IMG/VR virus record: IMGVR_UViG_3300009159_000050
Span: 25,967-89,966 of that record
DNA from: a virus
Direction: 5' to 3' (one strand)
DNA length: 64,000 bases
Shown here in pieces: positions 1 through 64,000 of the stretch. The notes under the pieces were generated by a model, which did no database searches, was not told the DNA's origin, and saw nothing but the letters and a program-made list of their open reading frames with translations. Both the position numbers and the translations under genes were made by a program. How positions within the stretch are numbered: position 1 is the first letter of the stretch; each line of letters opens with the position of its first letter.

Positions 1-2
1 AT

Positions 3-278
3 CCTTACTATACTAGTGATAGGTTGTTTGAAAGTACTGGTCGTGGTGGTTTTACCATATACCCAGAAATTAAAGGACTAGATGAATACTTTATGCCTGA
101 TGAAGTAGTATTTTACAATCATGGAAATTTAGATGACCTAAAAAACAAAATAGATCATTACCTTGAGAATTCTTTAGTAAGAGAAAGAATTAGATTAAAT
201 GGACACAATCGCACAAAGAAAGAGCACACCTATGTGCATCGTTGGGAAACTATTATGAATGAGTTAGGAATAAAATGA
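3..278 (+). CDS. CgeB-like glycosyltransferase, C-terminal fragment
   Basis: The reading frame is open to the left window edge, so only the last 91 residues are visible. They begin PYYTSDRLFESTGRGGF, which resembles the S-R-x-F-E-x-x-G-x-G-G-F nucleotide-sugar binding stretch near the C-terminus of CgeB/GT4-like glycosyltransferases. A TTG at 24 could be read as a start, but the homologous motif continues upstream, so this is a truncation by the window and not a short gene. It overlaps the next gene by 4 bases (ATGA), which places it in the same operon. The substrate is unknown. Confidence 0.75.
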   Translation, partial: PYYTSDRLFESTGRGGFTIYPEIKGLDEYFMPDEVVFYNHGNLDDLKNKIDHYLENSLVRERIRLNGHNRTKKEHTYVHRWETIMNELGIK

Positions 279-1204
279 AAAGTATAGCAATAACAGGTGC
301 AACTGGACTATTAGGTTCACACTTATCAAACCACTACCTATCACTAGGCTATAATGTTTTTGTTCTATTAAAAGACGAGCATAGTCGCACAGAACTTTCT
401 CCAAATGTAAACAAGGTTTATGGAAGTATTAATAATAAAACAGACATTGATTTTTTTATAGAAAAGTCAAGACCAGATTACTTTATCCATCTTGCAGCAC
501 AGACTCAGGCATATGACTCAATCAAGTATCCATACAATACTTTTTATACCAATCTTGTTGGTACATTGAATGTACTTGAATCATTAAGAGAATACAAAAA
601 TTGCAAGTCAATCATTGTTGCTTCTAGCGATAAAGCCTACGGGGAGTTAGTAAATGATGAATACTTTGAAGATCATATTCTTAATGGCATATATCCATAT
701 GATGCATCCAAAACTATTACAGACATAATGTGTAATTCATATAGGAATACATATGATATGCCTGTTGTAACTACCCGTGCCTGCAACATTTATGGAACTG
801 GTGACAATAATATTCAAAGATTGGTGCCTGGAGTTGTGAAGGCTTATAAGGATGGCGCATTGTTTACTATCAGAAATGGTGGTAGAGATATTAGAGAATA
901 CATTAATGTTAAGGATGTTGTTTCAGCATACGCTAACATACTTACATATGCAGAAACAGTTAATAATATTCCATCCTTTAACATATCCTCTGGTGAAAGA
1001 TATTCTACACTTGAAGTATTTAACCTTATCCAAGACTCAATTGGTAAAGAAGTTAAGCATGAGATCATTGAGAGTGATGGATTTGAAATTAAAAAACAGT
1101 TTATGAACTCATCTTTGCTACAAGAAAAAACTGGATGGAAGTCGGAGCATACTATGAAAGACAGTATGAAAGAAATAGTTGATTTTTATATGGAGTCTAA
1201 ATGA
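275..1204 (+). CDS. NAD-dependent epimerase/dehydratase, NDP-sugar 4,6-dehydratase-like
   Basis: This is a 309-residue extended short-chain dehydrogenase. It has the N-terminal nucleotide-binding motif TGATGLLGSH (about residues 7-16), the LAAQ stretch, the SSDKAYG segment, and the catalytic YxxxK as YDASK near residue 147. The SSDKAYG plus YDASK plus RACNIYGTGD series is most like CDP-glucose 4,6-dehydratases, which start dideoxysugar synthesis; GDP-mannose dehydratase-like activity cannot be excluded. Length is normal for the superfamily. ATGA overlaps couple it to both neighbours. It probably makes an activated deoxysugar for the adjacent glycosyltransferases. Confidence 0.85.
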   Translation: MKSIAITGATGLLGSHLSNHYLSLGYNVFVLLKDEHSRTELSPNVNKVYGSINNKTDIDFFIEKSRPDYFIHLAAQTQAYDSIKYPYNTFYTNLVGTLNVLESLREYKNCKSIIVASSDKAYGELVNDEYFEDHILNGIYPYDASKTITDIMCNSYRNTYDMPVVTTRACNIYGTGDNNIQRLVPGVVKAYKDGALFTIRNGGRDIREYINVKDVVSAYANILTYAETVNNIPSFNISSGERYSTLEVFNLIQDSIGKEVKHEIIESDGFEIKKQFMNSSLLQEKTGWKSEHTMKDSMKEIVDFYMESK

Positions 1205-1710
1205 ATATAAATTTTGGTTGCGGTAGCATTCAGCCTTCTGACTGGACTAATATAGATCTTGATCCAGAGTTTAATACCGAGCATAGAGACTTAGAACTGA
1301 TACCCGATAGCTCTTGTGACATTCTTGTTTGTCATGCAATAGTTTGCTGTGTTAAATATCACGACATTGAAAAGGTATTGTTAGAATTTTATAGAGTACT
1401 AAAACCAGGAGGAGTTGTAAGGATTAGCCTTCCAGATATTGTTTCTGGGTTTGATGCATATAAAAATAATAATATTAATTTCTTTCCTAATTCTGAAGAT
1501 GATTTGGATAAGCGTTTCTCTGCATGGCTAACTTGGTATTCACAATCAGCATCTCTGCTAACAGATAAAGCGCTACAATATAAACTACAGGATTGTGGGT
1601 TTAACTTTGTATCAAAAACAGAGTTTAAACAAACAGTATATTCAAATGAAAAAATTTATGAACTTGATACAAGGGAACATGAATTCTATTTTGTGGAGGC
1701 AAAAAAATGA
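1201..1710 (+). CDS. Class I SAM-dependent methyltransferase
   Basis: This 169-residue protein opens with an INFGCGSxxxxxWTNIDLD motif, the glycine-rich SAM loop followed by the acidic residue that binds the ribose. It later has the family signature RVLKPGGVVRISLPD near residue 90. This arrangement is typical of small methyltransferases in polysaccharide loci. Start and stop each overlap the neighbouring gene by ATGA. Its likely role is O- or N-methylation of a sugar or aglycone made by this cassette; the acceptor cannot be read from sequence. Confidence 0.85.
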   Translation: MNINFGCGSIQPSDWTNIDLDPEFNTEHRDLELIPDSSCDILVCHAIVCCVKYHDIEKVLLEFYRVLKPGGVVRISLPDIVSGFDAYKNNNINFFPNSEDDLDKRFSAWLTWYSQSASLLTDKALQYKLQDCGFNFVSKTEFKQTVYSNEKIYELDTREHEFYFVEAKK

Positions 1711-2414
1711 CAGAGATGGTTAAGACAATACTAAATGGAGAATTTGAAATAATTCTTCCAAAGCATCGTGCAGAGAGACCAGAGTGGCACACAGAAGCAG
1801 GTTGGGAAAAGTTAAGGCTTAAATCAATGCACAATAACATTGGTAAGGGCGATGTTGTTTATTATGTTGGTGCAGAAGAAGGTGAGTTTCCAGCGCTTTG
1901 TCAAATGTGGGGAGCAGAAGTTGTATTGTTTGAACCTAATCCTAAAGTATGGTCACACCTTCCACAAACTTGGAAATCAAATAACTTAGAACTTCCAATG
2001 GCATGCATTCCTGGATTTGCTTCTGATAAAGTAAATGAGCTTGCAAGAATTTATTATAATGAATGGCCTCCAGAGGCTGATGACGTTATTGAAGCAGCAC
2101 ATGGATTTAAAGAATTATACCTTGAAGGTGATTCATATGGTCAAATTACTATAGATTCTTGTGTATATGATCACGGTATTAAGCCACCTACCGCCATTTC
2201 ATTAGACGTAGAGGGTAGCGAATGGAGGGTCCTAGGAGGGGCTGAGAGTGTCCTTAAACAGTATAAGCCTAAGATTTGGCTATCTGGACACCCTGAATTT
2301 ATGTTACAGCAATGGGATGAATCCTTATATAATCTTAGACAATGGATAAAAAATTTAGGATATAAAGAAAAATTGCTTGATTACCAACACGAAGTTCATT
2401 TGTTCTATGAGTAG
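1707..2414 (+). CDS. FkbM-family methyltransferase
   Basis: This 235-residue protein has a GDVVYYVGAEEGEFPAL SAM-binding region (about residues 45-61), VVLFEPNP for cofactor binding, and the FkbM signature AISLDVEGSEWRVLGGA (about residues 153-169). FkbM proteins methylate hydroxyl groups of polyketides and sugars. The usual first-motif glycine cluster is degenerate (YYVGAEEGEF in place of DVGAxxGxx), which is common in the family. It is coupled to the preceding gene by ATGA and to the next by an 8-base overlap. Confidence 0.8.
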   Translation: MTEMVKTILNGEFEIILPKHRAERPEWHTEAGWEKLRLKSMHNNIGKGDVVYYVGAEEGEFPALCQMWGAEVVLFEPNPKVWSHLPQTWKSNNLELPMACIPGFASDKVNELARIYYNEWPPEADDVIEAAHGFKELYLEGDSYGQITIDSCVYDHGIKPPTAISLDVEGSEWRVLGGAESVLKQYKPKIWLSGHPEFMLQQWDESLYNLRQWIKNLGYKEKLLDYQHEVHLFYE

Positions 2415-3570
2415 TCTTATATTTTGTTCACATACAGATGATGGAATTTTTTCTTTAGGAGATTACATCCTTGATAGTAGTGATGATTTTACAATTGCAT
2501 CTGCATTTGCTGGCATACCAACAGATGATGCTGGATATAAAAAACACACTACATTAAGAAAAGAACATGACGAAGCCTGTTCTATGGTAAATGCTAAAGT
2601 TATTAATGGAGATCTATTAGATGATGTTTATGGAAAACAAAATGAAGATGATTTAATAAATTGGATAAAAAGTATAATTGTAGATTTTGATAATATATAT
2701 ATTCCACTAGGAATTCATCATCCAGACCACGTATTTTTATCAGATACTTTATTTAATTTAATGAAGCATTTTGATAAAAAATATTTTGTATATGCTGAGT
2801 TGCCATATAAATTGTCATATCAGGATTTATATGAAACAAGATTAAAAATTTTTACATCACTTTGTGGTTTAAAAAAAACTAACACCAATTTTACAAAAAA
2901 CAAAATTGATGCAATAAAAAAATATGATTCACAAATAAAATACGCAAGCGATCCATCTTGCATAGATGAAGAATTATTTGCACAACTTATTGTAGAAGAA
3001 GAAGTATGGGAAGTTTCAATATTAGATCATGCTAAGGTTTTTTGGGACAATGCTGCAAAAGATGTAGATGTAAAGTATAAATATATTGCAGATGAATGGG
3101 CACCTAGTGAAAAATTTTTAACTCTTATAGAGGACAGCAATAGTAATTGGAATAATGTTTTAGAAATTGGATGTGGATTAGGAAGGCTGCTCGTTCCTCT
3201 TGCAGAGAAATATAATGAATGCAACTTTTACGGAATAGACATATCTGATGAAATGATTAAGCTTGCACCTAAGAAAGATAATATAAAGTATCAAGAACTT
3301 GCAGACAATCTTGATCTTGTGTACTCAATTCTAGTCTTTCAGCATATTGACCACCAAGAAAAAATTAAATATATAAAACTTGCTTATGAAAAATTAAAAG
3401 TTGGTGGTATTTTATTCTTTCAGTTTGTTGTTGGAGAAGAGAATTCTGCATACTCTTATCAAACATCAAGGTTTGAAATTAACAGAATATTAAGTGATGT
3501 AGGATTTAAAAACTTAATCTTTACAGATCATATGCATCCTAAATGGATGTTTGTTAGGGCTACAAAATGA
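2407..3570 (+). CDS. PIG-L-type deacetylase fused to a SAM methyltransferase
   Basis: I start the protein at the ATG at 2407 (387 residues), which overlaps the previous stop by 8 bases and begins directly with the enzyme fold; an in-frame ATG at 2377 would add ten unlikely residues. Residues 1-110 look like a PIG-L/LmbE N-deacetylase: SHTDDG at 8-13 corresponds to the canonical HPDDE, and HHPDH at 104-108 is the second zinc motif. The glutamate zinc ligand of HPDDE is glycine here, so activity is uncertain. Residues about 240-387 form a class I methyltransferase (LEIGCGLGRL near 253, then FYGIDISDEM and KLKVGGILFF). The fusion suggests sequential deacetylation and methylation of an amino sugar (inference). 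Confidence 0.75.
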   Translation: MSSLIFCSHTDDGIFSLGDYILDSSDDFTIASAFAGIPTDDAGYKKHTTLRKEHDEACSMVNAKVINGDLLDDVYGKQNEDDLINWIKSIIVDFDNIYIPLGIHHPDHVFLSDTLFNLMKHFDKKYFVYAELPYKLSYQDLYETRLKIFTSLCGLKKTNTNFTKNKIDAIKKYDSQIKYASDPSCIDEELFAQLIVEEEVWEVSILDHAKVFWDNAAKDVDVKYKYIADEWAPSEKFLTLIEDSNSNWNNVLEIGCGLGRLLVPLAEKYNECNFYGIDISDEMIKLAPKKDNIKYQELADNLDLVYSILVFQHIDHQEKIKYIKLAYEKLKVGGILFFQFVVGEENSAYSYQTSRFEINRILSDVGFKNLIFTDHMHPKWMFVRATK

Positions 3571-4415
3571 TAAAAGCATATCTTCTTTCTTTTAATAAAA
3601 ATGATTGTGCTGCCGATAAGTGGGACTATGGCCTATTAAAAGAAATTTTTACTAAGTATGATATAGAAGAAATTAAAGTTACATCTTTGCCAAAAGAAGA
3701 ACGTGCTTTTGTTATTGTTCCTGGACCACAAAATCTTGGACATGAAAAATATATTAATAAAGAAATACAAAATATATCAAGGCTTGTTTTATTTATTAAT
3801 GGAGATGAGCAAGGTAGTTTTGATATAACAAAGATTAATCATCCTAATGCTGAGATATGGGTTCAATACCCCTATGAACAACACAAACATTTAAATAAAC
3901 TACCAATAGGTGTTCCACAACATCTAAAGAAGTTGGTACCAGATTATCCGTCAAAAGACTATGAAGTATATTTTAGTGGTCAAATAACACATCCAAGAAG
4001 ACAACAGATAGCAAAGGTTATGCCAGACATGCCAAATGCCCTTTTTACCCTTACAGCAGGCTTTGCACAGGGCGGAGAACCTAAAGACTACTATAAGTCC
4101 TTGTCCAGTGCTAAGATCGCTCCTGCGCCTGCTGGGGCCGCAACGATTGACACCTTTAGATTCTTTGAGGCTATAGAGATGCTATGCCTGCCAATTTCAG
4201 ATAGTGTAGACTCTAAGGGAAATAGTAGAAATTTCTATCAAGATGTATTTGGCTATGATATACCTGTTAGAAGTGTTACTGATTGGTCTGAGCTACATGA
4301 GCTAGTTCCAGAGTTGTTAAATAATTACCCTGAAAATATGCATACTGTAGTATCCTGGTGGATTAAATATAAGAGAGACTTAGGCATTAAGATTATGAGG
4401 CAAGTGAATGAATAA
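3567..4415 (+). CDS. Exostosin/GT47-like glycosyltransferase
   Basis: This 282-residue protein has a C-terminal region with the order YYKSLSSAKIAPAPAG, then DTFRFFEAIEMLCLPI. That matches the exostosin-type pattern of an S-K-(F/I) strand, a small-residue loop, and an R-x-F-E-A-x-x-x-G/C-x-P-I motif that holds the sugar nucleotide. An FSGQITHPRR stretch at about residue 136 also fits. Similarity is recognised from motifs only. It overlaps its neighbours by 4 bases (upstream) and 8 bases (downstream), as part of the surface-sugar operon. Confidence 0.65.
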   Translation: MIKAYLLSFNKNDCAADKWDYGLLKEIFTKYDIEEIKVTSLPKEERAFVIVPGPQNLGHEKYINKEIQNISRLVLFINGDEQGSFDITKINHPNAEIWVQYPYEQHKHLNKLPIGVPQHLKKLVPDYPSKDYEVYFSGQITHPRRQQIAKVMPDMPNALFTLTAGFAQGGEPKDYYKSLSSAKIAPAPAGAATIDTFRFFEAIEMLCLPISDSVDSKGNSRNFYQDVFGYDIPVRSVTDWSELHELVPELLNNYPENMHTVVSWWIKYKRDLGIKIMRQVNE

Positions 4416-5169
4416 AAAAGATATAACAATTATACTTGCAACATCTATAATACCAGCCCATCCAAATACTGAAATGATAGATGAAACCATTAAGTCTATT
4501 AGGGTACACTTTCCAGAAAATGAAATCATTATGCAAATTGATGGTTTAAGAAAAGAACAAACACACAGGAAACCAGATTATGATGAGTACAAGAATAGAA
4601 TTCTTTGGAAATGTTTACATGAGTATAAAAATGTATTGCCAATAATCTTTGACAAACATAGTCATCAAACCACAATGATGCGTAATACTATTGATGAAAT
4701 CCAAACACCACTTATGATTTATGTTGAGGGTGATGCTCCATTAACACCAGATGTGCCGATTGATTGGGAAAGGTGTATTGATCTTATTGAACAAAAACGG
4801 GCTAACACAATTCGTTTTCATCATGAAGCAACAATACCAGAACCACATAATCATTTAATGCTTGGACTTGAAGATGGCTTCATGAAAACATCTCAATGGA
4901 GTCAAAGACCTCACTTAAGTACTGTAAAATATTATAAAGATGTTGTCTTACCTTTCTGTAAACCAATAAGTTTTATTGAAGATAGATTTCACGGTAAGGT
5001 TCAAGATGATATTTTTCCTTACGATAGTTTTAGTCAGGAAGGTTGGGACACACATAAACTTTGGATCTATCATCCTGAAGGAAATATAAAACGATCTTAT
5101 CATTTAGATGGTCGTGATGGTACAAGAAAGTTTACACAGGATGATGATACTTGGGGATATACAGAGTGA
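4408..5169 (+). CDS. GT-A-like (family 2 type) glycosyltransferase
   Basis: This 253-residue protein begins ITIILATSIIPAHPNTEMI, followed by IDETIKSIR and EIIMQIDG, the layout of GT-A fold glycosyltransferases. YVEGDAPLTPD near residue 110 probably supplies the metal-binding acidic residues, in the place usually held by DxD. The C-terminal half ends with a segment rich in His, Asp and Trp that I cannot assign. It starts inside the previous gene (ATGAATAA, 8-base overlap). Confidence 0.6.
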   Translation: MNKKDITIILATSIIPAHPNTEMIDETIKSIRVHFPENEIIMQIDGLRKEQTHRKPDYDEYKNRILWKCLHEYKNVLPIIFDKHSHQTTMMRNTIDEIQTPLMIYVEGDAPLTPDVPIDWERCIDLIEQKRANTIRFHHEATIPEPHNHLMLGLEDGFMKTSQWSQRPHLSTVKYYKDVVLPFCKPISFIEDRFHGKVQDDIFPYDSFSQEGWDTHKLWIYHPEGNIKRSYHLDGRDGTRKFTQDDDTWGYTE

Positions 5170-6197
5170 CATTTGGAATAATTGCAAGATGTGATAATAG
5201 TGGATTGGGCAATCAGACAAGAGATCTGGTTAAAATGCTAAATCCAGATAAGATTCTTTTAATTAATTCCTCAAGCTTCAACAATAATAAACAATATCCT
5301 GAGTGGTATGATGGCTATAACGTAATAATGACAGATGGTTTTCCAACTAAACAAGAGGTTTCTAGATTTATGGATGGACTAAATTCTGTACTTACATGCG
5401 AAACCTTTTACCATCCACATTTTATTCACCTTTCACAGAGACGTAACGTTAAAACGTTGATGCAGTATAACTATGAGTTTCTTGATCATTTAAATAGACC
5501 AGATATGCCTTTGCCAACCTATATGATTGCCCCTAGTTATTGGAAGATAGATGAGGTTATTAGTAAGTTTAGTAATGATACCAATGTTATTCATTTACCG
5601 CCGCCGATTGACTCATCTGAGTTTGCTTCTGTAAGAGATAATAATCTTGGAAAAGATCATAAAAGAATTCTTCATATTGGTGGCAAGGCAGCTTCTCAGG
5701 ATAGGAATGGCACTCAAACTGTTATTGATATGCTTGAGCATTCAACAGCTGACTATGAGTTAGTTGTTAGAAGTCAAACGGAACTTAAAGTTAATTGCAA
5801 AGATCCCAGACTTACTATTGACATAAGCGATAATGATAGCAGGTCTTCAATGTATGAGGGCTTTGACGCTATGGTTCTTCCAAGAAGATATGCTGGCTTA
5901 TGCTTGCCAATGAATGAGGCGCTTATGAGTGGTCTACCAGTCTTTATGACTGACATATCACCAAATAATGAAATTCTTCCAAACGATTGGCTAATTCCTT
6001 CAAGAAAAATAAACACACTTATGACAAGAGTTAAATTAGATGTATATGAGGCTGATCCCAAACAGCTTGCTAAAAGAATTGATAACTATGTTAACAGTGA
6101 TAAAAAAGCAGAAAAAGAAAAAGCTGCAACTATTGGGTTTGAAAACTTTGATCCATCTATTCTAAAGAATCAATACCTTCGGATTCTGGAAGGATAA
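5166..6197 (+). CDS. GT-B (family 4 type) glycosyltransferase
   Basis: I choose the GTG at 5166, which gives the GTGA 4-base overlap typical of this operon; a TTG at 5151 would lie within the preceding gene. The 343-residue protein has an N-terminal GLGNQTRDL loop, a central HIGGKAASQDRNGT phosphate/uracil-binding segment, and the acidic C-terminal signature YEGFDAMVLPRRYAGLCLP with NEALMSGLPV, as in retaining GT4 enzymes. It is the last gene of the plus-strand cassette. Its 3' end overlaps, tail to tail, the minus-strand gene ending at 6157 by 41 bases. Confidence 0.8.
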   Translation: MTFGIIARCDNSGLGNQTRDLVKMLNPDKILLINSSSFNNNKQYPEWYDGYNVIMTDGFPTKQEVSRFMDGLNSVLTCETFYHPHFIHLSQRRNVKTLMQYNYEFLDHLNRPDMPLPTYMIAPSYWKIDEVISKFSNDTNVIHLPPPIDSSEFASVRDNNLGKDHKRILHIGGKAASQDRNGTQTVIDMLEHSTADYELVVRSQTELKVNCKDPRLTIDISDNDSRSSMYEGFDAMVLPRRYAGLCLPMNEALMSGLPVFMTDISPNNEILPNDWLIPSRKINTLMTRVKLDVYEADPKQLAKRIDNYVNSDKKAEKEKAATIGFENFDPSILKNQYLRILEG

Positions 6198-6843
6198 ACT
6201 CTTCTGAGAATTTTTGTTTTAAATTTCCAAGAGTCATGAAGGTTGCTTTTTGATCATTTCTAAATTTAATGTATGTTCTAAGCTCTTTAATTTTATAGTC
6301 TGTAAACTTTAATATATAATAAGATAACCAGAGATCGTCAATAATCCAGTACTCTTCAGGGCAATCAAAGAAGTCCTCATTTAAAAACAGCTTAGACTCA
6401 CAAATAAGTCCACCAGTTCCAGCATAGTTGCCTAGTTCATCGCCGACAATCTTAATCTTTCTTTTATATCTTGCATTAATTCGGTGTGCCCAAAAAGATT
6501 TTACTACATTAGGCTCATATTGTTTATGACATTCTTCTATAAAAGTGTTTGGAATAATTTCATCATCATCAATAAATATTATTTTTTCATACCCTTGTTC
6601 AGCAAGATCTCTTGCTAACAAAAATCTAGCAAACTGTTTAAAATCATTTTTGTATTCATTAATTGATATATTTAAACCACCACCATACTTATCTAAATAG
6701 CGCAAAAGTCTTTCATTTTGATTTGAATTATCAACAATATAAAAATCAAAGTCTTTATCTGTTTGATTGTTTATGCAGCCCAAAGTAAGCTTAAGGTTTT
6801 CCAACCTTATATAGGTACACATTATTAAAGCTGTATTTGACAT
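6157..6843 (-). CDS. GT2 family glycosyltransferase
   Basis: This 228-residue protein begins ALIMCTYIRLENLKLTL, with the NN-QT spacing typical of GT2 enzymes, then FYIVDNSNQN. The metal-binding DxD appears as IFIDDDEIIP near residue 90. GTGGLICES and EYWIIDDLWLSYY follow, matching the acceptor-side (E/D)D motif. Its operon direction is opposite to the plus-strand sugar cassette, yet its function fits with it. A weak TATTAT just upstream may be its -10. The converging overlap with the previous gene may lead to antisense interference. Confidence 0.85.
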   Translation of the reverse strand: MSNTALIMCTYIRLENLKLTLGCINNQTDKDFDFYIVDNSNQNERLLRYLDKYGGGLNISINEYKNDFKQFARFLLARDLAEQGYEKIIFIDDDEIIPNTFIEECHKQYEPNVVKSFWAHRINARYKRKIKIVGDELGNYAGTGGLICESKLFLNEDFFDCPEEYWIIDDLWLSYYILKFTDYKIKELRTYIKFRNDQKATFMTLGNLKQKFSEEFILPESEGIDSLE

Positions 6844-6859
6844 ATTAATCTATAATAGC

Positions 6860-6893
6860 ATAAAAAGAAGACCAGCCTATTGCTAGGCTGGCC
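6860..6893 (-). terminator. Intrinsic terminator after the small holin-like gene
   Basis: On the minus strand an 8-bp stem (CCAGCCTA at 6872-6879 with TAGGCTGG at 6884-6891) closes a 4-base loop and is followed by CTTCTTTTTA. It lies 15 bases past the stop of the 6907-7188 gene and separates the accessory operon from the glycosyltransferase gene. Confidence 0.85.
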
Positions 6894-6906
6894 CTCCATA
6901 ATATAA

Positions 6907-7188
6907 CTACTTTACAGCAGTCTTCTTTGCAGCAGCCTTCTTAGCAGCCTTCTTAGCAGGTGCCTTAGCAGCCTTCAGAGCCTGATCTACGGCCTTAGCA
7001 TCTGGCAATACACCAAACGCCTTGTCGTTAGGATTGATTGCTCTAATAGCCACTGGAGCGATTGCAGCAACTAGTGCTGTCCATAGATCCTTTGGATCTG
7101 TAACTCCTGCCATGTATAGGGCAAGTCCTGATGCAAGCACTGATCTTCCGTATGATGCTAGTAGTGCCTTTAGTTGTTCTGTATTCAT
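6907..7188 (-). CDS. Small membrane protein with Lys/Ala-rich tail, holin candidate
   Basis: This 93-residue protein has a hydrophobic region at about residues 13-55, including SGLALYMAGVTDP and TALVAAIAPVAIRAINPND, followed by a basic tail (KAAKAPAKKAAKKAAAKK). The LYMAGVTDP plus NPNDKAFG arrangement resembles small actinophage membrane proteins often annotated as holins (family knowledge, not proof). A near-perfect Shine-Dalgarno, AGGAGGAATAAA, precedes the ATG and overlaps the stop of the gene upstream. An intrinsic terminator follows. The endolysin is 6.8 kb away, so the lysis role is inferred. Confidence 0.6.
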   Translation of the reverse strand: MNTEQLKALLASYGRSVLASGLALYMAGVTDPKDLWTALVAAIAPVAIRAINPNDKAFGVLPDAKAVDQALKAAKAPAKKAAKKAAAKKTAVK

Positions 7189-7198
7189 TTTATTCCTC

Positions 7199-7357
7199 CT
7201 AGGATATAACTCGTGTTAGTATTGTGAAACCAATCCATAGACCAATAATTCCTGCGACTCCCGCAAAAACTGGTGGTGCTGGTACTGGCAATTTGAATGC
7301 TGCGAACACGACACCGCATCCAAAACCTGTTAGTGTTGATAGAATAATATCTTTCAT
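7199..7357 (-). CDS. XapX-domain small membrane protein
   Basis: This 52-residue protein has the XapX/DUF1427 signature: an N-terminal helix (LSTLTGFGCGVVFAAFK), then LPVPAPPVFAGVAGIIGL and a second helix ending TILTRVIS. Two membrane spans linked by the proline-rich loop are expected. The ATG overlaps the previous stop as ATGA (7354-7357) and has GAGGAG upstream. Its stop lies within the ribosome-binding site of the next gene. The molecular function of XapX is unknown. With the downstream holin-like gene it may modify the membrane. Confidence 0.8.
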   Translation of the reverse strand: MKDIILSTLTGFGCGVVFAAFKLPVPAPPVFAGVAGIIGLWIGFTILTRVIS

Positions 7358-8232
7358 TGTTTCTCCTCAATAGATAATAGTTGTTTTAATTTTTTTTGTT
7401 TTGTATATTCTTTTATAGCTTCTATAACCACATCTCTTTCTTCAGGTGGCCAAGCATTCATTAGTATTTGTTTTATTCCATCTTTTTCAAGCTTATCTAC
7501 AAAATTATCAAATTGCTCATAGGTAAAATATTCAACATCAGTTACTGAATGCTCTAACTCTCCTTTACGCCATGCTGGTTTTATAACATATCCATCTAAA
7601 AGGCTTAGCTCTGCTTCTGTTTTTCTAAATACTGGGGTCATTGCTATCATAGCATCTGTATCTTTTAGATTTATTTTATTTGATAATAATTGATCAGGGT
7701 TATTATTGTCTACAGACCAGTGTTGATTTATATAGGATCTGTAAGGTAAAATTATTTTATTTTTATATATCTGTGCTGCTTCTAATACATACTGATTTGT
7801 TGTTGATACATAAAAATCTAATTTATTAATGTAATCCTGATTTCCTGGCATTGTATTTAAGGTGTTTACATAATCAACAAGATATTTTGATCTATCAACC
7901 TTGCTTGATAAGTCATTAACATTTCCTAATATTCCACCAAAATCTATTTCATTTTCTTTTGGATATCCAGAAATTAAATTTATTTGTAGTCTTTGTTTCA
8001 TTATTGAGTTAATAGATTTGTTAATTATACAAAGGTATTGTGGTGAAATTGTGTATGGCCTTATTGCAACCAAGTATTTAATTTTTTCTGTAGATTTTAT
8101 ATCCCTTGCAACTTTTGCAAACATATCACCCTGTGATAAATCATGTGTAAACATTACACCACTAAATCCACTATCTTCTAGTCTAGATATAAATCCTTCT
8201 TCAAAGTAACCACCAAAATAATAAAATTCCAT
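7354..8232 (-). CDS. Luciferase-like (LLM family) flavin oxidoreductase
   Basis: This 292-residue protein resembles alkanesulfonate monooxygenase/bacterial luciferase-type enzymes. Near the N-terminus EEGFISRLEDSGFSGVMF gives the first strand-helix of the barrel. KYLVAIRPYTISPQY and then RLQINLISGYPKENE match the conserved VA(L/I)RP-x3-SP and RL-x-IN-(L/V)-x-(S/T)G segments near the flavin site. The family uses FMN or F420 to oxidise small substrates. It is slightly shorter than usual (about 330-380) and diverged at several loop positions. It is translationally coupled to the XapX gene. Confidence 0.7.
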   Translation of the reverse strand: MEFYYFGGYFEEGFISRLEDSGFSGVMFTHDLSQGDMFAKVARDIKSTEKIKYLVAIRPYTISPQYLCIINKSINSIMKQRLQINLISGYPKENEIDFGGILGNVNDLSSKVDRSKYLVDYVNTLNTMPGNQDYINKLDFYVSTTNQYVLEAAQIYKNKIILPYRSYINQHWSVDNNNPDQLLSNKINLKDTDAMIAMTPVFRKTEAELSLLDGYVIKPAWRKGELEHSVTDVEYFTYEQFDNFVDKLEKDGIKQILMNAWPPEERDVVIEAIKEYTKQKKLKQLLSIEEKQ

Positions 8233-8251
8233 ATTAAATTATCTCACACTT

Positions 8252-8650
8252 TCATTCAGATTCTTCTGGTAATAGTTTTTTTAGTTTCTTAAATTCAACA
8301 GACATTTTTTTCATTCCATCATAATTGGGGATCATGCCCATTATGTCACCGTACTCATCAAAATAGTTAATGAGTGGATCAACTTCTGATACAAAATCAC
8401 CTATGCCAGACTGAACTTCTTGAATATAGTCAAACGCTGAGTCACGAGAATCAGATAGAAACTTAATAAAGCTTTCTTGATGAGCATCATTATCTAACTT
8501 AGTCTTAGATGACATTAAAATTTCAATTTTTGAATATGCTGCAGCAAGTTTTTTAATATGATTTTTTAATGCTTTAAGCTTGGCATTTAGTATTAACAGG
8601 GCAAACAATGAAATAAAAAGCAAAGATCCAAGAATTATAATAGTTTCCAT
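8252..8650 (-). CDS. Single-span membrane protein with coiled coil
   Basis: Residues 4-22 (IIILGSLLFISLFALLILN) form one transmembrane segment, followed by a Lys-rich helix (KLKALKNHIKKLAAAYSK) and an acidic helical C-terminal part. The topology would be a short N-terminus and a coiled-coil domain facing one side of the membrane. No family is recognised. Such anchored coiled coils near lysis genes can be spanin-like or accessory, but actinobacteria lack the usual outer membrane, so I do not assign that role. Confidence 0.6.
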   Translation of the reverse strand: METIIILGSLLFISLFALLILNAKLKALKNHIKKLAAAYSKIEILMSSKTKLDNDAHQESFIKFLSDSRDSAFDYIQEVQSGIGDFVSEVDPLINYFDEYGDIMGMIPNYDGMKKMSVEFKKLKKLLPEESE

Positions 8651-8658
8651 AATATATT

Positions 8659-8889
8659 TTATACCAATGCCTCTCTTGTTACTAGCACAATTGCGCCTTC
8701 CATTTCTAATGCATTCTTTAGTTGAACAACATATTGTAGTGCTGCTATTTTTTCATCATGCGTTAAACGAATAAATTGTTTTTCATCTAATTTTACAGTA
8801 AGAAAGTGTTCATTGTCAATAAGCTGTACAGAAAAACCTTTAGGTGCTTGTACAGCATGAAAAGCTCTACGCATTGAGTCTGTATACAT
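8659..8889 (-). CDS. Conserved-looking small phage protein, unknown function
   Basis: This 76-residue protein is soluble, with a beta-hairpin-like centre (FSVQLIDNEHFLTVKLDEKQFIRL) and a helix (HDEKIAALQYVVQLKNALE). No motif is recognised. It lies in a run of small accessory genes with 2-8 base spacing (8650/8659 and 8889/8892), so it is probably expressed with them. Confidence 0.55.
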   Translation of the reverse strand: MYTDSMRRAFHAVQAPKGFSVQLIDNEHFLTVKLDEKQFIRLTHDEKIAALQYVVQLKNALEMEGAIVLVTREALV

Positions 8890-8891
8890 TA

Positions 8892-9191
8892 TTAATTATC
8901 TTTCTTATCTACATAATGAAATAAAGCTTCTAATGATTCCCAGCCAATATCTTCTTTTACTTCTAAGGCTGCAAGAAAAATGTCCCATGTTTCATAAACA
9001 TATTGTTTTGCTAAGACTGTTGGCTCAACTAATTCATTGTCAACTAAAAATGCAATTGGCAACCCAATGTCATTGTACTCAATAAAATCTTTAAAATATT
9101 TATCAAGCTTATAGTCCATCCATAGTTCCCCAAGGATGGCACACATTGATTCAAAGCTAGTTACGTCTTCTCCGTTGTTAGAGATTTCCAC
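8892..9191 (-). CDS. Small acidic hypothetical protein
   Basis: The 99-residue frame starts at a GTG (9191) with GGGGTGA upstream and overlaps the WhiB gene by 31 bases; an internal ATG at 9146 is the alternative start. The protein is acidic, with aromatic-rich helices (CAILGELWMDYKLDKYFKDF and a C-terminal LEALFHYVDKK). I recognise no family. Context is the accessory operon with WhiB. Confidence 0.5.
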   Translation of the reverse strand: MEISNNGEDVTSFESMCAILGELWMDYKLDKYFKDFIEYNDIGLPIAFLVDNELVEPTVLAKQYVYETWDIFLAALEVKEDIGWESLEALFHYVDKKDN

Positions 9192-9448
9192 ATCTCACCC
9201 CATTTTTCTTTTGTCCTGTGCTTACCAAACTCCCGTGATATTTCACCATTCTCTAAGTATATACCACCCCAGACACCCCACTCTTTGCTAGATACACCGT
9301 TAGCAAAACATATTTTTTGAACTGGACATGATTGGCATAGGCTGTCTATCATTGGTCTAATAAGCTCATCGTCCTCATACCTGTCAAAAAATAAGTTTGT
9401 ATCTGAGCCAAAACAAGCACTTTTATCTTTCCATAAGTGTTGCTCCAT
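9161..9448 (-). CDS. whiB: WhiB-family iron-sulfur regulator
   Basis: This 95-residue protein carries the four cysteines of WhiB proteins (C12, C38, C41, C47; spacing C-x25-C-x2-C-x5-C) and the GVWGG turn at residues 58-62, followed by a basic tail (GKHRTKEK). WhiB-like proteins bind a [4Fe-4S] cluster, interact with the host primary sigma factor, and are essentially confined to Actinobacteria and their phages. This is the strongest host marker in the window. AAGGAATAAAT gives a ribosome site before the ATG. It may redirect host transcription or affect septation and superinfection (inference). Confidence 0.92.
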   Translation of the reverse strand: MEQHLWKDKSACFGSDTNLFFDRYEDDELIRPMIDSLCQSCPVQKICFANGVSSKEWGVWGGIYLENGEISREFGKHRTKEKWGEMWKSLTTEKT

Positions 9449-9450
9449 AT

Positions 9451-9660
9451 TTATTCCTTATATCTATTTGGAATATCCCAGCCATTACGATCAGGTACAA
9501 ATGTTTTTGCCAAAAACCATTTACCATTACGACGAATTCCATTAACAGCAGTCTTGGCAACATCAGACTGCTTGGTTTCTACAACTGTCCAACCATCCCA
9601 ATGTAAGTTATAGTTCTTGGCTACAATCTTTTCCATTGTTTTTAAATCTTTTACAATCAT
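9451..9660 (-). CDS. Small hypothetical protein
   Basis: This 69-residue protein has an N-terminal helix with a Lys-rich start, then a short beta-rich segment (WDGWTVVETKQSD and NGKWFLAKTFVPDRNGWD) containing five tryptophans. It is followed at once by whiB with a 2-base gap. No motif indicates a function; the compact Trp-rich fold may bind protein or nucleic acid. Confidence 0.55.
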   Translation of the reverse strand: MIVKDLKTMEKIVAKNYNLHWDGWTVVETKQSDVAKTAVNGIRRNGKWFLAKTFVPDRNGWDIPNRYKE

Positions 9661-9670
9661 TTTTTACCCC

Positions 9671-10033
9671 TTAGTATCTAAAAATTCCGACTTCAACATT
9701 ATTTTTTTCTGCAGTTGTAACAAGTCTTGATATAGCCTGCTTTGGCTTACCCAAAAATGCAAGGTAGTTTACACTAGATATGTTTTCTTCAACCCAGGAA
9801 GCAGGTACCTTATAGAACCTGATCTTTCTTCCACGAGACTTCATGCCTCTTTCTGATAGATTGCAAAACTCAGAAACAAAAGAATTTACTGAAGCTGGAC
9901 CAGCAGAATAAACGGTAAATTCTTTATCTCCATCCTGCATTCCAGAAAGAGCGACGCTCATAGCACGAAGAAAGACTTGATAACTATTAAAGTCAGCCGT
10001 TCCATGTACTGCTACTATCATCAGAATTTCCAT
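9671..10033 (-). CDS. Rossmann-like protein, possibly SLOG/DUF2493-related
   Basis: This 120-residue protein opens with MIVAVHGTADFNSYQVFLRA. It continues with FTVYSAGPASVNSFVSEF, the pattern of a beta strand, a G-x-R/T-x-x-(F/Y) loop, and a VxSGG-like strand seen in SLOG/DUF2493 nucleotide-binding folds. Key glycines are partly replaced, so the link is tentative. The start is either the ATG at 10033 or the in-frame ATG at 10021; both overlap the preceding membrane protein gene. Confidence 0.5.
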   Translation of the reverse strand: MEILMIVAVHGTADFNSYQVFLRAMSVALSGMQDGDKEFTVYSAGPASVNSFVSEFCNLSERGMKSRGRKIRFYKVPASWVEENISSVNYLAFLGKPKQAISRLVTTAEKNNVEVGIFRY

Positions 10034-10412
10034 TCTTTAAGCTATCCAGTATGAATAGCATCTTATCAATATCCCGCTTTGACATATTGTTTGTGTCAAC
10101 TGGCCTAACAGTGTCTGAGTCTACTTCCCCATCTACTGCGTCTGCTACATAAAACATATTTTTATGTACCCAGTATGCGCTATCTTCTATTATCAGTACC
10201 TTAACACTATTGTCACGAACATGTTTTCTTGATTGAGAAAGCATTTTAGGTACTTCAAAAAGATCTTTTGGCAAAAAGTTTTTTACTATTTGATGAATAC
10301 TACTTTGAGTATAAACAAGTTTAGAAAAATACTTTTTACGCTTTTTTACTACTATTATAAGTATAGACGATACGGCTATGAATGTCAAGCCAATAGTTAA
10401 GGCTAGTATCAT
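9993..10412 (-). CDS. Membrane-anchored hypothetical protein
   Basis: Residues 2-22 (ILALTIGLTFIAVSSILIIVV) form a transmembrane helix followed by KKRKK, predicting a cytoplasmic C-terminal domain by the positive-inside rule. The soluble part has a short beta-rich stretch (SVKVLIIEDSAYWVHKNMFY) and an acidic, Ser-rich tail. No family is recognised. It overlaps the following gene by up to 41 bases. Confidence 0.55.
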   Translation of the reverse strand: MILALTIGLTFIAVSSILIIVVKKRKKYFSKLVYTQSSIHQIVKNFLPKDLFEVPKMLSQSRKHVRDNSVKVLIIEDSAYWVHKNMFYVADAVDGEVDSDTVRPVDTNNMSKRDIDKMLFILDSLKNGNSDDSSSTWNG

Positions 10413-10415
10413 CTT

Positions 10416-10772
10416 TTACCCTTTAAAATTAAATGGGCTGCTTTGCCAAAACTTCTTTTCTCTTTCAACAATGGCACGGCTCCATGAAAATCCTGCATCT
10501 CCACCCCAGGCATCCCACATTATTCTTCCGTTAGAAGGAAATTCTGGACCATCGTAAAAGCCTTTTCCTTTTTTATCAACTTCATGACGAGAGAAAAATG
10601 AATACATTCTCTTAACAGTATCAAGAGACATTGAAGATCCATTAACTATGTCTGTTGCACGACCCCAACCTACAGGTGTTCCAGCTCCAGTAGCCTTTCC
10701 ATCTTCTTTCCACTTCAAAGCACGACGTGCTGCAGATTTCATGCCATCATTTGGTTTGTATGTATCAGCCAT
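10416..10772 (-). CDS. Conserved phage domain of unknown function
   Basis: This 118-residue protein has the segments DGMKSAARRALKWKEDG, VGWGRATDIVNG, SLDTVKRMYSFFSRHEVDKK and GRIMWDAWGGDAGFSWSR. This ordered set recurs as a free-standing or prohead-protease-associated domain in phages (recollection of the family, name uncertain). Basic and Trp-rich surfaces suggest nucleic acid or protein binding. It directly follows the 10772-11521 gene (1-base overlap), so the two probably act together. Confidence 0.6.
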   Translation of the reverse strand: MADTYKPNDGMKSAARRALKWKEDGKATGAGTPVGWGRATDIVNGSSMSLDTVKRMYSFFSRHEVDKKGKGFYDGPEFPSNGRIMWDAWGGDAGFSWSRAIVEREKKFWQSSPFNFKG

Positions 10773-11521
10773 TATTTATTAAACTTTCTTGGATCAAACT
10801 TCCCACTCCAAAGATCTAAACTAATTGATTTTTCAGAACTATAGGTTCCACCACGACGCTTGTATTCTTGCACAACCCAAGCATTTGCAACGGCAGAAGG
10901 ATAAACATCAAACTTATCTTTTGCTGCTTGAACTACTGCTGCATACAACTTTGGATTTGAAGGTTTTGATCCACCAGATCTTGGTTTAATTATTTCTGCA
11001 TAGTTTGGTTTTTCTGCTTTACCAACTGCATTATCGTATGCATCCATAGATGGCACTGTATCTGGTTCTGCAACTAGTTGTCCATCAACAATCATTGCTT
11101 CTGCATCTAATGGCAATGGTGCAATTTTTGTTGCTTCTTCTGCAGCAACTGAAACCAAATACATTGTTTCTTCCCAGTACTGTCCGTCTGACTCAAATTC
11201 TAAAGTTCTTACAACCAGTGCTGGCTTATCTGGTGATGTTTCAAGATAATATTCAGATCCAGGAATTCCTGAAGCGCCAGTAGTCATTACATATTCAACA
11301 CGACCAACATGTATTTCATCTTCACAAGAAACAATAACGAAATCGCCCTCTTTAAAAGAAGTCATAGCTTTACCTATATTTCCTTCAGAACGGTTAATAG
11401 CATAAATCTGTCCTGCAGCTTCTTTTGCTGTCTTATGGCATCCCATTACTTCTCCACCCTCTTTTACAGCAGGGTATCCTGAACATCCATAAGAGCCTTT
11501 GGCTCCAACCTTATATGGCAT
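10772..11521 (-). CDS. Multi-domain phage protein with DUF5872-like C-terminus
   Basis: Three parts are visible in 249 residues: a small N-terminal segment (YGCSGYPAVKEGGEVMGCHK, then AAGQIYAINRS) of a kind often attached to phage head proteins; a beta-rich centre (about 58-130) resembling an SH3-like barrel; and a C-terminal segment with KFDVYPSAVANAWVVQEYKR like DUF5872. It has its own promoter with a palindromic -10 region and a good ribosome site (GGGAGG). The function is unknown. The domain mix suggests a scaffold or packaging accessory, but it lies far from the capsid genes. Confidence 0.55.
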   Translation of the reverse strand: MPYKVGAKGSYGCSGYPAVKEGGEVMGCHKTAKEAAGQIYAINRSEGNIGKAMTSFKEGDFVIVSCEDEIHVGRVEYVMTTGASGIPGSEYYLETSPDKPALVVRTLEFESDGQYWEETMYLVSVAAEEATKIAPLPLDAEAMIVDGQLVAEPDTVPSMDAYDNAVGKAEKPNYAEIIKPRSGGSKPSNPKLYAAVVQAAKDKFDVYPSAVANAWVVQEYKRRGGTYSSEKSISLDLWSGKFDPRKFNK

Positions 11522-11539
11522 AATTAACCTCCCAGTTAT

Positions 11540-11558
11540 ACTCTGATTATATCAGAGT
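11540..11558 (-). promoter_or_regulatory. Extended -10 promoter inside a perfect palindrome
   Basis: The minus strand reads TGATATAAT (11546-11554), and it sits within ACTCTGAT-ATA-ATCAGAGT, a perfect 8-bp inverted repeat around three bases. It lies just upstream of the 10772-11521 gene. A dimeric regulator binding here would block the -10 element, so this is a plausible operator. Confidence 0.6.
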
Positions 11559-11896
11559 TCTTGTGAATCTATAACCCTCTTAAGCTCCCTCAAAGACCAT
11601 ATTTCTTCTTTGGACAGCTTTACTACCTCATCTTCATCGTAATATTTATCATTTATATTTATTAGTGGGTCGTCACTGAAGAAGTCTATATCTACAAAAC
11701 CCTTTTGCCAAAGAGACATTAGCTCATCATTAACAAAGCTAAGGTGTTCATCATATAGGTCTGGCATAAGGTCTTTAATCTTTGATGTAATAGAATATAG
11801 CATTTCTCCAGTTTCTGGATCAATACCAGCAAATTCTATACCGCCCTCAAGTATAAGATTATCTACTACCTTGCTTATCTCTTCATCGTCAAACAT
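11552..11896 (-). CDS. Acidic hypothetical protein
   Basis: This 114-residue, strongly acidic protein has an N-terminal helical part (DDEEISKVVDNLILEG), a short beta hairpin (EFAGIDPETGEMLYSITSK), and a C-terminal helix. No family is recognised. It starts inside the thioredoxin gene (8-base overlap), and its 3' end reaches into the promoter palindrome of the next transcription unit. Confidence 0.55.
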   Translation of the reverse strand: MFDDEEISKVVDNLILEGGIEFAGIDPETGEMLYSITSKIKDLMPDLYDEHLSFVNDELMSLWQKGFVDIDFFSDDPLININDKYYDEDEVVKLSKEEIWSLRELKRVIDSQEL

Positions 11897-12140
11897 TTAC
11901 AAAGTCCAAGAAATCTTCACGATTTTTTGCACCATTCATTCTTTTAACTTCTATTCCATCTTCAATTAAAATATATGTAGGTACAGACTTAATTCCAAAC
12001 TGTTCTAGAAGCTCTAACTCCGTGTCTGCATCAATATATATAAAATCAATTAATCCATCACGCTTTAATTCGTCCGCTACGGGCCTTGTTCTTTCACAAG
12101 ATTGGCACCAGTCAGCAGTAAAATACAAGACATGTCTCAC
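11889..12140 (-). CDS. Thioredoxin-like protein
   Basis: This 83-residue protein has the thioredoxin active site WCQSC (C12 and C15) after the FTADW strand, and the cis-proline loop SVPTYIL (P54). It is shorter than cellular thioredoxin (about 105), lacking the first helix, as is common for phage glutaredoxin/thioredoxin hybrids. It probably supplies reducing power, for example to a ribonucleotide reductase or to virion assembly. ATGA couples it to the nuclease gene. Confidence 0.9.
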   Translation of the reverse strand: MRHVLYFTADWCQSCERTRPVADELKRDGLIDFIYIDADTELELLEQFGIKSVPTYILIEDGIEVKRMNGAKNREDFLDFVNV

Positions 12141-12544
12141 TTGCCAGACTTCTTTCTAGCCTTTGCAAGCACTCCAAAGTCTTTAACCTTAGTATCTCCA
12201 AGGTATCCCCATGCATAACCATCGTTGATCATCATGTCATTAAGGGACACTGTGTCTCCATTTATATATACCCAGCCCAGAATGCGACCATACTTTTCAG
12301 ATGAATCCATCTTCTCAGTCTTAATTACAACAGACTTAGCATCCTTCAGAGACTTCTTTAGGTACTCCTTGGCTTCAAGACCAAGAGCTTTCTCAGCAAG
12401 ATCTTTTGTGCGAGATTCTGGGGTATCAATACCAGCCAGTCTTACACGGGATGCAAATAGAATGTCAAACCCTAAATCAATAAGAACATCAATGGTATCT
12501 CCATCTACAACATTCTCTACTTTTCTAACGTAATATTCATACAT
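12137..12544 (-). CDS. Staphylococcal-nuclease-like endonuclease
   Basis: This 135-residue thermonuclease homologue carries the calcium-site residues D14/D16 (VVDGDTIDV) and the catalytic set R35, D40 and E43 in RVRLAGIDTPES, plus R87 in EKYGRILG, so all expected catalytic residues are present. The family cleaves DNA and RNA. No signal peptide is visible, so it would act inside the cell, perhaps in host DNA breakdown or DNA processing. Confidence 0.92.
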   Translation of the reverse strand: MYEYYVRKVENVVDGDTIDVLIDLGFDILFASRVRLAGIDTPESRTKDLAEKALGLEAKEYLKKSLKDAKSVVIKTEKMDSSEKYGRILGWVYINGDTVSLNDMMINDGYAWGYLGDTKVKDFGVLAKARKKSGK

Positions 12545-12685
12545 TTACTTTGATCCCTTTGCTCTTTGTCCTCTATAGCCAGTCTTCTTAATATTCATTG
12601 ATCCAGGCTTCTTCTGACCATTGGCATATGTTCCTGCTTGTCTTTGAGCTAATGCTCTTTGCATTTTGTCTAGATGTTTTCCCAT
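12545..12685 (-). CDS. Small basic protein, 46 residues
   Basis: The frame begins with ATG at 12683-12685 within TAATG, shared with the stop of the gene upstream, and ends directly at the ATG of the nuclease gene. The product is strongly basic (MGKHLDKMQRALAQRQAG, then a Lys/Arg/Gly-rich tail ending RGQRAKGSK). The tight fit between two genes and codon use like the neighbours support it as real. It may bind nucleic acid; no family is known to me. Confidence 0.65.
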   Translation of the reverse strand: MGKHLDKMQRALAQRQAGTYANGQKKPGSMNIKKTGYRGQRAKGSK

Positions 12686-12939
12686 TAGTAATCTTTCCCC
12701 TTTGCTTTATTTTCAATTAACTTATCACGTTCATCAACTATGCTAATCATAAAAGACATCATTTTCTTGTATCCTTCTGGGTTATCCATAATCTTATTGT
12801 AATGGTGCCCACAGAAGAGTAGGTCTCCATTTATCCCAGAAACCTTGACTAGAGCTTCTGCTGCACATGAGTCACATCTATCTGTTGCTTTAAGAACCCA
12901 CTCTTTAGTTTCTACAGGGGTATCAATCATAGTACTCAT
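12685..12939 (-). CDS. DUF7455-like zinc-binding protein
   Basis: I place the start at the ATG at 12939, seven bases after the FmdB-like gene ends and with GTAGG upstream; the longer frame to 12999 would run into that gene. The 84-residue protein has ATDRCDSCAAEALVKV followed by GDLLFCGHHYNKI, a CxxC plus CxHH metal site. Small proteins with this pattern are typical of actinobacteria and their phages. The role is unknown. Confidence 0.7.
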   Translation of the reverse strand: MSTMIDTPVETKEWVLKATDRCDSCAAEALVKVSGINGDLLFCGHHYNKIMDNPEGYKKMMSFMISIVDERDKLIENKAKGKDY

Positions 12940-12946
12940 ATTATAC

Positions 12947-13132
12947 CTACTTCTTTCTATTATCTGTGGAATAAAATCCACTGCCGTTAAAAACTGCACC
13001 TACATTAGAGTATACACGAACCAGTCTATGGTTGCAAGTTTCACAAACATACCCTGGGTCAGAATCATTAATTGATCTTTCTTTAACAAATCTAACACCA
13101 CAGGGCATACAGTCGTATTCATATAGAGCCAT
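12947..13132 (-). CDS. FmdB-type zinc ribbon protein
   Basis: This 61-residue protein begins ALYEYDCMPCGVRF, the FmdB/PF09723 signature, with CxxC pairs near residues 8-11 and 29-32 (YVCETCNHRLVRVYS). FmdB-like ribbons are found in regulatory proteins and as small stand-alone phage proteins. It probably binds zinc. The true function is not known. Confidence 0.8.
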   Translation of the reverse strand: MALYEYDCMPCGVRFVKERSINDSDPGYVCETCNHRLVRVYSNVGAVFNGSGFYSTDNRKK

Positions 13133-13136
13133 TATT

Positions 13137-13757
13137 TTACCTATCCTGGAGAAATGTAACTATGGCATATTTGGTTCCAGATTCTACTGGATGAGCAATA
13201 TGTCCATATGCATAGTTTGATGGGAAAAGCATTAGTGTTCCAGCTTTAGGTTTAATTTTTATCTTAAAGTTAGGGAACTCAATTTCACCACCAGTATAGT
13301 CATCATTTAAATATATTAAAACAGAAATACTTCTCTTGCTTTCAGTATCTCCGTCATAGTGATACTTATACTCTTCTCCGCTAGAATATTTTAAAAGACT
13401 GTAAGGCTCAACGTCTTTAATGTCTGCCTCTATTTTGAACATACCTTTATAGTTATGCACTGCTGAAGATATTAACTCATAGGATCTATTGTTTATTTGT
13501 CTAAATACTTCATTAGATCTTGCAGCCTTTGTTATATATAACCCAGAACTTGTCCTAATTGACTGAACAGTACCGCTTCCAGACTGCATATCTCCATTTG
13601 TCTGTGATGGAATAAATCTAACATTTGAATCAATGTCAGAAGTAAGCTCTAAAACTTCACTAATTGTTTTTTCGTGATCCGTCCAGACACCCTCATAAAC
13701 AGCTATAGCCCCTCCAACAACGTATGTCGGATTTATTGGAAATGAGTTTATATACAT
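13137..13757 (-). CDS. 2-oxoglutarate/Fe(II) oxygenase, prolyl-hydroxylase type
   Basis: The C-terminal half of this 206-residue protein is a double-stranded beta helix with the iron triad H133-x-D135 (YKYHYDGD) and H189 (HIAHPV), then a Lys at about 196 where the 2-oxoglutarate-binding residue sits. The VLIYLNDDYTGGEIEF and GTLMLFPS strands are typical of prolyl 4-hydroxylase-like enzymes. Such phage proteins may hydroxylate protein or nucleotide substrates. A second homologue is at 15931-16521. Confidence 0.88.
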   Translation of the reverse strand: MYINSFPINPTYVVGGAIAVYEGVWTDHEKTISEVLELTSDIDSNVRFIPSQTNGDMQSGSGTVQSIRTSSGLYITKAARSNEVFRQINNRSYELISSAVHNYKGMFKIEADIKDVEPYSLLKYSSGEEYKYHYDGDTESKRSISVLIYLNDDYTGGEIEFPNFKIKIKPKAGTLMLFPSNYAYGHIAHPVESGTKYAIVTFLQDR

Positions 13758-13957
13758 TACTTTATTTTTTTCCCAAATTTAGCCCATACTCTTTCATGCA
13801 AGAAATAGCCAAGCGCTTCCCATCCAATGTAAATAAGAGCGCCAAGGCTTGCATACTCCCATTCACCAGTAAACAGATAGATTACACCAGCAACACCAAC
13901 CAAGTGAAATGTTTCCCAGCTTAATGTTTTAAGTAGGGTCCTTTTGGTTGAGTCCAT
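13757..13957 (-). CDS. DUF2061 membrane protein
   Basis: This 66-residue protein shows the DUF2061 pattern: an N-terminal RTLLKTLSWETFH segment, two hydrophobic spans (LVGVAGVIYLFTG and ASLGALIYIGWEALGYFL), and the C-terminal HERVWAKF. It shares single-base overlaps with its neighbours and directly follows the endolysin gene, so a lysis-related (holin-like) role is possible but unproven. Confidence 0.85.
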   Translation of the reverse strand: MDSTKRTLLKTLSWETFHLVGVAGVIYLFTGEWEYASLGALIYIGWEALGYFLHERVWAKFGKKIK

Positions 13958-14616
13958 TATAGTGCCACCTTAGATCCCTTGCCACCACCAGATGATTTCT
14001 TTGCTGCTGCATTCTTTGCTACTGCATTCTTTGCTGCTGGCTTAACAGCAGGTGCGTTTGCAACTGGTGATGCCAACTTATTTAGTAGTGGAACGCTTTC
14101 CTCGCCAGTATAAACTGGACGGCCCCAACCAACTACTCCATTAATTAACTTCTTCTTGTTGTTCTTTACGTATGCACGAGTCTTCTCTACACACATGCCA
14201 CCATTGCGCTGGTCTCCCTTTGCAGTTCCTGAAGTGTTTCCTTCAATAACTTGAATTGTTCCATCGCCGTTGTTCTTAATGCAAATGCCAACATGTGAAA
14301 TACGATTTACACCATCCTCTGGGAAATCAAAATAAATCCAGTCTCCCGCAGTGGGCTCATCATTACGAGCATCTGCCCAGCGATCATTCTTCTTAAACCA
14401 GTCCGATGCTGCTATAGTTGAAGCAGACTTTGGATACTTGTTTGGGTTCATGCCTGATGTAAATGCACACCAAGAAACAAATGACTGGCACCATGGTTGA
14501 AAATTCATTCCCGTCCACTTTCCATATTTTGTTTCGTTATCTTTAGGACCTTCAATGGTTCCAACTTCTGCTTTTGCAATATTAACAATTGCCTCTAAGC
14601 TACCCTTTACTGACAT
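13957..14616 (-). CDS. Endolysin, CHAP-domain peptidoglycan hydrolase
   Basis: This 219-residue protein has a CHAP amidase/peptidase domain: catalytic C43 in QPWCQSFVSWCA, H108 in RISHVGI, and E125/N127 in VIEGNTSG. The Ala/Lys/Gly-rich C-terminal tail (about 175-219) may bind the cell wall or be a linker. There is no signal peptide, so release needs a holin. AGGAGG lies before the ATG and an extended -10 (TGATATAAT, 14645-14653) lies upstream, giving it its own promoter. Confidence 0.9.
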   Translation of the reverse strand: MSVKGSLEAIVNIAKAEVGTIEGPKDNETKYGKWTGMNFQPWCQSFVSWCAFTSGMNPNKYPKSASTIAASDWFKKNDRWADARNDEPTAGDWIYFDFPEDGVNRISHVGICIKNNGDGTIQVIEGNTSGTAKGDQRNGGMCVEKTRAYVKNNKKKLINGVVGWGRPVYTGEESVPLLNKLASPVANAPAVKPAAKNAVAKNAAAKKSSGGGKGSKVAL

Positions 14617-14644
14617 TTTTTCCTCCTGTTAGTTATTACATTCT

Positions 14645-14653
14645 ATTATATCA
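14645..14653 (-). promoter_or_regulatory. Extended -10 promoter of the endolysin gene
   Basis: TGATATAAT on the minus strand, 29 bases before the endolysin start. No good -35 is visible. The element matches others in this window. Confidence 0.6.
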
Positions 14654-14947
14654 CTATGAAGCCTTATCCGTCAAACGATTGTGAGTTCTTATTCTATGAC
14701 AATTAGCACAGACTACTTCACATTTTGATATTTCTTTTTTGATGGCTGCCCAAGAAAATCCATTGTGAATCATTCTAGATATATTATATTTTTTATCTTT
14801 TAGATGATCAAAATCTAAAACTATATGATTACATTCTCCACAGTCAACACACCCACTAGCCTCTTTAATTTCTTTCAGACGCTGTTTGAATTGCTGTTTA
14901 TTATAAACTGCCAATTCTTTTTCTGACATGGTTTTATAATTATACAC
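14654..14947 (-). CDS. HNH endonuclease
   Basis: The frame is 97 residues from GTG 14947; an ATG at 14929 is the alternative. It has a CVDCG zinc knuckle (C33/C36), the LDFDHL motif around D45-D47-H48, and the closing CANCHRIRTHNR (C80/C83/H84), the arrangement of zinc-stabilised HNH nucleases. A TATAAT lies 7-12 bases upstream of the ATG, so a leaderless transcript is possible, as is common in actinobacteria. The gene lies next to a long hairpin and may be a free-standing homing endonuclease or a packaging helper. Confidence 0.85.
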   Translation of the reverse strand: MYNYKTMSEKELAVYNKQQFKQRLKEIKEASGCVDCGECNHIVLDFDHLKDKKYNISRMIHNGFSWAAIKKEISKCEVVCANCHRIRTHNRLTDKAS

Positions 14948-14948
14948 C

Positions 14949-15045
14949 TAAATGTTGTGCCCCACACAGGTATTCCAGGCACAATAGCCACGGTCATATA
15001 AATGGGTAACTAAACCATCTCTAAGGTCCTGTGTGGGGACATTTA
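14949..15045 (-). other. Long bulged hairpin between hsp20 and the HNH gene
   Basis: TAAATGT (14949-14955) and CCCCACACAGG (14960-14970) pair with CCTGTGTGGGG (15028-15038) and ACATTTA (15039-15045). This gives 7 and 11 base pairs with one 4-base bulge (14956-14959) enclosing 57 bases. The enclosed part has shorter stems (GGC/GCC and ATGG/CCAT). No T-run follows, so it is not a standard terminator, and it lacks the T-arm of a tRNA. Function unknown. Confidence 0.65.
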
Positions 15046-15052
15046 TATTGTA

Positions 15053-15466
15053 CTACTTGATTTTAATTGACTTAGGCTTTTTTTCTTCAGGGACAATGCG
15101 ATCAATATTTATATTTAACATACCGTCCTTAAGTTCAGCTCCAGTCACTTCCATGTATTCACCAAGAGCAAACGATCTTACAAATTTACGGCTTGCAATG
15201 CCCTTGTGAACTACCTCAGCATCAGTTACATCTGTAATCTCACCCTTAATAATAAGTGTTCCATTATCTACTGAGACATCAATATCTTCTTTTGAAAACC
15301 CTGCAATTGCAAGGGTAATTCTATATGTATCTTCATCTAGTTTAAGAAGATCATATGGAGGATATGATTGCGAGTTTGTTTTGTGTGCGCTATTTAAGCG
15401 ACCTAGATCCCTATTGAATCCAATAAAAAAAGGATCATTGAATAGATCCATCATTGTTGTTACCAT
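15053..15466 (-). CDS. hsp20: Hsp20/alpha-crystallin small heat-shock protein
   Basis: This 137-residue protein has an alpha-crystallin domain (about residues 37-130). It starts with PPYDLLKLDEDTYRITLAIAG, followed by FSKEDIDVSVDNGTLIIKG and ending with ELKDGMLNINIDR and a short tail with the SIKIK oligomer motif (IxI). Small heat-shock proteins hold unfolding proteins; phages carry them to aid virion protein folding. A strong ribosome site (GAAAGGGGAATAAA) and an extended -10 at 15522-15530 serve it. Confidence 0.92.
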   Translation of the reverse strand: MVTTMMDLFNDPFFIGFNRDLGRLNSAHKTNSQSYPPYDLLKLDEDTYRITLAIAGFSKEDIDVSVDNGTLIIKGEITDVTDAEVVHKGIASRKFVRSFALGEYMEVTGAELKDGMLNINIDRIVPEEKKPKSIKIK

Positions 15467-15521
15467 TTTATTCCCCTTTCAAGCGAATAAGTTAATGTAC
15501 CCCCGTAGGCAGTACAATACT

Positions 15522-15530
15522 ATTATACCA
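15522..15530 (-). promoter_or_regulatory. Extended -10 promoter upstream of hsp20
   Basis: TGGTATAAT on the minus strand, 5 bases past the tRNA-Gly 3' end. It lies in the gap between tRNA and hsp20, so it can fire independently of the tRNA transcript. Confidence 0.55.
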
Positions 15531-15535
15531 AACTT

Positions 15536-15609
15536 TGGAGCGAATAGCGGGAATCAAACCCGCACATTAACCTTGGCAAGGTTACGCACTATCACTATGC
15601 AATATCCGC
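15536..15609 (-). tRNA. tRNA-Gly (anticodon GCC)
   Basis: The minus strand folds to a complete cloverleaf: acceptor GCGGATA with TATTCGC (one G-T pair), D arm GCAT/GTGC, anticodon stem TAACC/GGTTA around loop TTGCCAA (anticodon GCC), and T stem GCGGG/CCCGC with loop TTTGATT. The discriminator is T, and CCA is encoded. It may help decode glycine codons in the Gly-rich structural genes. Confidence 0.95.
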
Positions 15610-15613
15610 ACTG

Positions 15614-15686
15614 CTGGTCTGGCAAGATTTGAACTTGCGACATGGGCATTAACAGTGCCCCGCTCTGCCAGCTGAGCTACAGACCA
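15614..15686 (-). tRNA. tRNA-Asn (anticodon GTT)
   Basis: The minus strand has acceptor TGGTCTG paired with CAGACCA, D stem GCTC/GAGC, anticodon stem GGGCA/TGCCC around CTGTTAA (anticodon GTT), and T stem GCAAG/CTTGC with loop TTCAAAT. CCA is not encoded (GCAG follows). Only four bases separate it from tRNA-Gly. Asn is abundant in the AT-rich tail genes. Confidence 0.95.
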
Positions 15687-15696
15687 AAACCTCTTA

Positions 15697-15918
15697 CTAT
15701 GATTCTTTTATTTTAAACACTACTTGGCAGGGATCTCCGCCTTCTTCCCATTCTTTCATTTCTTCTTCAGTCATGTAGGAATCTCCATCATGGGTATTGC
15801 AGAATGGTTCTGTTATCCATCCCCTATCAATTCCATTTTCAATCCAGATATCAAACTCATTAAAGTCTGATTCTTTGTTTTGAATGTCCTTTAAAATTTC
15901 ATCAAATTCATCGCTCAT
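15697..15918 (-). CDS. Small acidic conserved protein
   Basis: This 73-residue protein contains the segments GIDRGWITEPFCNTHDG and YMTEEEMKEWEEGGDPC, a pattern I recall from small proteins of actinobacteria and their phages, function unknown. Two Cys and one His could bind metal. It is immediately upstream of the tRNA pair. A TATACT at about 15922 may be its -10. Confidence 0.65.
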   Translation of the reverse strand: MSDEFDEILKDIQNKESDFNEFDIWIENGIDRGWITEPFCNTHDGDSYMTEEEMKEWEEGGDPCQVVFKIKES

Positions 15919-15930
15919 ATATAAAGTATA

Positions 15931-16521
15931 CTAAACAATTAATTCTTTGTCAACTGGTATAGAAAGTATCCATGTAGGTAAACAATAACGAACCTTATCT
16001 CCACTTACAGTTTTTACTTCATGAAGATATTTTTCTCCAGTTTTAAATATCATTAGTGAGCCAGAAGATGGTTTAATTTTTATATTAAGGTTTACAAATG
16101 ACAGTTCTCCACCTTCATAATCATCATTTAAATAAATAACAGTTGCGTAATCTTTATTTAAATTATTAAAAGCATCATATGTTTCATCTATATGAGCATT
16201 CATATTATCTTCAGGGCGCTGTCTAAGAATTCTACCTAGGCCATGAATTATAGAACCTGGTATAAGAAATAAAAGTTTATTAAATTTATCTCTAGCCATA
16301 GCTGCTATGTGTTCATTGTTGTAGTCATAAAACTTGTTATTCCAGTCTAAAGATTGAAAGTTGTTTAACTTTGTCCAGTCTTCTTCTGAAGTCTTATCTA
16401 TAATGTTAGTAAATATCTCTAACTCATCCTTAGATAAAAAATTTGGAATATAAAATATGTTATCCTCAAGTTTTTCAACATCTATAAATCCACATTGATC
16501 AAGAAGCTCTAAACTTATCAT
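15931..16521 (-). CDS. 2-oxoglutarate/Fe(II) oxygenase
   Basis: This 196-residue enzyme has the full facial triad and cosubstrate residue: H110-x-D112 (NAHIDE), H167 (YLHEV) and R178 (KVRYCLPTW). It also has the VIYLNDDYEGGEL and GSLMIFKTGEKYLHEV strands. It is closer to the canonical family than its homologue at 13137-13757 (Arg rather than Lys at the 2-oxoglutarate site). The target is unknown. It lies one base from the peptidase gene. Confidence 0.9.
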   Translation of the reverse strand: MISLELLDQCGFIDVEKLEDNIFYIPNFLSKDELEIFTNIIDKTSEEDWTKLNNFQSLDWNNKFYDYNNEHIAAMARDKFNKLLFLIPGSIIHGLGRILRQRPEDNMNAHIDETYDAFNNLNKDYATVIYLNDDYEGGELSFVNLNIKIKPSSGSLMIFKTGEKYLHEVKTVSGDKVRYCLPTWILSIPVDKELIV

Positions 16522-17045
16522 TATAAACTAACCACATCTACTGGACCCATGCAGGATGGGCTAAATCTAATTGCTGCAGATACCGCAGATACTACACGGT
16601 TTCTTGCATTCTTTTGCTTATCTGTTGCATACAAAACTCCATAAGCATACTCAGCTCCAGAACCCATAGACAAATATGGCAGGGTATACTTAGATAAAGA
16701 CATATCAGCAGAACTATGCTCATATATCTCACCACGAATAGCAATAATTAAACCAAGGTCTCCATCTTTAGATGTATCAACCCAGAACTCATTATAAAAT
16801 TCACGAAGCTCTTTGATAAACCTAGTCTGCATAAACTTATCAGTATCTTTAATGTTTGGGGGTGTTGGTTTAAAGTTATAACGGATTCTTTCTCCGTCCA
16901 TTGATCCAGCATACCCAATGAGATAAGGGCCTATCTTCCAAACCTTTGGAGCATCAAGTGCTAATATAGTTCCATCATCTGAGGCACCACGATCTCCAGC
17001 CATGTAGATTTTATCTTCATGCTTTAACACAACAATACAGGTCAT
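16521..17045 (-). CDS. Proteasome beta/HslV-like Ntn hydrolase
   Basis: The 174-residue sequence starts MTCIVVLKHEDKIYMAGDR. After Met removal the residues fall exactly at Thr1, Asp17 and Lys33 (DAPKVWK), the catalytic set of HslV and proteasome beta subunits. LSMGSGAEYAYGVLYA matches the conserved GSG-x-x-(Y/F)A region. No propeptide is present, as in HslV. These enzymes are self-compartmentalised threonine peptidases that need an unfoldase, and no hslU-like gene is visible here. The gene has a consensus promoter and GAAGGGG ribosome site. Confidence 0.82.
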   Translation of the reverse strand: MTCIVVLKHEDKIYMAGDRGASDDGTILALDAPKVWKIGPYLIGYAGSMDGERIRYNFKPTPPNIKDTDKFMQTRFIKELREFYNEFWVDTSKDGDLGLIIAIRGEIYEHSSADMSLSKYTLPYLSMGSGAEYAYGVLYATDKQKNARNRVVSAVSAAIRFSPSCMGPVDVVSL

Positions 17046-17067
17046 GCAGAAACCCCTTCCAAACCGA

Positions 17068-17105
17068 TATACTTAAGTATACCATTGGCTAGGAAGGGGT
17101 GTCAA
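17068..17105 (-). promoter_or_regulatory. Consensus sigma-70-type promoter with palindrome
   Basis: The minus strand has TTGACA (17100-17105), an 18-base spacer, and TATACT (17076-17081), with TG one base before the -10. The -10 lies in a perfect 14-base palindrome (TATACTTAAGTATA, 17068-17081), a possible operator. CCCCTTCC in the spacer mirrors GGAAGGGG in the ribosome site. Confidence 0.75.
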
Positions 17106-17122
17106 GTAAGGCTAGATAATGA

Positions 17123-17407
17123 CTAATTAGCCTTTTTGTCTACCGTTTTAAACGCATCATTGATTTCTGCCAATGTGAGTTTTCCATCGTCCAAAAAAGC
17201 TCTTGCCAACCTTTCAATAACAGTGGCTACGCCAAGTAGCCCTGCAAGCATCACTGCCTGAATAGTGTCAATTCCTACTACTGCTCCAGCACCAAGTACT
17301 GATAAGCCAGAAGCGGCGAAGACTGCTATAATTCTCATTAAAATATTGGTTATTGCTTTTTGTGGGTGCTCTTTTTTAGGAGCCTCTACTACTTTTTTAA
17401 CTGCCAT
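17123..17407 (-). CDS. Two-span membrane protein, holin-like
   Basis: This 94-residue protein has a basic N-terminus, hydrophobic segments at about 22-44 (NILMRIIAVFAASGLSVLGAG) and 46-66 (IDTIQAVMLAGLLGVATVIE), and a short polar C-terminus. Size and topology fit r1t/class II holins. It forms a unit with the next small membrane gene (17407-17595). Lysis function is inferred. Confidence 0.65.
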   Translation of the reverse strand: MAVKKVVEAPKKEHPQKAITNILMRIIAVFAASGLSVLGAGAVVGIDTIQAVMLAGLLGVATVIERLARAFLDDGKLTLAEINDAFKTVDKKAN

Positions 17408-17595
17408 TATTCATCTCCATATTCTTTATTTCTAATAGGACTAGTTAGTATCCAAAGTGTGGTAGTGGCTATAATTCCATAACCAACAATAGTCTTTGCG
17501 CTACCGTCCAGAACAACCCAGGCAATAAACATTCCAAGAAGAGTCCATGCCTGATCTACTAGGTCTTTCATTATATTTTTTACTATTCTTACCAT
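17407..17595 (-). CDS. Small two-span membrane protein
   Basis: This 62-residue protein has hydrophobic spans at about 16-28 (AWTLLGMFIAWVVL) and 35-51 (TIVGYGIIATTTLWILTS), with charged ends. Start and stop are shared or overlapping with the neighbours. It may be a holin partner or antiholin of the adjacent 94-residue membrane protein (inference from pairing). Confidence 0.6.
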   Translation of the reverse strand: MVRIVKNIMKDLVDQAWTLLGMFIAWVVLDGSAKTIVGYGIIATTTLWILTSPIRNKEYGDE

Positions 17596-19691
17596 TTTCT
17601 TCCTCCTCTTGAACCTGGTGAATTGCTGCCTGAACTTCCACCAGAATTTCCTCCACCACCAGAGCCTCCTGCTGCTCCTCCTGCTGATGCAACTGCTGCT
17701 GCATTAATCGCTGCTCCTGTTGCCACAACTGTTGCTACAACCATATCTGTTGCCTCTTCTCTTTCTCCTTCAGTCATGTCTGCACCAATACTCCCAAAGG
17801 CTGCAAGTGCTGCGCCTGGATCAGTAAATACCGCGTTTAATAACGCTCCTGGATCTTGAACCAATTCTACATTTGCTGCAACCTCTGCTGTAATTATTAA
17901 CACCTCGCCAGACTCAGATGTTCTAAGTTCAATGGGGGTTTCTGGTGGAAGGTCTGCATATGAAACTCCAGATGCTTGGACCTCTGCTGCAGAAATAGAT
18001 TCTCCTGGCTTAAGGTCTTCTATTAATGCTGCTACTACAATTTCTTTTTGTTCTTTAGTTAATTCTTTACCATCTTTAGCATCTTCAATTATTTCTTTTA
18101 ATTCTTTTTCTTCTGCTTTTGCTTCTTCTTCCGCAGCCTTTTCTTCTTCTAATTCTTTTGCTTTGGCTTCTTCAGCAATTCTTTTTTCTTCTGCAAGGGC
18201 TTCAGCCTCTGCTTCTGCCTTTGCTTTTGCAATGGCCTCTTCTTCTGCTGCTATACGCTCAGCCTCTGCTTCTGCTTCGGCAATCGCTCTTTCTTCTTCC
18301 GCTATACGCTCTGCTTCTATACGATCAGCCTCTGCCTTAGCCTCTGCTTCTGCTTTTTCTTCTGCTGCTTTAATTTCTGCTGCAATGCGATCTTCTTCTG
18401 CCTTGGCCTCTATCTCTGCTTGTATTCTCGCTGCTTCAATCTCTGCTTCTATACGATCAGCCTCTGCCTTAGCCTCTGCTTCTGCCTTAATTCTTTCTGC
18501 TTCTTGTGCTGCTTGAAGTGCTGCAATTCTTTCTGCTTCTGCTTGAGCGGCTGCTGCTTGCTGTGCAATTAATGCTGCTGTCTCAGCCTGTATTCTTGCT
18601 GCTTCTGCTTGCTGTGCTGCTAATTGGGCTGCAACAGATGCTGCAATTTCTGCTTCAGTTGGTCCAGTTGGTATTGTCACTGTTGATGTTTCACTGGGCG
18701 TAGGTGTTGTTACTGTTGTAGTTTCGCTAGGTGTTGTAACTGTTGTTGTTTCAGGTGCTGGTGTTGTTACGGTTGCTGTTTCAGAGGGAGTAGGAGTCGG
18801 AGTAGGTGAAGGCTCTGGAGCAGGGGCTACATATGTAGAACCAGTAACAACATTTGAATTTGCAGAGTAAAGGGCAAAGGTATCGTTATCTGATCTAATG
18901 TGAAATGACCAGACTGTTCCTGCTGGCATAAGTCCATTTAGCAAGGAATGATCAATTGTAATTGTTGTATTTAAAGAGTTTGGTCCGCCAACATTTCCAG
19001 TAGCAATTCCCCAACCATTACATCCAGAACAATTAAAACTTATTGCATATCTTTCTGGTTGTGTGTTACCAGTGTCGGGTGCTTCCCAATTTAATATTGT
19101 TGAGGTTTCTCCGCTAATTATTGTTAAATTTCTTGGAGGTCCTATTGTTTTTACTACTGGTGCTGCTTGTGAGGTAAAGGCTTCTGCTGGAATAACTTGC
19201 ATTGACCCAGACTGATTCCATAATAGTTGAACCCAAGCACCGCCACCATTCTCGTAGTACATTAACTCTATAGTTTTTGGTATTCCTGCTGTAAATGCTA
19301 CTGGAGAAGAAGTTGTTCCTCCACCACCTTTATCTCGCCAGTCACTTGTTATTAAAACTCCATCAAGATAAAGCTTAGTTCCATCATCTGCTGTTGCTAA
19401 AAATGATATATCTTGAGTTGTGTTACTACGAATAGACCCAGTAAATCTTACAATCACATCTTCTGAAGGGCCCCCAAGGACACTACCACTACCCCACTGA
19501 AAGTTAATGTTGGATACATTTGTAGTTACTACTGGGGAGGCTCCCTGCGGTATGTAAGGAGCGCCATTTTGTCCCAGCACGTTATATACTTGAGCAGTCA
19601 AACCTTCTGCTGCGTGGGCTTTATCAATTATTAAAAGCAGGGGAAATAGAGCAAGGGATAAAACCAATGCTACTCTCAATAACTTTTTAAT
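17589..19691 (-). CDS. Secreted PA14/fibronectin protein with long coiled coil, probable ATT start
   Basis: From an ATT at 19691 the protein would begin MKKLLRVALVLSLALF, an ideal signal peptide ending AHA, and AAGGAG lies 6 bases upstream. The TTG at 19679 is too far from that site (18 bases). Next come a PA14 carbohydrate-binding domain (about 27-170, with FLATADDGTKLYLDG), an Fn3-like domain (about 185-285), a Pro/Thr spacer, an Ala/Glu heptad-rich coiled coil (about 345-545), and a Gly/Ser-rich basic tail. The total is 700 residues. It looks like a host-type surface protein, perhaps for adhesion, superinfection exclusion or masking. Confidence 0.75.
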   Translation of the reverse strand: MKKLLRVALVLSLALFPLLLIIDKAHAAEGLTAQVYNVLGQNGAPYIPQGASPVVTTNVSNINFQWGSGSVLGGPSEDVIVRFTGSIRSNTTQDISFLATADDGTKLYLDGVLITSDWRDKGGGGTTSSPVAFTAGIPKTIELMYYENGGGAWVQLLWNQSGSMQVIPAEAFTSQAAPVVKTIGPPRNLTIISGETSTILNWEAPDTGNTQPERYAISFNCSGCNGWGIATGNVGGPNSLNTTITIDHSLLNGLMPAGTVWSFHIRSDNDTFALYSANSNVVTGSTYVAPAPEPSPTPTPTPSETATVTTPAPETTTVTTPSETTTVTTPTPSETSTVTIPTGPTEAEIAASVAAQLAAQQAEAARIQAETAALIAQQAAAAQAEAERIAALQAAQEAERIKAEAEAKAEADRIEAEIEAARIQAEIEAKAEEDRIAAEIKAAEEKAEAEAKAEADRIEAERIAEEERAIAEAEAEAERIAAEEEAIAKAKAEAEAEALAEEKRIAEEAKAKELEEEKAAEEEAKAEEKELKEIIEDAKDGKELTKEQKEIVVAALIEDLKPGESISAAEVQASGVSYADLPPETPIELRTSESGEVLIITAEVAANVELVQDPGALLNAVFTDPGAALAAFGSIGADMTEGEREEATDMVVATVVATGAAINAAAVASAGGAAGGSGGGGNSGGSSGSNSPGSRGGRKW

Positions 19692-19735
19692 CTTTAACTC
19701 CTTATAGTCGTAGTGGTGATATGACTATTAAGGCT

Positions 19736-19744
19736 ATTATATCA
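19736..19744 (-). promoter_or_regulatory. Extended -10 promoter of the PA14 protein
   Basis: TGATATAAT on the minus strand, located just after the terminator of the upstream gene and 45 bases before the proposed ATT start. Confidence 0.55.
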
Positions 19745-19754
19745 TTTTATTCCA

Positions 19755-19790
19755 GCAAAAAAGAGGGCCAGCACTAAGACTGACCCTCTT
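19755..19790 (-). terminator. Intrinsic terminator of the S-layer-like gene
   Basis: An 11-bp stem (AAGAGGGTCAG with CTGGCCCTCTT, one G-T pair) with an 8-base loop is followed by TTTTTT on the minus strand. It lies 13 bases after the stop of the 19803-21509 gene. Confidence 0.9.
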
Positions 19791-19802
19791 ATTGTTAAGC
19801 TA

Positions 19803-21509
19803 TTAAGCTTTTACCTTCTTGGCAATCTTTGCAACTACTGCTGCAAGTGATTTAATTTGTGCCTGAAGTCCAGCAATTAACTTAGTTACAGACTCTGAAA
19901 GTGCTGCAACTGCGTCTGATGCTGCTTGTGCTGCTGTTGTTGCAGCATCTGCTGCTTCTGCTGCTGCGAGAGCTGCATCTGTTGCTGCATTGGCTGCATC
20001 AACCGCTTCTTTTGCTGCGTCTGATGCTGCTTTCTGAGCAGAATCTTCAACAAGTACCTCTGCAGAAACTACAACTTGACCTGCTACTGGAAGAGATGAT
20101 CCACCAGTTGCTGTGACCTTAATTGTATTTTGTACAAGTGGCATAAAGACCTTGTAGGTCTTAACTGTTGCTGTATCTGTTGTTACAGAAGTCGCTGTTA
20201 GTACATCAGATGCTGATCCAAATGCATAGTTAGAAACAATTCCACCTGTAGCAAATAGATTAGAGTGTGTCTTACCAGACAATGGAAGACCTGCTGCATC
20301 TAGAACTTGAACTGTAATAATTGCTGCTTCTCCTGGAAGGTACTGAGCCTTATCAAAAGACAACTTAACAGTTGCTGCTGCACCCTCTACACGAGTTGCA
20401 ACTGGTGCAGATGATACTGCCCCTGACTTAACAGTTACAGCAACTCCGCCTGTCTTAACTCCTGTAAGAGTAAACATTGCTTCACCATTTACGATTGTTG
20501 CTGCAGTTCCTGAATCGGATACCACTGAAACATCGCTTGAGAAAGCATTAAGTGTTCCTGCTCCAACTGTTACTCCAGCAGCATCATATGCTATTGCCTT
20601 AATTGTTGAAACATTTGATCCCACTGGGATAACAGGCTTAACTGTTGTTGCTACGATAGATGCGATATCTCCGTAGAATGTTACCTTCTCAGTTGCAAGA
20701 ACTACACCTGTAAGTGTTGTAAGAGTAATTGTTGATACTCCTGCTGTACCGTCAGCAAATACACCAATATGGTTTCCTGAAGCAATTACCAATGAGCGAC
20801 CTTGTGCTGAAATTGATGTTGCGTTTGATCCGCCACCAATCATTCCTGAACCTGAAACTGTTGCAAGAATTGACTCAGTTGCTGATCCCCCTGCTGCATT
20901 CTTAGGTGTAACAACAATTACTGCTGCTGCATCTGCTGAAGTAGCCTTTGGAGCATAAACTGTAGCATCTGCGGTTGCAGTTGTTACTTCACCAGCATTA
21001 AGGATAGATGTCGTAGTTGAAGCAGATGGAGTTAGATCCGCTGCCTTAACTGTTACTGTCCACGAAACTGATGGCCCATTGATTGGGCTTGTTGTTAGAA
21101 TCTTTGCATCATATGTGCCTGCAACCGTTGGTGCATTCAAAGTTACCAAGAACTTTGCTGTTACATATGTTGGTGTGTTAACTGTTGAGTTAACGTTTGC
21201 TGAAACATTATTTCCTGCAATAACTACTGAGGATGTTGATGTTTCTAGAAGTGATAAGGTTGCAGACTTTGCTGCCCCTGTTGGCTGAGAAAACATAGCA
21301 GAGATAATTGTTGCTGTATCTGCTGATGTTTCTGAAATAAACGACAATGTTACTACTGCTGTGGCAGACTCACCAGTTGTCACAGCATCTGTTGCTGAGT
21401 CAATCGTTAGAGTTGGTGCGTTTACAGCAGCACTTGTCGGAAGTGCTGATAGTACGCCAAAAGACATTGCTGCAGCTAGTCCTAAAGCGATTTTCTTAAA
21501 TGAATTCAC
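19803..21509 (-). CDS. Secreted S-layer-like surface protein
   Basis: This 568-residue protein starts at GTG (21509) with AAGGAG upstream. It has a signal peptide (about residues 1-28; KKIALGLAAAMSFGVLSALP and a PTSAA cleavage region), several beta-sandwich, Ig-like repeats rich in Ala, Thr and Val (about 29-470), and an Ala-rich helical segment ending LAAVVAKIAKKVKA. This looks like cell-surface proteins of small actinobacteria. No virion motif is seen. It directly follows terL in the transcript and ends in a strong terminator, so high expression is likely. Confidence 0.7.
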   Translation of the reverse strand: MNSFKKIALGLAAAMSFGVLSALPTSAAVNAPTLTIDSATDAVTTGESATAVVTLSFISETSADTATIISAMFSQPTGAAKSATLSLLETSTSSVVIAGNNVSANVNSTVNTPTYVTAKFLVTLNAPTVAGTYDAKILTTSPINGPSVSWTVTVKAADLTPSASTTTSILNAGEVTTATADATVYAPKATSADAAAVIVVTPKNAAGGSATESILATVSGSGMIGGGSNATSISAQGRSLVIASGNHIGVFADGTAGVSTITLTTLTGVVLATEKVTFYGDIASIVATTVKPVIPVGSNVSTIKAIAYDAAGVTVGAGTLNAFSSDVSVVSDSGTAATIVNGEAMFTLTGVKTGGVAVTVKSGAVSSAPVATRVEGAAATVKLSFDKAQYLPGEAAIITVQVLDAAGLPLSGKTHSNLFATGGIVSNYAFGSASDVLTATSVTTDTATVKTYKVFMPLVQNTIKVTATGGSSLPVAGQVVVSAEVLVEDSAQKAASDAAKEAVDAANAATDAALAAAEAADAATTAAQAASDAVAALSESVTKLIAGLQAQIKSLAAVVAKIAKKVKA

Positions 21510-21522
21510 TTACTTCTCCTTA

Positions 21523-23304
21523 TTATATTAGTTTTAAATTGTCAAGAAAATCCTTGACATCTTCAGGCATTTGCCTGTCTTCCAATTCTACCATAGCTCT
21601 TTGTTGTCTTGCAAGTTTATCACTTGTTCCCCAGGTATGGATCTCTATTTCAATATCTATATCCTTTGGGGTGTGAGAGATGGCACCAAAAACAGCACCA
21701 CAAACAGCATCTGCCAAGTCTTTGGATTTCTTTCTAGGGTGATCAACACGATTGCCCTTCATAATCTTCAACTCTGACATTTCTTCCAAGAGTAATGGAA
21801 TCATTGGCATAGCAACACGCTCTTCATAGATCATCATTGCTAAATCTTCGTAGTGTTTTTTTGCAACAGAAACAGTATCAGTTCTTATTCCTACTGCTTT
21901 AAGCTCTTGCTGAATATCAAATGATTGCCAACGGTCAAAAGAAACCATTCCTATATTAAACCCTTGTCTTCTAAGGTTTTGAATCCACTGCTTAACCTGA
22001 GATAGATCAACTGGTCCTTCTGATCTTGGTTCCCACCATGCTACTGCATCTACTATTACGATAGGTGCTACCTGTTCATAGTCTTTAATTACCTGGATAT
22101 TTACCCACTTATCTACGTGAGCAATTGCTACCGCACACTTATCGTGCTTTTGTGCAAGGTCAGCATGAACATAATAAATTTTATCTGGGTCTGGTTTAAA
22201 GTTTTCTGCAAACCTTCTAAAGCTATCAACTGGATTTGTTAATGTCATACAGCTAATCAGTTTATCTTTTTGTTTAAAAAAGGCATCGGAGGAATATGTT
22301 GGTGTGCAAAGAAAACGCATCATTGCATCTCCTAGGTCTGTTAAGAATGCAATCTTGAAGTCATCAATTTTACGTGTAGGATTTACATCCCAGGTTGGAC
22401 GCTTTAGTGCAAATATCTTAGGAATTTTATATGAAAGGATATTATCTTCATCCCATGATATTTCAAAATTGTTGTCTGGATTATCATGTGGTAGATCTTC
22501 ATTAATAATAAATTTGTGTGTTTTTTCTATTACCTCTTTGTCGGCGATTACTGAATCATACCGTTGAGAAATAAAGTCACCTGGATAACGAGGGAATGAA
22601 AGAAGAACAACCTTCCCAAGATCAGGGAAACGAGAATCTACAGTACCACGAAAAGCTTTATAGATATTATCAGCAGTCTTACCCTGTTCATTTCCTGTTG
22701 CTACCTCTGATGCAAAACCAGAAATTTCATCAAGAACAGCCATGAACAGGTTCAAACCTTCATGTGACTCACGCTCAGAGTGACCAGAATAAACAGTGAT
22801 TGATTTATCAAACTCAATTGAGTCTGCTTTTGGATTATACTTTCCTGCAAACCACGGTGATCTTTCAATCTTTGATTTAAAACCTTTAAAGAAAACATTT
22901 TTTGCCTGTTGAGCATTGACTGCAACGTTAATAATATCAATGGCATCTCCTGCAGGCTTTCCATAATAGATTGCAGGATCTTTAAGACATAACATTTTAT
23001 ATACTACATATGCACACGATACTGTTGATACGAAGTCTTTTCCAGATCCCTTGCCAAGTTGCAGGATAAGCTCATTCTTTGTATATTTTTTATAGTACTC
23101 TTCCCCTGCGTCACCCATTATATCAATAACATCTTCTTTACGATAAATCTGGCTCATGGCTTCTACAATTGTATATTGAATATCAGATAAAGGTGGTTGC
23201 CCAAGATAGTCTGGAGACTCAACAAATGTCTTTGCATCAACAGGCTTCTCAACAAAATGATTTTCTTTTAAAACTTCCAAGAAATCATTGAACGTCGTGG
23301 ACAA
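21523..23304 (-). CDS. terL: Terminase large subunit
   Basis: The ATPase motor has Walker A GKGSGKD (residues 84-90) and Walker B FMAVLDE (D192/E193). The RNase H-like nuclease half has D382 (VHADLAQ), D457 (VSFDRW) and D529/D532 (SKDLADAVCGA). The 593-residue length is normal. It packages DNA into the prohead through the portal. It overlaps the upstream putative small subunit by 20 bases. The distance from the capsid genes (40 kb) is unusual. Confidence 0.93.
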   Translation of the reverse strand: MSTTFNDFLEVLKENHFVEKPVDAKTFVESPDYLGQPPLSDIQYTIVEAMSQIYRKEDVIDIMGDAGEEYYKKYTKNELILQLGKGSGKDFVSTVSCAYVVYKMLCLKDPAIYYGKPAGDAIDIINVAVNAQQAKNVFFKGFKSKIERSPWFAGKYNPKADSIEFDKSITVYSGHSERESHEGLNLFMAVLDEISGFASEVATGNEQGKTADNIYKAFRGTVDSRFPDLGKVVLLSFPRYPGDFISQRYDSVIADKEVIEKTHKFIINEDLPHDNPDNNFEISWDEDNILSYKIPKIFALKRPTWDVNPTRKIDDFKIAFLTDLGDAMMRFLCTPTYSSDAFFKQKDKLISCMTLTNPVDSFRRFAENFKPDPDKIYYVHADLAQKHDKCAVAIAHVDKWVNIQVIKDYEQVAPIVIVDAVAWWEPRSEGPVDLSQVKQWIQNLRRQGFNIGMVSFDRWQSFDIQQELKAVGIRTDTVSVAKKHYEDLAMMIYEERVAMPMIPLLLEEMSELKIMKGNRVDHPRKKSKDLADAVCGAVFGAISHTPKDIDIEIEIHTWGTSDKLARQQRAMVELEDRQMPEDVKDFLDNLKLI

Positions 23305-23821
23305 CTGTAATCACTTCTCCTTCTCTTGCAATAGAAGATAGTCTTTGCATAATAAGATCTCTGATATCTGGGTGCTCTGATGCAATATCCCTAAGTATTC
23401 CAACAAGAACTTCTTGTCTACGCTCAATCTCAACCATCTCTTCTGCAAGCTCTTTGTTTTCAAGAAGGCCAGCCTTTTGTAGCATGTCAATGCGCTTAGA
23501 CTCTATATCCATAACAAGTTTAATAGCAGCAGTCTTTGCGCTAAGGTTATTAACCATTGAAGCTTCGTCAATAACTTCATAAGCTTTTGATATAAGCTTG
23601 CTATAATGTGTGTCAGCCCCAACGAGTGCTTCTTTTGCACGAGAACGAATGGCAGCATTATCAGATGCCATTGTTTTCCACTCATTAATAAGTGAAACAA
23701 CACGTGTGCGTGGAATATCTAATTCTTTTGAAATTACTGTTGGGTCATTACCCTTTAGGTATTCACCAACAACATTGTTTATTTGATCAAGATGCTTTAT
23801 TAAATCTTCTTCAGTTGACAT
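23285..23821 (-). CDS. Putative terminase small subunit
   Basis: This 178-residue, largely helical protein has an N-terminal helix-turn-helix (NDPTVISKELDIPRTRVVSL) followed by long helices (residues 60-150) suited to oligomerisation. The position just before terL with a 20-base overlap matches the usual terS site. Identification rests on position and HTH; it could also be another DNA-binding protein. Confidence 0.65.
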   Translation of the reverse strand: MSTEEDLIKHLDQINNVVGEYLKGNDPTVISKELDIPRTRVVSLINEWKTMASDNAAIRSRAKEALVGADTHYSKLISKAYEVIDEASMVNNLSAKTAAIKLVMDIESKRIDMLQKAGLLENKELAEEMVEIERRQEVLVGILRDIASEHPDIRDLIMQRLSSIAREGEVITVVHDVQ

Positions 23822-24056
23822 TGTACTTGCCCTCTAGTCTATTTATTTCATCTTTAATATAAAATATTGCCTTTTCAAGATCCTGAATAGTTTTGGATTC
23901 ATCTTTGATTCCAGCTCTCCATAAATATTTAAATGCATTTCCAATGTTAAAATTTCTATGCCTAGTTATCTGAATGCATTCAACTCCAGAAGGATCAGAG
24001 ATGTAGTGATGAGGATGATTAACCTGGTCAACGGTTATATTAAGTTTGTTACTCAT
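23811..24056 (-). CDS. DUF3310 protein
   Basis: This 81-residue protein has the DUF3310 signature: VNHPHHY, then GVECIQIT, NFNIGNAFKYLWRAG and DLEKAIFYIKDEI. The family is common in phages; its function is not well established. It overlaps the following gene by 11 bases, and its ATG overlaps the stop of the small gene upstream (ATGAGTAA). Confidence 0.9.
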   Translation of the reverse strand: MSNKLNITVDQVNHPHHYISDPSGVECIQITRHRNFNIGNAFKYLWRAGIKDESKTIQDLEKAIFYIKDEINRLEGKYNVN

Positions 24057-24213
24057 TTATTGTTGCCACAGACAATCTTTTTAAACATCTTACACAATCT
24101 GTGTATGCTTTACGTGTGTATGGACATGAAGCAGTATATGTATTTATATGTTTGCAAAAAAATTGTTTAATAATTGAGTATGTGATATATACAAAACTAT
24201 TAAAAATCTTCAT
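24049..24213 (-). CDS. Small Cys-rich protein, 54 residues
   Basis: The frame fills the gap between two known genes. Three in-frame ATGs (24213, 24216, 24219) start it inside the last codons of the membrane gene, and its TAA lies within ATGAGTAA, which starts the DUF3310 gene. The product has Cys at about 20, 30, 40 and 43 with the motif TASCPYTRKAYTDCVRCLKR, a likely zinc site. Both ends overlap neighbours in the manner of this genome, which supports it as real. Confidence 0.65.
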   Translation of the reverse strand: MKIFNSFVYITYSIIKQFFCKHINTYTASCPYTRKAYTDCVRCLKRLSVATINE

Positions 24214-24325
24214 CATCATCCCAATCAAATACTTCTGGCATTCCTCTTAAAGCTGAAACGACATATGTAATGCCCACGGCTCCAGCAATGCCTATTCCTA
24301 GCATTATCTTTTGTAACTTGCTCAT
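24200..24325 (-). CDS. Small single-span membrane protein
   Basis: The start is placed at ATG 24325, which overlaps the upstream stop as ATGA; the frame extends further but without a start that fits the operon. The 41-residue product is MSKLQKIMLGIGIAGAVGIT..., with a helix at about 7-24 and an acidic tail (DWDDDEDF). Function unknown. Confidence 0.65.
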   Translation of the reverse strand: MSKLQKIMLGIGIAGAVGITYVVSALRGMPEVFDWDDDEDF

Positions 24326-24477
24326 CTTTTTGACTTCCTTAATCCGAATTTTGCAAGGTAAACATAGATTGTCTCTACGCTTGCCCCACATTCTTTTGCA
24401 ATTTCTTCTGGGGACTTCTTATCCATAAGATACCTCTTACGCATAAAAACCTCTGATGTATACAGTTTAGCAGACAT
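24322..24477 (-). CDS. Small HTH DNA-binding protein
   Basis: From ATG 24477 the protein has 51 residues: SAKLYTSEVFMRKRYLMDKK, then the helix-turn-helix SPEEIAKECGASVETIYVYL and a basic end. It resembles small HTH proteins scattered in phage early regions and terminase neighbourhoods. The longer frame to 24525 overlaps the previous gene without reason. Confidence 0.75.
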   Translation of the reverse strand: MSAKLYTSEVFMRKRYLMDKKSPEEIAKECGASVETIYVYLAKFGLRKSKR

Positions 24478-24481
24478 AGGA

Positions 24482-25126
24482 CTATTTGTCAATCCCTGAC
24501 TCAAAAATATCATAGTTGTAAGCATTTGAGTCTTCTAGTATCCACTTGTCATAACTTTCAACATCCCATTTATTTGTATTAATTAGCCTATTTATTACTA
24601 GATCTTTTTTAGTAACAAATGATGGCTCTTTAATTCTTACCCTGTTGTTTGGCTGTACCGCAAAATTTCCATCATCTCTTTGTATTACATGTCCACATTT
24701 ATGTTGTCCTGGATTTTCAGAATACCCATCATCCAAAATATTAGTTTCTGGGCTATGCCAATCTAAAGTAAATAGATAAGTTCCAGGAACATTAGTTTTA
24801 TTTCTATCAATATAAGACATTCTCATATTGCTTAATGCCTGAAACTTTGTAACAGAAACGTGTGAACTAAAAGAATTCCATAAAACAAGATTATGTATTG
24901 GCTCTTCTGGAACTCCTGGCTTAGTGCAGAATGCATTAATTGGCATTCTCCACCAAATTCCACCATCTTCCATCATAAAATGAAACAGTGGGCTTCTTGC
25001 CTTAATACTTGAAACTCCAAAAATTACACATGGAAAATACTGATCATGACTGTCTATCTGATCTCTTAAAAAGTTACCACGCACATAGCACTCAATTGGT
25101 GGGATATTTGCATTTAACTCTGGCAT
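24482..25126 (-). CDS. Conserved phage protein of unknown function
   Basis: This 214-residue protein is rich in aromatic residues and beta strands (YFPCVIFGVSSIKARSPLFH, GIWWRMPINAFC, NLVLWNSFSSHVSV). The central part contains several Trp/His positions and the C-terminal part is polar. I cannot assign a family. Its place among replication and packaging genes suggests a role in DNA metabolism or an enzyme accessory (weak inference). Confidence 0.55.
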   Translation of the reverse strand: MPELNANIPPIECYVRGNFLRDQIDSHDQYFPCVIFGVSSIKARSPLFHFMMEDGGIWWRMPINAFCTKPGVPEEPIHNLVLWNSFSSHVSVTKFQALSNMRMSYIDRNKTNVPGTYLFTLDWHSPETNILDDGYSENPGQHKCGHVIQRDDGNFAVQPNNRVRIKEPSFVTKKDLVINRLINTNKWDVESYDKWILEDSNAYNYDIFESGIDK

Positions 25127-25311
25127 TATATGTTCTCCTTATGTTCTTTAATTATTGGTTCAAGTCTATCCCAGTGACCCTTTGGACTACCTTGGTAAAT
25201 TTGACCAGTTTCTCTATCTAAAAGCATCCATTTTGTGGGAGCAAGAGTCCTGACGGTTAAGATAACGTCCTGCTCTTCTTCCTTAAATATAAAAGGATCT
25301 CTCTCCATCAT
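25126..25311 (-). CDS. Small conserved phage protein
   Basis: The ATG at 25311 overlaps the ruvC stop (ATGA) and gives 61 residues: MMERDPFIFKEEEQDVILTV..., with TLAPTKWMLLDRETGQIYQG. This P-x-K-W-x-L-x-D-x-x-T-G-x-x-Y-x-G pattern is seen in small proteins of many phages with an unknown role. It is acidic overall and probably beta-rich. Confidence 0.65.
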   Translation of the reverse strand: MMERDPFIFKEEEQDVILTVRTLAPTKWMLLDRETGQIYQGSPKGHWDRLEPIIKEHKENI

Positions 25312-25901
25312 GCCGTACCTATAGCCTTTCCCCAATTCTTTAATGCCCAATGCCCAATACCAATTGCATCTGCAACGTCATTGTCTGTTATATTTTTATC
25401 ATATTGCAAGTTAATGAATCTAATAGTCTTTTGCTTTCTAATTTCTCTTTCATTTGCTTTGTGCCAAGCTTCTGATTTCCCTGCATTTTTTGATCTTATA
25501 AAAAACTTTTCATCTTTAGTTAACTTTCCATTGCCTATAAATATTTGCCAAGTAATTGGGGCCACTGTGCCTATAACTTTTGTACCAGTTAAACCAGCAG
25601 CACCTAGCAGTGCCCCCTGAACAAGTGCTAGATCGGCAGCCACTTTTGGGGAATTCATAAATACTGTGTGCTCAATAACAATAGCCTCAAACCCACCATA
25701 GTGATCAAAGAAGGCCTTTGTTTTTTTACAGGCATCCATTACCTTTTCATATGTATTTTTTCCTTCAAAGTTTATTTTTCCTGCTGCACTCAGTGTTTTT
25801 TCTTGAGTGTCAAATAAAGCAAAGGCAAAACTATTTGTACTAGCATCAATAGCGCATATAGTTTTTGGCATTGATTCAATACCCCACTTATTCTTGCTCA
25901 T
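25308..25901 (-). CDS. ruvC: RuvC-like Holliday junction resolvase
   Basis: This protein has an RNase H-like fold with the acidic catalytic residues D19 (ICAIDASTNS), E77 (AIVIEHT) and D175/D178 (DNDVADAIGIGH). It is 197 residues from ATG 25901; a TTG at 25907 is a minor alternative. It resolves recombination or replication junctions before packaging. It is flanked by a zinc-finger protein and overlaps the next gene by 4 bases. Confidence 0.88.
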   Translation of the reverse strand: MSKNKWGIESMPKTICAIDASTNSFAFALFDTQEKTLSAAGKINFEGKNTYEKVMDACKKTKAFFDHYGGFEAIVIEHTVFMNSPKVAADLALVQGALLGAAGLTGTKVIGTVAPITWQIFIGNGKLTKDEKFFIRSKNAGKSEAWHKANEREIRKQKTIRFINLQYDKNITDNDVADAIGIGHWALKNWGKAIGTA

Positions 25902-26178
25902 ACTCAATAAAACCTTTCAATTCTTTTAACATTTTGTTTACTGCTTTTTCACTTACGTTACAATTTGCACAAAATCCAGAGTCGTTATATATAGAAAGAG
26001 AAGTTCCGCATCCACCTAAGCATCTACGGTCCTTCCCCTTTCTTTTTTGTCTACGAGTTATTTGATATCTTTCCTGAATCTTATCTCTTGTAGCAAGGTC
26101 TCTGCACTCATGGCTACAGTAAATCTGATAACTGACCTTTGGGCTAAACCTAATGTCACATCTGCTACAAAGCTTCAC
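25888..26178 (-). CDS. Zinc-finger protein
   Basis: The 96-residue protein begins KLCSRCDIRFSPK, then IYCSHECRD, then a basic linker (RRQKRKGKDRR) and CLGGCG with FCANCNV. Two four-cysteine sites are likely. The basic helix suggests DNA or RNA binding. It uses a GTG start and overlaps the Cas4-like gene by 14 bases. Role unknown; it may be an accessory of the recombination genes. Confidence 0.75.
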   Translation of the reverse strand: MKLCSRCDIRFSPKVSYQIYCSHECRDLATRDKIQERYQITRRQKRKGKDRRCLGGCGTSLSIYNDSGFCANCNVSEKAVNKMLKELKGFIEYEQE

Positions 26179-26950
26179 TCAGTTCCTCCAGAGATGCTAT
26201 CTTAACAACACCTGCTCCTGCTTCGTCACATGCTTTTCTGATTGGACAGTTTTTACAAATCTTAGAGTTTGATCTATAGTTCTTTGTTGGAAGCTCTTTA
26301 ACTTCCCAAGACTTACGAACAACTCTCATCCATTCAAAAGCTTCATCAATCCATTTGCGATAATGATCATTTACTTCTACTGGAATAACAAGAAGTTCAT
26401 GGTTGTTTTTATTCTCATAAATAAGAACACCCTTAGCCTTCTTAAGAATCTTCATATAGATAAGTATCTGTACAACATGTCCCATCTTAGGCTTGCCTGT
26501 ACGCTTGCGATATTCAAAAACTTCGTTGTTGGTTGTCTTTACTTCTACAACAACTTCTTCACCCTTCCAATTAATAAAGTTATCTACATAACCAAAAATA
26601 GGAGGATCATCATTAAAAATCTTAAACTCTGAGTCAATAGAAATTCCAGAGTTCTTAAATGCTTCCTCAATTCTTCCATGAGCCAGCGTTCCATTGCTCA
26701 TGTTTGCAACAGCATATGGGTCAGCATTATCCTCAAATACTGCTCCTTCAAATGCAAGGTACCAATATCTTGGACATTCTCCATGACCATAGGCAATAGT
26801 AGAAGGACCAAAGGTTTTCTTCTGTGTATGCTTAGGCTCACGACCTACAAGATATCCTGCCTCAATTGCCTTTACAAGCTCTTTAGCATCAATTGCTGCT
26901 GGTGACTCAACTTCTTTTATCATGATTTGCTTTAGTAAATTTTTTGTCAT
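26165..26950 (-). CDS. Cas4-like PD-(D/E)xK exonuclease
   Basis: This 261-residue RecB/Cas4-family nuclease has H91, D123 (FGYVDNF), E136-x-K138 (VVVEVKTT) and the four cysteines for an Fe-S cluster (C59, C232, C235, C241; CKNCPIRKAC). Such proteins resect DNA ends in 5'-3' or 3'-5' direction and help recombination. There is no CRISPR array or cas1/cas2 nearby, so it is a phage recombination nuclease. It has an upstream extended -10 (TGCTATACT, 26972-26980). Confidence 0.9.
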   Translation of the reverse strand: MTKNLLKQIMIKEVESPAAIDAKELVKAIEAGYLVGREPKHTQKKTFGPSTIAYGHGECPRYWYLAFEGAVFEDNADPYAVANMSNGTLAHGRIEEAFKNSGISIDSEFKIFNDDPPIFGYVDNFINWKGEEVVVEVKTTNNEVFEYRKRTGKPKMGHVVQILIYMKILKKAKGVLIYENKNNHELLVIPVEVNDHYRKWIDEAFEWMRVVRKSWEVKELPTKNYRSNSKICKNCPIRKACDEAGAGVVKIASLEELSEAL

Positions 26951-26971
26951 GTTATCTCTTTTCTTTATATA

Positions 26972-26980
26972 AGTATAGCA
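26972..26980 (-). promoter_or_regulatory. Extended -10 promoter before the Cas4-like gene
   Basis: TGCTATACT on the minus strand, 22 bases before the start codon; no clear -35. Confidence 0.45.
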
Positions 26981-26982
26981 TG

Positions 26983-27285
26983 TTAGCGCATGATATATTT
27001 GAGTGCTGAGACTAAATTGTTTATTGATTCTGCTGCCGTGTAATATATATTCTTCTTTGCCCTGTCATTTTTATCAACATTTGCCATCCAGGTAGCCTTG
27101 AACGCCATCTTTGCAGCAATTGCTTGCAGCCTTACAATCTCAATACTAGCTACTTGTGCTGGAATGTCTGGCTTAATAATTACCTTGGCTATAAAAGTCA
27201 AAGCCTGGGTTAGCTCTTCATCTTGCATATAGTCTGCTATTTCAGATAAACCATTTACCATATCTAGTGTTGTTTGTTCACTCAT
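26983..27285 (-). CDS. Helical hypothetical protein
   Basis: This 100-residue protein is almost entirely helical (LSEIADYMQDEELTQALTFI and RLQAIAAKMAFKATWMANV). No family is recognised. It overlaps the upstream gene by 8 bases (ATGAGTGA). The position between recombination nucleases suggests a role in DNA metabolism. Confidence 0.6.
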   Translation of the reverse strand: MSEQTTLDMVNGLSEIADYMQDEELTQALTFIAKVIIKPDIPAQVASIEIVRLQAIAAKMAFKATWMANVDKNDRAKKNIYYTAAESINNLVSALKYIMR

Positions 27286-27568
27286 CTTCTTCTCCTATTA
27301 GTTGTTCCATTATTTCAAATTCAGTTATCATTAATCGTACCTTTGAATTTCCGTCACCAAGGACTAGAAGTATGGCAGGATCATTTCCGTTTCTAATAGC
27401 ATCTGTTACTGCTTTTGCCCAAACATCTTTATTTAAAGTAAAAGACTTTGAGCACTCCTTAAAATCTACTGTAAAGTTTTCCCAAGTAGCATCACCCTTA
27501 TGAGTATTGCGTCCAGAATTTTTATGCTGCTTGGCACCAATTCTTTTGCTTTCAGATCTTTCGCTCAT
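27278..27568 (-). CDS. Small phage protein, possible PD-(D/E)xK nuclease
   Basis: This 96-residue protein starts with a basic segment SKRIGAKQHKNSGRNTHKGD, then ATWENFTVDFKECSKSF and a helix (DVWAKAVTDAI), and ends with ILLVLGDGNSKVRLMIT. The VDFKE stretch (D-x-K) after GDAT is compatible with a small PD-(D/E)xK fold like Hjc-type resolvases, but this is tentative; the alternative is a non-catalytic DNA-binding protein. Confidence 0.5.
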   Translation of the reverse strand: MSERSESKRIGAKQHKNSGRNTHKGDATWENFTVDFKECSKSFTLNKDVWAKAVTDAIRNGNDPAILLVLGDGNSKVRLMITEFEIMEQLIGEEDE

Positions 27569-27728
27569 AGTCTTTCCTTGTTATTATAAGTGGCACCCTT
27601 GATATATGTTTTTGATTACACATCCATGTTACATCTGCACTCTCTAGCCATAGCCTTAGAGAGCTGACCTCTTCATTACATTTTTGACAAGCAAACTTTC
27701 CTGGAAAAATCTTAAACTTTTCAGACAT
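27552..27728 (-). CDS. Small zinc-ribbon protein
   Basis: A 58-residue frame from ATG 27726-27728 (8-base overlap with the recA stop, ATGTCTGA) to TGA 27552-27554. The product starts MSEKFKIFPGKFACQKCNEE and has CxxC at 14-17 and a second C/H pair (WMCNQKH), followed by IPL-like basic residues. The K-F-K-I-F-P-G-K-F-x-C pattern is familiar from small zinc proteins of other phages. It sits between recA and the next gene with overlaps on both sides. Confidence 0.8.
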   Translation of the reverse strand: MSEKFKIFPGKFACQKCNEEVSSLRLWLESADVTWMCNQKHISRVPLIITRKDYERKI

Positions 27729-28734
27729 TTAGTATTTTAGTCTTAATAGAGTCTTGTAGATCTAAATCTTCTCTAACTCTATTAACAAAACCTTCCCTGC
27801 CTTGAACCTTTGTGCCATCAGGTAGTACATACCATGCACCTGTGCGTTCAACAATACCCATCATTTCAGCCGTATCAACAAGGTCGCCAATGCTATCAAT
27901 ACCCACATTATCTCCCCTGAAATAAAAGTCGTACTCGCCAGACTGAAAGCCAGGAGAAGTCTTAGAGAATTGGAGTTCCCAACGAATTTTGCGACCAATT
28001 TTTTCTTCAATAAGTTTATCTCCAACATGAATCTTGCCTTTAATTGCTTGATTATCTGACTCTGACGAAAATAGTTTAATAACTGTTGAGGAATAAAACT
28101 TAGTAGCTTGACCACCAGTAGGCTGCTGGCTAGTATACATAGCACTAATATTATTGCGAGACTGGCTAATAAGCACAAGCATAGTAGGCTTAACTTTATT
28201 ATTAGCGTAGTTAAGCATCTTCCATGCATTGCTAAAGTCTCTAGATTCCGCTCCAATTTGCTTGGTATTCTCAAGTTGCTTAAGTTCATCTGAATCCTTT
28301 TCAAAATATATTGCTGGTAACAATGAAGTGATAGAGTCAATAACTATTATATCAACTCCAGCCTGCATTAGGTTAGTACCAACATCAACCATTTCATTTA
28401 TTGTACGGCATTGTGAAACAATAAGCTTAGATGAATCAACACCAAGGCTTTCTGCCCATTTCTTATCATATGACATTTCAGCATCAATCCATGCACAGAC
28501 CTTTCCTTCCTTCTGTGCTAGACCTATCATTTGAAGGCATAGAGAGGACTTTGCAGATGACTTTGAGCCCCAGACCAGTACTTGTCTTCCATATGGCAAC
28601 CCACCGTTAAGAGCACGGTTTAAACCGAAGCTAGGGGTTGCTGCATATTGTGTATCTGGAATAGTGTCTCCAGCCATGACGGTCTTTCTTAGCTTTGGGC
28701 TAAGTTGAGCTAATACTTCTTCTACTGTTATCAT
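27721..28734 (-). CDS. recA: RecA-like recombinase
   Basis: This 337-residue protein has the RecA ATPase core: a P-loop region GSKSSAKSS (56-64), E86 in WIDAEMSYD, Walker B IIVIDSI (D133), and the LISQSRNNISAM segment of loop L2. The P-loop is unusual: Ala61 replaces the conserved Gly of GxxxxGK(S/T). It promotes strand exchange for replication-linked recombination. It is followed by a small zinc protein and preceded by a MazG-like gene, in the replication operon. Confidence 0.9.
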   Translation of the reverse strand: MITVEEVLAQLSPKLRKTVMAGDTIPDTQYAATPSFGLNRALNGGLPYGRQVLVWGSKSSAKSSLCLQMIGLAQKEGKVCAWIDAEMSYDKKWAESLGVDSSKLIVSQCRTINEMVDVGTNLMQAGVDIIVIDSITSLLPAIYFEKDSDELKQLENTKQIGAESRDFSNAWKMLNYANNKVKPTMLVLISQSRNNISAMYTSQQPTGGQATKFYSSTVIKLFSSESDNQAIKGKIHVGDKLIEEKIGRKIRWELQFSKTSPGFQSGEYDFYFRGDNVGIDSIGDLVDTAEMMGIVERTGAWYVLPDGTKVQGREGFVNRVREDLDLQDSIKTKILNV

Positions 28735-29051
28735 TAAAATCGTACCCCGTGTTTTTCTGGTCTAGTTTTATTAAAGTTAGTCTTTTCTTCCATTGCATAA
28801 TCTAGTGATATCTTAGTATACCCTGCTTCAACCATTCCTGCATAGAGATCTAGTGTACGAATTAAAATATCTGCTACTTCTTTAGCAATTTCTTCTTCGC
28901 CCTTATCCTTACGCACAGCTTCCATAACCTCAGTTACTTCAGACACAATCATCATGCACTGCTTAGCAATAAAAATATCATCAATATCTTCAGGCCAAAA
29001 ACCTTTTTTTACTGCTGCTTCATGTAAAGCAATTGCTAAATCATCAAACAC
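28734..29051 (-). CDS. MazG-like nucleotide pyrophosphohydrolase
   Basis: This 105-residue all-helical protein has the MazG-type acidic motif: SEVTEVMEAVRKDKGEEEIAKEVAD written as ordered parts SEVTE, ME, EE and AKEVADI. That gives the E-x-x-E ... E-x-x-D metal site. It hydrolyses NTPs or dNTPs to the monophosphate and pyrophosphate; in phages it may cleanse nucleotide pools. GTG start; overlap of 8 bases with dnaE. Confidence 0.85.
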   Translation of the reverse strand: MFDDLAIALHEAAVKKGFWPEDIDDIFIAKQCMMIVSEVTEVMEAVRKDKGEEEIAKEVADILIRTLDLYAGMVEAGYTKISLDYAMEEKTNFNKTRPEKHGVRF

Positions 29052-32000
29052 TTTCTACCTCATTCATTGTAACAGTTCCATCCTTAGTCTTTCCAAAATC
29101 AAATTTATACACACTGCCTTCTTCAATCTTCATGTAAGCTTTTGCAAACTGCATTGGAAAAACAACAACTGAATGCATCTCTCTTGCTGAATCTGCAAGA
29201 ACCAGGGAAGCCATCTTTTTGCCAGCCTTAGTCACTCTTGGTTTAAAGGAGACAACAAAGTGTTCCCCTTCTTTGTATGGCAACATCTTATAATTTAAAA
29301 ACTTAACCAAAGAACTTTTAGATTCCTTTAGTTCATCAGCAGGTATTGCAGACACAATCCTATTATCACTTGCAAGAATGAGATAAGTGCGACCAGTCTC
29401 AATAGACGGAGACTCCTCATCAAATATACCAACACTGCCAGTCTTGTCCAAAACTTCAACTCGTGACCATCCTGTTCCTCGTTTAATTGACTTTACCATA
29501 CCAAGCAATACAAAAGATCCAGTCTCTTCATACTCCTCAATATCATTAATGTATGCATAGTAATGTTGTGGAATAGATGTATTAAACTCAGGAAGGTTTA
29601 AGTACTCGTAAAGATTTTCTTTAACTTCCTGCGGATTTGCTGCATTGTCTGGAAAAGTAAGTGCGCCTACACATCTCATTGCCTGTAGAGCACGACTATT
29701 AACTCCATTGCCCTTTGTAAAAGTAAACTCTTCTACTTGCTTATATGATGTGAACGGACGGCCTGCAATATATCTTTCTGCAATCTTATCAGAGATATAT
29801 TTAATACCCGTAAGCCCAAACCTAATCCCTTTGCCCTCAATCTTAAAATCAATTTCCGAATCATTAAGATGCGGAAGCTTAACAGGTATACCCATACGTT
29901 TTGCTTCAATTAAATACTCTGTTCTTCCGTCTTTATCTTTTTCATTCTTCAGCAATGCAAACATAAACTCTAGTGGATAGTGATACTTTAGCCACGCTGT
30001 CCAGTATGAAAGTGTTGAGTATGCTACAGCGTGAGACTTATTAAATGAGTACCCTGCGTGAGCCTCAAAGTCATGCCATAGGTCTAGCGCATCATTTGGC
30101 GAAAGGTATTGCGAAGCACCTTTAACAAATTTATCCTTGAACTCGTCAAAGTCTTTAGCATCTTTCTTCTTTCCAATGATCTTTCTAACTTTGTCCGCTT
30201 CCGACATGGACATACCGCCAAGCTGTACGCATGCTTGCATAACTTGTTCTTGGTAAAGAATACAACCATAAGTTTCCTCCGTAAATGATTTCATAACTTG
30301 GTGCTTATAGTCAATGTTTTCACGACCATGCTTACGAGCAATATAAGATTTACCAATAGTGTTCATAGCACCAGGACGAACTAATGCATTTGAAGCTGCT
30401 AGTTCAGCAAGATTTTTTACACGCATCTTGACTAGAAGGTTTGTATATGGTGCTGCTTCACATTGAAACACGCCCTTTGTGTAACCATCTGACAACATAG
30501 TGTACACGTTTGCATCATCCATATCAATCTTAAGAAGGTCAATCTTTGTTCCTTCTCTGTCTTTAATAATATCAATACAATCTTTAAGAACACTAAGAGT
30601 CTTAAGACCAAGAGCATCAATCTTAATAAGACCAATATTTTCAGCCTCACCCATATCAACTGCTACCACTGGAATTCTTTCATCTTGTCCAGTAACTGAT
30701 CTTGTTTCTAATGGTGCGTATCTGAAGATTGGATCTTTACTTGTTACAACTCCTGCTGCATGGATTCCAGTGCCACGAATTCTTCCACGAAGCTGATCTC
30801 CATAAACCTCTACCTCTGGATACTTCTCTCTAAACCAATATGTATTTTTTGAAGTACAATAATCGTCCCATGTATCAACCACCTTAAGTACTTTATTTAC
30901 ATCTGGAAGAGGTATGTTTAAGCATCGTGCAACATCTCGCACAACACCCTTATCTTTAAACTGCAAGAATGTGGCAATAGAAGCAACATGGCGATACTGA
31001 CGAACCAAATAATCTTTTACTTCATCACGACGAGTGTCTTGGATGTCTGAGTCAATATCAGGAAAATCATTACGGTCTGGGTTAATAAAACGAAAGAACA
31101 ACAGTCCATGCTTAATTGGATCAATATCTGTAATGCCAAGTGCATAACAAAGCAAAGATCCTGCTGCAGATCCACGACCAGGACCAACCATAATACCTTC
31201 ACTCTTAGCCCAGTTTAACATGTTGCGTACTACTAGGAAGTATGGTCCAAAATTCTTTTGTCCAATAATCTCTAACTCTTCATCAAGTCGTGAAAGATAC
31301 TCTTCATTGTTTTCTAGTTTTCTTTCAGCCAAACCTTCAAGAGCAAGCTTCTTAAGTTCATTCATTGGCTTCTTATATTGAACTGGAAGTAAATCTAGGT
31401 GTTCTTTAATGTCATAGCCTTCTACTTTATCTGCAATTTCATTTGTAGATGTGAACATATCTTCACGATCAATACCTTGCTTTAGCATTGCATCCCTCAT
31501 CTCTTCATAAGAAAGAAGATGAATGTCAAACTTATTAAAACTCATCATACGGTCTGCGCCATAAAGATAATCAAGACGATCCATAAATGATTCGTGCTTC
31601 TTTGACTTATCGTATGTTACATCTTTCTGTAACTTGGCATGAGTATTAAGAAGAAGCATTAGCTCCTGAACTTCTTTTTGACTTGTGTCAGAGTGATGGC
31701 AGTCTGGTGTTACAACGATCTTAACCTTTGCTGCATCGGCAAGTTCAATAATTCCTTTATTAACTTCTGGTGGGTTGTGTGGCATTACTTCAATATAGTA
31801 ATCATCGCCAAATTCTTTTTTAAACCACTGTATATGTTTCTTTGCTGTTGCAAGTTCCCCTAGCTCAACAGCCTTTGCTATCCAGCCACTAAGACATGCG
31901 GATGTAACAATAATTCCTTCTTTGTACTTAGTAAGTGTTTCAAAATCAAACCTTGGCTTGCTAAAGAAACCATCTGTCCATGCAATCTCATTAATCTTAT

Positions 32001-32319
32001 TAAGGTTTTCTAAACCCTGTTGGTTCTTAGCGAGAAGAACTATATGATGATAGTTTTGGTCAAGAGGGTCTGGGCGGTCTGCCTTTGCTCTCTTATCTTC
32101 CATACTTGTCGTCATATAGCCTTCTACACCAAGTATTGGCTTAATTCCATTTGCTTTTGCAATACGGTGCAGTTCCCTATGCCCAGATAAAGTACCGTGG
32201 TCAGTAATGGCAATCGCTGTCATTCCTAACTCAACTGCACGGTTCACGTATTCTTCTGGAGTAGCAACACCATCCATTAAGGAGTAGTGTGTATGGACAT
32301 GTAAGCCAACGTAGTTCAT
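29044..32319 (-). CDS. dnaE: DNA polymerase III alpha subunit, C-family
   Basis: This 1091-residue protein has an N-terminal PHP domain (H7-V-H9-T-H11-Y-S), palm GPGRGSAAGS (about 377), catalytic PDIDSD (about D418/D420) and third acidic residue in LIKIDALGLK (about 566). A helix-hairpin-helix and an OB-fold (WSRVEVLDKTG... region, near 950) follow. Phages rarely encode full-length DnaE; it would replicate the phage genome. The downstream gene is MazG-like and the upstream gene is an SSB. Confidence 0.93.
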   Translation of the reverse strand: MNYVGLHVHTHYSLMDGVATPEEYVNRAVELGMTAIAITDHGTLSGHRELHRIAKANGIKPILGVEGYMTTSMEDKRAKADRPDPLDQNYHHIVLLAKNQQGLENLNKINEIAWTDGFFSKPRFDFETLTKYKEGIIVTSACLSGWIAKAVELGELATAKKHIQWFKKEFGDDYYIEVMPHNPPEVNKGIIELADAAKVKIVVTPDCHHSDTSQKEVQELMLLLNTHAKLQKDVTYDKSKKHESFMDRLDYLYGADRMMSFNKFDIHLLSYEEMRDAMLKQGIDREDMFTSTNEIADKVEGYDIKEHLDLLPVQYKKPMNELKKLALEGLAERKLENNEEYLSRLDEELEIIGQKNFGPYFLVVRNMLNWAKSEGIMVGPGRGSAAGSLLCYALGITDIDPIKHGLLFFRFINPDRNDFPDIDSDIQDTRRDEVKDYLVRQYRHVASIATFLQFKDKGVVRDVARCLNIPLPDVNKVLKVVDTWDDYCTSKNTYWFREKYPEVEVYGDQLRGRIRGTGIHAAGVVTSKDPIFRYAPLETRSVTGQDERIPVVAVDMGEAENIGLIKIDALGLKTLSVLKDCIDIIKDREGTKIDLLKIDMDDANVYTMLSDGYTKGVFQCEAAPYTNLLVKMRVKNLAELAASNALVRPGAMNTIGKSYIARKHGRENIDYKHQVMKSFTEETYGCILYQEQVMQACVQLGGMSMSEADKVRKIIGKKKDAKDFDEFKDKFVKGASQYLSPNDALDLWHDFEAHAGYSFNKSHAVAYSTLSYWTAWLKYHYPLEFMFALLKNEKDKDGRTEYLIEAKRMGIPVKLPHLNDSEIDFKIEGKGIRFGLTGIKYISDKIAERYIAGRPFTSYKQVEEFTFTKGNGVNSRALQAMRCVGALTFPDNAANPQEVKENLYEYLNLPEFNTSIPQHYYAYINDIEEYEETGSFVLLGMVKSIKRGTGWSRVEVLDKTGSVGIFDEESPSIETGRTYLILASDNRIVSAIPADELKESKSSLVKFLNYKMLPYKEGEHFVVSFKPRVTKAGKKMASLVLADSAREMHSVVVFPMQFAKAYMKIEEGSVYKFDFGKTKDGTVTMNEVESV

Positions 32320-32323
32320 CTAG

Positions 32324-32980
32324 TTACCAGTCAATATTGGCTGATGAAGAAGATGAAGGAGTATCAAAGCCTAGATAAAAGGCTTCCTGTTCCGCATAAG
32401 GAACTTTGTTAAGAGCCTTCTCCAATGGATATGGCTCAACTCCTGCCCAATCAAATGGAGCAGAATCTGGAGTACTTGGAATAAGTGTATAGCTTGTTTC
32501 AGTTCCCTGACCATTACGCTTTACCTTCCAAGTAAGATTTGAAATGCTACCTGTCTCAAGTGCATATTCACGAATAGTATTAAATGCTGATTGCTTGCTA
32601 ACACCCATGTTCCAAATTGCAACATACGGTGCTTCAATGCCATCATCTACAAGAACATTGCAATAGAAGCGAAGACGTGCTCTCCAGCCAGCCTTCATAT
32701 CCTTGCGGTGCATCTCTTCTGCCCAGTCACGACCTTCTGATTCCATTGTGTCTACAGCCTTGCGCTTGTAGTCCTTTGGATTTGTGTGTTCTGAAACAAC
32801 TAGCGCAAGGCCTCGTGCCTCGCTGTAATTTGCTGAATCTTCATCTAGTTCTTCAATGAAACGAATCTTTACTGCTTGTCCATCAGCGATCTTGAACCAA
32901 CGAACCTTTGAACCTGTGCCTTCAAACTTTGGCTTATCTACTAGTGCGTTGATGTTTTTTAGTCCTTTTACAATTGCCAT
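32324..32980 (-). CDS. ssb: Single-stranded DNA-binding protein
   Basis: This 218-residue protein has basic and aromatic segments (SKVRWFKIADGQAVKIRF, RARLRFYCNVLV, NLTWKVKRNGQG) and a flexible Ser-rich tail ending ANIDW, as in phage SSB proteins that use an acidic/aromatic C-terminus to recruit partners. The position between primase and DnaE supports it. Upstream is a strong ribosome site (AAGGAGCAGGACAAA). Confidence 0.75.
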   Translation of the reverse strand: MAIVKGLKNINALVDKPKFEGTGSKVRWFKIADGQAVKIRFIEELDEDSANYSEARGLALVVSEHTNPKDYKRKAVDTMESEGRDWAEEMHRKDMKAGWRARLRFYCNVLVDDGIEAPYVAIWNMGVSKQSAFNTIREYALETGSISNLTWKVKRNGQGTETSYTLIPSTPDSAPFDWAGVEPYPLEKALNKVPYAEQEAFYLGFDTPSSSSSANIDW

Positions 32981-33009
32981 TTTGTCCTGCTCCTTTTTTA
33001 TTATTGTTT

Positions 33010-33936
33010 TTATTTTAGCATAGATATGATTGAATTGTCAAACTGGAACTCCAGTTTTTTAATCTCATCATCATCCATGTCTCCTATGTCTTTATATTTT
33101 TTGTCTAAGCTAATAACACTTACAAGATGACCTAGCTTTTCAACTAGCTTATCTTTCATGATGCTACCAGCTTCGTCGTTGTCTGCAATTAGTACAACAT
33201 TGTTGAAGTACTTTTCTAACAGTCTGATCTGAGATACAGACACATTAGCACCCAGCGTTGCAACTGCTGGAAAACCTATCTGGTCTAAGCGGATTGCATC
33301 AAAAGATGATTCCACCACATATACTACACTAGAACTCTTTACTCTATGTAGGTTAAATAAAACCTTGCTCTTAGGAAGTCCTGGAGTATTCTTAAAATCT
33401 TTACCTTCAATTGTCCTGGCAACAAACCCTATACACATACCATCTGGTGAATGTACTGGAATGGTTACAGACCCCTGCTTTTCAGAGTAACCTAAGTCAA
33501 ACTTAATAACAGAGTCTTTTGTTAGTCTGCGACCATTAAAATAATTCATTGCTACTGGAGCATCAAGTGCTTGCTTATTTAATCTTTTGATAAGCAGTTC
33601 ATCATACTGAACAAAATCAGGTGGTGCATACAGTGCTTTATCTACTATTGTTTGTATATCAGACTTCTGCTCTTTGCCTTTAATGTACCTTACCGTTTCA
33701 AAATACGATCTGTTAGAAGTAAACATAATAAGCTCAACAAGATTTTTAGTTATCTGACATCCAAAACAAAAGAACAAGCCACTATCCTTTGCTACTTCTC
33801 CAGCAGGTGTTCTCGTATTATTGTGGTATGGGCAATAGATAATAAAATCATTACCAAACTCAGCCTCAATATCAAGTCCTGCACCATTGAGAACACGACG
33901 AATCTGCTCTTCTGTATATATCTCTTTACTTACCAT
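33010..33936 (-). CDS. dnaG: DNA primase, DnaG-type
   Basis: The start is ATG 33936, 11 bases inside the helicase 3' end. The 308-residue protein has a CHC2-type zinc finger (C35, H38, C57, C60: YCPYHNN and FFCFGCQ) and a TOPRIM domain (YVVESSFDAI with the catalytic Glu, LIADNDEAG with DxD). There is no C-terminal helicase-binding domain of usual length. It makes RNA primers for the replicative polymerase. Confidence 0.92.
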   Translation of the reverse strand: MVSKEIYTEEQIRRVLNGAGLDIEAEFGNDFIIYCPYHNNTRTPAGEVAKDSGLFFCFGCQITKNLVELIMFTSNRSYFETVRYIKGKEQKSDIQTIVDKALYAPPDFVQYDELLIKRLNKQALDAPVAMNYFNGRRLTKDSVIKFDLGYSEKQGSVTIPVHSPDGMCIGFVARTIEGKDFKNTPGLPKSKVLFNLHRVKSSSVVYVVESSFDAIRLDQIGFPAVATLGANVSVSQIRLLEKYFNNVVLIADNDEAGSIMKDKLVEKLGHLVSVISLDKKYKDIGDMDDDEIKKLEFQFDNSIISMLK

Positions 33937-35149
33937 CTTCAAAATCCTTATAACGATAATAGCCTTTATCAAAGTCGCATTGAACTAAGAAGTCTCCCAT
34001 AAAACCATTACGGTTCTTTCTAAACGCACACTCAATAATATCGCTGTTACTGGCACGACCTAAAGCCATTACCCAGTCAGCATCGTAGGCAATCTGTCTT
34101 GACCATGCAGTCTGTGCAAGAGTAGGAACAGTTGACATATCCTTTACATCATCAGGTGTAGCGGATGAGATAGCAATGATAGGAACTTCTTCGCTAATAG
34201 CCATGAGCTTTAGTTCACGAGAAAGGTTTTTCATCTTTACCGTTTCATTATCAGCCTTTTGGTTAGGGCTCATAAGTTGAAGATAGTCAACCACAACAAA
34301 GTCTGGCTTATACTGATCTATCTTTCCACGAATAACAGAAGGTGTTACTTCACCGCCAGAGTCATTTGATATGATGTGGAATGGTGGACGGCCCTCAAGT
34401 TTATTTGCATGCCACTTCTTTAGCATATCAAGTTCTATCTCACCGTTAGATAGTTTTCTATGTGACCACAGGCCTTCACCCATAATTGTAAATACTCTGT
34501 TACGAACTTCTGTCTCACTCATTTCAAGGGAAATTATAAGTGGTGTCTTGCCTTGCTTCCAAGCCTGTACAGCAAAGTACAAAGCCATCCATGACTTACC
34601 AATTCCAGGGTATGCAAGAAATACTCCAAGCTGTCCAGGCATAATTCCAGAAGGAAGGTAGTTATCAAACCCTGGCAAACCAGTTTTAATGCCACGCACT
34701 CCAAGTGCTTGCTGCTCTTTAACATTTTCAAAATATGCAATTGCAGAATCAATATCTGTTGCATCAATGTCACGAATAGAAGAAGTGTTTTTCTTTAGAG
34801 CAGAGGTCTTGGTAATCAAATCTTCAAGTGCTCGTCCGCCTTGACCACTCTGAACTTCAGTCGCAGCAGATCTTAGTATATCCTTCATGCTGTCGTTTAC
34901 ATACTCAACCTTTAACTCTTCAAGGTGATGCTTAGTAGCACCAACATCCTTGACAACTTCAAAATCTCTAAACTTTTCTACTACCAAAGATGAAGGGGGA
35001 ACTGTTCCATTGTTTTCAGCATAGAGACGGATAAAGTTCCAGACATCGTTGTGCGTTCTTAATAGTGTCTCTACGTTTGCCTGTAGTAGTACGTGGAGTT
35101 GCTTGTCTTGTAATACCGCTGAAATTACTTTAGCTTCAGTATTATTCAC
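33926..35149 (-). CDS. dnaB: DnaB-like replicative helicase
   Basis: This 407-residue protein has an N-terminal helical domain (about 1-110) for primase contact and a RecA-type ATPase core: Walker A AYPGIGKSW (about 180-188), the Walker B region VVVDYLQLM (about 285) and a motif such as AISSATPDD. The EMSETEVRNR segment fits hexameric helicases. It unwinds phage DNA at the fork, coupled to primase by gene overlap. Confidence 0.92.
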   Translation of the reverse strand: MNNTEAKVISAVLQDKQLHVLLQANVETLLRTHNDVWNFIRLYAENNGTVPPSSLVVEKFRDFEVVKDVGATKHHLEELKVEYVNDSMKDILRSAATEVQSGQGGRALEDLITKTSALKKNTSSIRDIDATDIDSAIAYFENVKEQQALGVRGIKTGLPGFDNYLPSGIMPGQLGVFLAYPGIGKSWMALYFAVQAWKQGKTPLIISLEMSETEVRNRVFTIMGEGLWSHRKLSNGEIELDMLKKWHANKLEGRPPFHIISNDSGGEVTPSVIRGKIDQYKPDFVVVDYLQLMSPNQKADNETVKMKNLSRELKLMAISEEVPIIAISSATPDDVKDMSTVPTLAQTAWSRQIAYDADWVMALGRASNSDIIECAFRKNRNGFMGDFLVQCDFDKGYYRYKDFEDGK

Positions 35150-35450
35150 TTAGCCACTCCTTTGCTTTAGCCCTGCGTTGTTGTCTCTCTTTTAAGTCTT
35201 GTTCTACATCTAGTTTACCATTAAGAATTTTTTCTGCATTATAAGCAAAATAGTTCCAGCTTGTTTCTTGTGCAACAGAAAAGTAATACTCAAGCAGATC
35301 ATAACACTGAGATATACCATAGGACTCAATGAGTCCATCTGATGCCCATTGTTCAACGTTTAAATTTAAAGATGGCTTTTGCTCATACTTTGCTGTATGC
35401 AATTTTGAGTATCTGCTAAGCAAAGCCATTCGGTCTTTGCGTTCAGCCAT
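35142..35450 (-). CDS. Hypothetical protein next to helicase, possible loader
   Basis: This 102-residue protein is helical, with the order LSRYSKLHTAKYEQKP, then QCYDLLEYYFSVAQETSWN, and a C-terminal basic coiled coil (DLKERQQRRAKAKEWLSE). It overlaps the helicase start by 8 bases. Phage helicase loaders often lie beside dnaB, but no ATPase motif is present, so the function is uncertain. Confidence 0.6.
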   Translation of the reverse strand: MAERKDRMALLSRYSKLHTAKYEQKPSLNLNVEQWASDGLIESYGISQCYDLLEYYFSVAQETSWNYFAYNAEKILNGKLDVEQDLKERQQRRAKAKEWLSE

Positions 35451-35656
35451 TACTCTGAGATTTCAGACTTTGCTTCTTGAATCTTTTCAGTTAGCTTATC
35501 TTCTACAAACTTATACACACGCTCAAAAGCTTCAGGAGTTGTTTCACCATCGCGCTTGCTATCTACAACACCAAGATCAAGTCTTAGTGATTGAAAGTTA
35601 CCAAGGTTAAGAGTGTATCCTAGTGTTACATTAATCTTTGTTGAATCGTTTTCCAT
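35450..35656 (-). CDS. Small hypothetical protein, first gene of the replication operon
   Basis: This 68-residue protein has an N-terminal beta part (INVTLGYTLNLGNFQSLRLDLG) and an amphipathic helix (EAFERVYKFVEDKLTEKIQEA). It is the first gene after the replication promoter, so it may be an early regulator or accessory replication factor. No family assignment. Confidence 0.6.
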   Translation of the reverse strand: MENDSTKINVTLGYTLNLGNFQSLRLDLGVVDSKRDGETTPEAFERVYKFVEDKLTEKIQEAKSEISE

Positions 35657-35689
35657 TACCCACCCATTTCATTATTTTTCCGTATACTA

Positions 35690-35718
35690 ATCATAGCATA
35701 AAGGTTTTATACTTGCAA
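35690..35718 (-). promoter_or_regulatory. Promoter of the replication operon
   Basis: On the minus strand TTGCAA (35713-35718), a 17-base spacer and TATGAT (35690-35695) form a -35/-10 pair, with TG one base before the -10. The -35 overlaps a 10-base palindrome (ACTTGCAAGT, 35711-35720), a possible operator. Confidence 0.65.
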
Positions 35719-35730
35719 GTTGCAAAATGT

Positions 35731-35841
35731 TTATTTTTGTACAATAATATTTACAGTACTTGGCTTTTCTATTTCAACAGACAATGTTTTTTTTGTTACA
35801 GTAACAATTGCTGACTCTTTATCTATTACGATATTAGTCAC
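35731..35841 (-). CDS. Possible 36-residue protein
   Basis: A GTG at 35839-35841 overlaps the stop of the upstream structural gene (GTGACTAA) and opens a frame to TAA 35731-35733. The product (MTNIVIDKESAIVTVTKKTL...) is beta-rich with alternating polar and hydrophobic residues. The overlap geometry matches true genes here, but it is short and unrecognised, so confidence is moderate. Confidence 0.45.
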   Translation of the reverse strand: MTNIVIDKESAIVTVTKKTLSVEIEKPSTVNIIVQK

Positions 35842-36394
35842 GTGTTACCTGACTATTGATTGAAAGAGTTCCTTGAATAAGCCTTGTAACTTCTCCAGCT
35901 GGAGATGTTATTTTTAAATCATATACATACTGTGGTGATGTAAGCAAAGCTGTTTGTGCAGCGGTTGCAGAAATTGTTACTTTTCCAGTAGTAGGATTAA
36001 TGGTAAGGCCAGAGCCTACCATCGCATAGCCTCCAGATACGTAGGTACCACTTGCTGCACTATCTACAGTAAAGTTACTAGAAGTTGCAGCTTTTACCTT
36101 CACATTTGAAAGGTTGTAATCAACTGGAGTAACTCCATAGATATATGCAGTTTGATTTGCTGTAAAAGAATTAGTTGCGGTGTATGTAACTACTCCTGAT
36201 GAGTTAGCAACAGCTGTAATAGCAGCTGCTTTTGCTTCTAGTGTGAATACTGGTGAAGCAGAAGTAAGAAACTCTCTTACCTGTAGCTTTCCTGTATAAC
36301 CAAGTAAAGATACGGCAGAAAAATTCTCTAAATACTCAACTGTTAATATCCAGTTTGATCCTTGATCAATTGTAGGGCTATAATCCTTTGCCAT
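35834..36394 (-). CDS. Minor structural protein with inserted module
   Basis: The start DYSPTIDQGSNWILTVEY and the end YVYDLKITSPAGEVTRLIQG form one domain as found in small phage baseplate/fibre-associated proteins. Between them (about residues 55-130) is an insertion (VTYTATNSFTANQTAYIYG, TYVSGGYAM) that also occurs in the 43702-48687 protein. It probably belongs to the tail tip. An extended -10 (36425-36433) lies upstream. Confidence 0.65.
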   Translation of the reverse strand: MAKDYSPTIDQGSNWILTVEYLENFSAVSLLGYTGKLQVREFLTSASPVFTLEAKAAAITAVANSSGVVTYTATNSFTANQTAYIYGVTPVDYNLSNVKVKAATSSNFTVDSAASGTYVSGGYAMVGSGLTINPTTGKVTISATAAQTALLTSPQYVYDLKITSPAGEVTRLIQGTLSINSQVTRD

Positions 36395-36424
36395 GCCATC
36401 TCCTAAAAATAGTTTAACCTTTAA

Positions 36425-36433
36425 ATTATATCA
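36425..36433 (-). promoter_or_regulatory. Extended -10 promoter
   Basis: TGATATAAT on the minus strand, 31 bases before the 35834-36394 gene. Confidence 0.55.
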
Positions 36434-36440
36434 CAAGTAT

Positions 36441-36983
36441 TTAGAGGGTTTCAGTCCAAACAGGTATAAACCTGCCATCTTCTGTCTTCGTATATGTAAG
36501 TATACCGTCTCCCATGCGCCTGGTCAACTCTTGAGTAGTAGGCGTCATATTATTTGTTATTAATTTGTCTTTTCTTGGCTGTCCAATATGTATGCTTGCA
36601 AGTATAGCACGAATCTCTCTTACATGTGATTCAGAGTAGTAGGATCTAATTGTAAAACCTCTTTCACCATTAACCTTAGCCCCTATTGGTGGAGGAATAA
36701 CTCCTCGTTTAATTAGACTTGGCATATACTTTCTATGCCTATTTACAAGCTTTGCAGTTTCTGCTACGCTATATGCTCTCTCTTTACCCTTTTTAAAATC
36801 AGACAGTAGGCATGTCTCTAAACGATCTTTAGTTATATTATAAAATGTAACCATGCCAGTGGAGCGGGAGTTATGATATACCCTTACTAAGTCCCCATTC
36901 AAGAACCATACTTTAACCTTGCCTTTAATTACAGGCTCGTTATTGTATGCTTCGCTCTGAATTTTTCCTTTTGAAGTATCCAT
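36441..36983 (-). CDS. MerR/excisionase-like DNA-binding protein
   Basis: This 180-residue protein has an N-terminal SH3-like beta part (IKGKVKVWFLNGDLVRVYHN), then a winged-helix region with RAYSVAETAKLVNRHRKY, PSLIKRGVIPPPIG and GFTIRSYYSESHVREIRAIL, which resembles the MerR/excisionase fold. It may regulate phage genes. It lies between tail-fibre genes and replication genes. The upstream zinc-ribbon gene overlaps it by 55 bases. Confidence 0.65.
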   Translation of the reverse strand: MDTSKGKIQSEAYNNEPVIKGKVKVWFLNGDLVRVYHNSRSTGMVTFYNITKDRLETCLLSDFKKGKERAYSVAETAKLVNRHRKYMPSLIKRGVIPPPIGAKVNGERGFTIRSYYSESHVREIRAILASIHIGQPRKDKLITNNMTPTTQELTRRMGDGILTYTKTEDGRFIPVWTETL

Positions 36984-37120
36984 TGTCCCTCTTTGGTTTC
37001 TAAAACTGGATGATAGAACTTTCTATTACCACATATAAGACAAGCTGTTTCTATATGATCAATGCCAGTGTACTGTCTATCTACGAACACACGACCATTA
37101 CACTTTTTGCATTTTAACAT
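36929..37120 (-). CDS. Zinc-ribbon protein
   Basis: This 63-residue protein has two CxxC pairs: LKCKKCNGRVFVDR and ACLICGNRKFYHP. It probably folds as a zinc ribbon. It is translationally coupled (overlap of 55 bases) to the downstream DNA-binding protein, so the two may act together. Confidence 0.7.
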   Translation of the reverse strand: MLKCKKCNGRVFVDRQYTGIDHIETACLICGNRKFYHPVLETKEGQWILQKEKFRAKHTITSL

Positions 37121-37124
37121 TTAT

Positions 37125-37316
37125 TTATTCAGCTTCTTTGGTAAGAATGTTTTCAACAGATAAAGAATAGTCATTGATTGCTTTTTCTTTATTTTGTTTT
37201 TCTTGTATTAGTTCCGTAATCTCTGCTCTTAAAATTGCAATCTGGGTTTCATAATTAGAGACCAGTTCTCCAATTCTCTGTTGTAGAACGGTAATTACTA
37301 GTTCCGCTTTATCCAT
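37125..37316 (-). CDS. Small coiled-coil protein
   Basis: This 63-residue protein has a heptad pattern through most of its length (LVITVLQQRIGELVSNYETQ, ILRAEITELIQEKQNKEK). No family. It follows another small coiled-coil gene (37326-37538), and the pair might interact. Confidence 0.6.
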   Translation of the reverse strand: MDKAELVITVLQQRIGELVSNYETQIAILRAEITELIQEKQNKEKAINDYSLSVENILTKEAE

Positions 37317-37325
37317 TATGATAGC

Positions 37326-37538
37326 CTATCCTTGTATTGATTCAAGTTCAGACAGTAGTGCATTGTGCTTTAACAGCTCTTTTGCTATCTGACTGCTTAA
37401 AGAATCTACAGTAGATTGATTTATTGGATCAACTGCTTGTTCTGCAATTAAGCTTACTTGCAAATTATATACGTTTGTCAAGACAGCCCTAATGTGCTGG
37501 TTTACAATGTTTTGTTTTTCTTCATTAGTTAGTTCCAT
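37326..37538 (-). CDS. Small helical protein
   Basis: This 70-residue helical protein (LTNEEKQNIVNQHIRAVLTN, SLSSQIAKELLKHNALLSEL) has a coiled-coil character. A promoter (37556-37564) and the ribosome site GGAGGATCAAC lie upstream, so it begins a transcription unit. Function unknown. Confidence 0.65.
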   Translation of the reverse strand: MELTNEEKQNIVNQHIRAVLTNVYNLQVSLIAEQAVDPINQSTVDSLSSQIAKELLKHNALLSELESIQG

Positions 37539-37555
37539 GTTGATCCTCCATAAAA

Positions 37556-37564
37556 ATTATACCA
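37556..37564 (-). promoter_or_regulatory. Extended -10 promoter
   Basis: TGGTATAAT on the minus strand, 18 bases before the gene at 37326-37538; it overlaps the end of the 37557-37832 gene. Confidence 0.55.
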
Positions 37565-37832
37565 CATCTTCAGTGTTTTGAATAGCTCCCCACTTACCAA
37601 GTGGACAGGTTGCATGAGGCAGCTTTGCTTTTTCTTTCATAAAGCAACCACACTTTTTGCATTGTTTGGTAGCTTGTATGAGAGAAGGACACTTAAGACA
37701 ATTGTCTTCATAGCGATATTTAAATACGTCATCATCAACACGATCAATATTTGGATTAAGTAGATCCCAAGGCCTTACGGGGTCTCCTGCATTTTTCTCT
37801 TTCCACAATTGCCAGGGTGATTTTTCTGACAA
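37557..37832 (-). CDS. Cys-rich DUF6171-like protein
   Basis: This 91-residue protein has an N-terminal PWQLWKEKNAGDPVRPWDLL segment and a cysteine cluster CLKCPSLIQATKQCKKCGC, then KLPHATCPLGKWG. The order C-x2-C, C-x2-C-x-C and C-P-x-G-K-W resembles DUF6171, known from phages and bacteria without known function. It probably binds zinc or iron-sulfur. It lies just after the tail fibre genes. Confidence 0.7.
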   Translation of the reverse strand: MSEKSPWQLWKEKNAGDPVRPWDLLNPNIDRVDDDVFKYRYEDNCLKCPSLIQATKQCKKCGCFMKEKAKLPHATCPLGKWGAIQNTEDVV

Positions 37833-37833
37833 G

Positions 37834-38055
37834 TTACTCTCCAGATCTTATGCTAAATGTTTGAGTTTCTGGATCATATACTGATCCTACTCCAGCTGTT
37901 CCACCATCTTCAATCATATTGCCTGTTACGTCAAGGATAGTAGGGTTGCTTGTAAATATTGCAGCCAGTCTTTCGTCTGTATGCAAAATATCAACCAATT
38001 CATTATCTATAACAAAAGCTATTTTAATTGGAGGCATTGTATTTTGTTCTGACAT
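37834..38055 (-). CDS. Small tail-associated hypothetical protein
   Basis: The start is ATG 38055 with AAAGGAGAAAAAA upstream. The 73-residue protein has IKIAFVIDNELVDILHTDER, AAIFTSNPTILDVT, and a Gly-rich end. Proteins of this kind follow tail fibre genes in related phages. It has no recognised motif. An extended -10 (TGATATACT, 38075-38083) lies upstream. Confidence 0.6.
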   Translation of the reverse strand: MSEQNTMPPIKIAFVIDNELVDILHTDERLAAIFTSNPTILDVTGNMIEDGGTAGVGSVYDPETQTFSIRSGE

Positions 38056-38074
38056 TTTTTTCTCCTTTCTTTTA

Positions 38075-38083
38075 AGTATATCA
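38075..38083 (-). promoter_or_regulatory. Extended -10 promoter
   Basis: TGATATACT on the minus strand in the gap after the tail fibre gene, 19 bases before the ATG at 38055. Confidence 0.45.
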
Positions 38084-38100
38084 TATCTTGTCAATTTTGT

Positions 38101-40740
38101 CTATGTTATAGACAAATTATCATATGTAGACCCAGCATTATCATTTACGCTACCACTATTTATCGCTGAAGGGGTCTTAATAACCCCAGCATAAGAAGAT
38201 GCACCAGCTGCAGGCTTAGCTAAATCAGTACCATCAACACGAGCATAAGATGCTGTTCCTAAGACTGTGCCAGATAAATCACTATATGCAGTAGCAGATA
38301 TATTATTTCCGCTTGTTGTTACAGAAATTTTCTTCACCTTTTGAAATTCTGAAGTATTTGTATTAATATTTTCATCTTTTAAAACTGCTACATAAGAAGT
38401 ATATCCTGTAGACATAATTCTTAATTGAGTATAGTAGGTATTTGTTGTAACTAAGTTTGTAACCTGTTGGCCCGTGCAAGAATAGGATGTTACTACTGGA
38501 GTTGAGGTATCTCTTCCTGTGCAGGTATATGCAACTGGTGTTGAGGTATCTCTTCCTCTACAAGTATATGTGGTGGGGGTTGTAGCAGTAGAATAGGTAC
38601 ATGAAAATTGTGTAACAGTTGTATAGTATGTTGTGTTTGTGGCTGCAACTGCGGGGGCTCTAAATAAATTTACTCCACCAATTGGTTGAACGCAAGCTCC
38701 ACATCTTGTTCCAACAGTTGATGCATTATATGTGCTAGTTGTTGGGCTTGCATTACATGCCGCTAAAGTTGAATAATTCTGTGTTGTTCCAGTACACCCA
38801 TAGGTAGTACTTGTAAATGGCCCATCTTGGTAAGATGTGTCAGATATTGTACAAGAGGATGGACAAGCTGCTTGCGCTTGGAAATAGTTAGGATAGTTGT
38901 AAGTTGTTCCACTTCCACAAGAGTAAGATGTAGATCCAGAAACTGTACTTACTGTACAGCCAAAACAGCCAGTTCCGCTAGCATCTGTGGCTTTGTCTAC
39001 GGGAAAATTACAGTCTGAAGACGTTGTTGCTGGAATAGTTGTTACTGGGCAGCCGTAACAATTTGGACTTGTTCCATTAGAGTTAGTATAAAATGCTCCT
39101 GCATTACAGTCAGAGGAAGTTCCTCCTGATGTTGATGTAGTTACAGTACATCCATAACAATTAGGATTTGTTCCATTTGAATTTGTTGAAATTACTGATC
39201 CATTACAATTTGTTGAAGTAACATTTTGCGAAGAGGGTATTTGATAATAAGATGGAGCAACTGCATAAAATGATCCTGCTCCGCTTATCCAGAATGCTAC
39301 TCCTGGTCCTCCACCACCAGATGGGATTTCAACACTTGCAGTTAAATCTGTTTTAGAAGTAATCTCTAAAGCCTTTATTGGATATGATACTGCAGCACTT
39401 CCTGGATTTAGAGGACTGGTGTACGGAGTAAGGTTGGTTGAGTTAACTGCTTTTAGTCCATCTGTGCTCCAAGAAGAAGGCGCATGATATTGATAAGGCC
39501 CATGAACAACATCACTATATATATATCCGCTACTTGATGTTCCAAGTCCTGATGGTACTGCTGTCCTATCAAAATTATCAATGACTGTTCCAACACGTGC
39601 TGTTACAACTGGAGAATAATAATAATATGTGACAGCACCATTTGATGAAACTACCGCATCTCTTGCATAAAACTTTTTATTTGGAGTAGTTGCATCATCT
39701 TGAGTTATTGGATATGTTGGTGGACCTATTGTATCTATAATTGTTGCGGAAGAAGATACTTCTCCATCTGTTGGAGCTGTATATGGTGATAAATAATAAA
39801 CTATTTTTGTTGTGGAACTAGTTGTATACCCGCCCAGTTGATAGGTTCCAGAGGATGCTGTAATTGATGTAAATGCAACTCCAGTTCCAGAAAGTGAAGG
39901 TGAAGATATTTGAACTGGTGTTAGTACAGCAATAGTTGTTGTAGATACAGAAGAACTTTCATTTCCACCGTACCCTGTATTTGATCCAGAGACAATACCT
40001 CCAGTATAAGGAGTAACATAAAAGGTGTATGATGTACTTGCAGATAGGCCTGTAACAGTTATTGTTGTTGTCGGGCTTCCGCTGCCAGCAGATCTAAAGT
40101 ATCCTTCTTCTATACCTATACCGCTATATGTGTATCTAACCAAGTAGCTTGAAGAGTATGCTCCAGCAGTAAATTGAAGTTTTACAGAATCGTATGTTGT
40201 ATCTGCGGTTACTACACTTAGGCTAGATATGTCTCTTGCTGCAGAAACGGATTGAGTCTCAGATGTTGAAGTAGATGTAGCTCCTCCAGAAGATGTTGCG
40301 GTAACAGAAAATCTATACAAGTTATCAACATTTGGGTATACATCAGATGCATTATCTATTAGCTGATACGTATATGTGTTACTAGATCCTACAGAGGGAT
40401 TAGTTGCAGTTCCGCTTGATATTGTGGCCCAAGATGAGCCTCCGTTAGAGCTCCTTTGAAAAACATATGATTGCGTTGAAGAGTTAGACCAATAATAATT
40501 TGTTCCTGTTAAAGTAATTAACTTAGTAGATGTGTTTGTAGACTGAGACAGTTCTACTTTTTCTGCTATTGATGGTCCATTAATTGTATCAGTGCCAAAA
40601 AATATTTTCCAAGCTCCAGCAACCTTTAAATATCCAGCGGCAACATTTTTCCAAGCACCTCCCACTTTTAATTTAATTTGAGAAACAGGTTTCCATTCAG
40701 AACCGCCTAAGCCATCGCTGGTTTTTAGTTTAATCGTCAT
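38101..40740 (-). CDS. Tail fibre protein with Fn3 domains and Cys-rich insertion
   Basis: This 879-residue protein starts with two short repeats (VGGAWKNVAAGYLKVAGAWK), then Fn3-like domains (about 50-320). A jelly-roll or LamG-like domain follows (IDNFDRTAVPSGLG through VAFWISGAGSFYAV, about 395-495) and resumes after an insertion (YYTQLRIM through TASYARVDG). The insertion (about 505-765) contains 20 cysteines, including repeats of TNSNGTxPNCYGC. It is probably a surface-exposed receptor-binding fibre. Cysteines are otherwise rare in the structural proteins here. Confidence 0.8.
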   Translation of the reverse strand: MTIKLKTSDGLGGSEWKPVSQIKLKVGGAWKNVAAGYLKVAGAWKIFFGTDTINGPSIAEKVELSQSTNTSTKLITLTGTNYYWSNSSTQSYVFQRSSNGGSSWATISSGTATNPSVGSSNTYTYQLIDNASDVYPNVDNLYRFSVTATSSGGATSTSTSETQSVSAARDISSLSVVTADTTYDSVKLQFTAGAYSSSYLVRYTYSGIGIEEGYFRSAGSGSPTTTITVTGLSASTSYTFYVTPYTGGIVSGSNTGYGGNESSSVSTTTIAVLTPVQISSPSLSGTGVAFTSITASSGTYQLGGYTTSSTTKIVYYLSPYTAPTDGEVSSSATIIDTIGPPTYPITQDDATTPNKKFYARDAVVSSNGAVTYYYYSPVVTARVGTVIDNFDRTAVPSGLGTSSSGYIYSDVVHGPYQYHAPSSWSTDGLKAVNSTNLTPYTSPLNPGSAAVSYPIKALEITSKTDLTASVEIPSGGGGPGVAFWISGAGSFYAVAPSYYQIPSSQNVTSTNCNGSVISTNSNGTNPNCYGCTVTTSTSGGTSSDCNAGAFYTNSNGTSPNCYGCPVTTIPATTSSDCNFPVDKATDASGTGCFGCTVSTVSGSTSYSCGSGTTYNYPNYFQAQAACPSSCTISDTSYQDGPFTSTTYGCTGTTQNYSTLAACNASPTTSTYNASTVGTRCGACVQPIGGVNLFRAPAVAATNTTYYTTVTQFSCTYSTATTPTTYTCRGRDTSTPVAYTCTGRDTSTPVVTSYSCTGQQVTNLVTTNTYYTQLRIMSTGYTSYVAVLKDENINTNTSEFQKVKKISVTTSGNNISATAYSDLSGTVLGTASYARVDGTDLAKPAAGASSYAGVIKTPSAINSGSVNDNAGSTYDNLSIT

Positions 40741-40751
40741 TCATTATCCAA

Positions 40752-43109
40752 TCACGGTGTGTAAAGTAAAACTACATCACCGTTAGCCTCATTTGCTGTT
40801 AAATAAGAACTGCTAGAAAACTTAGCTACTGTGCTAGTAAAAATATTTCTTAGTCCACCAGAGTTTGCTGCGCCTGCTCCTGCTGGATCTCCCGCAATTT
40901 GTGCAGATCTTGCCACCTTTACCTGTCTTCCAAAATCTTCTTGGTAGTGACCTAAAACCAATCTGCCTGATTCAGAAGTAGAAATAACTCCATAGTCACC
41001 AATAGTATCTCTTATAGAAAAATTTCCAGATACTGACTTTATTGTAACATTTCCAACATTAAGGGTTCCATCTACATCCATTTCTCCAGTAATATTTCCG
41101 CCTGTTGCAGTAATTATTCCCTCAATGTCTGCATCTGTAGCAAATAGCTGTCCTGATAAATTAACTCTAAATGGCGCTGTTCCATCAGGTCCGTCACTTC
41201 CAGACCAAAAAACATCATCTGTTGCAAGTGTTGGGCTATTTATTCCTGCTGTTTGATTTTCAATATCGTCATTTGATACTGATATATATCCTTGGGCAGA
41301 GTTTAAAGATATCTTGCCTTGACCAGTTTGTGTTTTTGATATCTCCCCTGGAGTTATAAGCCATCCACCAATATTTGCAGAATTGGTTGTCAATAGACCG
41401 CTTGAACCAACTATAGTTGTTTGTCTTAAGTCATTACCAGATTGTCCATTAGAAAATGTAATGCCAGTTGAATTTAGTATGTACCCTGCACCAGAAAGTG
41501 AGCCACCCGTATTTGCACTATCAGTTACAGTATTTCCAGTTAGTGTTCCGCTATATATAGATGCTCCCGATGCAATGTCTACGTTTCCACTAAAGGAGCC
41601 CTTTTTAGCTTTTAGGTCTCCAGTTACTACAAGAGATGAGCCGTTCCAAGTAAGATAATTATCTGCTCCACCAACTTTCAACGATGCTGACTGAGCTGAA
41701 TCTATATACCAATAATTGTTTGTATTAAATACTAAACCTCTTTTGCCAGTAGCTACTCCATAACCAAATCTAAAAACTCCTGTATCTGTTCCAGAAACTC
41801 CAGCTTCAAAGTATCCAGTTGTAGAAACATTTGTTCCTATGAATGGAGATCCCGCAGTTGATACTGGACTACCAGTTAATGCTTGATATGATGATGAAGT
41901 ATTATTAAATTCATCGTATGCTGCAATTGCTACTTCATAATTTGTGCCAGAAGCAAGACCTGTTATTCTAAATGCTGTTCCAGTTCCTGGGGAATCTACA
42001 TAAGAGTAGTTTGATGCTGGAGTAGTTACTGGTCTAAATCTAATCCTATACCCTCGTAAAGTACTATCTGATACTGCCGTCCAAGATATATTTAAGAAAG
42101 CATTAAAACCTATTGTTCCAGAATTTTCTAGCCCACCAGTTACTGTTCCAGTTGGAGCAGTAGGTCCTTCATTGTCTACTGTAACTGGAGATATTGGTGT
42201 TACTTTTTGTGCAGCAGAGAATGCTGTATAGACTCCGCTGTCTGATGAAAACCTTGCTTTAACCCATCTAGAGTTTGTGTTTAAAGTAATTATATTTGCT
42301 GGTGAAACGCTATCAAAATAAACCCTTGAATATGTAACACCTGTTGGTTCAGAGGATGCATTTGATTCATACTCCACAATATCAATTGCATCAAAAATAG
42401 ATTCAGTTGGCACGGTATATGTTACGCTATACCCGCTTGTTGCTTGAGCAACTGTTATAACTGGTGGTGATAGACTTAGAACATATGCTGGTATTGAAGT
42501 ATCACATACGCTACTGCTTGTATTATAAAATGGATCAATTGCATAAACACAAACACTAGTAATACTAGTTCTAAAAATTCCAAGAGTTGATCTATTTAAA
42601 GATTTTGTTAGTGTAACGGTCTGTGCTGTTTGTGTGCCATTAACTGGAAATGAGCCGTATGGTGTCCGTCTTGTAATTCCGTCTGCGGTAACTTCTAATA
42701 TAAATTCTGACACATCACTATTATCTACATTGGCATAATCCCAGTCAAACGTAACAACTAAATCTTCTCCAGACCAAACTGCAGAAGTCCCAGTTACTGC
42801 TGTAGGTGCTATTAAATCAAATGGTGTTTGTCTCGCTGGCTTGTTATTACTTCCAGGAATTGTTTTTGTTGGCTGAACTAAAGTATTAGCTAATCCTACT
42901 GGGCTAACAGATGCTGTTAAACTTTTTCCACCATTAATTAATGGAATACCATCAAAATCAATAATTTCAATTTCAGCACCAGTCCGTGCTCTTGTTTGTC
43001 CAATCTTATTCCAAGATACTCTCGGATCGTCAACGCTTATTGGTACTGTTTGATTTTTAGCAACAGACTTTGGACTTTTATAGCTAGATCTTGGCGGTAC
43101 CTTCGCCAT
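40752..43109 (-). CDS. Minor tail/fibre protein with Fn3 domains
   Basis: This 785-residue protein has an N-terminal hub-like part (WNKIGQTRARTGAEIEIIDF), three Fn3-like modules (about 100-430; the last is DSTLRGYRIRFRPV with GLASGTNYEVAI), and a C-terminal beta-helical stretch with repeats such as GNVDIASGASIYSGTLTGN and DADIEGIITATGG, as in phage central tail fibres. It probably forms the tail tip or side fibre shaft. Confidence 0.75.
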   Translation of the reverse strand: MAKVPPRSSYKSPKSVAKNQTVPISVDDPRVSWNKIGQTRARTGAEIEIIDFDGIPLINGGKSLTASVSPVGLANTLVQPTKTIPGSNNKPARQTPFDLIAPTAVTGTSAVWSGEDLVVTFDWDYANVDNSDVSEFILEVTADGITRRTPYGSFPVNGTQTAQTVTLTKSLNRSTLGIFRTSITSVCVYAIDPFYNTSSSVCDTSIPAYVLSLSPPVITVAQATSGYSVTYTVPTESIFDAIDIVEYESNASSEPTGVTYSRVYFDSVSPANIITLNTNSRWVKARFSSDSGVYTAFSAAQKVTPISPVTVDNEGPTAPTGTVTGGLENSGTIGFNAFLNISWTAVSDSTLRGYRIRFRPVTTPASNYSYVDSPGTGTAFRITGLASGTNYEVAIAAYDEFNNTSSSYQALTGSPVSTAGSPFIGTNVSTTGYFEAGVSGTDTGVFRFGYGVATGKRGLVFNTNNYWYIDSAQSASLKVGGADNYLTWNGSSLVVTGDLKAKKGSFSGNVDIASGASIYSGTLTGNTVTDSANTGGSLSGAGYILNSTGITFSNGQSGNDLRQTTIVGSSGLLTTNSANIGGWLITPGEISKTQTGQGKISLNSAQGYISVSNDDIENQTAGINSPTLATDDVFWSGSDGPDGTAPFRVNLSGQLFATDADIEGIITATGGNITGEMDVDGTLNVGNVTIKSVSGNFSIRDTIGDYGVISTSESGRLVLGHYQEDFGRQVKVARSAQIAGDPAGAGAANSGGLRNIFTSTVAKFSSSSYLTANEANGDVVLLYTP

Positions 43110-43666
43110 TATTTTGGTCCTATAGCAATCCAGTTTATATAAAAAGTTCTGGTTGGCTTTGGGTCAGTTGCCGTAGATCCACTTTCATCAGCAGCAGCCA
43201 GAGGTAATTCTTTTGCCTTTACAATACGAACAGTAAAACTTTCAGGATTGGTTTCAGTAACAGTGCACACGAGCCCAGCATTTCTGGCTGTCATTGTTGG
43301 AGGAGTTCCTGCTATAGAAGCTGTTACTACTACAATAGGTTTTGCACTAAAAGCAGCGACTCCAGTAGTAGCTCCATTATCAAAATCTATCTCTTGATAA
43401 AACATGCGATTAGTTTCTAGCATTAAATCTTTGCTATCTCCTGTAGTATTAATTGTGACTCTGCCATAAAGCATTTTTTGTGAACCAGGATTAAACTCTT
43501 CGTAAATTTCTGTCTCGCCATTCCAGTTTGTAGTGCCAGTGGATAATAGACCATAGTTATTCGTAATAGCGGAAAGAGTGTCACTGTGCTGGTTAATAAC
43601 ATTAATAACTTGGTGCCAAGCAGAAAGATCTATGATATTGGGGTCTGATATTTTAATATATGGCAT
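43109..43666 (-). CDS. Minor tail protein
   Basis: This 185-residue protein has an N-terminal helix (NIIDLSAWHQVINVINQHSD) and a beta-rich C-terminal part (TVRIVKAKELPL, RTFYINWIAIGPK). It resembles small structural proteins that sit between hub and fibre genes. A promoter (43686-43694) lies directly upstream. Confidence 0.65.
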   Translation of the reverse strand: MPYIKISDPNIIDLSAWHQVINVINQHSDTLSAITNNYGLLSTGTTNWNGETEIYEEFNPGSQKMLYGRVTINTTGDSKDLMLETNRMFYQEIDFDNGATTGVAAFSAKPIVVVTASIAGTPPTMTARNAGLVCTVTETNPESFTVRIVKAKELPLAAADESGSTATDPKPTRTFYINWIAIGPK

Positions 43667-43685
43667 TTTTATCTCCTGTCAATTA

Positions 43686-43694
43686 ATTATACCA
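43686..43694 (-). promoter_or_regulatory. Extended -10 promoter of the fibre genes
   Basis: TGGTATAAT on the minus strand, 20 bases before the 43109-43666 gene, in the gap after the hub gene. Confidence 0.6.
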
Positions 43695-43701
43695 CAAAGG
43701 A

Positions 43702-46700
43702 CTACTCTTGAATTCTCTTAAGATTAAGAGAAGTTGATAGGCCTTGGCTAAAGTTATGAGATACTGAATGTACCAAATACCTTTGTTCAACAATACCGTT
43801 TAAAGAATAAGATAGGGTTACGGTATCTCCTACCTGAATTAAGGGGTTTCCAAATATATTTAAAGATACAGTCTTAGAAAAACCTTCAACACCTCTTTGG
43901 ACAACCTTTAACATTTTATAGGCTGCCTGCTTAGACTGTATCCACTCTGAGTCTAGCTGAACTGTCTCTGATAGATTTGAGTGGTCTATAATGCTTTCAA
44001 TAATTTCTGGATCTGAAGGTGCAACAATTTCATGCGTCCATAAATTTAAGTTAACAGTAACGTTGTTTACATCATCAGAATCTTTTTTAAGATGAATCAT
44101 GTGTGGTGATCCATTTGCTATTGCCATTCTTGCTCTAAATCCAGTGTTGATTGGTGTTGAGTATGCCAAAGAGTATTCATCTACTAGCTTTTTTTGATAT
44201 TGTCTTTTGTCTATTGCCCTGTTCCCTGGAAAATATCTCATCATATATTCAATTGGAAGAACGTCTACAGATACAGCAGCTGGTGTCTGATATTCAACAT
44301 CATAATAATTGATTCCAGATACCTCTGGTGTTGTTTGCATAAGATAAGTAGGAGACTTTGTATATAGTGGTTGTTTTTGAACTAGACCGTTTAAAAATTC
44401 TCTGTCTTGATAGAAATAGCTTACACTTCTTTCTTTTAAAGGTTTTACAGTGGCATGAATTTCTCTTAAGGTTGCTGGAGTATTAGAAGTTATTGATGGA
44501 TTACTTTTTGGAGGATATAGGTTAGTTATTTCTTGTGGGAATCTAGAAGCAAAAAATCCAAACTTTGTACCAACTGCAATATCGTTAGGTATTGTTGGTC
44601 TTTGTCGCATGCCAGTAATTTTATTTAGCTCTGATGATGCCCAACCATTTGCTGATGGGTTGGTAGTTTCATCATACTCTGTTCCAGGAATTTGCCATCC
44701 CGTTATCTCAACATTATTTATAAAAACTAGCAAAGCATTTTTTGGTGCTGCAACTGTTGCATTTTCTCCATCTTTACCATCTGTTAAGTAGTGAGCAACT
44801 CTTAAGTTAAAGCATTCATCTATATCGTAAGAAAAAGTAGTTACATCTCCTGTAACAGTTTTCTTTAATACTTTAGCAAAATTATTAATAATGCTAACAC
44901 ACTCAGCGGTAACATCTGCCCAACCTGTAACTACCCCTAAATCATTATATATAATAAGGCTGTAATCATATTTTTGTGGACTATACAAGGATGATGTATT
45001 TGGATTAACTCTACTGTATCTAGCAAGCTCTATAAAATATGATCCTGAACTATCACTGGTGCTTGCCATATTAAAAAATAAACCAGCAGCTGCGCCACCA
45101 TCAGCAGTAAATCTAAACTTAACAGAATATGTTTTATATCCAATGTCTACTTTGGATGTTGGATATACTAAAGATTTATTAGTAGATGTAGCACCTACTG
45201 CAATAGCCTTTACTTCTGGCATCTTAGGGTAATCAGTTTTAGTACTGACAATTGAGGTATTAGATGAAGAACTATATGTTTGAAGGTTTAAAGTCAAAGA
45301 TTTTTCTGATAAACCTTTGCTTGCCAGCGTTGTTACCTTTATATGATCTATTGGAACAGTTCCAAATAAACCACGCTCTACATTAGTTATTTTACCAGTA
45401 GGAGTTACCAGAACATCATAGTCTGCAGAAATATATGCTTCTCCTCCTGATACATATGTTCCTGTTGTTGTTCCTAATACTTTAAATGTTGTTGATGTTC
45501 TTTCGCTAATAATACCCTGAATATTATAAACAGCTGGAACAACGTCAGCAATCATTACTTTATCTCCGACCTTAAAGGAATTTGCTGATGTATAAGTAAT
45601 AGCAGTTCCGTTTCCAGAAACAGATGTTATTGTAGATGTTGATGGTCTAAGACCAATATCATTCTTTTTAATATAATTATCTATCTGTGAGGTAAGGTCC
45701 ACATTATTTTTAATAGATATAAACTCTTCATTGTCCCCGTTAACTTTTGACAACTTATACTCTTTATATGCAAAAGAAACAATTTCATTATCAATAAATG
45801 CAAATCCATCATTAGTCATATTAAATGTATGGAAGATGTCTAATAGATCATTATTGTTAAGTTGAAACTTATTTGAATTTACTAGCATATCTGCATCAAG
45901 ATAATTAAATCCAACAGAGTCAACAGTTTGCTGGCTCCAGACAACATCATTTGAAGTTGTGTATATAAAAGAAGGAGAGTTTGCTATAGCGTCATCTGTT
46001 ACATTTTGAAGAGATGGAGACTGTTTAATTTTTGGTGTTTGATATCTTAAAGAGATCTTACCTGGCTTGGCATTGTTTGATATACTAAATCCATTTTGCA
46101 TAATGTTTCCATCTAGCAAAGAAAGGTTAGATCCTGAAGATGAAAGTATATCGTACAAGCTTAAAAATCTCATGACTCCATACTCATCAATATATGCACC
46201 AATTTGATAAGCTACAAATAATTCATTTAAACATTCTATTATTGTTGAATCTTTAGAATTACAGTAATAGTATGAAAGATCTAGTGGTGCACTCGTGCTA
46301 TTACATACAGAATAAAGAGAGTCATAATCATAGTCTGTAAAACCAGATAGGTCTAAGATGTTTGTTATAATCTCAAATACCGATTTTCGGTTAACAACAT
46401 AGTCTGTTACTGGCTTTGATTGTAAATACCTAGAGACATCAAAACACTGAACTGTAATATTTTGAATATCATTTTCAGCCCAAGAGTCTGAATAAAAAAC
46501 TCCGCCAGGAATATAGGTGTTTGATGTTGTGCTTGAGCCTGGTGTTGAGTATGATGCAAGATTAAAATTAATATAAAACTTAATATTTTTTCTTAGCATG
46601 TTTGCCAGGATTGTAGAAGACTGATTGCTTTGGCTAGAAAAAATTGGGACTATTGTTGATCCAGCCATAGCGGGTATTCCAGATAAAGTAATCTGAGCAT

Positions 46701-48687
46701 CATTGGTGTTTAGAGAAGAGATTGGTAGTAACTCACTACTTCCATCCAAAGATTTACTAATAGATAATGATTCAACAAAGTCTGTTAAATCAATTTCAAG
46801 TCTTGGAGAAATCTCTACTACATGCATTCTTTTTAAATCAGATACTACATTTGATGAAGGTGAGGGAATTACTGTTGGTGTTGAGGTGCAATTTACTGTA
46901 TAGCTTATTGTCTGAGTAGCAGAAGTTCCTTGCTGATTTTTCCCAGAATAAACAGTAAGGGTTAGGCTATATGTTGTTCCACAAGATCCTACTCCAAGGT
47001 AGGAAGATGTGGCTGATTTTGAATCTCTTGTGTTAAAACTTCCAGAAGTTGTTGTAGTCACTTTAAAGGATGCTCCGTTAGAGTAACTAAACGAAGCCCA
47101 TACTGGTTGAGTATTATTGCCAAATGTTAGAGAGTTTCCAGTGGGGGTTGCAGGCGAAGCAGAAAATGAATTGATTGTTGGTCCTCCAGAAGTTGGCGCT
47201 GTTTCTCCTGTAAACTTTAAAAATTCTGTGTTGGTTGTTCTGTCTATCTGTGTCACCGTTATTTTGCTAAAGGATGTAGATAGGTATAAAGATCCAGAAT
47301 CACTAAACTTTGGCATTGATGACCATTTTGTTTTAGTCCAAGCAGAACCAGTCCAGTACAAAATTAATACACCATTACTTCTGCCACCTTCTGAATTATT
47401 TGGAGGGGATATATCTTGACTACCGTCAACTGTAATAGTTGCTCCATCAATAGCTATATTTACTAATGGAACTGTCATTAAAGTATTAAACTTAATAACA
47501 ATCTTATTAGTAGTAATTGCTTTTTCATAAATAGCAGTAATATTTCTTGAATCGTCATCTGAAACAAAATATTTATATGAGGATGTGTCTGTTGGTAAAA
47601 CATTCTTTAAGACTGGGATTGGTTTAGAAGAAAGAAAAAACCTTGGATTTTGCAAAATTGGTGTGACTGGAGAATAGGTAGAAACCGAATAGTTCTTAAT
47701 AACTGAAGACGTAATTTTTCTAAAGTTAGTAGGAAATGTACAGTTTACATTACCTGACTGGACATATGATTCGCCTGGTCTAAAATATGTAAATGGCATT
47801 TCTGTTGGAAATAAAGAACGGTTTTGATAATCAAAGTGGGTAGTAGCATATACTTCAGGTACCGTAAAATATACTATTGGATTATTTTTTTCACCGCTTA
47901 TGGAGTTAGCTGTGATGGTGTATACAAAGCCTGCAAAGGTGTTATCAGGGCTTTGGGAGCCTACGTAGGTAATAACCTTGGTCCAGCCTAGGGAGTCTGC
48001 CTCAACCTGCTCAGAGCCGTATTCAAGATCTGAGTTTTTTCCTGATGCATTGATCATTACTGGTATAGGACTGCTAGTTTTTACATATGTTATTACTTTA
48101 TATGCCGAGCTAGATCCGCCAGATACGGTATAAGATGTTGAACCTGTACTGACCATATCTAGCGGGGCTTCCAGAGTTGTAAAAAAAGATTGACTAGTAC
48201 TACCAATAACACTAAAAGAAGAATTGTATGCATCAATACTTACAGTATATGCTGTGCCTGATGATAGTCCAGAAAATGTATAGCTTGTCCCTGTTGGAAC
48301 TGTGTCAGATTGACCATTTAACTGAACTCTATAAAATGAAGTTCCCGTTGGTGGATTAGACCAAGACACATTAATGGTAGTTAAGTTTACAACTGAACCT
48401 GTTATAGCAAAGGCACTTGCGCTTGGTGTTGATGTAGTAACTGGTGTTGGTGTTGGACTAACTGGCGGAAACATTGCAAAGCTTTTAGTAGTAAAGTTAG
48501 GCTTAGCTCCAGAGGTTACATCAGTTGGTAAAGGGGATATTGGGACTACGGTTAGCTTTGTGCCAGTGCCAGCGGTAGTAATATATGGAGCATTAAATAA
48601 ATTATGATTCCACTCTGCAGAAACTACTGGTGTCAAAGTTATTGAGTCTGAGCCTGTAAAGACTGAAGAGCTGACATTACTTAACAT
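43702..48687 (-). CDS. Large baseplate hub/minor tail protein
   Basis: This 1661-residue protein has an Fn3-like domain at about 90-170 (NLTTINVSWSNPP, SGLSSGTAYTVSIDAY), several beta domains, and from about residue 630 a hub-like region (LEIDLTDFVESLSISKSLDG, VQCFDVSRYLQSKPVTDYV). A module shared with the 35834-36394 protein occurs at about 1016-1086 (TGTYVSGGEAYIS). It continues with a lectin-like jelly roll (VKFRFTADGGAAAGLFF) at about 1170 and ends with a FNIFGNP-like hub finish (VSLNIFGNPLIQVGDTV). It probably attaches the fibre to the tube end. Confidence 0.8.
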   Translation of the reverse strand: MLSNVSSSVFTGSDSITLTPVVSAEWNHNLFNAPYITTAGTGTKLTVVPISPLPTDVTSGAKPNFTTKSFAMFPPVSPTPTPVTTSTPSASAFAITGSVVNLTTINVSWSNPPTGTSFYRVQLNGQSDTVPTGTSYTFSGLSSGTAYTVSIDAYNSSFSVIGSTSQSFFTTLEAPLDMVSTGSTSYTVSGGSSSAYKVITYVKTSSPIPVMINASGKNSDLEYGSEQVEADSLGWTKVITYVGSQSPDNTFAGFVYTITANSISGEKNNPIVYFTVPEVYATTHFDYQNRSLFPTEMPFTYFRPGESYVQSGNVNCTFPTNFRKITSSVIKNYSVSTYSPVTPILQNPRFFLSSKPIPVLKNVLPTDTSSYKYFVSDDDSRNITAIYEKAITTNKIVIKFNTLMTVPLVNIAIDGATITVDGSQDISPPNNSEGGRSNGVLILYWTGSAWTKTKWSSMPKFSDSGSLYLSTSFSKITVTQIDRTTNTEFLKFTGETAPTSGGPTINSFSASPATPTGNSLTFGNNTQPVWASFSYSNGASFKVTTTTSGSFNTRDSKSATSSYLGVGSCGTTYSLTLTVYSGKNQQGTSATQTISYTVNCTSTPTVIPSPSSNVVSDLKRMHVVEISPRLEIDLTDFVESLSISKSLDGSSELLPISSLNTNDAQITLSGIPAMAGSTIVPIFSSQSNQSSTILANMLRKNIKFYINFNLASYSTPGSSTTSNTYIPGGVFYSDSWAENDIQNITVQCFDVSRYLQSKPVTDYVVNRKSVFEIITNILDLSGFTDYDYDSLYSVCNSTSAPLDLSYYYCNSKDSTIIECLNELFVAYQIGAYIDEYGVMRFLSLYDILSSSGSNLSLLDGNIMQNGFSISNNAKPGKISLRYQTPKIKQSPSLQNVTDDAIANSPSFIYTTSNDVVWSQQTVDSVGFNYLDADMLVNSNKFQLNNNDLLDIFHTFNMTNDGFAFIDNEIVSFAYKEYKLSKVNGDNEEFISIKNNVDLTSQIDNYIKKNDIGLRPSTSTITSVSGNGTAITYTSANSFKVGDKVMIADVVPAVYNIQGIISERTSTTFKVLGTTTGTYVSGGEAYISADYDVLVTPTGKITNVERGLFGTVPIDHIKVTTLASKGLSEKSLTLNLQTYSSSSNTSIVSTKTDYPKMPEVKAIAVGATSTNKSLVYPTSKVDIGYKTYSVKFRFTADGGAAAGLFFNMASTSDSSGSYFIELARYSRVNPNTSSLYSPQKYDYSLIIYNDLGVVTGWADVTAECVSIINNFAKVLKKTVTGDVTTFSYDIDECFNLRVAHYLTDGKDGENATVAAPKNALLVFINNVEITGWQIPGTEYDETTNPSANGWASSELNKITGMRQRPTIPNDIAVGTKFGFFASRFPQEITNLYPPKSNPSITSNTPATLREIHATVKPLKERSVSYFYQDREFLNGLVQKQPLYTKSPTYLMQTTPEVSGINYYDVEYQTPAAVSVDVLPIEYMMRYFPGNRAIDKRQYQKKLVDEYSLAYSTPINTGFRARMAIANGSPHMIHLKKDSDDVNNVTVNLNLWTHEIVAPSDPEIIESIIDHSNLSETVQLDSEWIQSKQAAYKMLKVVQRGVEGFSKTVSLNIFGNPLIQVGDTVTLSYSLNGIVEQRYLVHSVSHNFSQGLSTSLNLKRIQE

Positions 48688-49136
48688 TATACCTCCGTAA
48701 AGTCAATGCTCATACTAACGTAGTCTGACACCTTTGTTCTATTAATAATACTCTTAGAAAACTTTTCCATAAAAACAGTATATACTTCAGAAGCATTTTG
48801 TGCAGTAACAAAGTTACCTGATGAATCAAGCTCAGAGGCAACAACCTTTAAATAAATAGGAGAGCCTACATTGGACTTATAAAATGATTCAAGCCAAGCA
48901 GCACTATTATTTAAGTCAACTGTCTCAGATGTTTTTGATGGAACATACGACCAAGAAACCGATATATTCTTTTTTTGAGCAACTATATATTTTCTCATCT
49001 TACCATTAGCCATTCTAGCCTGGGTTTCAATAATCTCTGTAGAAATACTAATAGGATCTCTATTATGGTCTGTAAGTTTTTGCCAATTAGAATTATCTAG
49101 GGATAGCTGGATTCCAGCTTGTAGTAAGTACGCCAT
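48687..49136 (-). CDS. Distal tail-type minor tail protein
   Basis: This 149-residue beta-rich protein (KNISVSWSYVPSKTSETVDL, YLKVVASELDS, VSMSIDFTEV) lies between the tape measure and the hub genes, where distal tail proteins usually lie. Its short length fits a Dit-like N-terminal domain, but the assignment is positional. It overlaps both neighbours by one base. Confidence 0.65.
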   Translation of the reverse strand: MAYLLQAGIQLSLDNSNWQKLTDHNRDPISISTEIIETQARMANGKMRKYIVAQKKNISVSWSYVPSKTSETVDLNNSAAWLESFYKSNVGSPIYLKVVASELDSSGNFVTAQNASEVYTVFMEKFSKSIINRTKVSDYVSMSIDFTEV

Positions 49137-52100
49137 TATAAATTAACCTTATTAGTCTTATTATTTTTGCTTACTTCTAGCTTTAGCTTTCTCATAACTT
49201 CATTTGCTACAATTTCTGGGTTTGCGCTATTACTTGTTACAGGCATATTTATATTATACACTGTACCGCCAGAGTTTGCGCCCACTGTTGCGGTACCGTT
49301 ATTAATTGCATCCATTGTTTTAACACCATAATCTCTTACAGATGATGCTTTAACAACATATTCTCCATTTGAAACTCTAATTGATCCTCCACCAGCATAG
49401 CCAAGTGACGCTGTAATTGAATCTGATATTCCTGTTCCTGGTCCCCTGATAAGTCCACCATTGGCAAATTTAGGAATTCTAAGCTTTCCTTTATCTATAA
49501 ATCCTCCAGTTGCACCAGTAATTGCATCTCCAGCGCTACCTGGAAATGAACGATTAAATGGTGATACAAAAAGAGAGGCACTTTCGGACATAGCCCAAGG
49601 AAATCCTGCTGGATAATCTGGGGTTAACGTAAGTCTCTGCAAGTCAAAAAGATCGTCTGGAGATACATAGCTAAGGCCTCTTAGAAAATATGGATAGGTA
49701 TTGTAAGTACGGTTTGGACTGTTTCTCCAGGCAGTTAATTCGTCCTGGGTTTGGTTTCGGGGCATGACACCAGTTTGGCGAGATGCAAAGGCGGCAGCTT
49801 CAGTTTCTAAGTCTTTAATTCTTTGTAGTTCTGATAAAGCACTTGGATCTACATATCCGTCATTTCCATATGGGAAGTTCTTTGATGTACGAAATGGATT
49901 TTTAAACCATGCTACAACTTCTGGTCTAAAATTTGCATCCTGATACTCTTGCCTGCGAAGCAAATCATCCCGCTGCCAACCAATTGTGGAGTTGCGCTCA
50001 GCTGCAAACCATTCTTCCAGTGGACTCGCGCTGGAAACCATCCCGCTGGCGCGAGGGTCATCAGATTTTTTAGGCTTTTTAGGCTTTTTAGTTATTTTAG
50101 GTATTTTAGGTTTTTGAATAAGTTTTTGCACAGTTGTTTTTAAACTAGAAAGACCTGGAAGAGTAGGGTTATCTACAAGACTAGCCATACCTGGAAGATC
50201 ATAAATCTTATCATATGACATAAACCCACCAATTTTAGGAGCTGATGCTTTGCCTCCTGTGTCGCTCAGAGTATGAGAATGTCGTATTCTAGTAATTGCA
50301 GCTGCTTTATTATATAAAAAAGTTGAAAGACCCTGGTTTTGATAAGCTTTATCTGTATAGCGATAACCAATAGCTCCCGTAATTGGATCATAGGTTATAG
50401 AAGCGGCTGTTTTTCCAGTCAATGGGTCTATAACCTCTACTTGGTGGCGGGGATGTCGCCATGGGCTTAGTGACTCCCGTCCAAGGCCAGATCCTGGGTC
50501 TTTTATGGTTGAAAGAAAATCGTCTATAACTGGAGCATCTGCTTGATTCAAAGTATGTTTAGTAAACCTATAAATAAAGCTTTTATCACCCATCGTAAAA
50601 GGCTCTTCTATGACTGCTGGCAAAGCTTTATTTTCTGCAATAAGTTGTTTAGAGGTCGCACGTGGTAAATCCATTAGTGGGATAAAATTATTTAGTTTTG
50701 CTGCTAGTAGTGCCTCCCAATGTGCAAGGTCAAGTCGTGCTGCATCACCTTCTGGGAATAATAGTCTGCCTGATGATTTTATATCTTCAAACTTTTTTCT
50801 AGATACAGCGACCTTTTTCTTAAGTGCAGCGTTTGGATCAAATTTAGATTTAATGGATTGTAACATACCTGTAAGTCCAACGCCTGCCTCTGATTTGTAT
50901 GCTGCTAGTGCAGTTTTTTCAGCAGCTTTTTCAGAAGCTATTTTTGCAATCACTTCTTTACTAATTCCAATGTTGCCTATACGTGTACCAATTCTACCCC
51001 ATGGAAGAATTCCTGCAATATCAAGTGTTTGCTGCAACGCCATTTCAGGTGCAACTGATCCAAACCCTTCTTCTTGAGATCTTTTAATCCATTCTTCTTC
51101 TTGATTTCTATTTGTAGATGTCAGATAAGGAGTTCCTGGAAGGTCAAGGCCAGCAAAACGTAACATTTTCATTCCTTGGTTTACTGCTCCCATTTGTGCT
51201 AATCTGTCTACCCATGTAATACCTGGAAAAATGAAATTCTTATATGCATCGTAAGGAAGATCTACTACTCCATGGATATCTTGACCACGTAGATCTTTTC
51301 CTATTCCATAAGCCATAGGGTTAAAGATATCCTTAAAGCCTTGAAATGGTTTCTCATCTGGCTGCATTGACTTTGGTAGCGATTGCCAAGACTTAAAAAT
51401 ATTCTTTGGAGTTTCTTTCTTTGCCAACCAATCCATATTATTTTGATTTCCTTGACTTGAATAGTAGGCTGCAGATCCTGGTGCAAACTTAGTTCCAGCC
51501 ACAGAGCTTCCATGTCTATGTCCTGCTAGTCCACCTTCATGGAATCCTTTAGCTTTATCTAATCCACTATCAGTTATGTATTTTTTAAAGTTTTGCCATT
51601 GTAGAGAATTTTTGATCTCATCTGGATTTGTCCTTGCTGGTGGTTTAAATCTTTGAAGACCTTCTGCCCACCCAAGATAAACATCCTTTGTTGCTTGTGG
51701 CATATTTGGAGAGTTTTCTACAAGACCCCTTAAAAATGATGGATTAAGTCTCATAGGCATATTTAAAGCATTGTTTTCAAATTGTGCGTAACTGCTAAAA
51801 TACCCTCTTAGACCGCCATAACTTGGGCCGTATGGGTTTCCAATTTGTAATGCTAGCTTTTTATCTTTTATCTTTTTGCTACTCATAAATTTGGTATATG
51901 CTTTAAAAGTACTTTCATCAGCAAAAGCTTCAGCTGCGCCACCAAAATAAGTAATGGAGTCATAGTCTTGTAAAGTGATTGCACGGTCTTCCCAGGCTGC
52001 TAATCCCATACCCTTTTGTTTATTTTCTGCTGTTACAAAAAGTGATTCGTATTCATCTGCTAAATCTTTTTTACCGTCTTTTCTTAACTTTGCAATTGTT

Positions 52101-55100
52101 TTTCTAAAAGAGTCGTGTAAAACATCCATATCAAAATGGTGCATTGTCTCATGTATTGCAGTGTTACCCTGTACTTTATACTTTGAGTTAAACAATATGT
52201 GTGGTAGCAAATTTTCATAATTAGAAGATTTATCACCAAACCTTGGAATATATTGTCCGCCAACTCCTGCTGGCAATTCTTCCTTTTTTATTTTTGGTAG
52301 GGGTACATCTCCTAATGTATCAGATAAAAACTTTTCAACTTGGTTAGGCTTTATGGCTTTACCAGCTTGTTTGCCAACAAATAACTTAGAAATAAGTTTA
52401 CCAATACCACCAAGAATATTGCCTGCAAGACCTCCGCCAGCAAGCATAAGCGGTCCAAGTCCATATGCTCCCATGCCCATTCCACCCATAGAAGCTCCAG
52501 AGCCTGGATAGCGCATTGGATCTTTGTCTATACCCATTCCTGAACCAAAAAGTTTGTTTGGCTGCTCTTGCATTTGATGCCAGTAATCTGATATATCTTT
52601 TGTCTTTCCAGCAAAGTTAAGTCCTGGAATTTCTGTCCCGCCCCAAAGGTCTTTACCCTTTGAAGGATTGTATCTTAGCTCGCCCCATCTGCCTGTGCGT
52701 GAATTTCCTGTTGGTTTTCCATTTAAATAATTTGGTAGGTCTGGGCGCCATGGGAACAATGGAAGTTGCTGACTAGAACCAGGTTTTACTGGTCCACCCT
52801 CAGCAAGATTCATTATTTCGTAAATGTCACGCATATTTGGAACAACTAGTGAATTAGGAATATAGGTGTTTCCACCCATGTTATCTTTATAGTATCTATT
52901 TTTTATTTTTAAGCGATCCCCTAAAAATTTTCCTGGAAGAGAGCCTGCATCCTTTTTATTTTTTATAAGCCCACCTTCTGCAAACCTTCCAGCATTAAGT
53001 GCATCAAGTGCACCTACCCCATACTTCTTAACAGATTTTGCTTTAACTACATACTCGCCATTTGAAAGTAATGCGGGTATGGAATCAGAAGTACCAGTCC
53101 CAGCACCTCTAATCATTCCTCCACTAGCTTGTTTTATTACATCTTTCGCTTTTTCCTTCTTAGGAATCCTGTTAACTTCTGATCTAGCAAGAGAAGCTCC
53201 ACCTCTAATTTCTTCTGCTCTAGCCTTTAGTCTAGCAATTTCAGCATCTTTTATTCTTATCTCTGTGTCTTGATCAAATTCCATTTGTAGGTTTTGTGCT
53301 TGCTGTTCAAGAGATGCTGCTTTTATATAGTCTCCAGAGATCTTTGCCAATACCACTTCATTGGCAAGACCCTTCATCTTCATTTGAAGATCTATATGTC
53401 TTTGTGATTCATCATTAACACTCTTTTGTGCATCACGTTTTGCTTCAAGTCCCTTGATTTCTGCATCAAGAACCTTTAGGTATGCTTCTGAAGATTTGCT
53501 TAGCCCATCAACTCCATCTGTAGGATCTGTGTAATCTGTTACTTCTGGATTAAGAAATTCTTTATACTGCTTATACGAATCTGTAAAATTACTAGACTTT
53601 AAATATGCTTGAATCATTTCAAGAGGTGAGACTTTTCTCATTCCTTGTGATCTAGCCCAGTTTTTAATAGCATCTGCTGTTGTAAGCTGTAATGCAAGAT
53701 TCATCATAATAATCTTGTCAGCTGTCATTGCAGCCTCATCACCGCTTTCTTTAAAAATAGTTTTAATTTCAGCTAGTCTAGCAATTGCATCTGGATTTTT
53801 GCTTGCATTAATAGCAGCACTTAAAGCCACTACCCCAACTTCTGCAGTTACAGAAGATGATTTTAATCCATTAACTCTTTCAATAATTTGATCAAAGCTT
53901 AAGCTACCATTGCTTGTAACACTAAATAAATCAAGCATTTGATCTGCAAGAATTTTTTGAATATTTGTTAAATCACCGTATGACTTGGCTATAGCACCTG
54001 TATATTGTGTTCCTGCAAAGAAAGAATCACCAGCTTTTCTATTTGCTTCTGCAACCTTATCTAGACTTACTGTTGTTGCTGTTTGTGCATCTACTACATC
54101 TTTAGAAACACTTTTCCAAACTTCTGCAAAGTCTTTAGTTCTATTAGCTGCTGCTAAAAGGCCTTGTACATATTTTTCTGCATTTTTTGGGTCAAGCCCA
54201 CCAACTGATATAGCTGTAGTAACCTGAGATCTAATTGATCCAGTTAGGCTTCTTAAACTTAATTCGCTATCTGATATATTTTTAATAAATATTGCCAAAG
54301 GATTATCTTCTGGAAGTTTACTTATTGCATCAACTACGGCTTGAACTTCTGGAGATAGCATCCCAAGGCTGTCTTTTAAATTATTTGAGGCTAATACAAG
54401 ATTTGTAATTTTTATCTCTGTGTTTAAAGCTGTATCTCCAAGTAAGGATATAATTTCAGTGCTTGGAGTAAATGTTGCTCTTACGCTTGCTGCATGCTCA
54501 TTTTGTTTTTTAATTAATGCAGTAAGTGCTGTTGTTACTAATCCAATAGATGCTCCAGCTAGTGGGCCCCATTTTCCAAACATCATTCCTAAGCTTGCGC
54601 CTGCGAGTGCTCCTTGAGCCATACCCTTACCAGCAAAGTCTGGAAGCATTGAAAGAGCCATGTTTGCTCCAAGAATACCCATTCCTCCCCCTTTGGAGGC
54701 TAATCTTTGTATTCCTTTTGGTTTTACTTGAGGAGGATCTTTAGGATCTGGAGGAACAATTGGCAATACCGTCATTCCTGGCTGTGGTGTAGCTCCAATT
54801 GGTGCTGGTCCTTGAGCTCTTGTAGCTACTCTACGTGCTCTTCCACTTTGTTTTCTAAGTTCTTTATCTCTTGCTGCTGCATAAGCTCTTGCATCATCTC
54901 TTCCATCTTGTGCTGCAAGTCTATGTGGACTTTTTCTGTCACGACTAGCTTCGTATATGTCTCGTGTACCCTTTTTTACTCCTCTGTCATAAGCCTCTCC
55001 GTCTTTTTTGCCTCTTTCCATTACTGCTCTTGCAGTTGCAACAGACCCCGATTTTCTAGGATCACTTTCTAATGTAGAAATGTCTACAGCTCTTGGAGGA

Positions 55101-57850
55101 AATACATGACCCATTTGTAAGTCTGCAGCAGACTTTCCAGTCATTCTTTCATATAGCCTTTTTGCTCCTGGACGAATTCTTGTATAAGATCTAAGTCCAG
55201 TTAGTCTGGATTTAAAGGCTCCACGTCTTGATCTATTTGGTGCTGTGCCACCTGCTTCTCTAGAATCAGTTGGGATGGTACCATATACATCTTCATCTAA
55301 ACCAAAAGTTCTTCTTACTACAGCACGCTCTTTTGGTGCCGCTATAGAATCAACCTGCTTTTCTACTGATTTTCCAGCAGCAGCCCAAGATTTACGCATT
55401 CTTTCGTTCTCATCTTTTATATCTGCAAATGTTGTATTATATTCTGTATTTAATCTATCTACAAATTGTGATGTAATTTGTTCATATTCTCTGTATATAC
55501 CATCAAATCTTCCAGATGATATCTGTGATGATGTTGGAGCTATTCCTCTTGCCTCTCCTATTCTTAAAGCAAGAGGAGAAAGAACTGATGGAGTATTAGT
55601 AGTGCCAGCACGTCCTGCCATATTTTCTGCAGCAGGCTGTAGTCTTATGGCATGCTCTGGATAGATAGGAAGTTCAGTAGCACCTAGTTTTGGTTTTCCA
55701 ACGTCATATCCTGGAATCTTATCAGCAATCATTGCATTGATAATGCTGCCATACTTTTGGCTCATCTTAGTTGGTATTACTGTTTCTCCAGGCATTAGGA
55801 GTGCTAGTTCTGAATCTTCATTTCCTATACCGCCAACAGTTGATGGTCTTCCGCCTGCAAACTTTTTAATTGGCCCACGAGTAATTGGTGGACCTACTGG
55901 AACAAATTGTGATTGAGCAGCAATAGCTCTTTGGTATGCCCTTGTTAGCGCATTAACTGCTGATGCCTCAGAGGTGAATGTCTGTGCAAGCTTTGTGTGA
56001 ACCTGATCAAGAGATGCTGCAACGGCTGCTGCATTTCTTTGTTCAGTAGTCATGTACTTAACTTCAGATCCTAATACTGCAGTTGACTGTCCAGTTTTAT
56101 TAAATGCTGATTTTAAGAATGCAAAAAGTTTAACCATATTTGCAAGACCGTTCATGACTAAACCAGCTGTCATCAAGAGTACTGGGCCAAGACCAGCAAT
56201 CACTGCAGTTAGAGTAACTATAATCTTTTTAGTAGTTGAACTTAAGCCATCAAACTTTTCTAATATATTTGTAATAAATTTAGCAATTGGTGTGATTCCT
56301 TTTAAGAATTCTTCTCCAAGTGGAATAAGTGCTAGTTTTAAATTTTCAACAGAACTTCTAAATTTATTCATGGCAGACTCTGAGGTCATGCCTAATTCTT
56401 TTTCTGATAAGGCTGCAAGTTGTTGAACCGATGATCCAGCTAAATCAAGAACACGTGATGCTTGAGTTCCTTCTTTTGTTACGTTTGCAAACAATGTAGA
56501 AAGACGTGCAAACTGGAACTTTCCAAACATTTGCTCAATGGCTTGAGCTCTATTGAGTGGATCTAGTTGGTTAAGTGCTGTAGCAAATTCAACAACAGTT
56601 TTCTTTAGGTCTCCTTTATTATCTACAACTATTTTCTTTACATTTATTCCAAAACTTTCAAGCATAGCATTTGCTTTACCAGTTGGGTTAATCATAGATG
56701 CAAGACCAGACTTAAGTGCGTTAGCTCCTTCTGAGGCGTTAATTCCACCTTCTTTCATTGCTGTCATTAAGAATGCTAAATCTTTTACATCTCCGCCAAG
56801 TTGTTGAATAATTGGAGCTGCTTTTGGAATAGCAGTTGATATGTCATCAAGGGATAATACGGTTTGGTTTTCTACTGCGTTAAGAAAATCAATTGATTCC
56901 GCAAGATTTTCTGAAGACATTGAAAAAGCATTTTGCAAAGAAATTGTTGTTTCAAGTGCTTTTTGACTTTCTACTTGGCCAAGGATGGAAAGTCTTGTTG
57001 CTGCAGTTGTTTGTCTTGTTAGATCAACACCTTTAAAGCCTGCTGCTGCAGCTTCTGCTGCTAAACCAACTGTGGTTGAAACTGCGATACCATACTTAGT
57101 AAATTCTTTTCCAAGTTCTTGAATATCTTTTAATGCTTGTTGTGATTCTCCAGTTGGTGTAAATAAATCTCCGTAAACCTTTTTAAATCTAATTGCCTGT
57201 GTTTCCATATCCATAAAGGTTTTTGCAGCAGCTGAACCAACTGCGATAAGTGGCAAAGTAAAACCAACCATAAGCTGGCGTCCTGCCCATTGGGTATTTT
57301 TACCAAAGTTAAGAAGGTTAGTTGAACCCTGTTTTAAAAGCTGGTTGAATATTGCTTGTTTTTGAGCAGCTATCTGTGTTCTTGTTCCAAGATCAGTCAT
57401 GTCAAGAGATAGAGGTCTGACAGCAATTGCCTTCATTGCTCCGCTAGCGTCACGACCCATACGTATATACTGTGTCTGTAAATCTTTTACATTTTCTCTT
57501 GCTACCTTGTTTATCGTGTCTTGCTCAGTCTTAAATAATCTACCGAAAGTTTTTGATGCACCTCCAGCAAATCTAAAATATTCTCCTAATGAGAATTTAT
57601 TTTTTTCTAGACTACTAGTAAAAGACTCAGTAGTAGTTTTTATTGTTCTTATCTCTGCTGCAAATCTGCCAGTAGCATTTACTGAATTTATTAATGTTTG
57701 TTGAAATTGAGCAGAGACTGCATTAGCTGCAGCGCCACCCTTAGCCATTGAGGAATGAAAGGCTGATATCTGTCTCTGTAAATTTTTGATACTGGCAAGT
57801 GCCTGGGTCGTATCAATATTTACTTGAATATTAGACTGAGTATCAGCCAT
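49136..57850 (-). CDS. Tape measure protein with embedded enzyme-like domains
   Basis: This 2904-residue protein is rich in helices and hydrophobic segments, e.g. LIAVGSAAAKTFMDMETQAI and KIIVTLTAVIAGLGPVLL. It has the GPGTGxSDSI-x-GEYVVKA motif at about 1580 and 2795 (a related form at about 664), which is typical of actinophage tape measures. Embedded parts: an HETMHH metallopeptidase-like region (H1900-E1901, H1904) with EAFADE about 70 residues later; a GNAT-like segment with YQNQGLSTFLYNKA (about 2500); and a basic region with MGHVFPPRAVD (about 912). At roughly 1.5 angstrom per residue the tail would be up to about 430 nm. Confidence 0.88.
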   Translation of the reverse strand: MADTQSNIQVNIDTTQALASIKNLQRQISAFHSSMAKGGAAANAVSAQFQQTLINSVNATGRFAAEIRTIKTTTESFTSSLEKNKFSLGEYFRFAGGASKTFGRLFKTEQDTINKVARENVKDLQTQYIRMGRDASGAMKAIAVRPLSLDMTDLGTRTQIAAQKQAIFNQLLKQGSTNLLNFGKNTQWAGRQLMVGFTLPLIAVGSAAAKTFMDMETQAIRFKKVYGDLFTPTGESQQALKDIQELGKEFTKYGIAVSTTVGLAAEAAAAGFKGVDLTRQTTAATRLSILGQVESQKALETTISLQNAFSMSSENLAESIDFLNAVENQTVLSLDDISTAIPKAAPIIQQLGGDVKDLAFLMTAMKEGGINASEGANALKSGLASMINPTGKANAMLESFGINVKKIVVDNKGDLKKTVVEFATALNQLDPLNRAQAIEQMFGKFQFARLSTLFANVTKEGTQASRVLDLAGSSVQQLAALSEKELGMTSESAMNKFRSSVENLKLALIPLGEEFLKGITPIAKFITNILEKFDGLSSTTKKIIVTLTAVIAGLGPVLLMTAGLVMNGLANMVKLFAFLKSAFNKTGQSTAVLGSEVKYMTTEQRNAAAVAASLDQVHTKLAQTFTSEASAVNALTRAYQRAIAAQSQFVPVGPPITRGPIKKFAGGRPSTVGGIGNEDSELALLMPGETVIPTKMSQKYGSIINAMIADKIPGYDVGKPKLGATELPIYPEHAIRLQPAAENMAGRAGTTNTPSVLSPLALRIGEARGIAPTSSQISSGRFDGIYREYEQITSQFVDRLNTEYNTTFADIKDENERMRKSWAAAGKSVEKQVDSIAAPKERAVVRRTFGLDEDVYGTIPTDSREAGGTAPNRSRRGAFKSRLTGLRSYTRIRPGAKRLYERMTGKSAADLQMGHVFPPRAVDISTLESDPRKSGSVATARAVMERGKKDGEAYDRGVKKGTRDIYEASRDRKSPHRLAAQDGRDDARAYAAARDKELRKQSGRARRVATRAQGPAPIGATPQPGMTVLPIVPPDPKDPPQVKPKGIQRLASKGGGMGILGANMALSMLPDFAGKGMAQGALAGASLGMMFGKWGPLAGASIGLVTTALTALIKKQNEHAASVRATFTPSTEIISLLGDTALNTEIKITNLVLASNNLKDSLGMLSPEVQAVVDAISKLPEDNPLAIFIKNISDSELSLRSLTGSIRSQVTTAISVGGLDPKNAEKYVQGLLAAANRTKDFAEVWKSVSKDVVDAQTATTVSLDKVAEANRKAGDSFFAGTQYTGAIAKSYGDLTNIQKILADQMLDLFSVTSNGSLSFDQIIERVNGLKSSSVTAEVGVVALSAAINASKNPDAIARLAEIKTIFKESGDEAAMTADKIIMMNLALQLTTADAIKNWARSQGMRKVSPLEMIQAYLKSSNFTDSYKQYKEFLNPEVTDYTDPTDGVDGLSKSSEAYLKVLDAEIKGLEAKRDAQKSVNDESQRHIDLQMKMKGLANEVVLAKISGDYIKAASLEQQAQNLQMEFDQDTEIRIKDAEIARLKARAEEIRGGASLARSEVNRIPKKEKAKDVIKQASGGMIRGAGTGTSDSIPALLSNGEYVVKAKSVKKYGVGALDALNAGRFAEGGLIKNKKDAGSLPGKFLGDRLKIKNRYYKDNMGGNTYIPNSLVVPNMRDIYEIMNLAEGGPVKPGSSQQLPLFPWRPDLPNYLNGKPTGNSRTGRWGELRYNPSKGKDLWGGTEIPGLNFAGKTKDISDYWHQMQEQPNKLFGSGMGIDKDPMRYPGSGASMGGMGMGAYGLGPLMLAGGGLAGNILGGIGKLISKLFVGKQAGKAIKPNQVEKFLSDTLGDVPLPKIKKEELPAGVGGQYIPRFGDKSSNYENLLPHILFNSKYKVQGNTAIHETMHHFDMDVLHDSFRKTIAKLRKDGKKDLADEYESLFVTAENKQKGMGLAAWEDRAITLQDYDSITYFGGAAEAFADESTFKAYTKFMSSKKIKDKKLALQIGNPYGPSYGGLRGYFSSYAQFENNALNMPMRLNPSFLRGLVENSPNMPQATKDVYLGWAEGLQRFKPPARTNPDEIKNSLQWQNFKKYITDSGLDKAKGFHEGGLAGHRHGSSVAGTKFAPGSAAYYSSQGNQNNMDWLAKKETPKNIFKSWQSLPKSMQPDEKPFQGFKDIFNPMAYGIGKDLRGQDIHGVVDLPYDAYKNFIFPGITWVDRLAQMGAVNQGMKMLRFAGLDLPGTPYLTSTNRNQEEEWIKRSQEEGFGSVAPEMALQQTLDIAGILPWGRIGTRIGNIGISKEVIAKIASEKAAEKTALAAYKSEAGVGLTGMLQSIKSKFDPNAALKKKVAVSRKKFEDIKSSGRLLFPEGDAARLDLAHWEALLAAKLNNFIPLMDLPRATSKQLIAENKALPAVIEEPFTMGDKSFIYRFTKHTLNQADAPVIDDFLSTIKDPGSGLGRESLSPWRHPRHQVEVIDPLTGKTAASITYDPITGAIGYRYTDKAYQNQGLSTFLYNKAAAITRIRHSHTLSDTGGKASAPKIGGFMSYDKIYDLPGMASLVDNPTLPGLSSLKTTVQKLIQKPKIPKITKKPKKPKKSDDPRASGMVSSASPLEEWFAAERNSTIGWQRDDLLRRQEYQDANFRPEVVAWFKNPFRTSKNFPYGNDGYVDPSALSELQRIKDLETEAAAFASRQTGVMPRNQTQDELTAWRNSPNRTYNTYPYFLRGLSYVSPDDLFDLQRLTLTPDYPAGFPWAMSESASLFVSPFNRSFPGSAGDAITGATGGFIDKGKLRIPKFANGGLIRGPGTGISDSITASLGYAGGGSIRVSNGEYVVKASSVRDYGVKTMDAINNGTATVGANSGGTVYNINMPVTSNSANPEIVANEVMRKLKLEVSKNNKTNKVNL

Positions 57851-57874
57851 TCACTATACCTCTTTATTTAGTTA

Positions 57875-58198
57875 TTATTCATTACCGTTGAACATTGCTG
57901 CTGCATCAGAAATCTTAATTCCTGAAGCTACTTCAACAATCTCATAAACGGTAGGCAAATCAATGTTCTCTTCAAGTACTGAAATGTCTGTAGATAGCTC
58001 TGGCTTATACTGCTCCATTGCAATTAGAACACATTCCATTAGTAAGTCAATAGACTTCTCGTTGTCGTCTACTACTGCTGCAATACCCTCAAACTTTTTC
58101 ATAAACTTTCGTAAAAGTGAAATCTTAAGCGGTCTTAAGGTTATTTCTGTACCATCAATTAGCTTGATCTTTTGCGCTTCATGCACAGTTGTTGCCAT
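57875..58198 (-). CDS. Tail assembly chaperone, short paralogue
   Basis: The ATG at 58198 with GGGAGGGATCAAC gives 107 residues. The protein is a paralogue of the N-terminal half of the 58226-58942 product: KIKLIDGTEITLRPLKISLLRKFMKKF aligns with IYLFDGTEVEIMPLKIKYLREFM, and ENIDLPTVYEIVEVASGIK with DNIDLPTVHEILDVAGNIK (written here in parts). Its own promoter (58225-58233) lies upstream. It probably helps the tape measure assemble. Confidence 0.8.
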   Translation of the reverse strand: MATTVHEAQKIKLIDGTEITLRPLKISLLRKFMKKFEGIAAVVDDNEKSIDLLMECVLIAMEQYKPELSTDISVLEENIDLPTVYEIVEVASGIKISDAAAMFNGNE

Positions 58199-58224
58199 GT
58201 TGATCCCTCCCATAGGTTAAGATA

Positions 58225-58233
58225 ATTATACCA
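58225..58233 (-). promoter_or_regulatory. Extended -10 promoter before the short chaperone gene
   Basis: TGGTATAAT on the minus strand, 27 bases before ATG 58198; it overlaps the stop of the upstream gene. Confidence 0.55.
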
Positions 58234-58942
58234 TAAGGGATGGGTCTCTTGCGTCTTCATATTCAAGACCAAACCCAATACCAAAACCAGCCTTCTTAGC
58301 ATTCTGCCCCTGCAATGATAATATGTCATTGCTATCACTTGTTGCTCCACCACTAAATACTCTAGCCTTCATATCTTCCCATTCTTTTTGACCACGATCT
58401 GAACCTGATGCTTCATCTAGATCAACTCCTTGAATAGCTGCAAAAAATTTCTTTTCTTGATAATCTAGCTCTCTCTTGCTTGATATAATTGCCATAATCT
58501 CTGACAAGGATAGTGATGCTTCTAGCTCTTTATAATCTTTCCATATACCAAGCAAAAATACTTCAGACTCTAATTTTGCTAAATCAAACTCTTCCCAGGA
58601 TGGTCCTGGGTCTCCCTTTTGGACCTGTGTCTTAATGTCTTCTTCTGATTCCTCGCCAACTTTAATATTTCCAGCAACATCTAGTATTTCATGTACGGTT
58701 GGTAGGTCTATATTGTCTTCTAAGTCCTGAATGCTTTTTGATATTTGAGGATAGTACTGCTTCATTGCTATTCTAGTGCATTCTACTAAAACCTGCATTG
58801 CTTCATCATCGTTTTTGGTTTGTTTAATGTTGTTAAAAGCATCCATGAATTCTCTTAAATACTTAATTTTAAGAGGCATTATTTCTACTTCTGTGCCGTC
58901 AAATAAATAAATATTTTTTGTTTTATATATTTCTGTAGCCAT
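58226..58942 (-). CDS. Tail assembly chaperone, full-length (G-T type) in one frame
   Basis: This 238-residue protein has an N-terminal part (about 1-100) that is paralogous to the 57875-58198 gene and a C-terminal extension (WKDYKELEASLSLSEIM, KRELDYQEKKFFAAIQGVDL). In other siphophages that extension is made by a -1 frameshift. Here it is read continuously, with no slippery site needed. It lies just before the short paralogue and the tape measure gene, as expected for a chaperone. Confidence 0.8.
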   Translation of the reverse strand: MATEIYKTKNIYLFDGTEVEIMPLKIKYLREFMDAFNNIKQTKNDDEAMQVLVECTRIAMKQYYPQISKSIQDLEDNIDLPTVHEILDVAGNIKVGEESEEDIKTQVQKGDPGPSWEEFDLAKLESEVFLLGIWKDYKELEASLSLSEIMAIISSKRELDYQEKKFFAAIQGVDLDEASGSDRGQKEWEDMKARVFSGGATSDSNDILSLQGQNAKKAGFGIGFGLEYEDARDPSLMV

Positions 58943-58959
58943 GGTGTATTAAGTTTACC

Positions 58960-58995
58960 ATAAAACAACAAAGCCTGCCTCCGAAGAGACAGGCC
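58960..58995 (-). terminator. Intrinsic terminator of the tail tube gene
   Basis: On the minus strand a 9-bp stem (GCCTGTCTC with GAGGCAGGC, one G-T pair) closes a TTCG tetraloop and is followed by TTTGTTGTTTTA. It lies 23 bases after the tail tube stop and would limit expression of the chaperone gene downstream. Confidence 0.9.
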
Positions 58996-59017
58996 CAGTC
59001 GCTACTTTATTATTAAA

Positions 59018-59656
59018 TTATGAAGCTGGTGTCCAAGTACGATCAACGATCTTACCATATGAACCAGATGTGTCCTCTGGAAGTAGACGGAAAGAAACTT
59101 CAAACATTGAAGCCTCGTCACGCTTTGCAGATACTGTTACATTCTCAATTGAGAGTGCACGGTAGGCTGAGTATACTCGCTCTACGTATGCAGAGTCTTC
59201 ACAGTCGCCTGTTCCTGGACCTACTGCAACAATACCACGCTCAACTGGACATTCGCCAATATCTCCTGCAGAAAGGTCAAGTGCTCTTCCTGCGCTTGAA
59301 GCCTTATTACCAGTTAGCTTTGCATCTGAATATGCAAGAGCCAAAAGGAGATTTTCCAATGTAGCTTCAGCAAATGCTGTTGCAAGATTTACTTGCATTC
59401 CTTGCTTGTAAAGTTTTGCAACGTCAAGAATTTGGTCTACCTGTACTTCGCCGAAGTCAGGTTGGAACTGCAATTCAAGACCGTTCATTGTGTAACCAAT
59501 GTTTGTGTAGTCTGCATCATTTGTGAGTGTGTCTCTAAAGCTTTTTGCTGCTTCTGGAGCAGTTAATGTTGCTGAAGTTAGTGTTGTGTCACAAACGAAT
59601 AGTGCTGCTGCACCAACAATAATGTTACTTGATGTACCACGACTATAATTAGCCAT
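59018..59656 (-). CDS. Major tail protein (tail tube)
   Basis: This 212-residue protein has the beta-rich pattern of tube proteins: SNIIVGAAALFVCDTT, NIGYTMNGLELQFQPDFGEV, ENLLLALAYSD and EVSFRLLPEDTSGSYG. The position between neck genes and the chaperone fits. It should be highly expressed; promoter 59720-59728 and the terminator above frame it as its own unit. Confidence 0.85.
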   Translation of the reverse strand: MANYSRGTSSNIIVGAAALFVCDTTLTSATLTAPEAAKSFRDTLTNDADYTNIGYTMNGLELQFQPDFGEVQVDQILDVAKLYKQGMQVNLATAFAEATLENLLLALAYSDAKLTGNKASSAGRALDLSAGDIGECPVERGIVAVGPGTGDCEDSAYVERVYSAYRALSIENVTVSAKRDEASMFEVSFRLLPEDTSGSYGKIVDRTWTPAS

Positions 59657-59719
59657 TTGTTTTACCTCTTTCTGTTAGAATAGATATTTAGTTGTACGGC
59701 GTTATGTTTCCTCAGCTTA

Positions 59720-59728
59720 ATTATAACA
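59720..59728 (-). promoter_or_regulatory. Extended -10 promoter of the tail tube gene
   Basis: TGTTATAAT on the minus strand, 64 bases before the tail tube ATG, in the gap after the 59734-60360 gene. Confidence 0.6.
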
Positions 59729-59733
59729 GCCTT

Positions 59734-60360
59734 TTATATGACTATTCTTTTAGTCTTTCCGTTGATTGTTGTTATGCTATATCCTTGGCCAGACGTAGGA
59801 AGGGATTCACGAGTCCAGTCATTTGAGTTCAGCTCTGGCATCTGGTGGTACTCAAAGTCAATAATCATCTTATTTCCCCCATAGGTACGAGCAGTTCCAA
59901 AGTCTATAATATCTCTTGTTTCTTCCAGCTGGTATACCTTGAAGTTATGGAAATAAAACATATTTTCTATTAAATCTGGTACACCTTCAGTTCCTACATT
60001 TATAACTCTATTTGAGCACCAGTTATTTATTTCTTCCGCTGTCTCATCTAGACGATCCATAAGTCTAAAGACAGACTCTTGAATTTGAACCATATTTACG
60101 ATTGTATTTTCTGCAGTTGCATAAAAATAATATAGTATTTGTTCAGCTTTTATATGTGGCATAGACTTACGATTCATCTTAATCAGTCTATCCCAGGTAC
60201 CCATTACCCCACCTGCTGGAAATGATCCAGTTAGGTCATCTAGTATAGATGGCGTTGATGGAAATAGTGGTACTTCAATATTAGTTAGCAATGGTATATT
60301 TGCTTCAAGATATTTATTAATCCAAAGCACTGGAGTATTTAAGAGTGAATCATTTGCCAT
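59734..60360 (-). CDS. Neck/tail-terminator-type protein
   Basis: This 208-residue protein has WINKYLEANIPLLTNIEVPL, helices (HIKAEQILYYFYATAENTIV) and a beta-rich end (MIIDFEYHQMPELN). It lies between the connector genes and the tube gene, where tail terminator or neck proteins are found. The assignment is mostly by position. Confidence 0.6.
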   Translation of the reverse strand: MANDSLLNTPVLWINKYLEANIPLLTNIEVPLFPSTPSILDDLTGSFPAGGVMGTWDRLIKMNRKSMPHIKAEQILYYFYATAENTIVNMVQIQESVFRLMDRLDETAEEINNWCSNRVINVGTEGVPDLIENMFYFHNFKVYQLEETRDIIDFGTARTYGGNKMIIDFEYHQMPELNSNDWTRESLPTSGQGYSITTINGKTKRIVI

Positions 60361-61031
60361 TATTTAATCCCCGCATTTGCTATCCACCTATAACCAACCT
60401 GTAGACCCTTTGATCTTCCCATTGTTTTTCCTGCTGCTAAATTTTGCTTGTAAACCTTTGGATTATTTAAATGTTCATAAAGACCGCTTGTTTTTAAAAA
60501 TGCTTGCGTAAAGTATCTACCAAAAAATGTGTTTACAACTTTTTCAAAAGATCCAGTTGTTTCTGTTCCACCAGGTGATTGTACTACAACCTCGCCTTTA
60601 GTAAAGATTGTTTCTCCCCCATCTTCAAAAACCAACACGTTTGATCTTGTTGGTCTAATGTTTACTGGAGTTCCTTCTTCCATAATTTTAGCCTTGTTAT
60701 AAAAAGGTACCGATGAGCCATCCTTAATTGATGTTGATTGCTTCATGTTGGACACAAACGAAAGGCCAAGGTTGCTTATTGTATAGTTTATTTCATATAG
60801 ACGTGCATCAGGACTTCCCACTTTAGACCATTCATAAATATGGTGTAGTGCTTTTGGATTTACCCTGGCATTTGAGTCAATATATTGTTCTAATAATTCT
60901 TTAGTCATTATTCCAACATTGTTTAAAAACTTTGTTTTTCCTGCTTTTACACCATCCAAAAATCCAACTGAGTAGTCTATAATATTTTTCATTTCTTTCT
61001 TAAATATAGCATCATTCATTATAACTTTCAT
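60360..61031 (-). CDS. Head-tail connector, HK97 gp10-like
   Basis: The 223-residue protein has an N-terminal helical part (FKKEMKNIIDYSVGFLDGVK, MTKELLEQYIDSNARVNP) and a beta-rich middle (YEINYTISNLGLSFVSNMK, VNIRPTRSNVLVFEDGGE). This pattern is typical of gp10-like connectors. The start could also be ATG 61019. It overlaps neighbours by one base. Confidence 0.65.
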   Translation of the reverse strand: MKVIMNDAIFKKEMKNIIDYSVGFLDGVKAGKTKFLNNVGIMTKELLEQYIDSNARVNPKALHHIYEWSKVGSPDARLYEINYTISNLGLSFVSNMKQSTSIKDGSSVPFYNKAKIMEEGTPVNIRPTRSNVLVFEDGGETIFTKGEVVVQSPGGTETTGSFEKVVNTFFGRYFTQAFLKTSGLYEHLNNPKVYKQNLAAGKTMGRSKGLQVGYRWIANAGIK

Positions 61032-61477
61032 TATAGGTCACTTGCCTGATTCTCTGATCTTCTTAGAACAATCTTGTAGTATTCAACATTGCCAAATGGA
61101 CCAACTACAGGCTCGTTTGAAGCTATTTCATAAAGCGTAGATTTTCCATCTCGTGATCCAGAAGTTTCCATGTATATGTTGTTTTGCTGGTTTGTTCTAA
61201 TATTTGTAACTAAAATATTTGTAATTGAATTTCTTGCATTGCTAGAAGATATTCTGGCATCAGTCTTTGTTCTTCCAAGTAAAATGCTTTCCTTGCTTAT
61301 ATTGACATTTGGTGTTACTTCTTCTGAAGCTGCTTGCCCAGCAGCTGAAAAATTACAGGTTATAGATCTATCAAGAACCCATTGCTTTTTTAAATTACCG
61401 TAAGCGCCTTGCTCAACAACAGGATAGTATATGTCTGCAAGCATTGGGTAGATAAAGTCTGTTGTTTCGCATTGCAT
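61031..61477 (-). CDS. Head closure/adaptor protein
   Basis: This 148-residue beta-rich protein (LADIYYPVVEQGAYGNLKKQ, RSITCNFSAAG, YKIVLRRSENQ) is probably a stopper-type head completion protein. It lies between the adaptor and gp10-like genes. Evidence is positional and by length. Confidence 0.6.
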   Translation of the reverse strand: MQCETTDFIYPMLADIYYPVVEQGAYGNLKKQWVLDRSITCNFSAAGQAASEEVTPNVNISKESILLGRTKTDARISSSNARNSITNILVTNIRTNQQNNIYMETSGSRDGKSTLYEIASNEPVVGPFGNVEYYKIVLRRSENQASDL

Positions 61478-62382
61478 TAAATTATACCTATTTTAGTTAT
61501 ATTCTTCTTATATTTTTCAAGAATCTTATCAACTATCATATTGCCAGTACCGTCAAACATCATCTTGTCAAACTGAATTCTAAACTGATCAGTATTATAT
61601 GATGTAACATATCGTTTGTAATAATCTAATTTTCCACACTTTAAGTCTTCAATCAAAAGATTTGTTGCATACGCAATATCAGCTGGGACAGTCCTATACC
61701 CTATCTCAAGAACCATAGTATAGTCATATCCAACTGGGAAGGCTACTCCAGCATATCCATAAAAAGCTAGATTGCCAGAGGAGACTGGAAGCGTTATTGG
61801 CTTGCCCTCTGCACGATTGTATCTGTCTGTTTCAACTCTTTGAATAGCTGATTTATCAAGGGTAACTATATAATCATAATCTCCAACAGTTGCATCGTTA
61901 ACGTCGTATACAAGTTCATTATTTTCGTAAACCTTTAATACCTTGTTTAAATTTTCCCAGACTGGGAAATAGTCTGACCCTAAGCCAGAGGTTTGAATAA
62001 TATGCTTTTCGTTATAAAAACCATCAACTATGTGGGAATCAATAATTGATCTTGAAACAAGCTCAAGCATTTTGTACTCTGCAATTTCTGATGCTGCTGT
62101 TGCAAGTGTAGATGGGTCTACATATGGTCTAATTATGTCCAAGTTGCTATCTAGAACGAGAACCCCCGCCGTGGTCTTAACTTTAAATGAAAATTTTCTA
62201 TCATACTCCAATTTGCTTTGCGGTATTGTATAAGTTATTTTTTTACTTGCATTTGATGTCACTGTTACTGTATCTACAGAATTATCAATTAAGTCTTCAA
62301 TATAAATAACGTAGCTTGTGGTTGCTGATGGTACATCCCATGTGGTTACAATTGGGTATGGTGGTATTCTTAATATTTCCAT
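61477..62382 (-). CDS. Head-tail adaptor with N-terminal Fn3-like domain
   Basis: Residues 1-90 are beta-rich and Fn3-like (PYPIVTTWDVPSATTSYVIY, RKFSFKVKTTAGVLVLDS). The rest is helical with the adaptor-like VPADIAYATNLLIEDLKCG and YKRYVTSYNTDQFRIQFDK. An added Fn3-like domain on a neck protein is unusual and may be exposed on the virion. Confidence 0.65.
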   Translation of the reverse strand: MEILRIPPYPIVTTWDVPSATTSYVIYIEDLIDNSVDTVTVTSNASKKITYTIPQSKLEYDRKFSFKVKTTAGVLVLDSNLDIIRPYVDPSTLATAASEIAEYKMLELVSRSIIDSHIVDGFYNEKHIIQTSGLGSDYFPVWENLNKVLKVYENNELVYDVNDATVGDYDYIVTLDKSAIQRVETDRYNRAEGKPITLPVSSGNLAFYGYAGVAFPVGYDYTMVLEIGYRTVPADIAYATNLLIEDLKCGKLDYYKRYVTSYNTDQFRIQFDKMMFDGTGNMIVDKILEKYKKNITKIGII

Positions 62383-62720
62383 TATTTACCGTATGCTCTC
62401 TTCACTTCTTCTGGTGTAGCTGAACGAACAGACTTGTTGGTTATCCATTTTTCAGCCTCCTCTGTAGTGACTATATTGTATCCCTTTACAAGGGCTCCTA
62501 CACCATTCCAGTGAAGATTGCGTAGTGAGTATACGGCAGTCTTTTCTTGTGGTGCTTTTGTATTAACTGTTACTTCTTTGGTTTCTCTTGGCACAAAGCT
62601 AAAAATTACTTCTAATATTTCTCTTTTTGTACTTACCCCAAACAGGTCAATATTGTTTTTCTTTGCATATGATCTTAGTTCAAACACAGTCTTATTGTTT
62701 AATTCATCTATTAATGACAT
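62382..62720 (-). CDS. SAP-like small structural protein
   Basis: The ATG at 62720 has GGAGGTCAC upstream, so I exclude the four upstream residues. The 112-residue protein has an N-terminal helix-extension-helix (LNNKTVFELRSYAKKNNIDL, TKREILEVIF), similar to SAP or Rho-N motifs, and a C-terminal short beta part. Proteins of this type follow capsid genes in some actinophages. DNA or capsid contact is possible. Confidence 0.6.
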   Translation of the reverse strand: MSLIDELNNKTVFELRSYAKKNNIDLFGVSTKREILEVIFSFVPRETKEVTVNTKAPQEKTAVYSLRNLHWNGVGALVKGYNIVTTEEAEKWITNKSVRSATPEEVKRAYGK

Positions 62721-62736
62721 CGTGACCTCCACTGCT

Positions 62737-62745
62737 ATTATATCA
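62737..62745 (-). promoter_or_regulatory. Extended -10 promoter of the neck genes
   Basis: TGATATAAT on the minus strand, 17 bases before ATG 62720, directly after the capsid terminator. Confidence 0.6.
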
Positions 62746-62757
62746 GAATATGACTAA

Positions 62758-62785
62758 GAGGGACAGATTTTACTCTGCCCCCCTT
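62758..62785 (-). terminator. Intrinsic terminator of the capsid gene
   Basis: On the minus strand GGGGCAGA pairs with TCTGTCCC (one G-T pair) around a 6-base loop, then CTCTTAGTCATATT. It lies 20 bases after the capsid stop and precedes a new promoter. Confidence 0.75.
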
Positions 62786-62805
62786 AATCTATTGCTAAGT
62801 ATTAA

Positions 62806-63933
62806 TTAGGAGTTTGCTGCTGCATCTGCGTAAGCAACTGCATCAAGTTCTTCCCATTGGATACCAAAGCGTACGAATACTGTGTATTCAATTGTGTCCT
62901 TCTTTGGCTGGTATGTACGGTTTACAGTGATATCACGCTGGAATCCCCATACACGGTTAGCTGGGAATGTAAGATCTACATAGCCTGCTGGGTAGTAAGG
63001 TACTTCCATGACGTCAATTCCGAGAACACGTGTTGTACGTGCTCCACCGAATGTCTGTGCTGCGCCATCAAGGTAAGCCTGACGGTTTGCCTCTGTGCCT
63101 GGACCCTTGTTAACAAAGGCGTCAGCGATTGCATCTGCAAGTGTACCGTTATTCTTAACGATTCCCTGGAATGCATCTGTACCTGCGTAGAACTTAAGAT
63201 TATTCTTAACTGCACGGTACTTACGTGGCATTGCAAGAATGATATCCTGCATTACGTTTGTTGTCCAAGCATCGTCTACAACTGTTACTGCTGATTCATG
63301 AGCATCAGATGCGTCTCCTGCTAGTGAAACGAAGCCTTCCATAATGTTTAGGAATGCGTCTCCGCCTGCTCCTGTACCATTAATTGCAAGATCTTCAATA
63401 TCGTTAGCAAAAGCATTGGTCATCAAGCGAACTAGATGATCTTCCAATGCTGCTCCTTCAATATTGTCTTCAAGTGCTTCTGTTGAAACTTCCCAGTCAA
63501 GACGAATCTTCTTGGTTGTAAGTTCTACCTTAGAGAATGTTGCGCCTGCATTTGAAAATGTAGGCTGTGCCTGTGCTGCTGCACGGATGACACGCTCTCC
63601 AACGTTGACCTTCTCAAGCTCCATTGTGTTAGCTCTCATTGTGACTTTACGGCCATCCTTGGCTAGTACAGTTGCATCCCATACATAATCAATAAAGCGA
63701 CGAGCCTGTTCTGGTGCTAGAATACCACCTGGTGTACCAGATGGATTTACTGCATTTGCTCCAGTTGTAACTCCATAGTTTGCTGTGGCAATGTTACCAA
63801 GCGAATCTGCTGGAGAAAGATTTCCATTAGGTCCTTGTGCTGTTGCACCGCCGATGCCGCCTGAAACTGCAACGCCATCACCTGTTGGATGATTAAAAGA
63901 CTTTTGGATATCTGTGTTATTTTGTTCTGACAT
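62806..63933 (-). CDS. Major capsid protein, HK97 fold
   Basis: The ATG at 63933 has AGGAGGTGAACAAT upstream. The 375-residue protein has a flexible Gly-rich N-arm (about 1-70), ILAPEQARRFIDYVWDATVL, the E-loop region (KVELTTKKIRLDWEVSTEAL), the long helix (EDHLVRLMTNAFANDIEDLA), and the P/A-domain end (RDITVNRTYQPKKDTIEYTV). Length and order fit HK97-type capsid proteins. The portal and protease genes are expected outside the window to the right. Confidence 0.85.
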   Translation of the reverse strand: MSEQNNTDIQKSFNHPTGDGVAVSGGIGGATAQGPNGNLSPADSLGNIATANYGVTTGANAVNPSGTPGGILAPEQARRFIDYVWDATVLAKDGRKVTMRANTMELEKVNVGERVIRAAAQAQPTFSNAGATFSKVELTTKKIRLDWEVSTEALEDNIEGAALEDHLVRLMTNAFANDIEDLAINGTGAGGDAFLNIMEGFVSLAGDASDAHESAVTVVDDAWTTNVMQDIILAMPRKYRAVKNNLKFYAGTDAFQGIVKNNGTLADAIADAFVNKGPGTEANRQAYLDGAAQTFGGARTTRVLGIDVMEVPYYPAGYVDLTFPANRVWGFQRDITVNRTYQPKKDTIEYTVFVRFGIQWEELDAVAYADAAANS

Positions 63934-64000
63934 ATTGTTCACCTCCTAGTGATTTTGTTTTAGTTAAATAGGTCGGAATTTTTGAGGAAACGTCCGCCCC

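What the first reader, a model, noticed from the sequence alone, without database searches (positions are those of the whole stretch)
51800..52300. HExxH metallopeptidase-like domain inside the tape measure protein
Residues 1900-1905 read HETMHH, and EAFADE follows about 70 residues later, the arrangement of lethal-factor-type (ATLF-like) zinc peptidases. Tape measures of some phages carry lysozyme or peptidase domains, but this type would be new to me. It could act on the cell envelope or on a host protein during DNA entry.
Basis: partly seen in the sequence, partly recalled or inferred. Interest (0 to 1): 0.65.

Follow-up and report, generated by a model that had tools for sequence, protein, structure and literature searches.

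The report
Swappable enzyme cargo in tape measure
The huge ruler protein in this virus's tail carries a probable zinc-dependent protein-cutting unit that sits among other enzyme-like units and is swapped between related viruses, as if the tail delivers a changeable set of tools into the bacterium together with the DNA.

Summary
In the 2,904-residue tape measure protein (TMP), HETMHH is at residues 1900-1905 and EAFADE at 1974-1979. The motif belongs to a ~290-residue module found in three other IMG/VR phage lineages (60-66% identical), always inside a TMP. H1900, E1901, H1904, H1905, D1907, E1974 and E1979 are invariant. None was found in 84,980 GTDB species genomes or in INPHARED.

The label "lethal-factor type" is not supported: no Pfam, PDB or Foldseek match, and two AlphaFold runs left the catalytic half unresolved (pLDDT under 50). 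A zinc-peptidase site is likely; its family is unknown.

The larger finding is the setting. The module is one of several swapped units between a duplicated GEYVV repeat and the conserved C-terminal ~116 residues. A related TMP (L008) lacks the whole ~1,170-residue block. L010 has 89-90% identical ends but different cargo. Other units look like GNAT, kinase, ADP-ribosyltransferase or metzincin (motif level); LysM and OmpA are firm.

Best explanation: the TMP is an injected multi-enzyme effector carrier, and this module is one protease payload. This resembles polyvalent proteins and tape-measure-derived injection-system effectors, but I found no report of it in phage TMPs.

The parts
49136..57850 (-). 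tape measure protein gene, 2904 aa
   Evidence: single ORF; PhageMin_Tail E=1.3e-25; PHROG tape-measure families
55691..57850 (-). conserved TMP N-terminal part, residues 1-720
   Evidence: kept at 53-92% identity in most relatives, 34-43% in the most distant
52967..53140 (-). GEYVV repeat copy 1, residues 1571-1628, upstream border of the cargo
   Evidence: about 56% identical to the C-terminal copy; aligned
52418..52801 (-). recurrent linker-like module (DYWHQ...GMGAYGLG), residues 1684-1811
   Evidence: shared with L006, L014, L048, L050, L052, L053, L061, L064, L065, with or without the peptidase module
51512..52393 (-). candidate zinc-peptidase module, residues 1820-2113
   Evidence: homologous block in L061, L064/L065, L066
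52136..52153 (-). HETMHH motif, residues 1900-1905
   Evidence: invariant except HENMHH in L066, which keeps H, E, H, H
51914..51931 (-). EAFADE, residues 1974-1979, candidate third zinc ligand E1974
   Evidence: E1974 and E1979 invariant, D1978 is E in L061
51536..51805 (-). helical C-terminal part of the module, residues 2016-2105
   Evidence: only well-predicted part of the model, block pLDDT 66-95
49811..50701 (-). GNAT-like acetyltransferase module, residues 2384-2680
   Evidence: homologous to L066 (41%) and L064 (28%); Acetyltransf_1 E=0.063, below cut-off
49139..49486 (-). conserved TMP C-terminus with GEYVV copy 2, residues 2789-2904, downstream border of the cargo
   Evidence: 68% identical to the C-terminus of the cargo-less TMP L008, 90% to L010
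57875..58942 (-). two related ORFs upstream of the TMP, in the tail-assembly-chaperone position
   Evidence: both match phrog_10504; role from position only
43702..48687 (-). minor tail protein downstream of the TMP
   Evidence: phrog_10359 E=7.6e-38; fn3 domain

Best explanation
Residues about 1820-2113 are a zinc-dependent peptidase-like payload carried in an exchangeable C-terminal cargo block of the tape measure protein. Shown: the module is inside the TMP reading frame, keeps its putative zinc/catalytic residues in four lineages, is under purifying selection, and moves between TMPs independently of their N-terminal part. It sits between a duplicated GEYVV repeat and the conserved C-terminus, next to a GNAT-like module. 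Inferred: the TMP leaves the tail at infection tip-proximal end first, the cargo refolds in the host, and the peptidase cuts a host protein (favoured) or the cargo chain itself to free the other enzymes. The TMP would thus be both ruler and injected multi-enzyme effector.
For: Invariant H1900, E1901, H1904, H1905, H1912, D1907, E1974, E1979, while 42% of all columns are invariant and the other two His (1884, 2104) vary. dN/dS 0.27-0.53. Module and trunk identities disagree: window vs L061 module 66% / N-terminal part 41%; window vs L066 module 60% / N-terminal part 82%; L002, trunk 76%, has no module. Cargo-less TMP: L008 aligns to residues 1-1621 and 2789-2904 only; L010 has 89% and 90% identical ends with other cargo. 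Cargo of relatives includes an APH/kinase-type HxDxHxGN...DF motif (APH E=0.0043), a GNAT-like module, an ART-like motif set, a metzincin-like HExxHxxG...NxM pair, LysM E=7.9e-10 and OmpA E=1e-15. ATP-, acetyl-CoA- or NAD-using enzymes make sense only in cytoplasm (established knowledge). Literature: TMP C-terminus lies at the tail tip (PMC5099701); an enzyme fused to a TMP is known in P23-45 (PMC10770324); tape-measure-derived CIS effectors with active C-terminal enzymes exist in Streptomyces (PMC11126660, PMC13277306).
Against: No recognised peptidase family matches; the catalytic half was not modelled. Only four independent lineages. The enzyme names of most neighbours rest on motifs or sub-threshold hits. 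No protein, virion or activity data; ejection and refolding are inferred. Folded 30-kDa domains would hardly fit a tail tube, so unfolding, tip storage or cleavage must be assumed.
Confidence: 0.5

Rival explanations
1. Self-processing: the module is a peptidase that cuts the TMP/cargo chain, during assembly or after entry, to separate the enzyme units, as proposed for MPTase domains of polyvalent proteins.
For: Iyer et al. (PMC5512222) argue this for zincin-like domains of injected multidomain proteins; in P1 DdrB it probably cleaves before packaging. The window cargo has several units in one chain.
Against: 9 of 15 cargo-bearing representative TMPs have no HExxH at all, so processing by such a domain is not general. 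The glycine/histidine linkers also occur in TMPs without a peptidase (L017, L050).
Confidence: 0.25
2. Envelope role: the module acts on the cell wall or a surface/membrane protein at the entry site, like peptidoglycan-hydrolase motifs known in TMPs.
For: TMP muralytic motifs are known in mycobacteriophages (Piuri and Hatfull 2006, cited in PMC13277306). Some relatives carry LysM or OmpA peptidoglycan-binding modules, and L066 has OmpA and this module in one TMP. No other muralytic domain was recognised in seven tail-region proteins scanned.
Against: Peptidoglycan metallopeptidases of tails are of other folds (M23/LAS, established knowledge); no Pfam muralytic hit here. The neighbouring GNAT-like module would need cytoplasmic acetyl-CoA.
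Confidence: 0.13
3. The HExxH is a metal site of a non-peptidase enzyme, or a degenerate/structural module; the resemblance to a peptidase is misleading.
For: No family or fold match. HExxH also occurs outside peptidases (alphaKG-HExxH enzymes, cited in PMC12633501).
Against: Full conservation of H/E/H/H/D and the two glutamates; the weak M13 profile match lands on the motif.
Confidence: 0.12

Closest known systems
Polyvalent proteins with zincin-like MPTase domains (Iyer et al. 2017, PMC5512222), e.g. N4 virion RNA polymerase
   Same: One virion-borne polypeptide joining several unrelated enzyme-like domains, including HExxH and GNAT/ART types, thought to be injected; domains exchanged between phages.
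   Different: The chassis there is mostly head-packaged or conjugative; here it is the tape measure protein. The module matches no MPTase model.
Tape-measure-derived effectors of contractile injection systems: Tme (PMC11126660) and Sle1 (PMC13277306)
   Same: Tape-measure-like N-terminal part with exchangeable C-terminal active domain, in Actinobacteria.
   Different: Those are host-encoded CIS effectors with a terminal active domain; here a phage structural TMP carries several internal units followed by a conserved TMP C-terminus.
Thermus phage P23-45 gp96, TMP fused to an RNA polymerase (PMC10770324)
   Same: An enzyme for use inside the host is built into the TMP of a siphovirus; a metallopeptidase domain is also reported in it.
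   Different: RNA polymerase is N-terminal; no shuffled cargo block reported in the passages read.
TMP peptidoglycan-hydrolase motifs of mycobacteriophages (Piuri and Hatfull 2006)
   Same: Enzymatic motif inside an actinophage TMP.
   Different: Muralytic; no muralytic family was matched by this TMP.
ATLF-like / M34 and M13 peptidases
   Same: HExxH with a downstream conserved glutamate; M13 profile weakly matches the motif (E=0.13).
   Different: No significant family match; fold untested.

Membership tests
ATLF-like (lethal-factor type, M34) peptidases | HExxH zinc motif | tested here: met
   HETMHH/HENMHH invariant at H, E, H in four lineages
ATLF-like (lethal-factor type, M34) peptidases | Third ligand Glu downstream | tested here: inconclusive
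   E1974 and E1979 invariant, but so are E1935 and E1942; the ligand cannot be chosen without a structure
ATLF-like (lethal-factor type, M34) peptidases | Match to the family profile | tested here: not met
   no ATLF hit in Pfam scans of the TMP, the module or its relatives (matches weaker than about 0.1 may be filtered out)
Zincin superfamily | Zincin fold | tested here: inconclusive
   AlphaFold pLDDT 47 and 49, catalytic half below 50; Foldseek no hit at E<=0.001
Gluzincins (e.g. M13) | HExxH plus ExxxD | tested here: inconclusive
   EAFAD fits ExxxD in three lineages, EAFAE in L061; Peptidase_M13 E=0.13, 12.3 bits against cut-off 24.5
Polyvalent proteins | Several disparate enzyme domains in one polypeptide | tested here: inconclusive
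   window: HExxH and GNAT-like modules, both below family thresholds; relatives add kinase-, ART-, LysM- and OmpA-type modules
Polyvalent proteins | MPTase-PolyVal profile match | tested here: not met
   no such Pfam hit
Polyvalent proteins | Delivery into the host with the DNA | not testable with these tools
   inferred from TMP biology only (PMC5099701, PMC10770324)
Tape measure proteins | TMP family profile and tail-operon position | tested here: met
   PhageMin_Tail E=1.3e-25; neighbouring tail genes
CIS effectors Tme/Sle1 | Located in a contractile injection system cluster | not tested
   no sheath search was run; head and tail phage genes flank the TMP
M23/LAS or NlpC/P60 muralytic TMP domains | Family profile match | tested here: not met
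   no such Pfam hit in the TMP

The most novel reading that the evidence does not exclude
In a lineage of uncultured siphoviruses the tape measure protein is an exchangeable multi-enzyme injection cartridge: cargo blocks of about 500-2200 residues carrying proteases, acetyltransferases, kinases and ADP-ribosyltransferases are swapped at GEYVV repeats, and this module founds a new zinc-peptidase family used as one payload.
Probability: 0.42. Interest if true: 0.82.

Novelty: new variant of a known kind. Interest (0 to 1): 0.62.

Why it matters
Injected phage effectors were known mainly from head-packaged proteins, and tape-measure-based delivery of enzymes mainly from contractile injection systems. 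If phage tape measures carry swappable enzyme arrays, the largest and least understood phage gene becomes a catalogue of early host-takeover enzymes, and it gives a phage-side source for tape-measure-like CIS effectors. The claim is testable: each module has defined borders and a natural cargo-less comparison.

Tried and rejected
AlphaFold of the module, twice (4 and 5 sequences): pLDDT 47 and 49; only the helical residues 2016-2105 were confident; Foldseek against PDB and BFVD gave nothing. Deeper alignment: repeated viral scans and two genome scans with the module gave no further lineage. L001/L003/L054/L060/L067/L077 are one record, 99.95% identical to the window over 12.6 kb, and were not counted as independent. 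INPHARED tblastn of the peptidase and of GNAT-, kinase-, ART- and metzincin-like modules: no convincing match. Module vs metzincin-like pair by hhalign: probability 14%, alignment ends on the HExxH; too weak to claim homology. PDB phmmer hit 8pjw (SAKe6FE, E=4e-5 summed from three weak repeats, none significant alone) rejected as chance. Chimeric assembly as the source of the mosaic was considered: the L064-type TMP recurs in four records with different IMG sample numbers, which speaks against it.

Full report
Observation. The window lies in a virus record of 89,966 bases. ORF 49136-57850 (-) encodes a 2904-residue protein that is a tape measure protein by Pfam and PHROG and sits in a normal tail operon. 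HETMHH is at 1900-1905 and EAFADE at 1974-1979, as reported. It is the only HExxH in the protein and unlikely by chance (0.9% of shuffles).

Relatives of the module. Scans of IMG/VR with the module found only four lineages: the window (L001, L003, L054, L060, L067 and L077 are one record of the same population, 99.95% identical over 12.6 kb), L061 (66%), L064/L065 (62%) and L066 (60%). None was found in GTDB species genomes or convincingly in INPHARED. In every case where the reading frame is held complete, the module is inside a TMP of 2900-3980 residues. Across them H1900, E1901, H1904, H1905, H1912, D1907, E1974 and E1979 are invariant; L066 has HENMHH, so a variable position of the motif changes while the ligands stay. 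dN/dS is 0.27-0.53: a functional, fast-evolving module.

Which family. Pfam, PHROG, NCBIfam and PDB profile searches gave no significant match. The only peptidase signal is Peptidase_M13 at E=0.13-0.2, aligned over the HExxH. Two structure predictions left the catalytic half unresolved. The lethal-factor label therefore rests on motif spacing alone and is not adopted. A zinc-peptidase-like site is likely; fold and family are open.

Context: a cargo block. A search with the whole TMP gave 52 related loci. The N-terminal ~720 residues are conserved, but the region after a GEYVV motif differs greatly. The window has two GEYVV repeats, at 1571-1628 and within 2789-2904; copy 2 with the last ~76 residues is the C-terminus shared with cargo-less TMPs such as L008, L015 and L016. 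L008 aligns to window residues 1-1621 and 2789-2904 and lacks everything between. L010 has 89% identical residues 1-729 and a 90% identical C-terminus but different cargo without this module; L002 (trunk 76%) has other cargo again. Module and trunk identities are incongruent: window-L061 66% vs 41%, window-L066 60% vs 82%. The cargo is exchanged separately from the rest of the TMP.

What else is in the cargo. The window cargo has a GNAT-like module (2384-2680; Acetyltransf_1 E=0.063, below cut-off). Relatives carry an APH/kinase-type motif (L002, L052, L066), an ART-like R...SxT...DEY pattern (L006, L017, L050, L052, L061), a metzincin-like HExxHxxG...NxM pair (L014, L061), LysM (L006, L052) and OmpA (L066). 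Only LysM and OmpA pass curated cut-offs; the others are motif-level suggestions.

Mechanism. TMP C-termini lie at the tail tip (PMC5099701), so a block just upstream of the conserved C-terminus is placed to leave early. Enzymes on a TMP chassis are known: the P23-45 RNA polymerase (PMC10770324) and tape-measure-like CIS effectors Tme and Sle1 with active, variable C-termini. Polyvalent proteins provide the precedent of multi-enzyme injected chains with zincin-like domains (PMC5512222). I therefore favour a TMP-borne injected payload that cuts a host protein. Self-processing of the chain is the main rival; it is weakened because 9 of 15 cargo-bearing TMPs have no HExxH. An envelope role is possible, given LysM/OmpA in relatives, but fits poorly with a GNAT-like neighbour.

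Novelty. In the open-access literature searched I found no description of exchangeable multi-enzyme cargo in phage tape measure proteins. Subscription papers and bioRxiv were not covered. The concept of a tape-measure-like effector is known, so I rate this a new variant of a known kind.

Limits. The sample is small and chosen by similarity to this TMP. Delivery, refolding and catalysis are inferred. Host is not established; the TMP's nearest annotated relatives are mostly phages of Gordonia, Streptomyces and Mycobacterium.

Noticed in passing
window 52418-52801 (residues 1684-1811): A ~130-residue module of unknown fold (DYWHQ...GSGASMGGMGMGAYGLG) recurs in about nine other cargo-bearing TMPs, with or without the peptidase.
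   Followed up: partly
residues 2107-2120 of the TMP; L014, L017, L050, L061, L064: Glycine/histidine linkers of the type GGPVGHKH separate cargo modules.
   Followed up: partly
L061 residues 2155-2385; L014 residues 2640-2880: Two distantly related (27%) metzincin-like modules, HEILHSLGIGD and HEIIHSFQGH with a following NPFN(V/I)M, in other TMPs.
   Followed up: partly
L006, L017, L050, L052, L061 cargo: ADP-ribosyltransferase-like motif set shared by five TMPs in different cargo positions; motif-level only.
   Followed up: partly
L066 residues 1907-2000; L052 and L006 cargo: OmpA-like and LysM peptidoglycan-binding modules inside tape measure proteins.
   Followed up: partly
window TMP residues ~700-1010 (after GETVIP at 688): A second variable stretch of the TMP lies after another GE-T/Y-V motif; L064, L050 and L021 carry modules upstream of the main cargo site that are C-terminal cargo in other TMPs.
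   Followed up: partly
L046 6135-9995 and 9999-13196: A related TMP is split into two ORFs; real or sequencing error not checked.
   Followed up: no
window 15536-15686: Two tRNA genes, Gly(gcc) and Asn(gtt).
   Followed up: no
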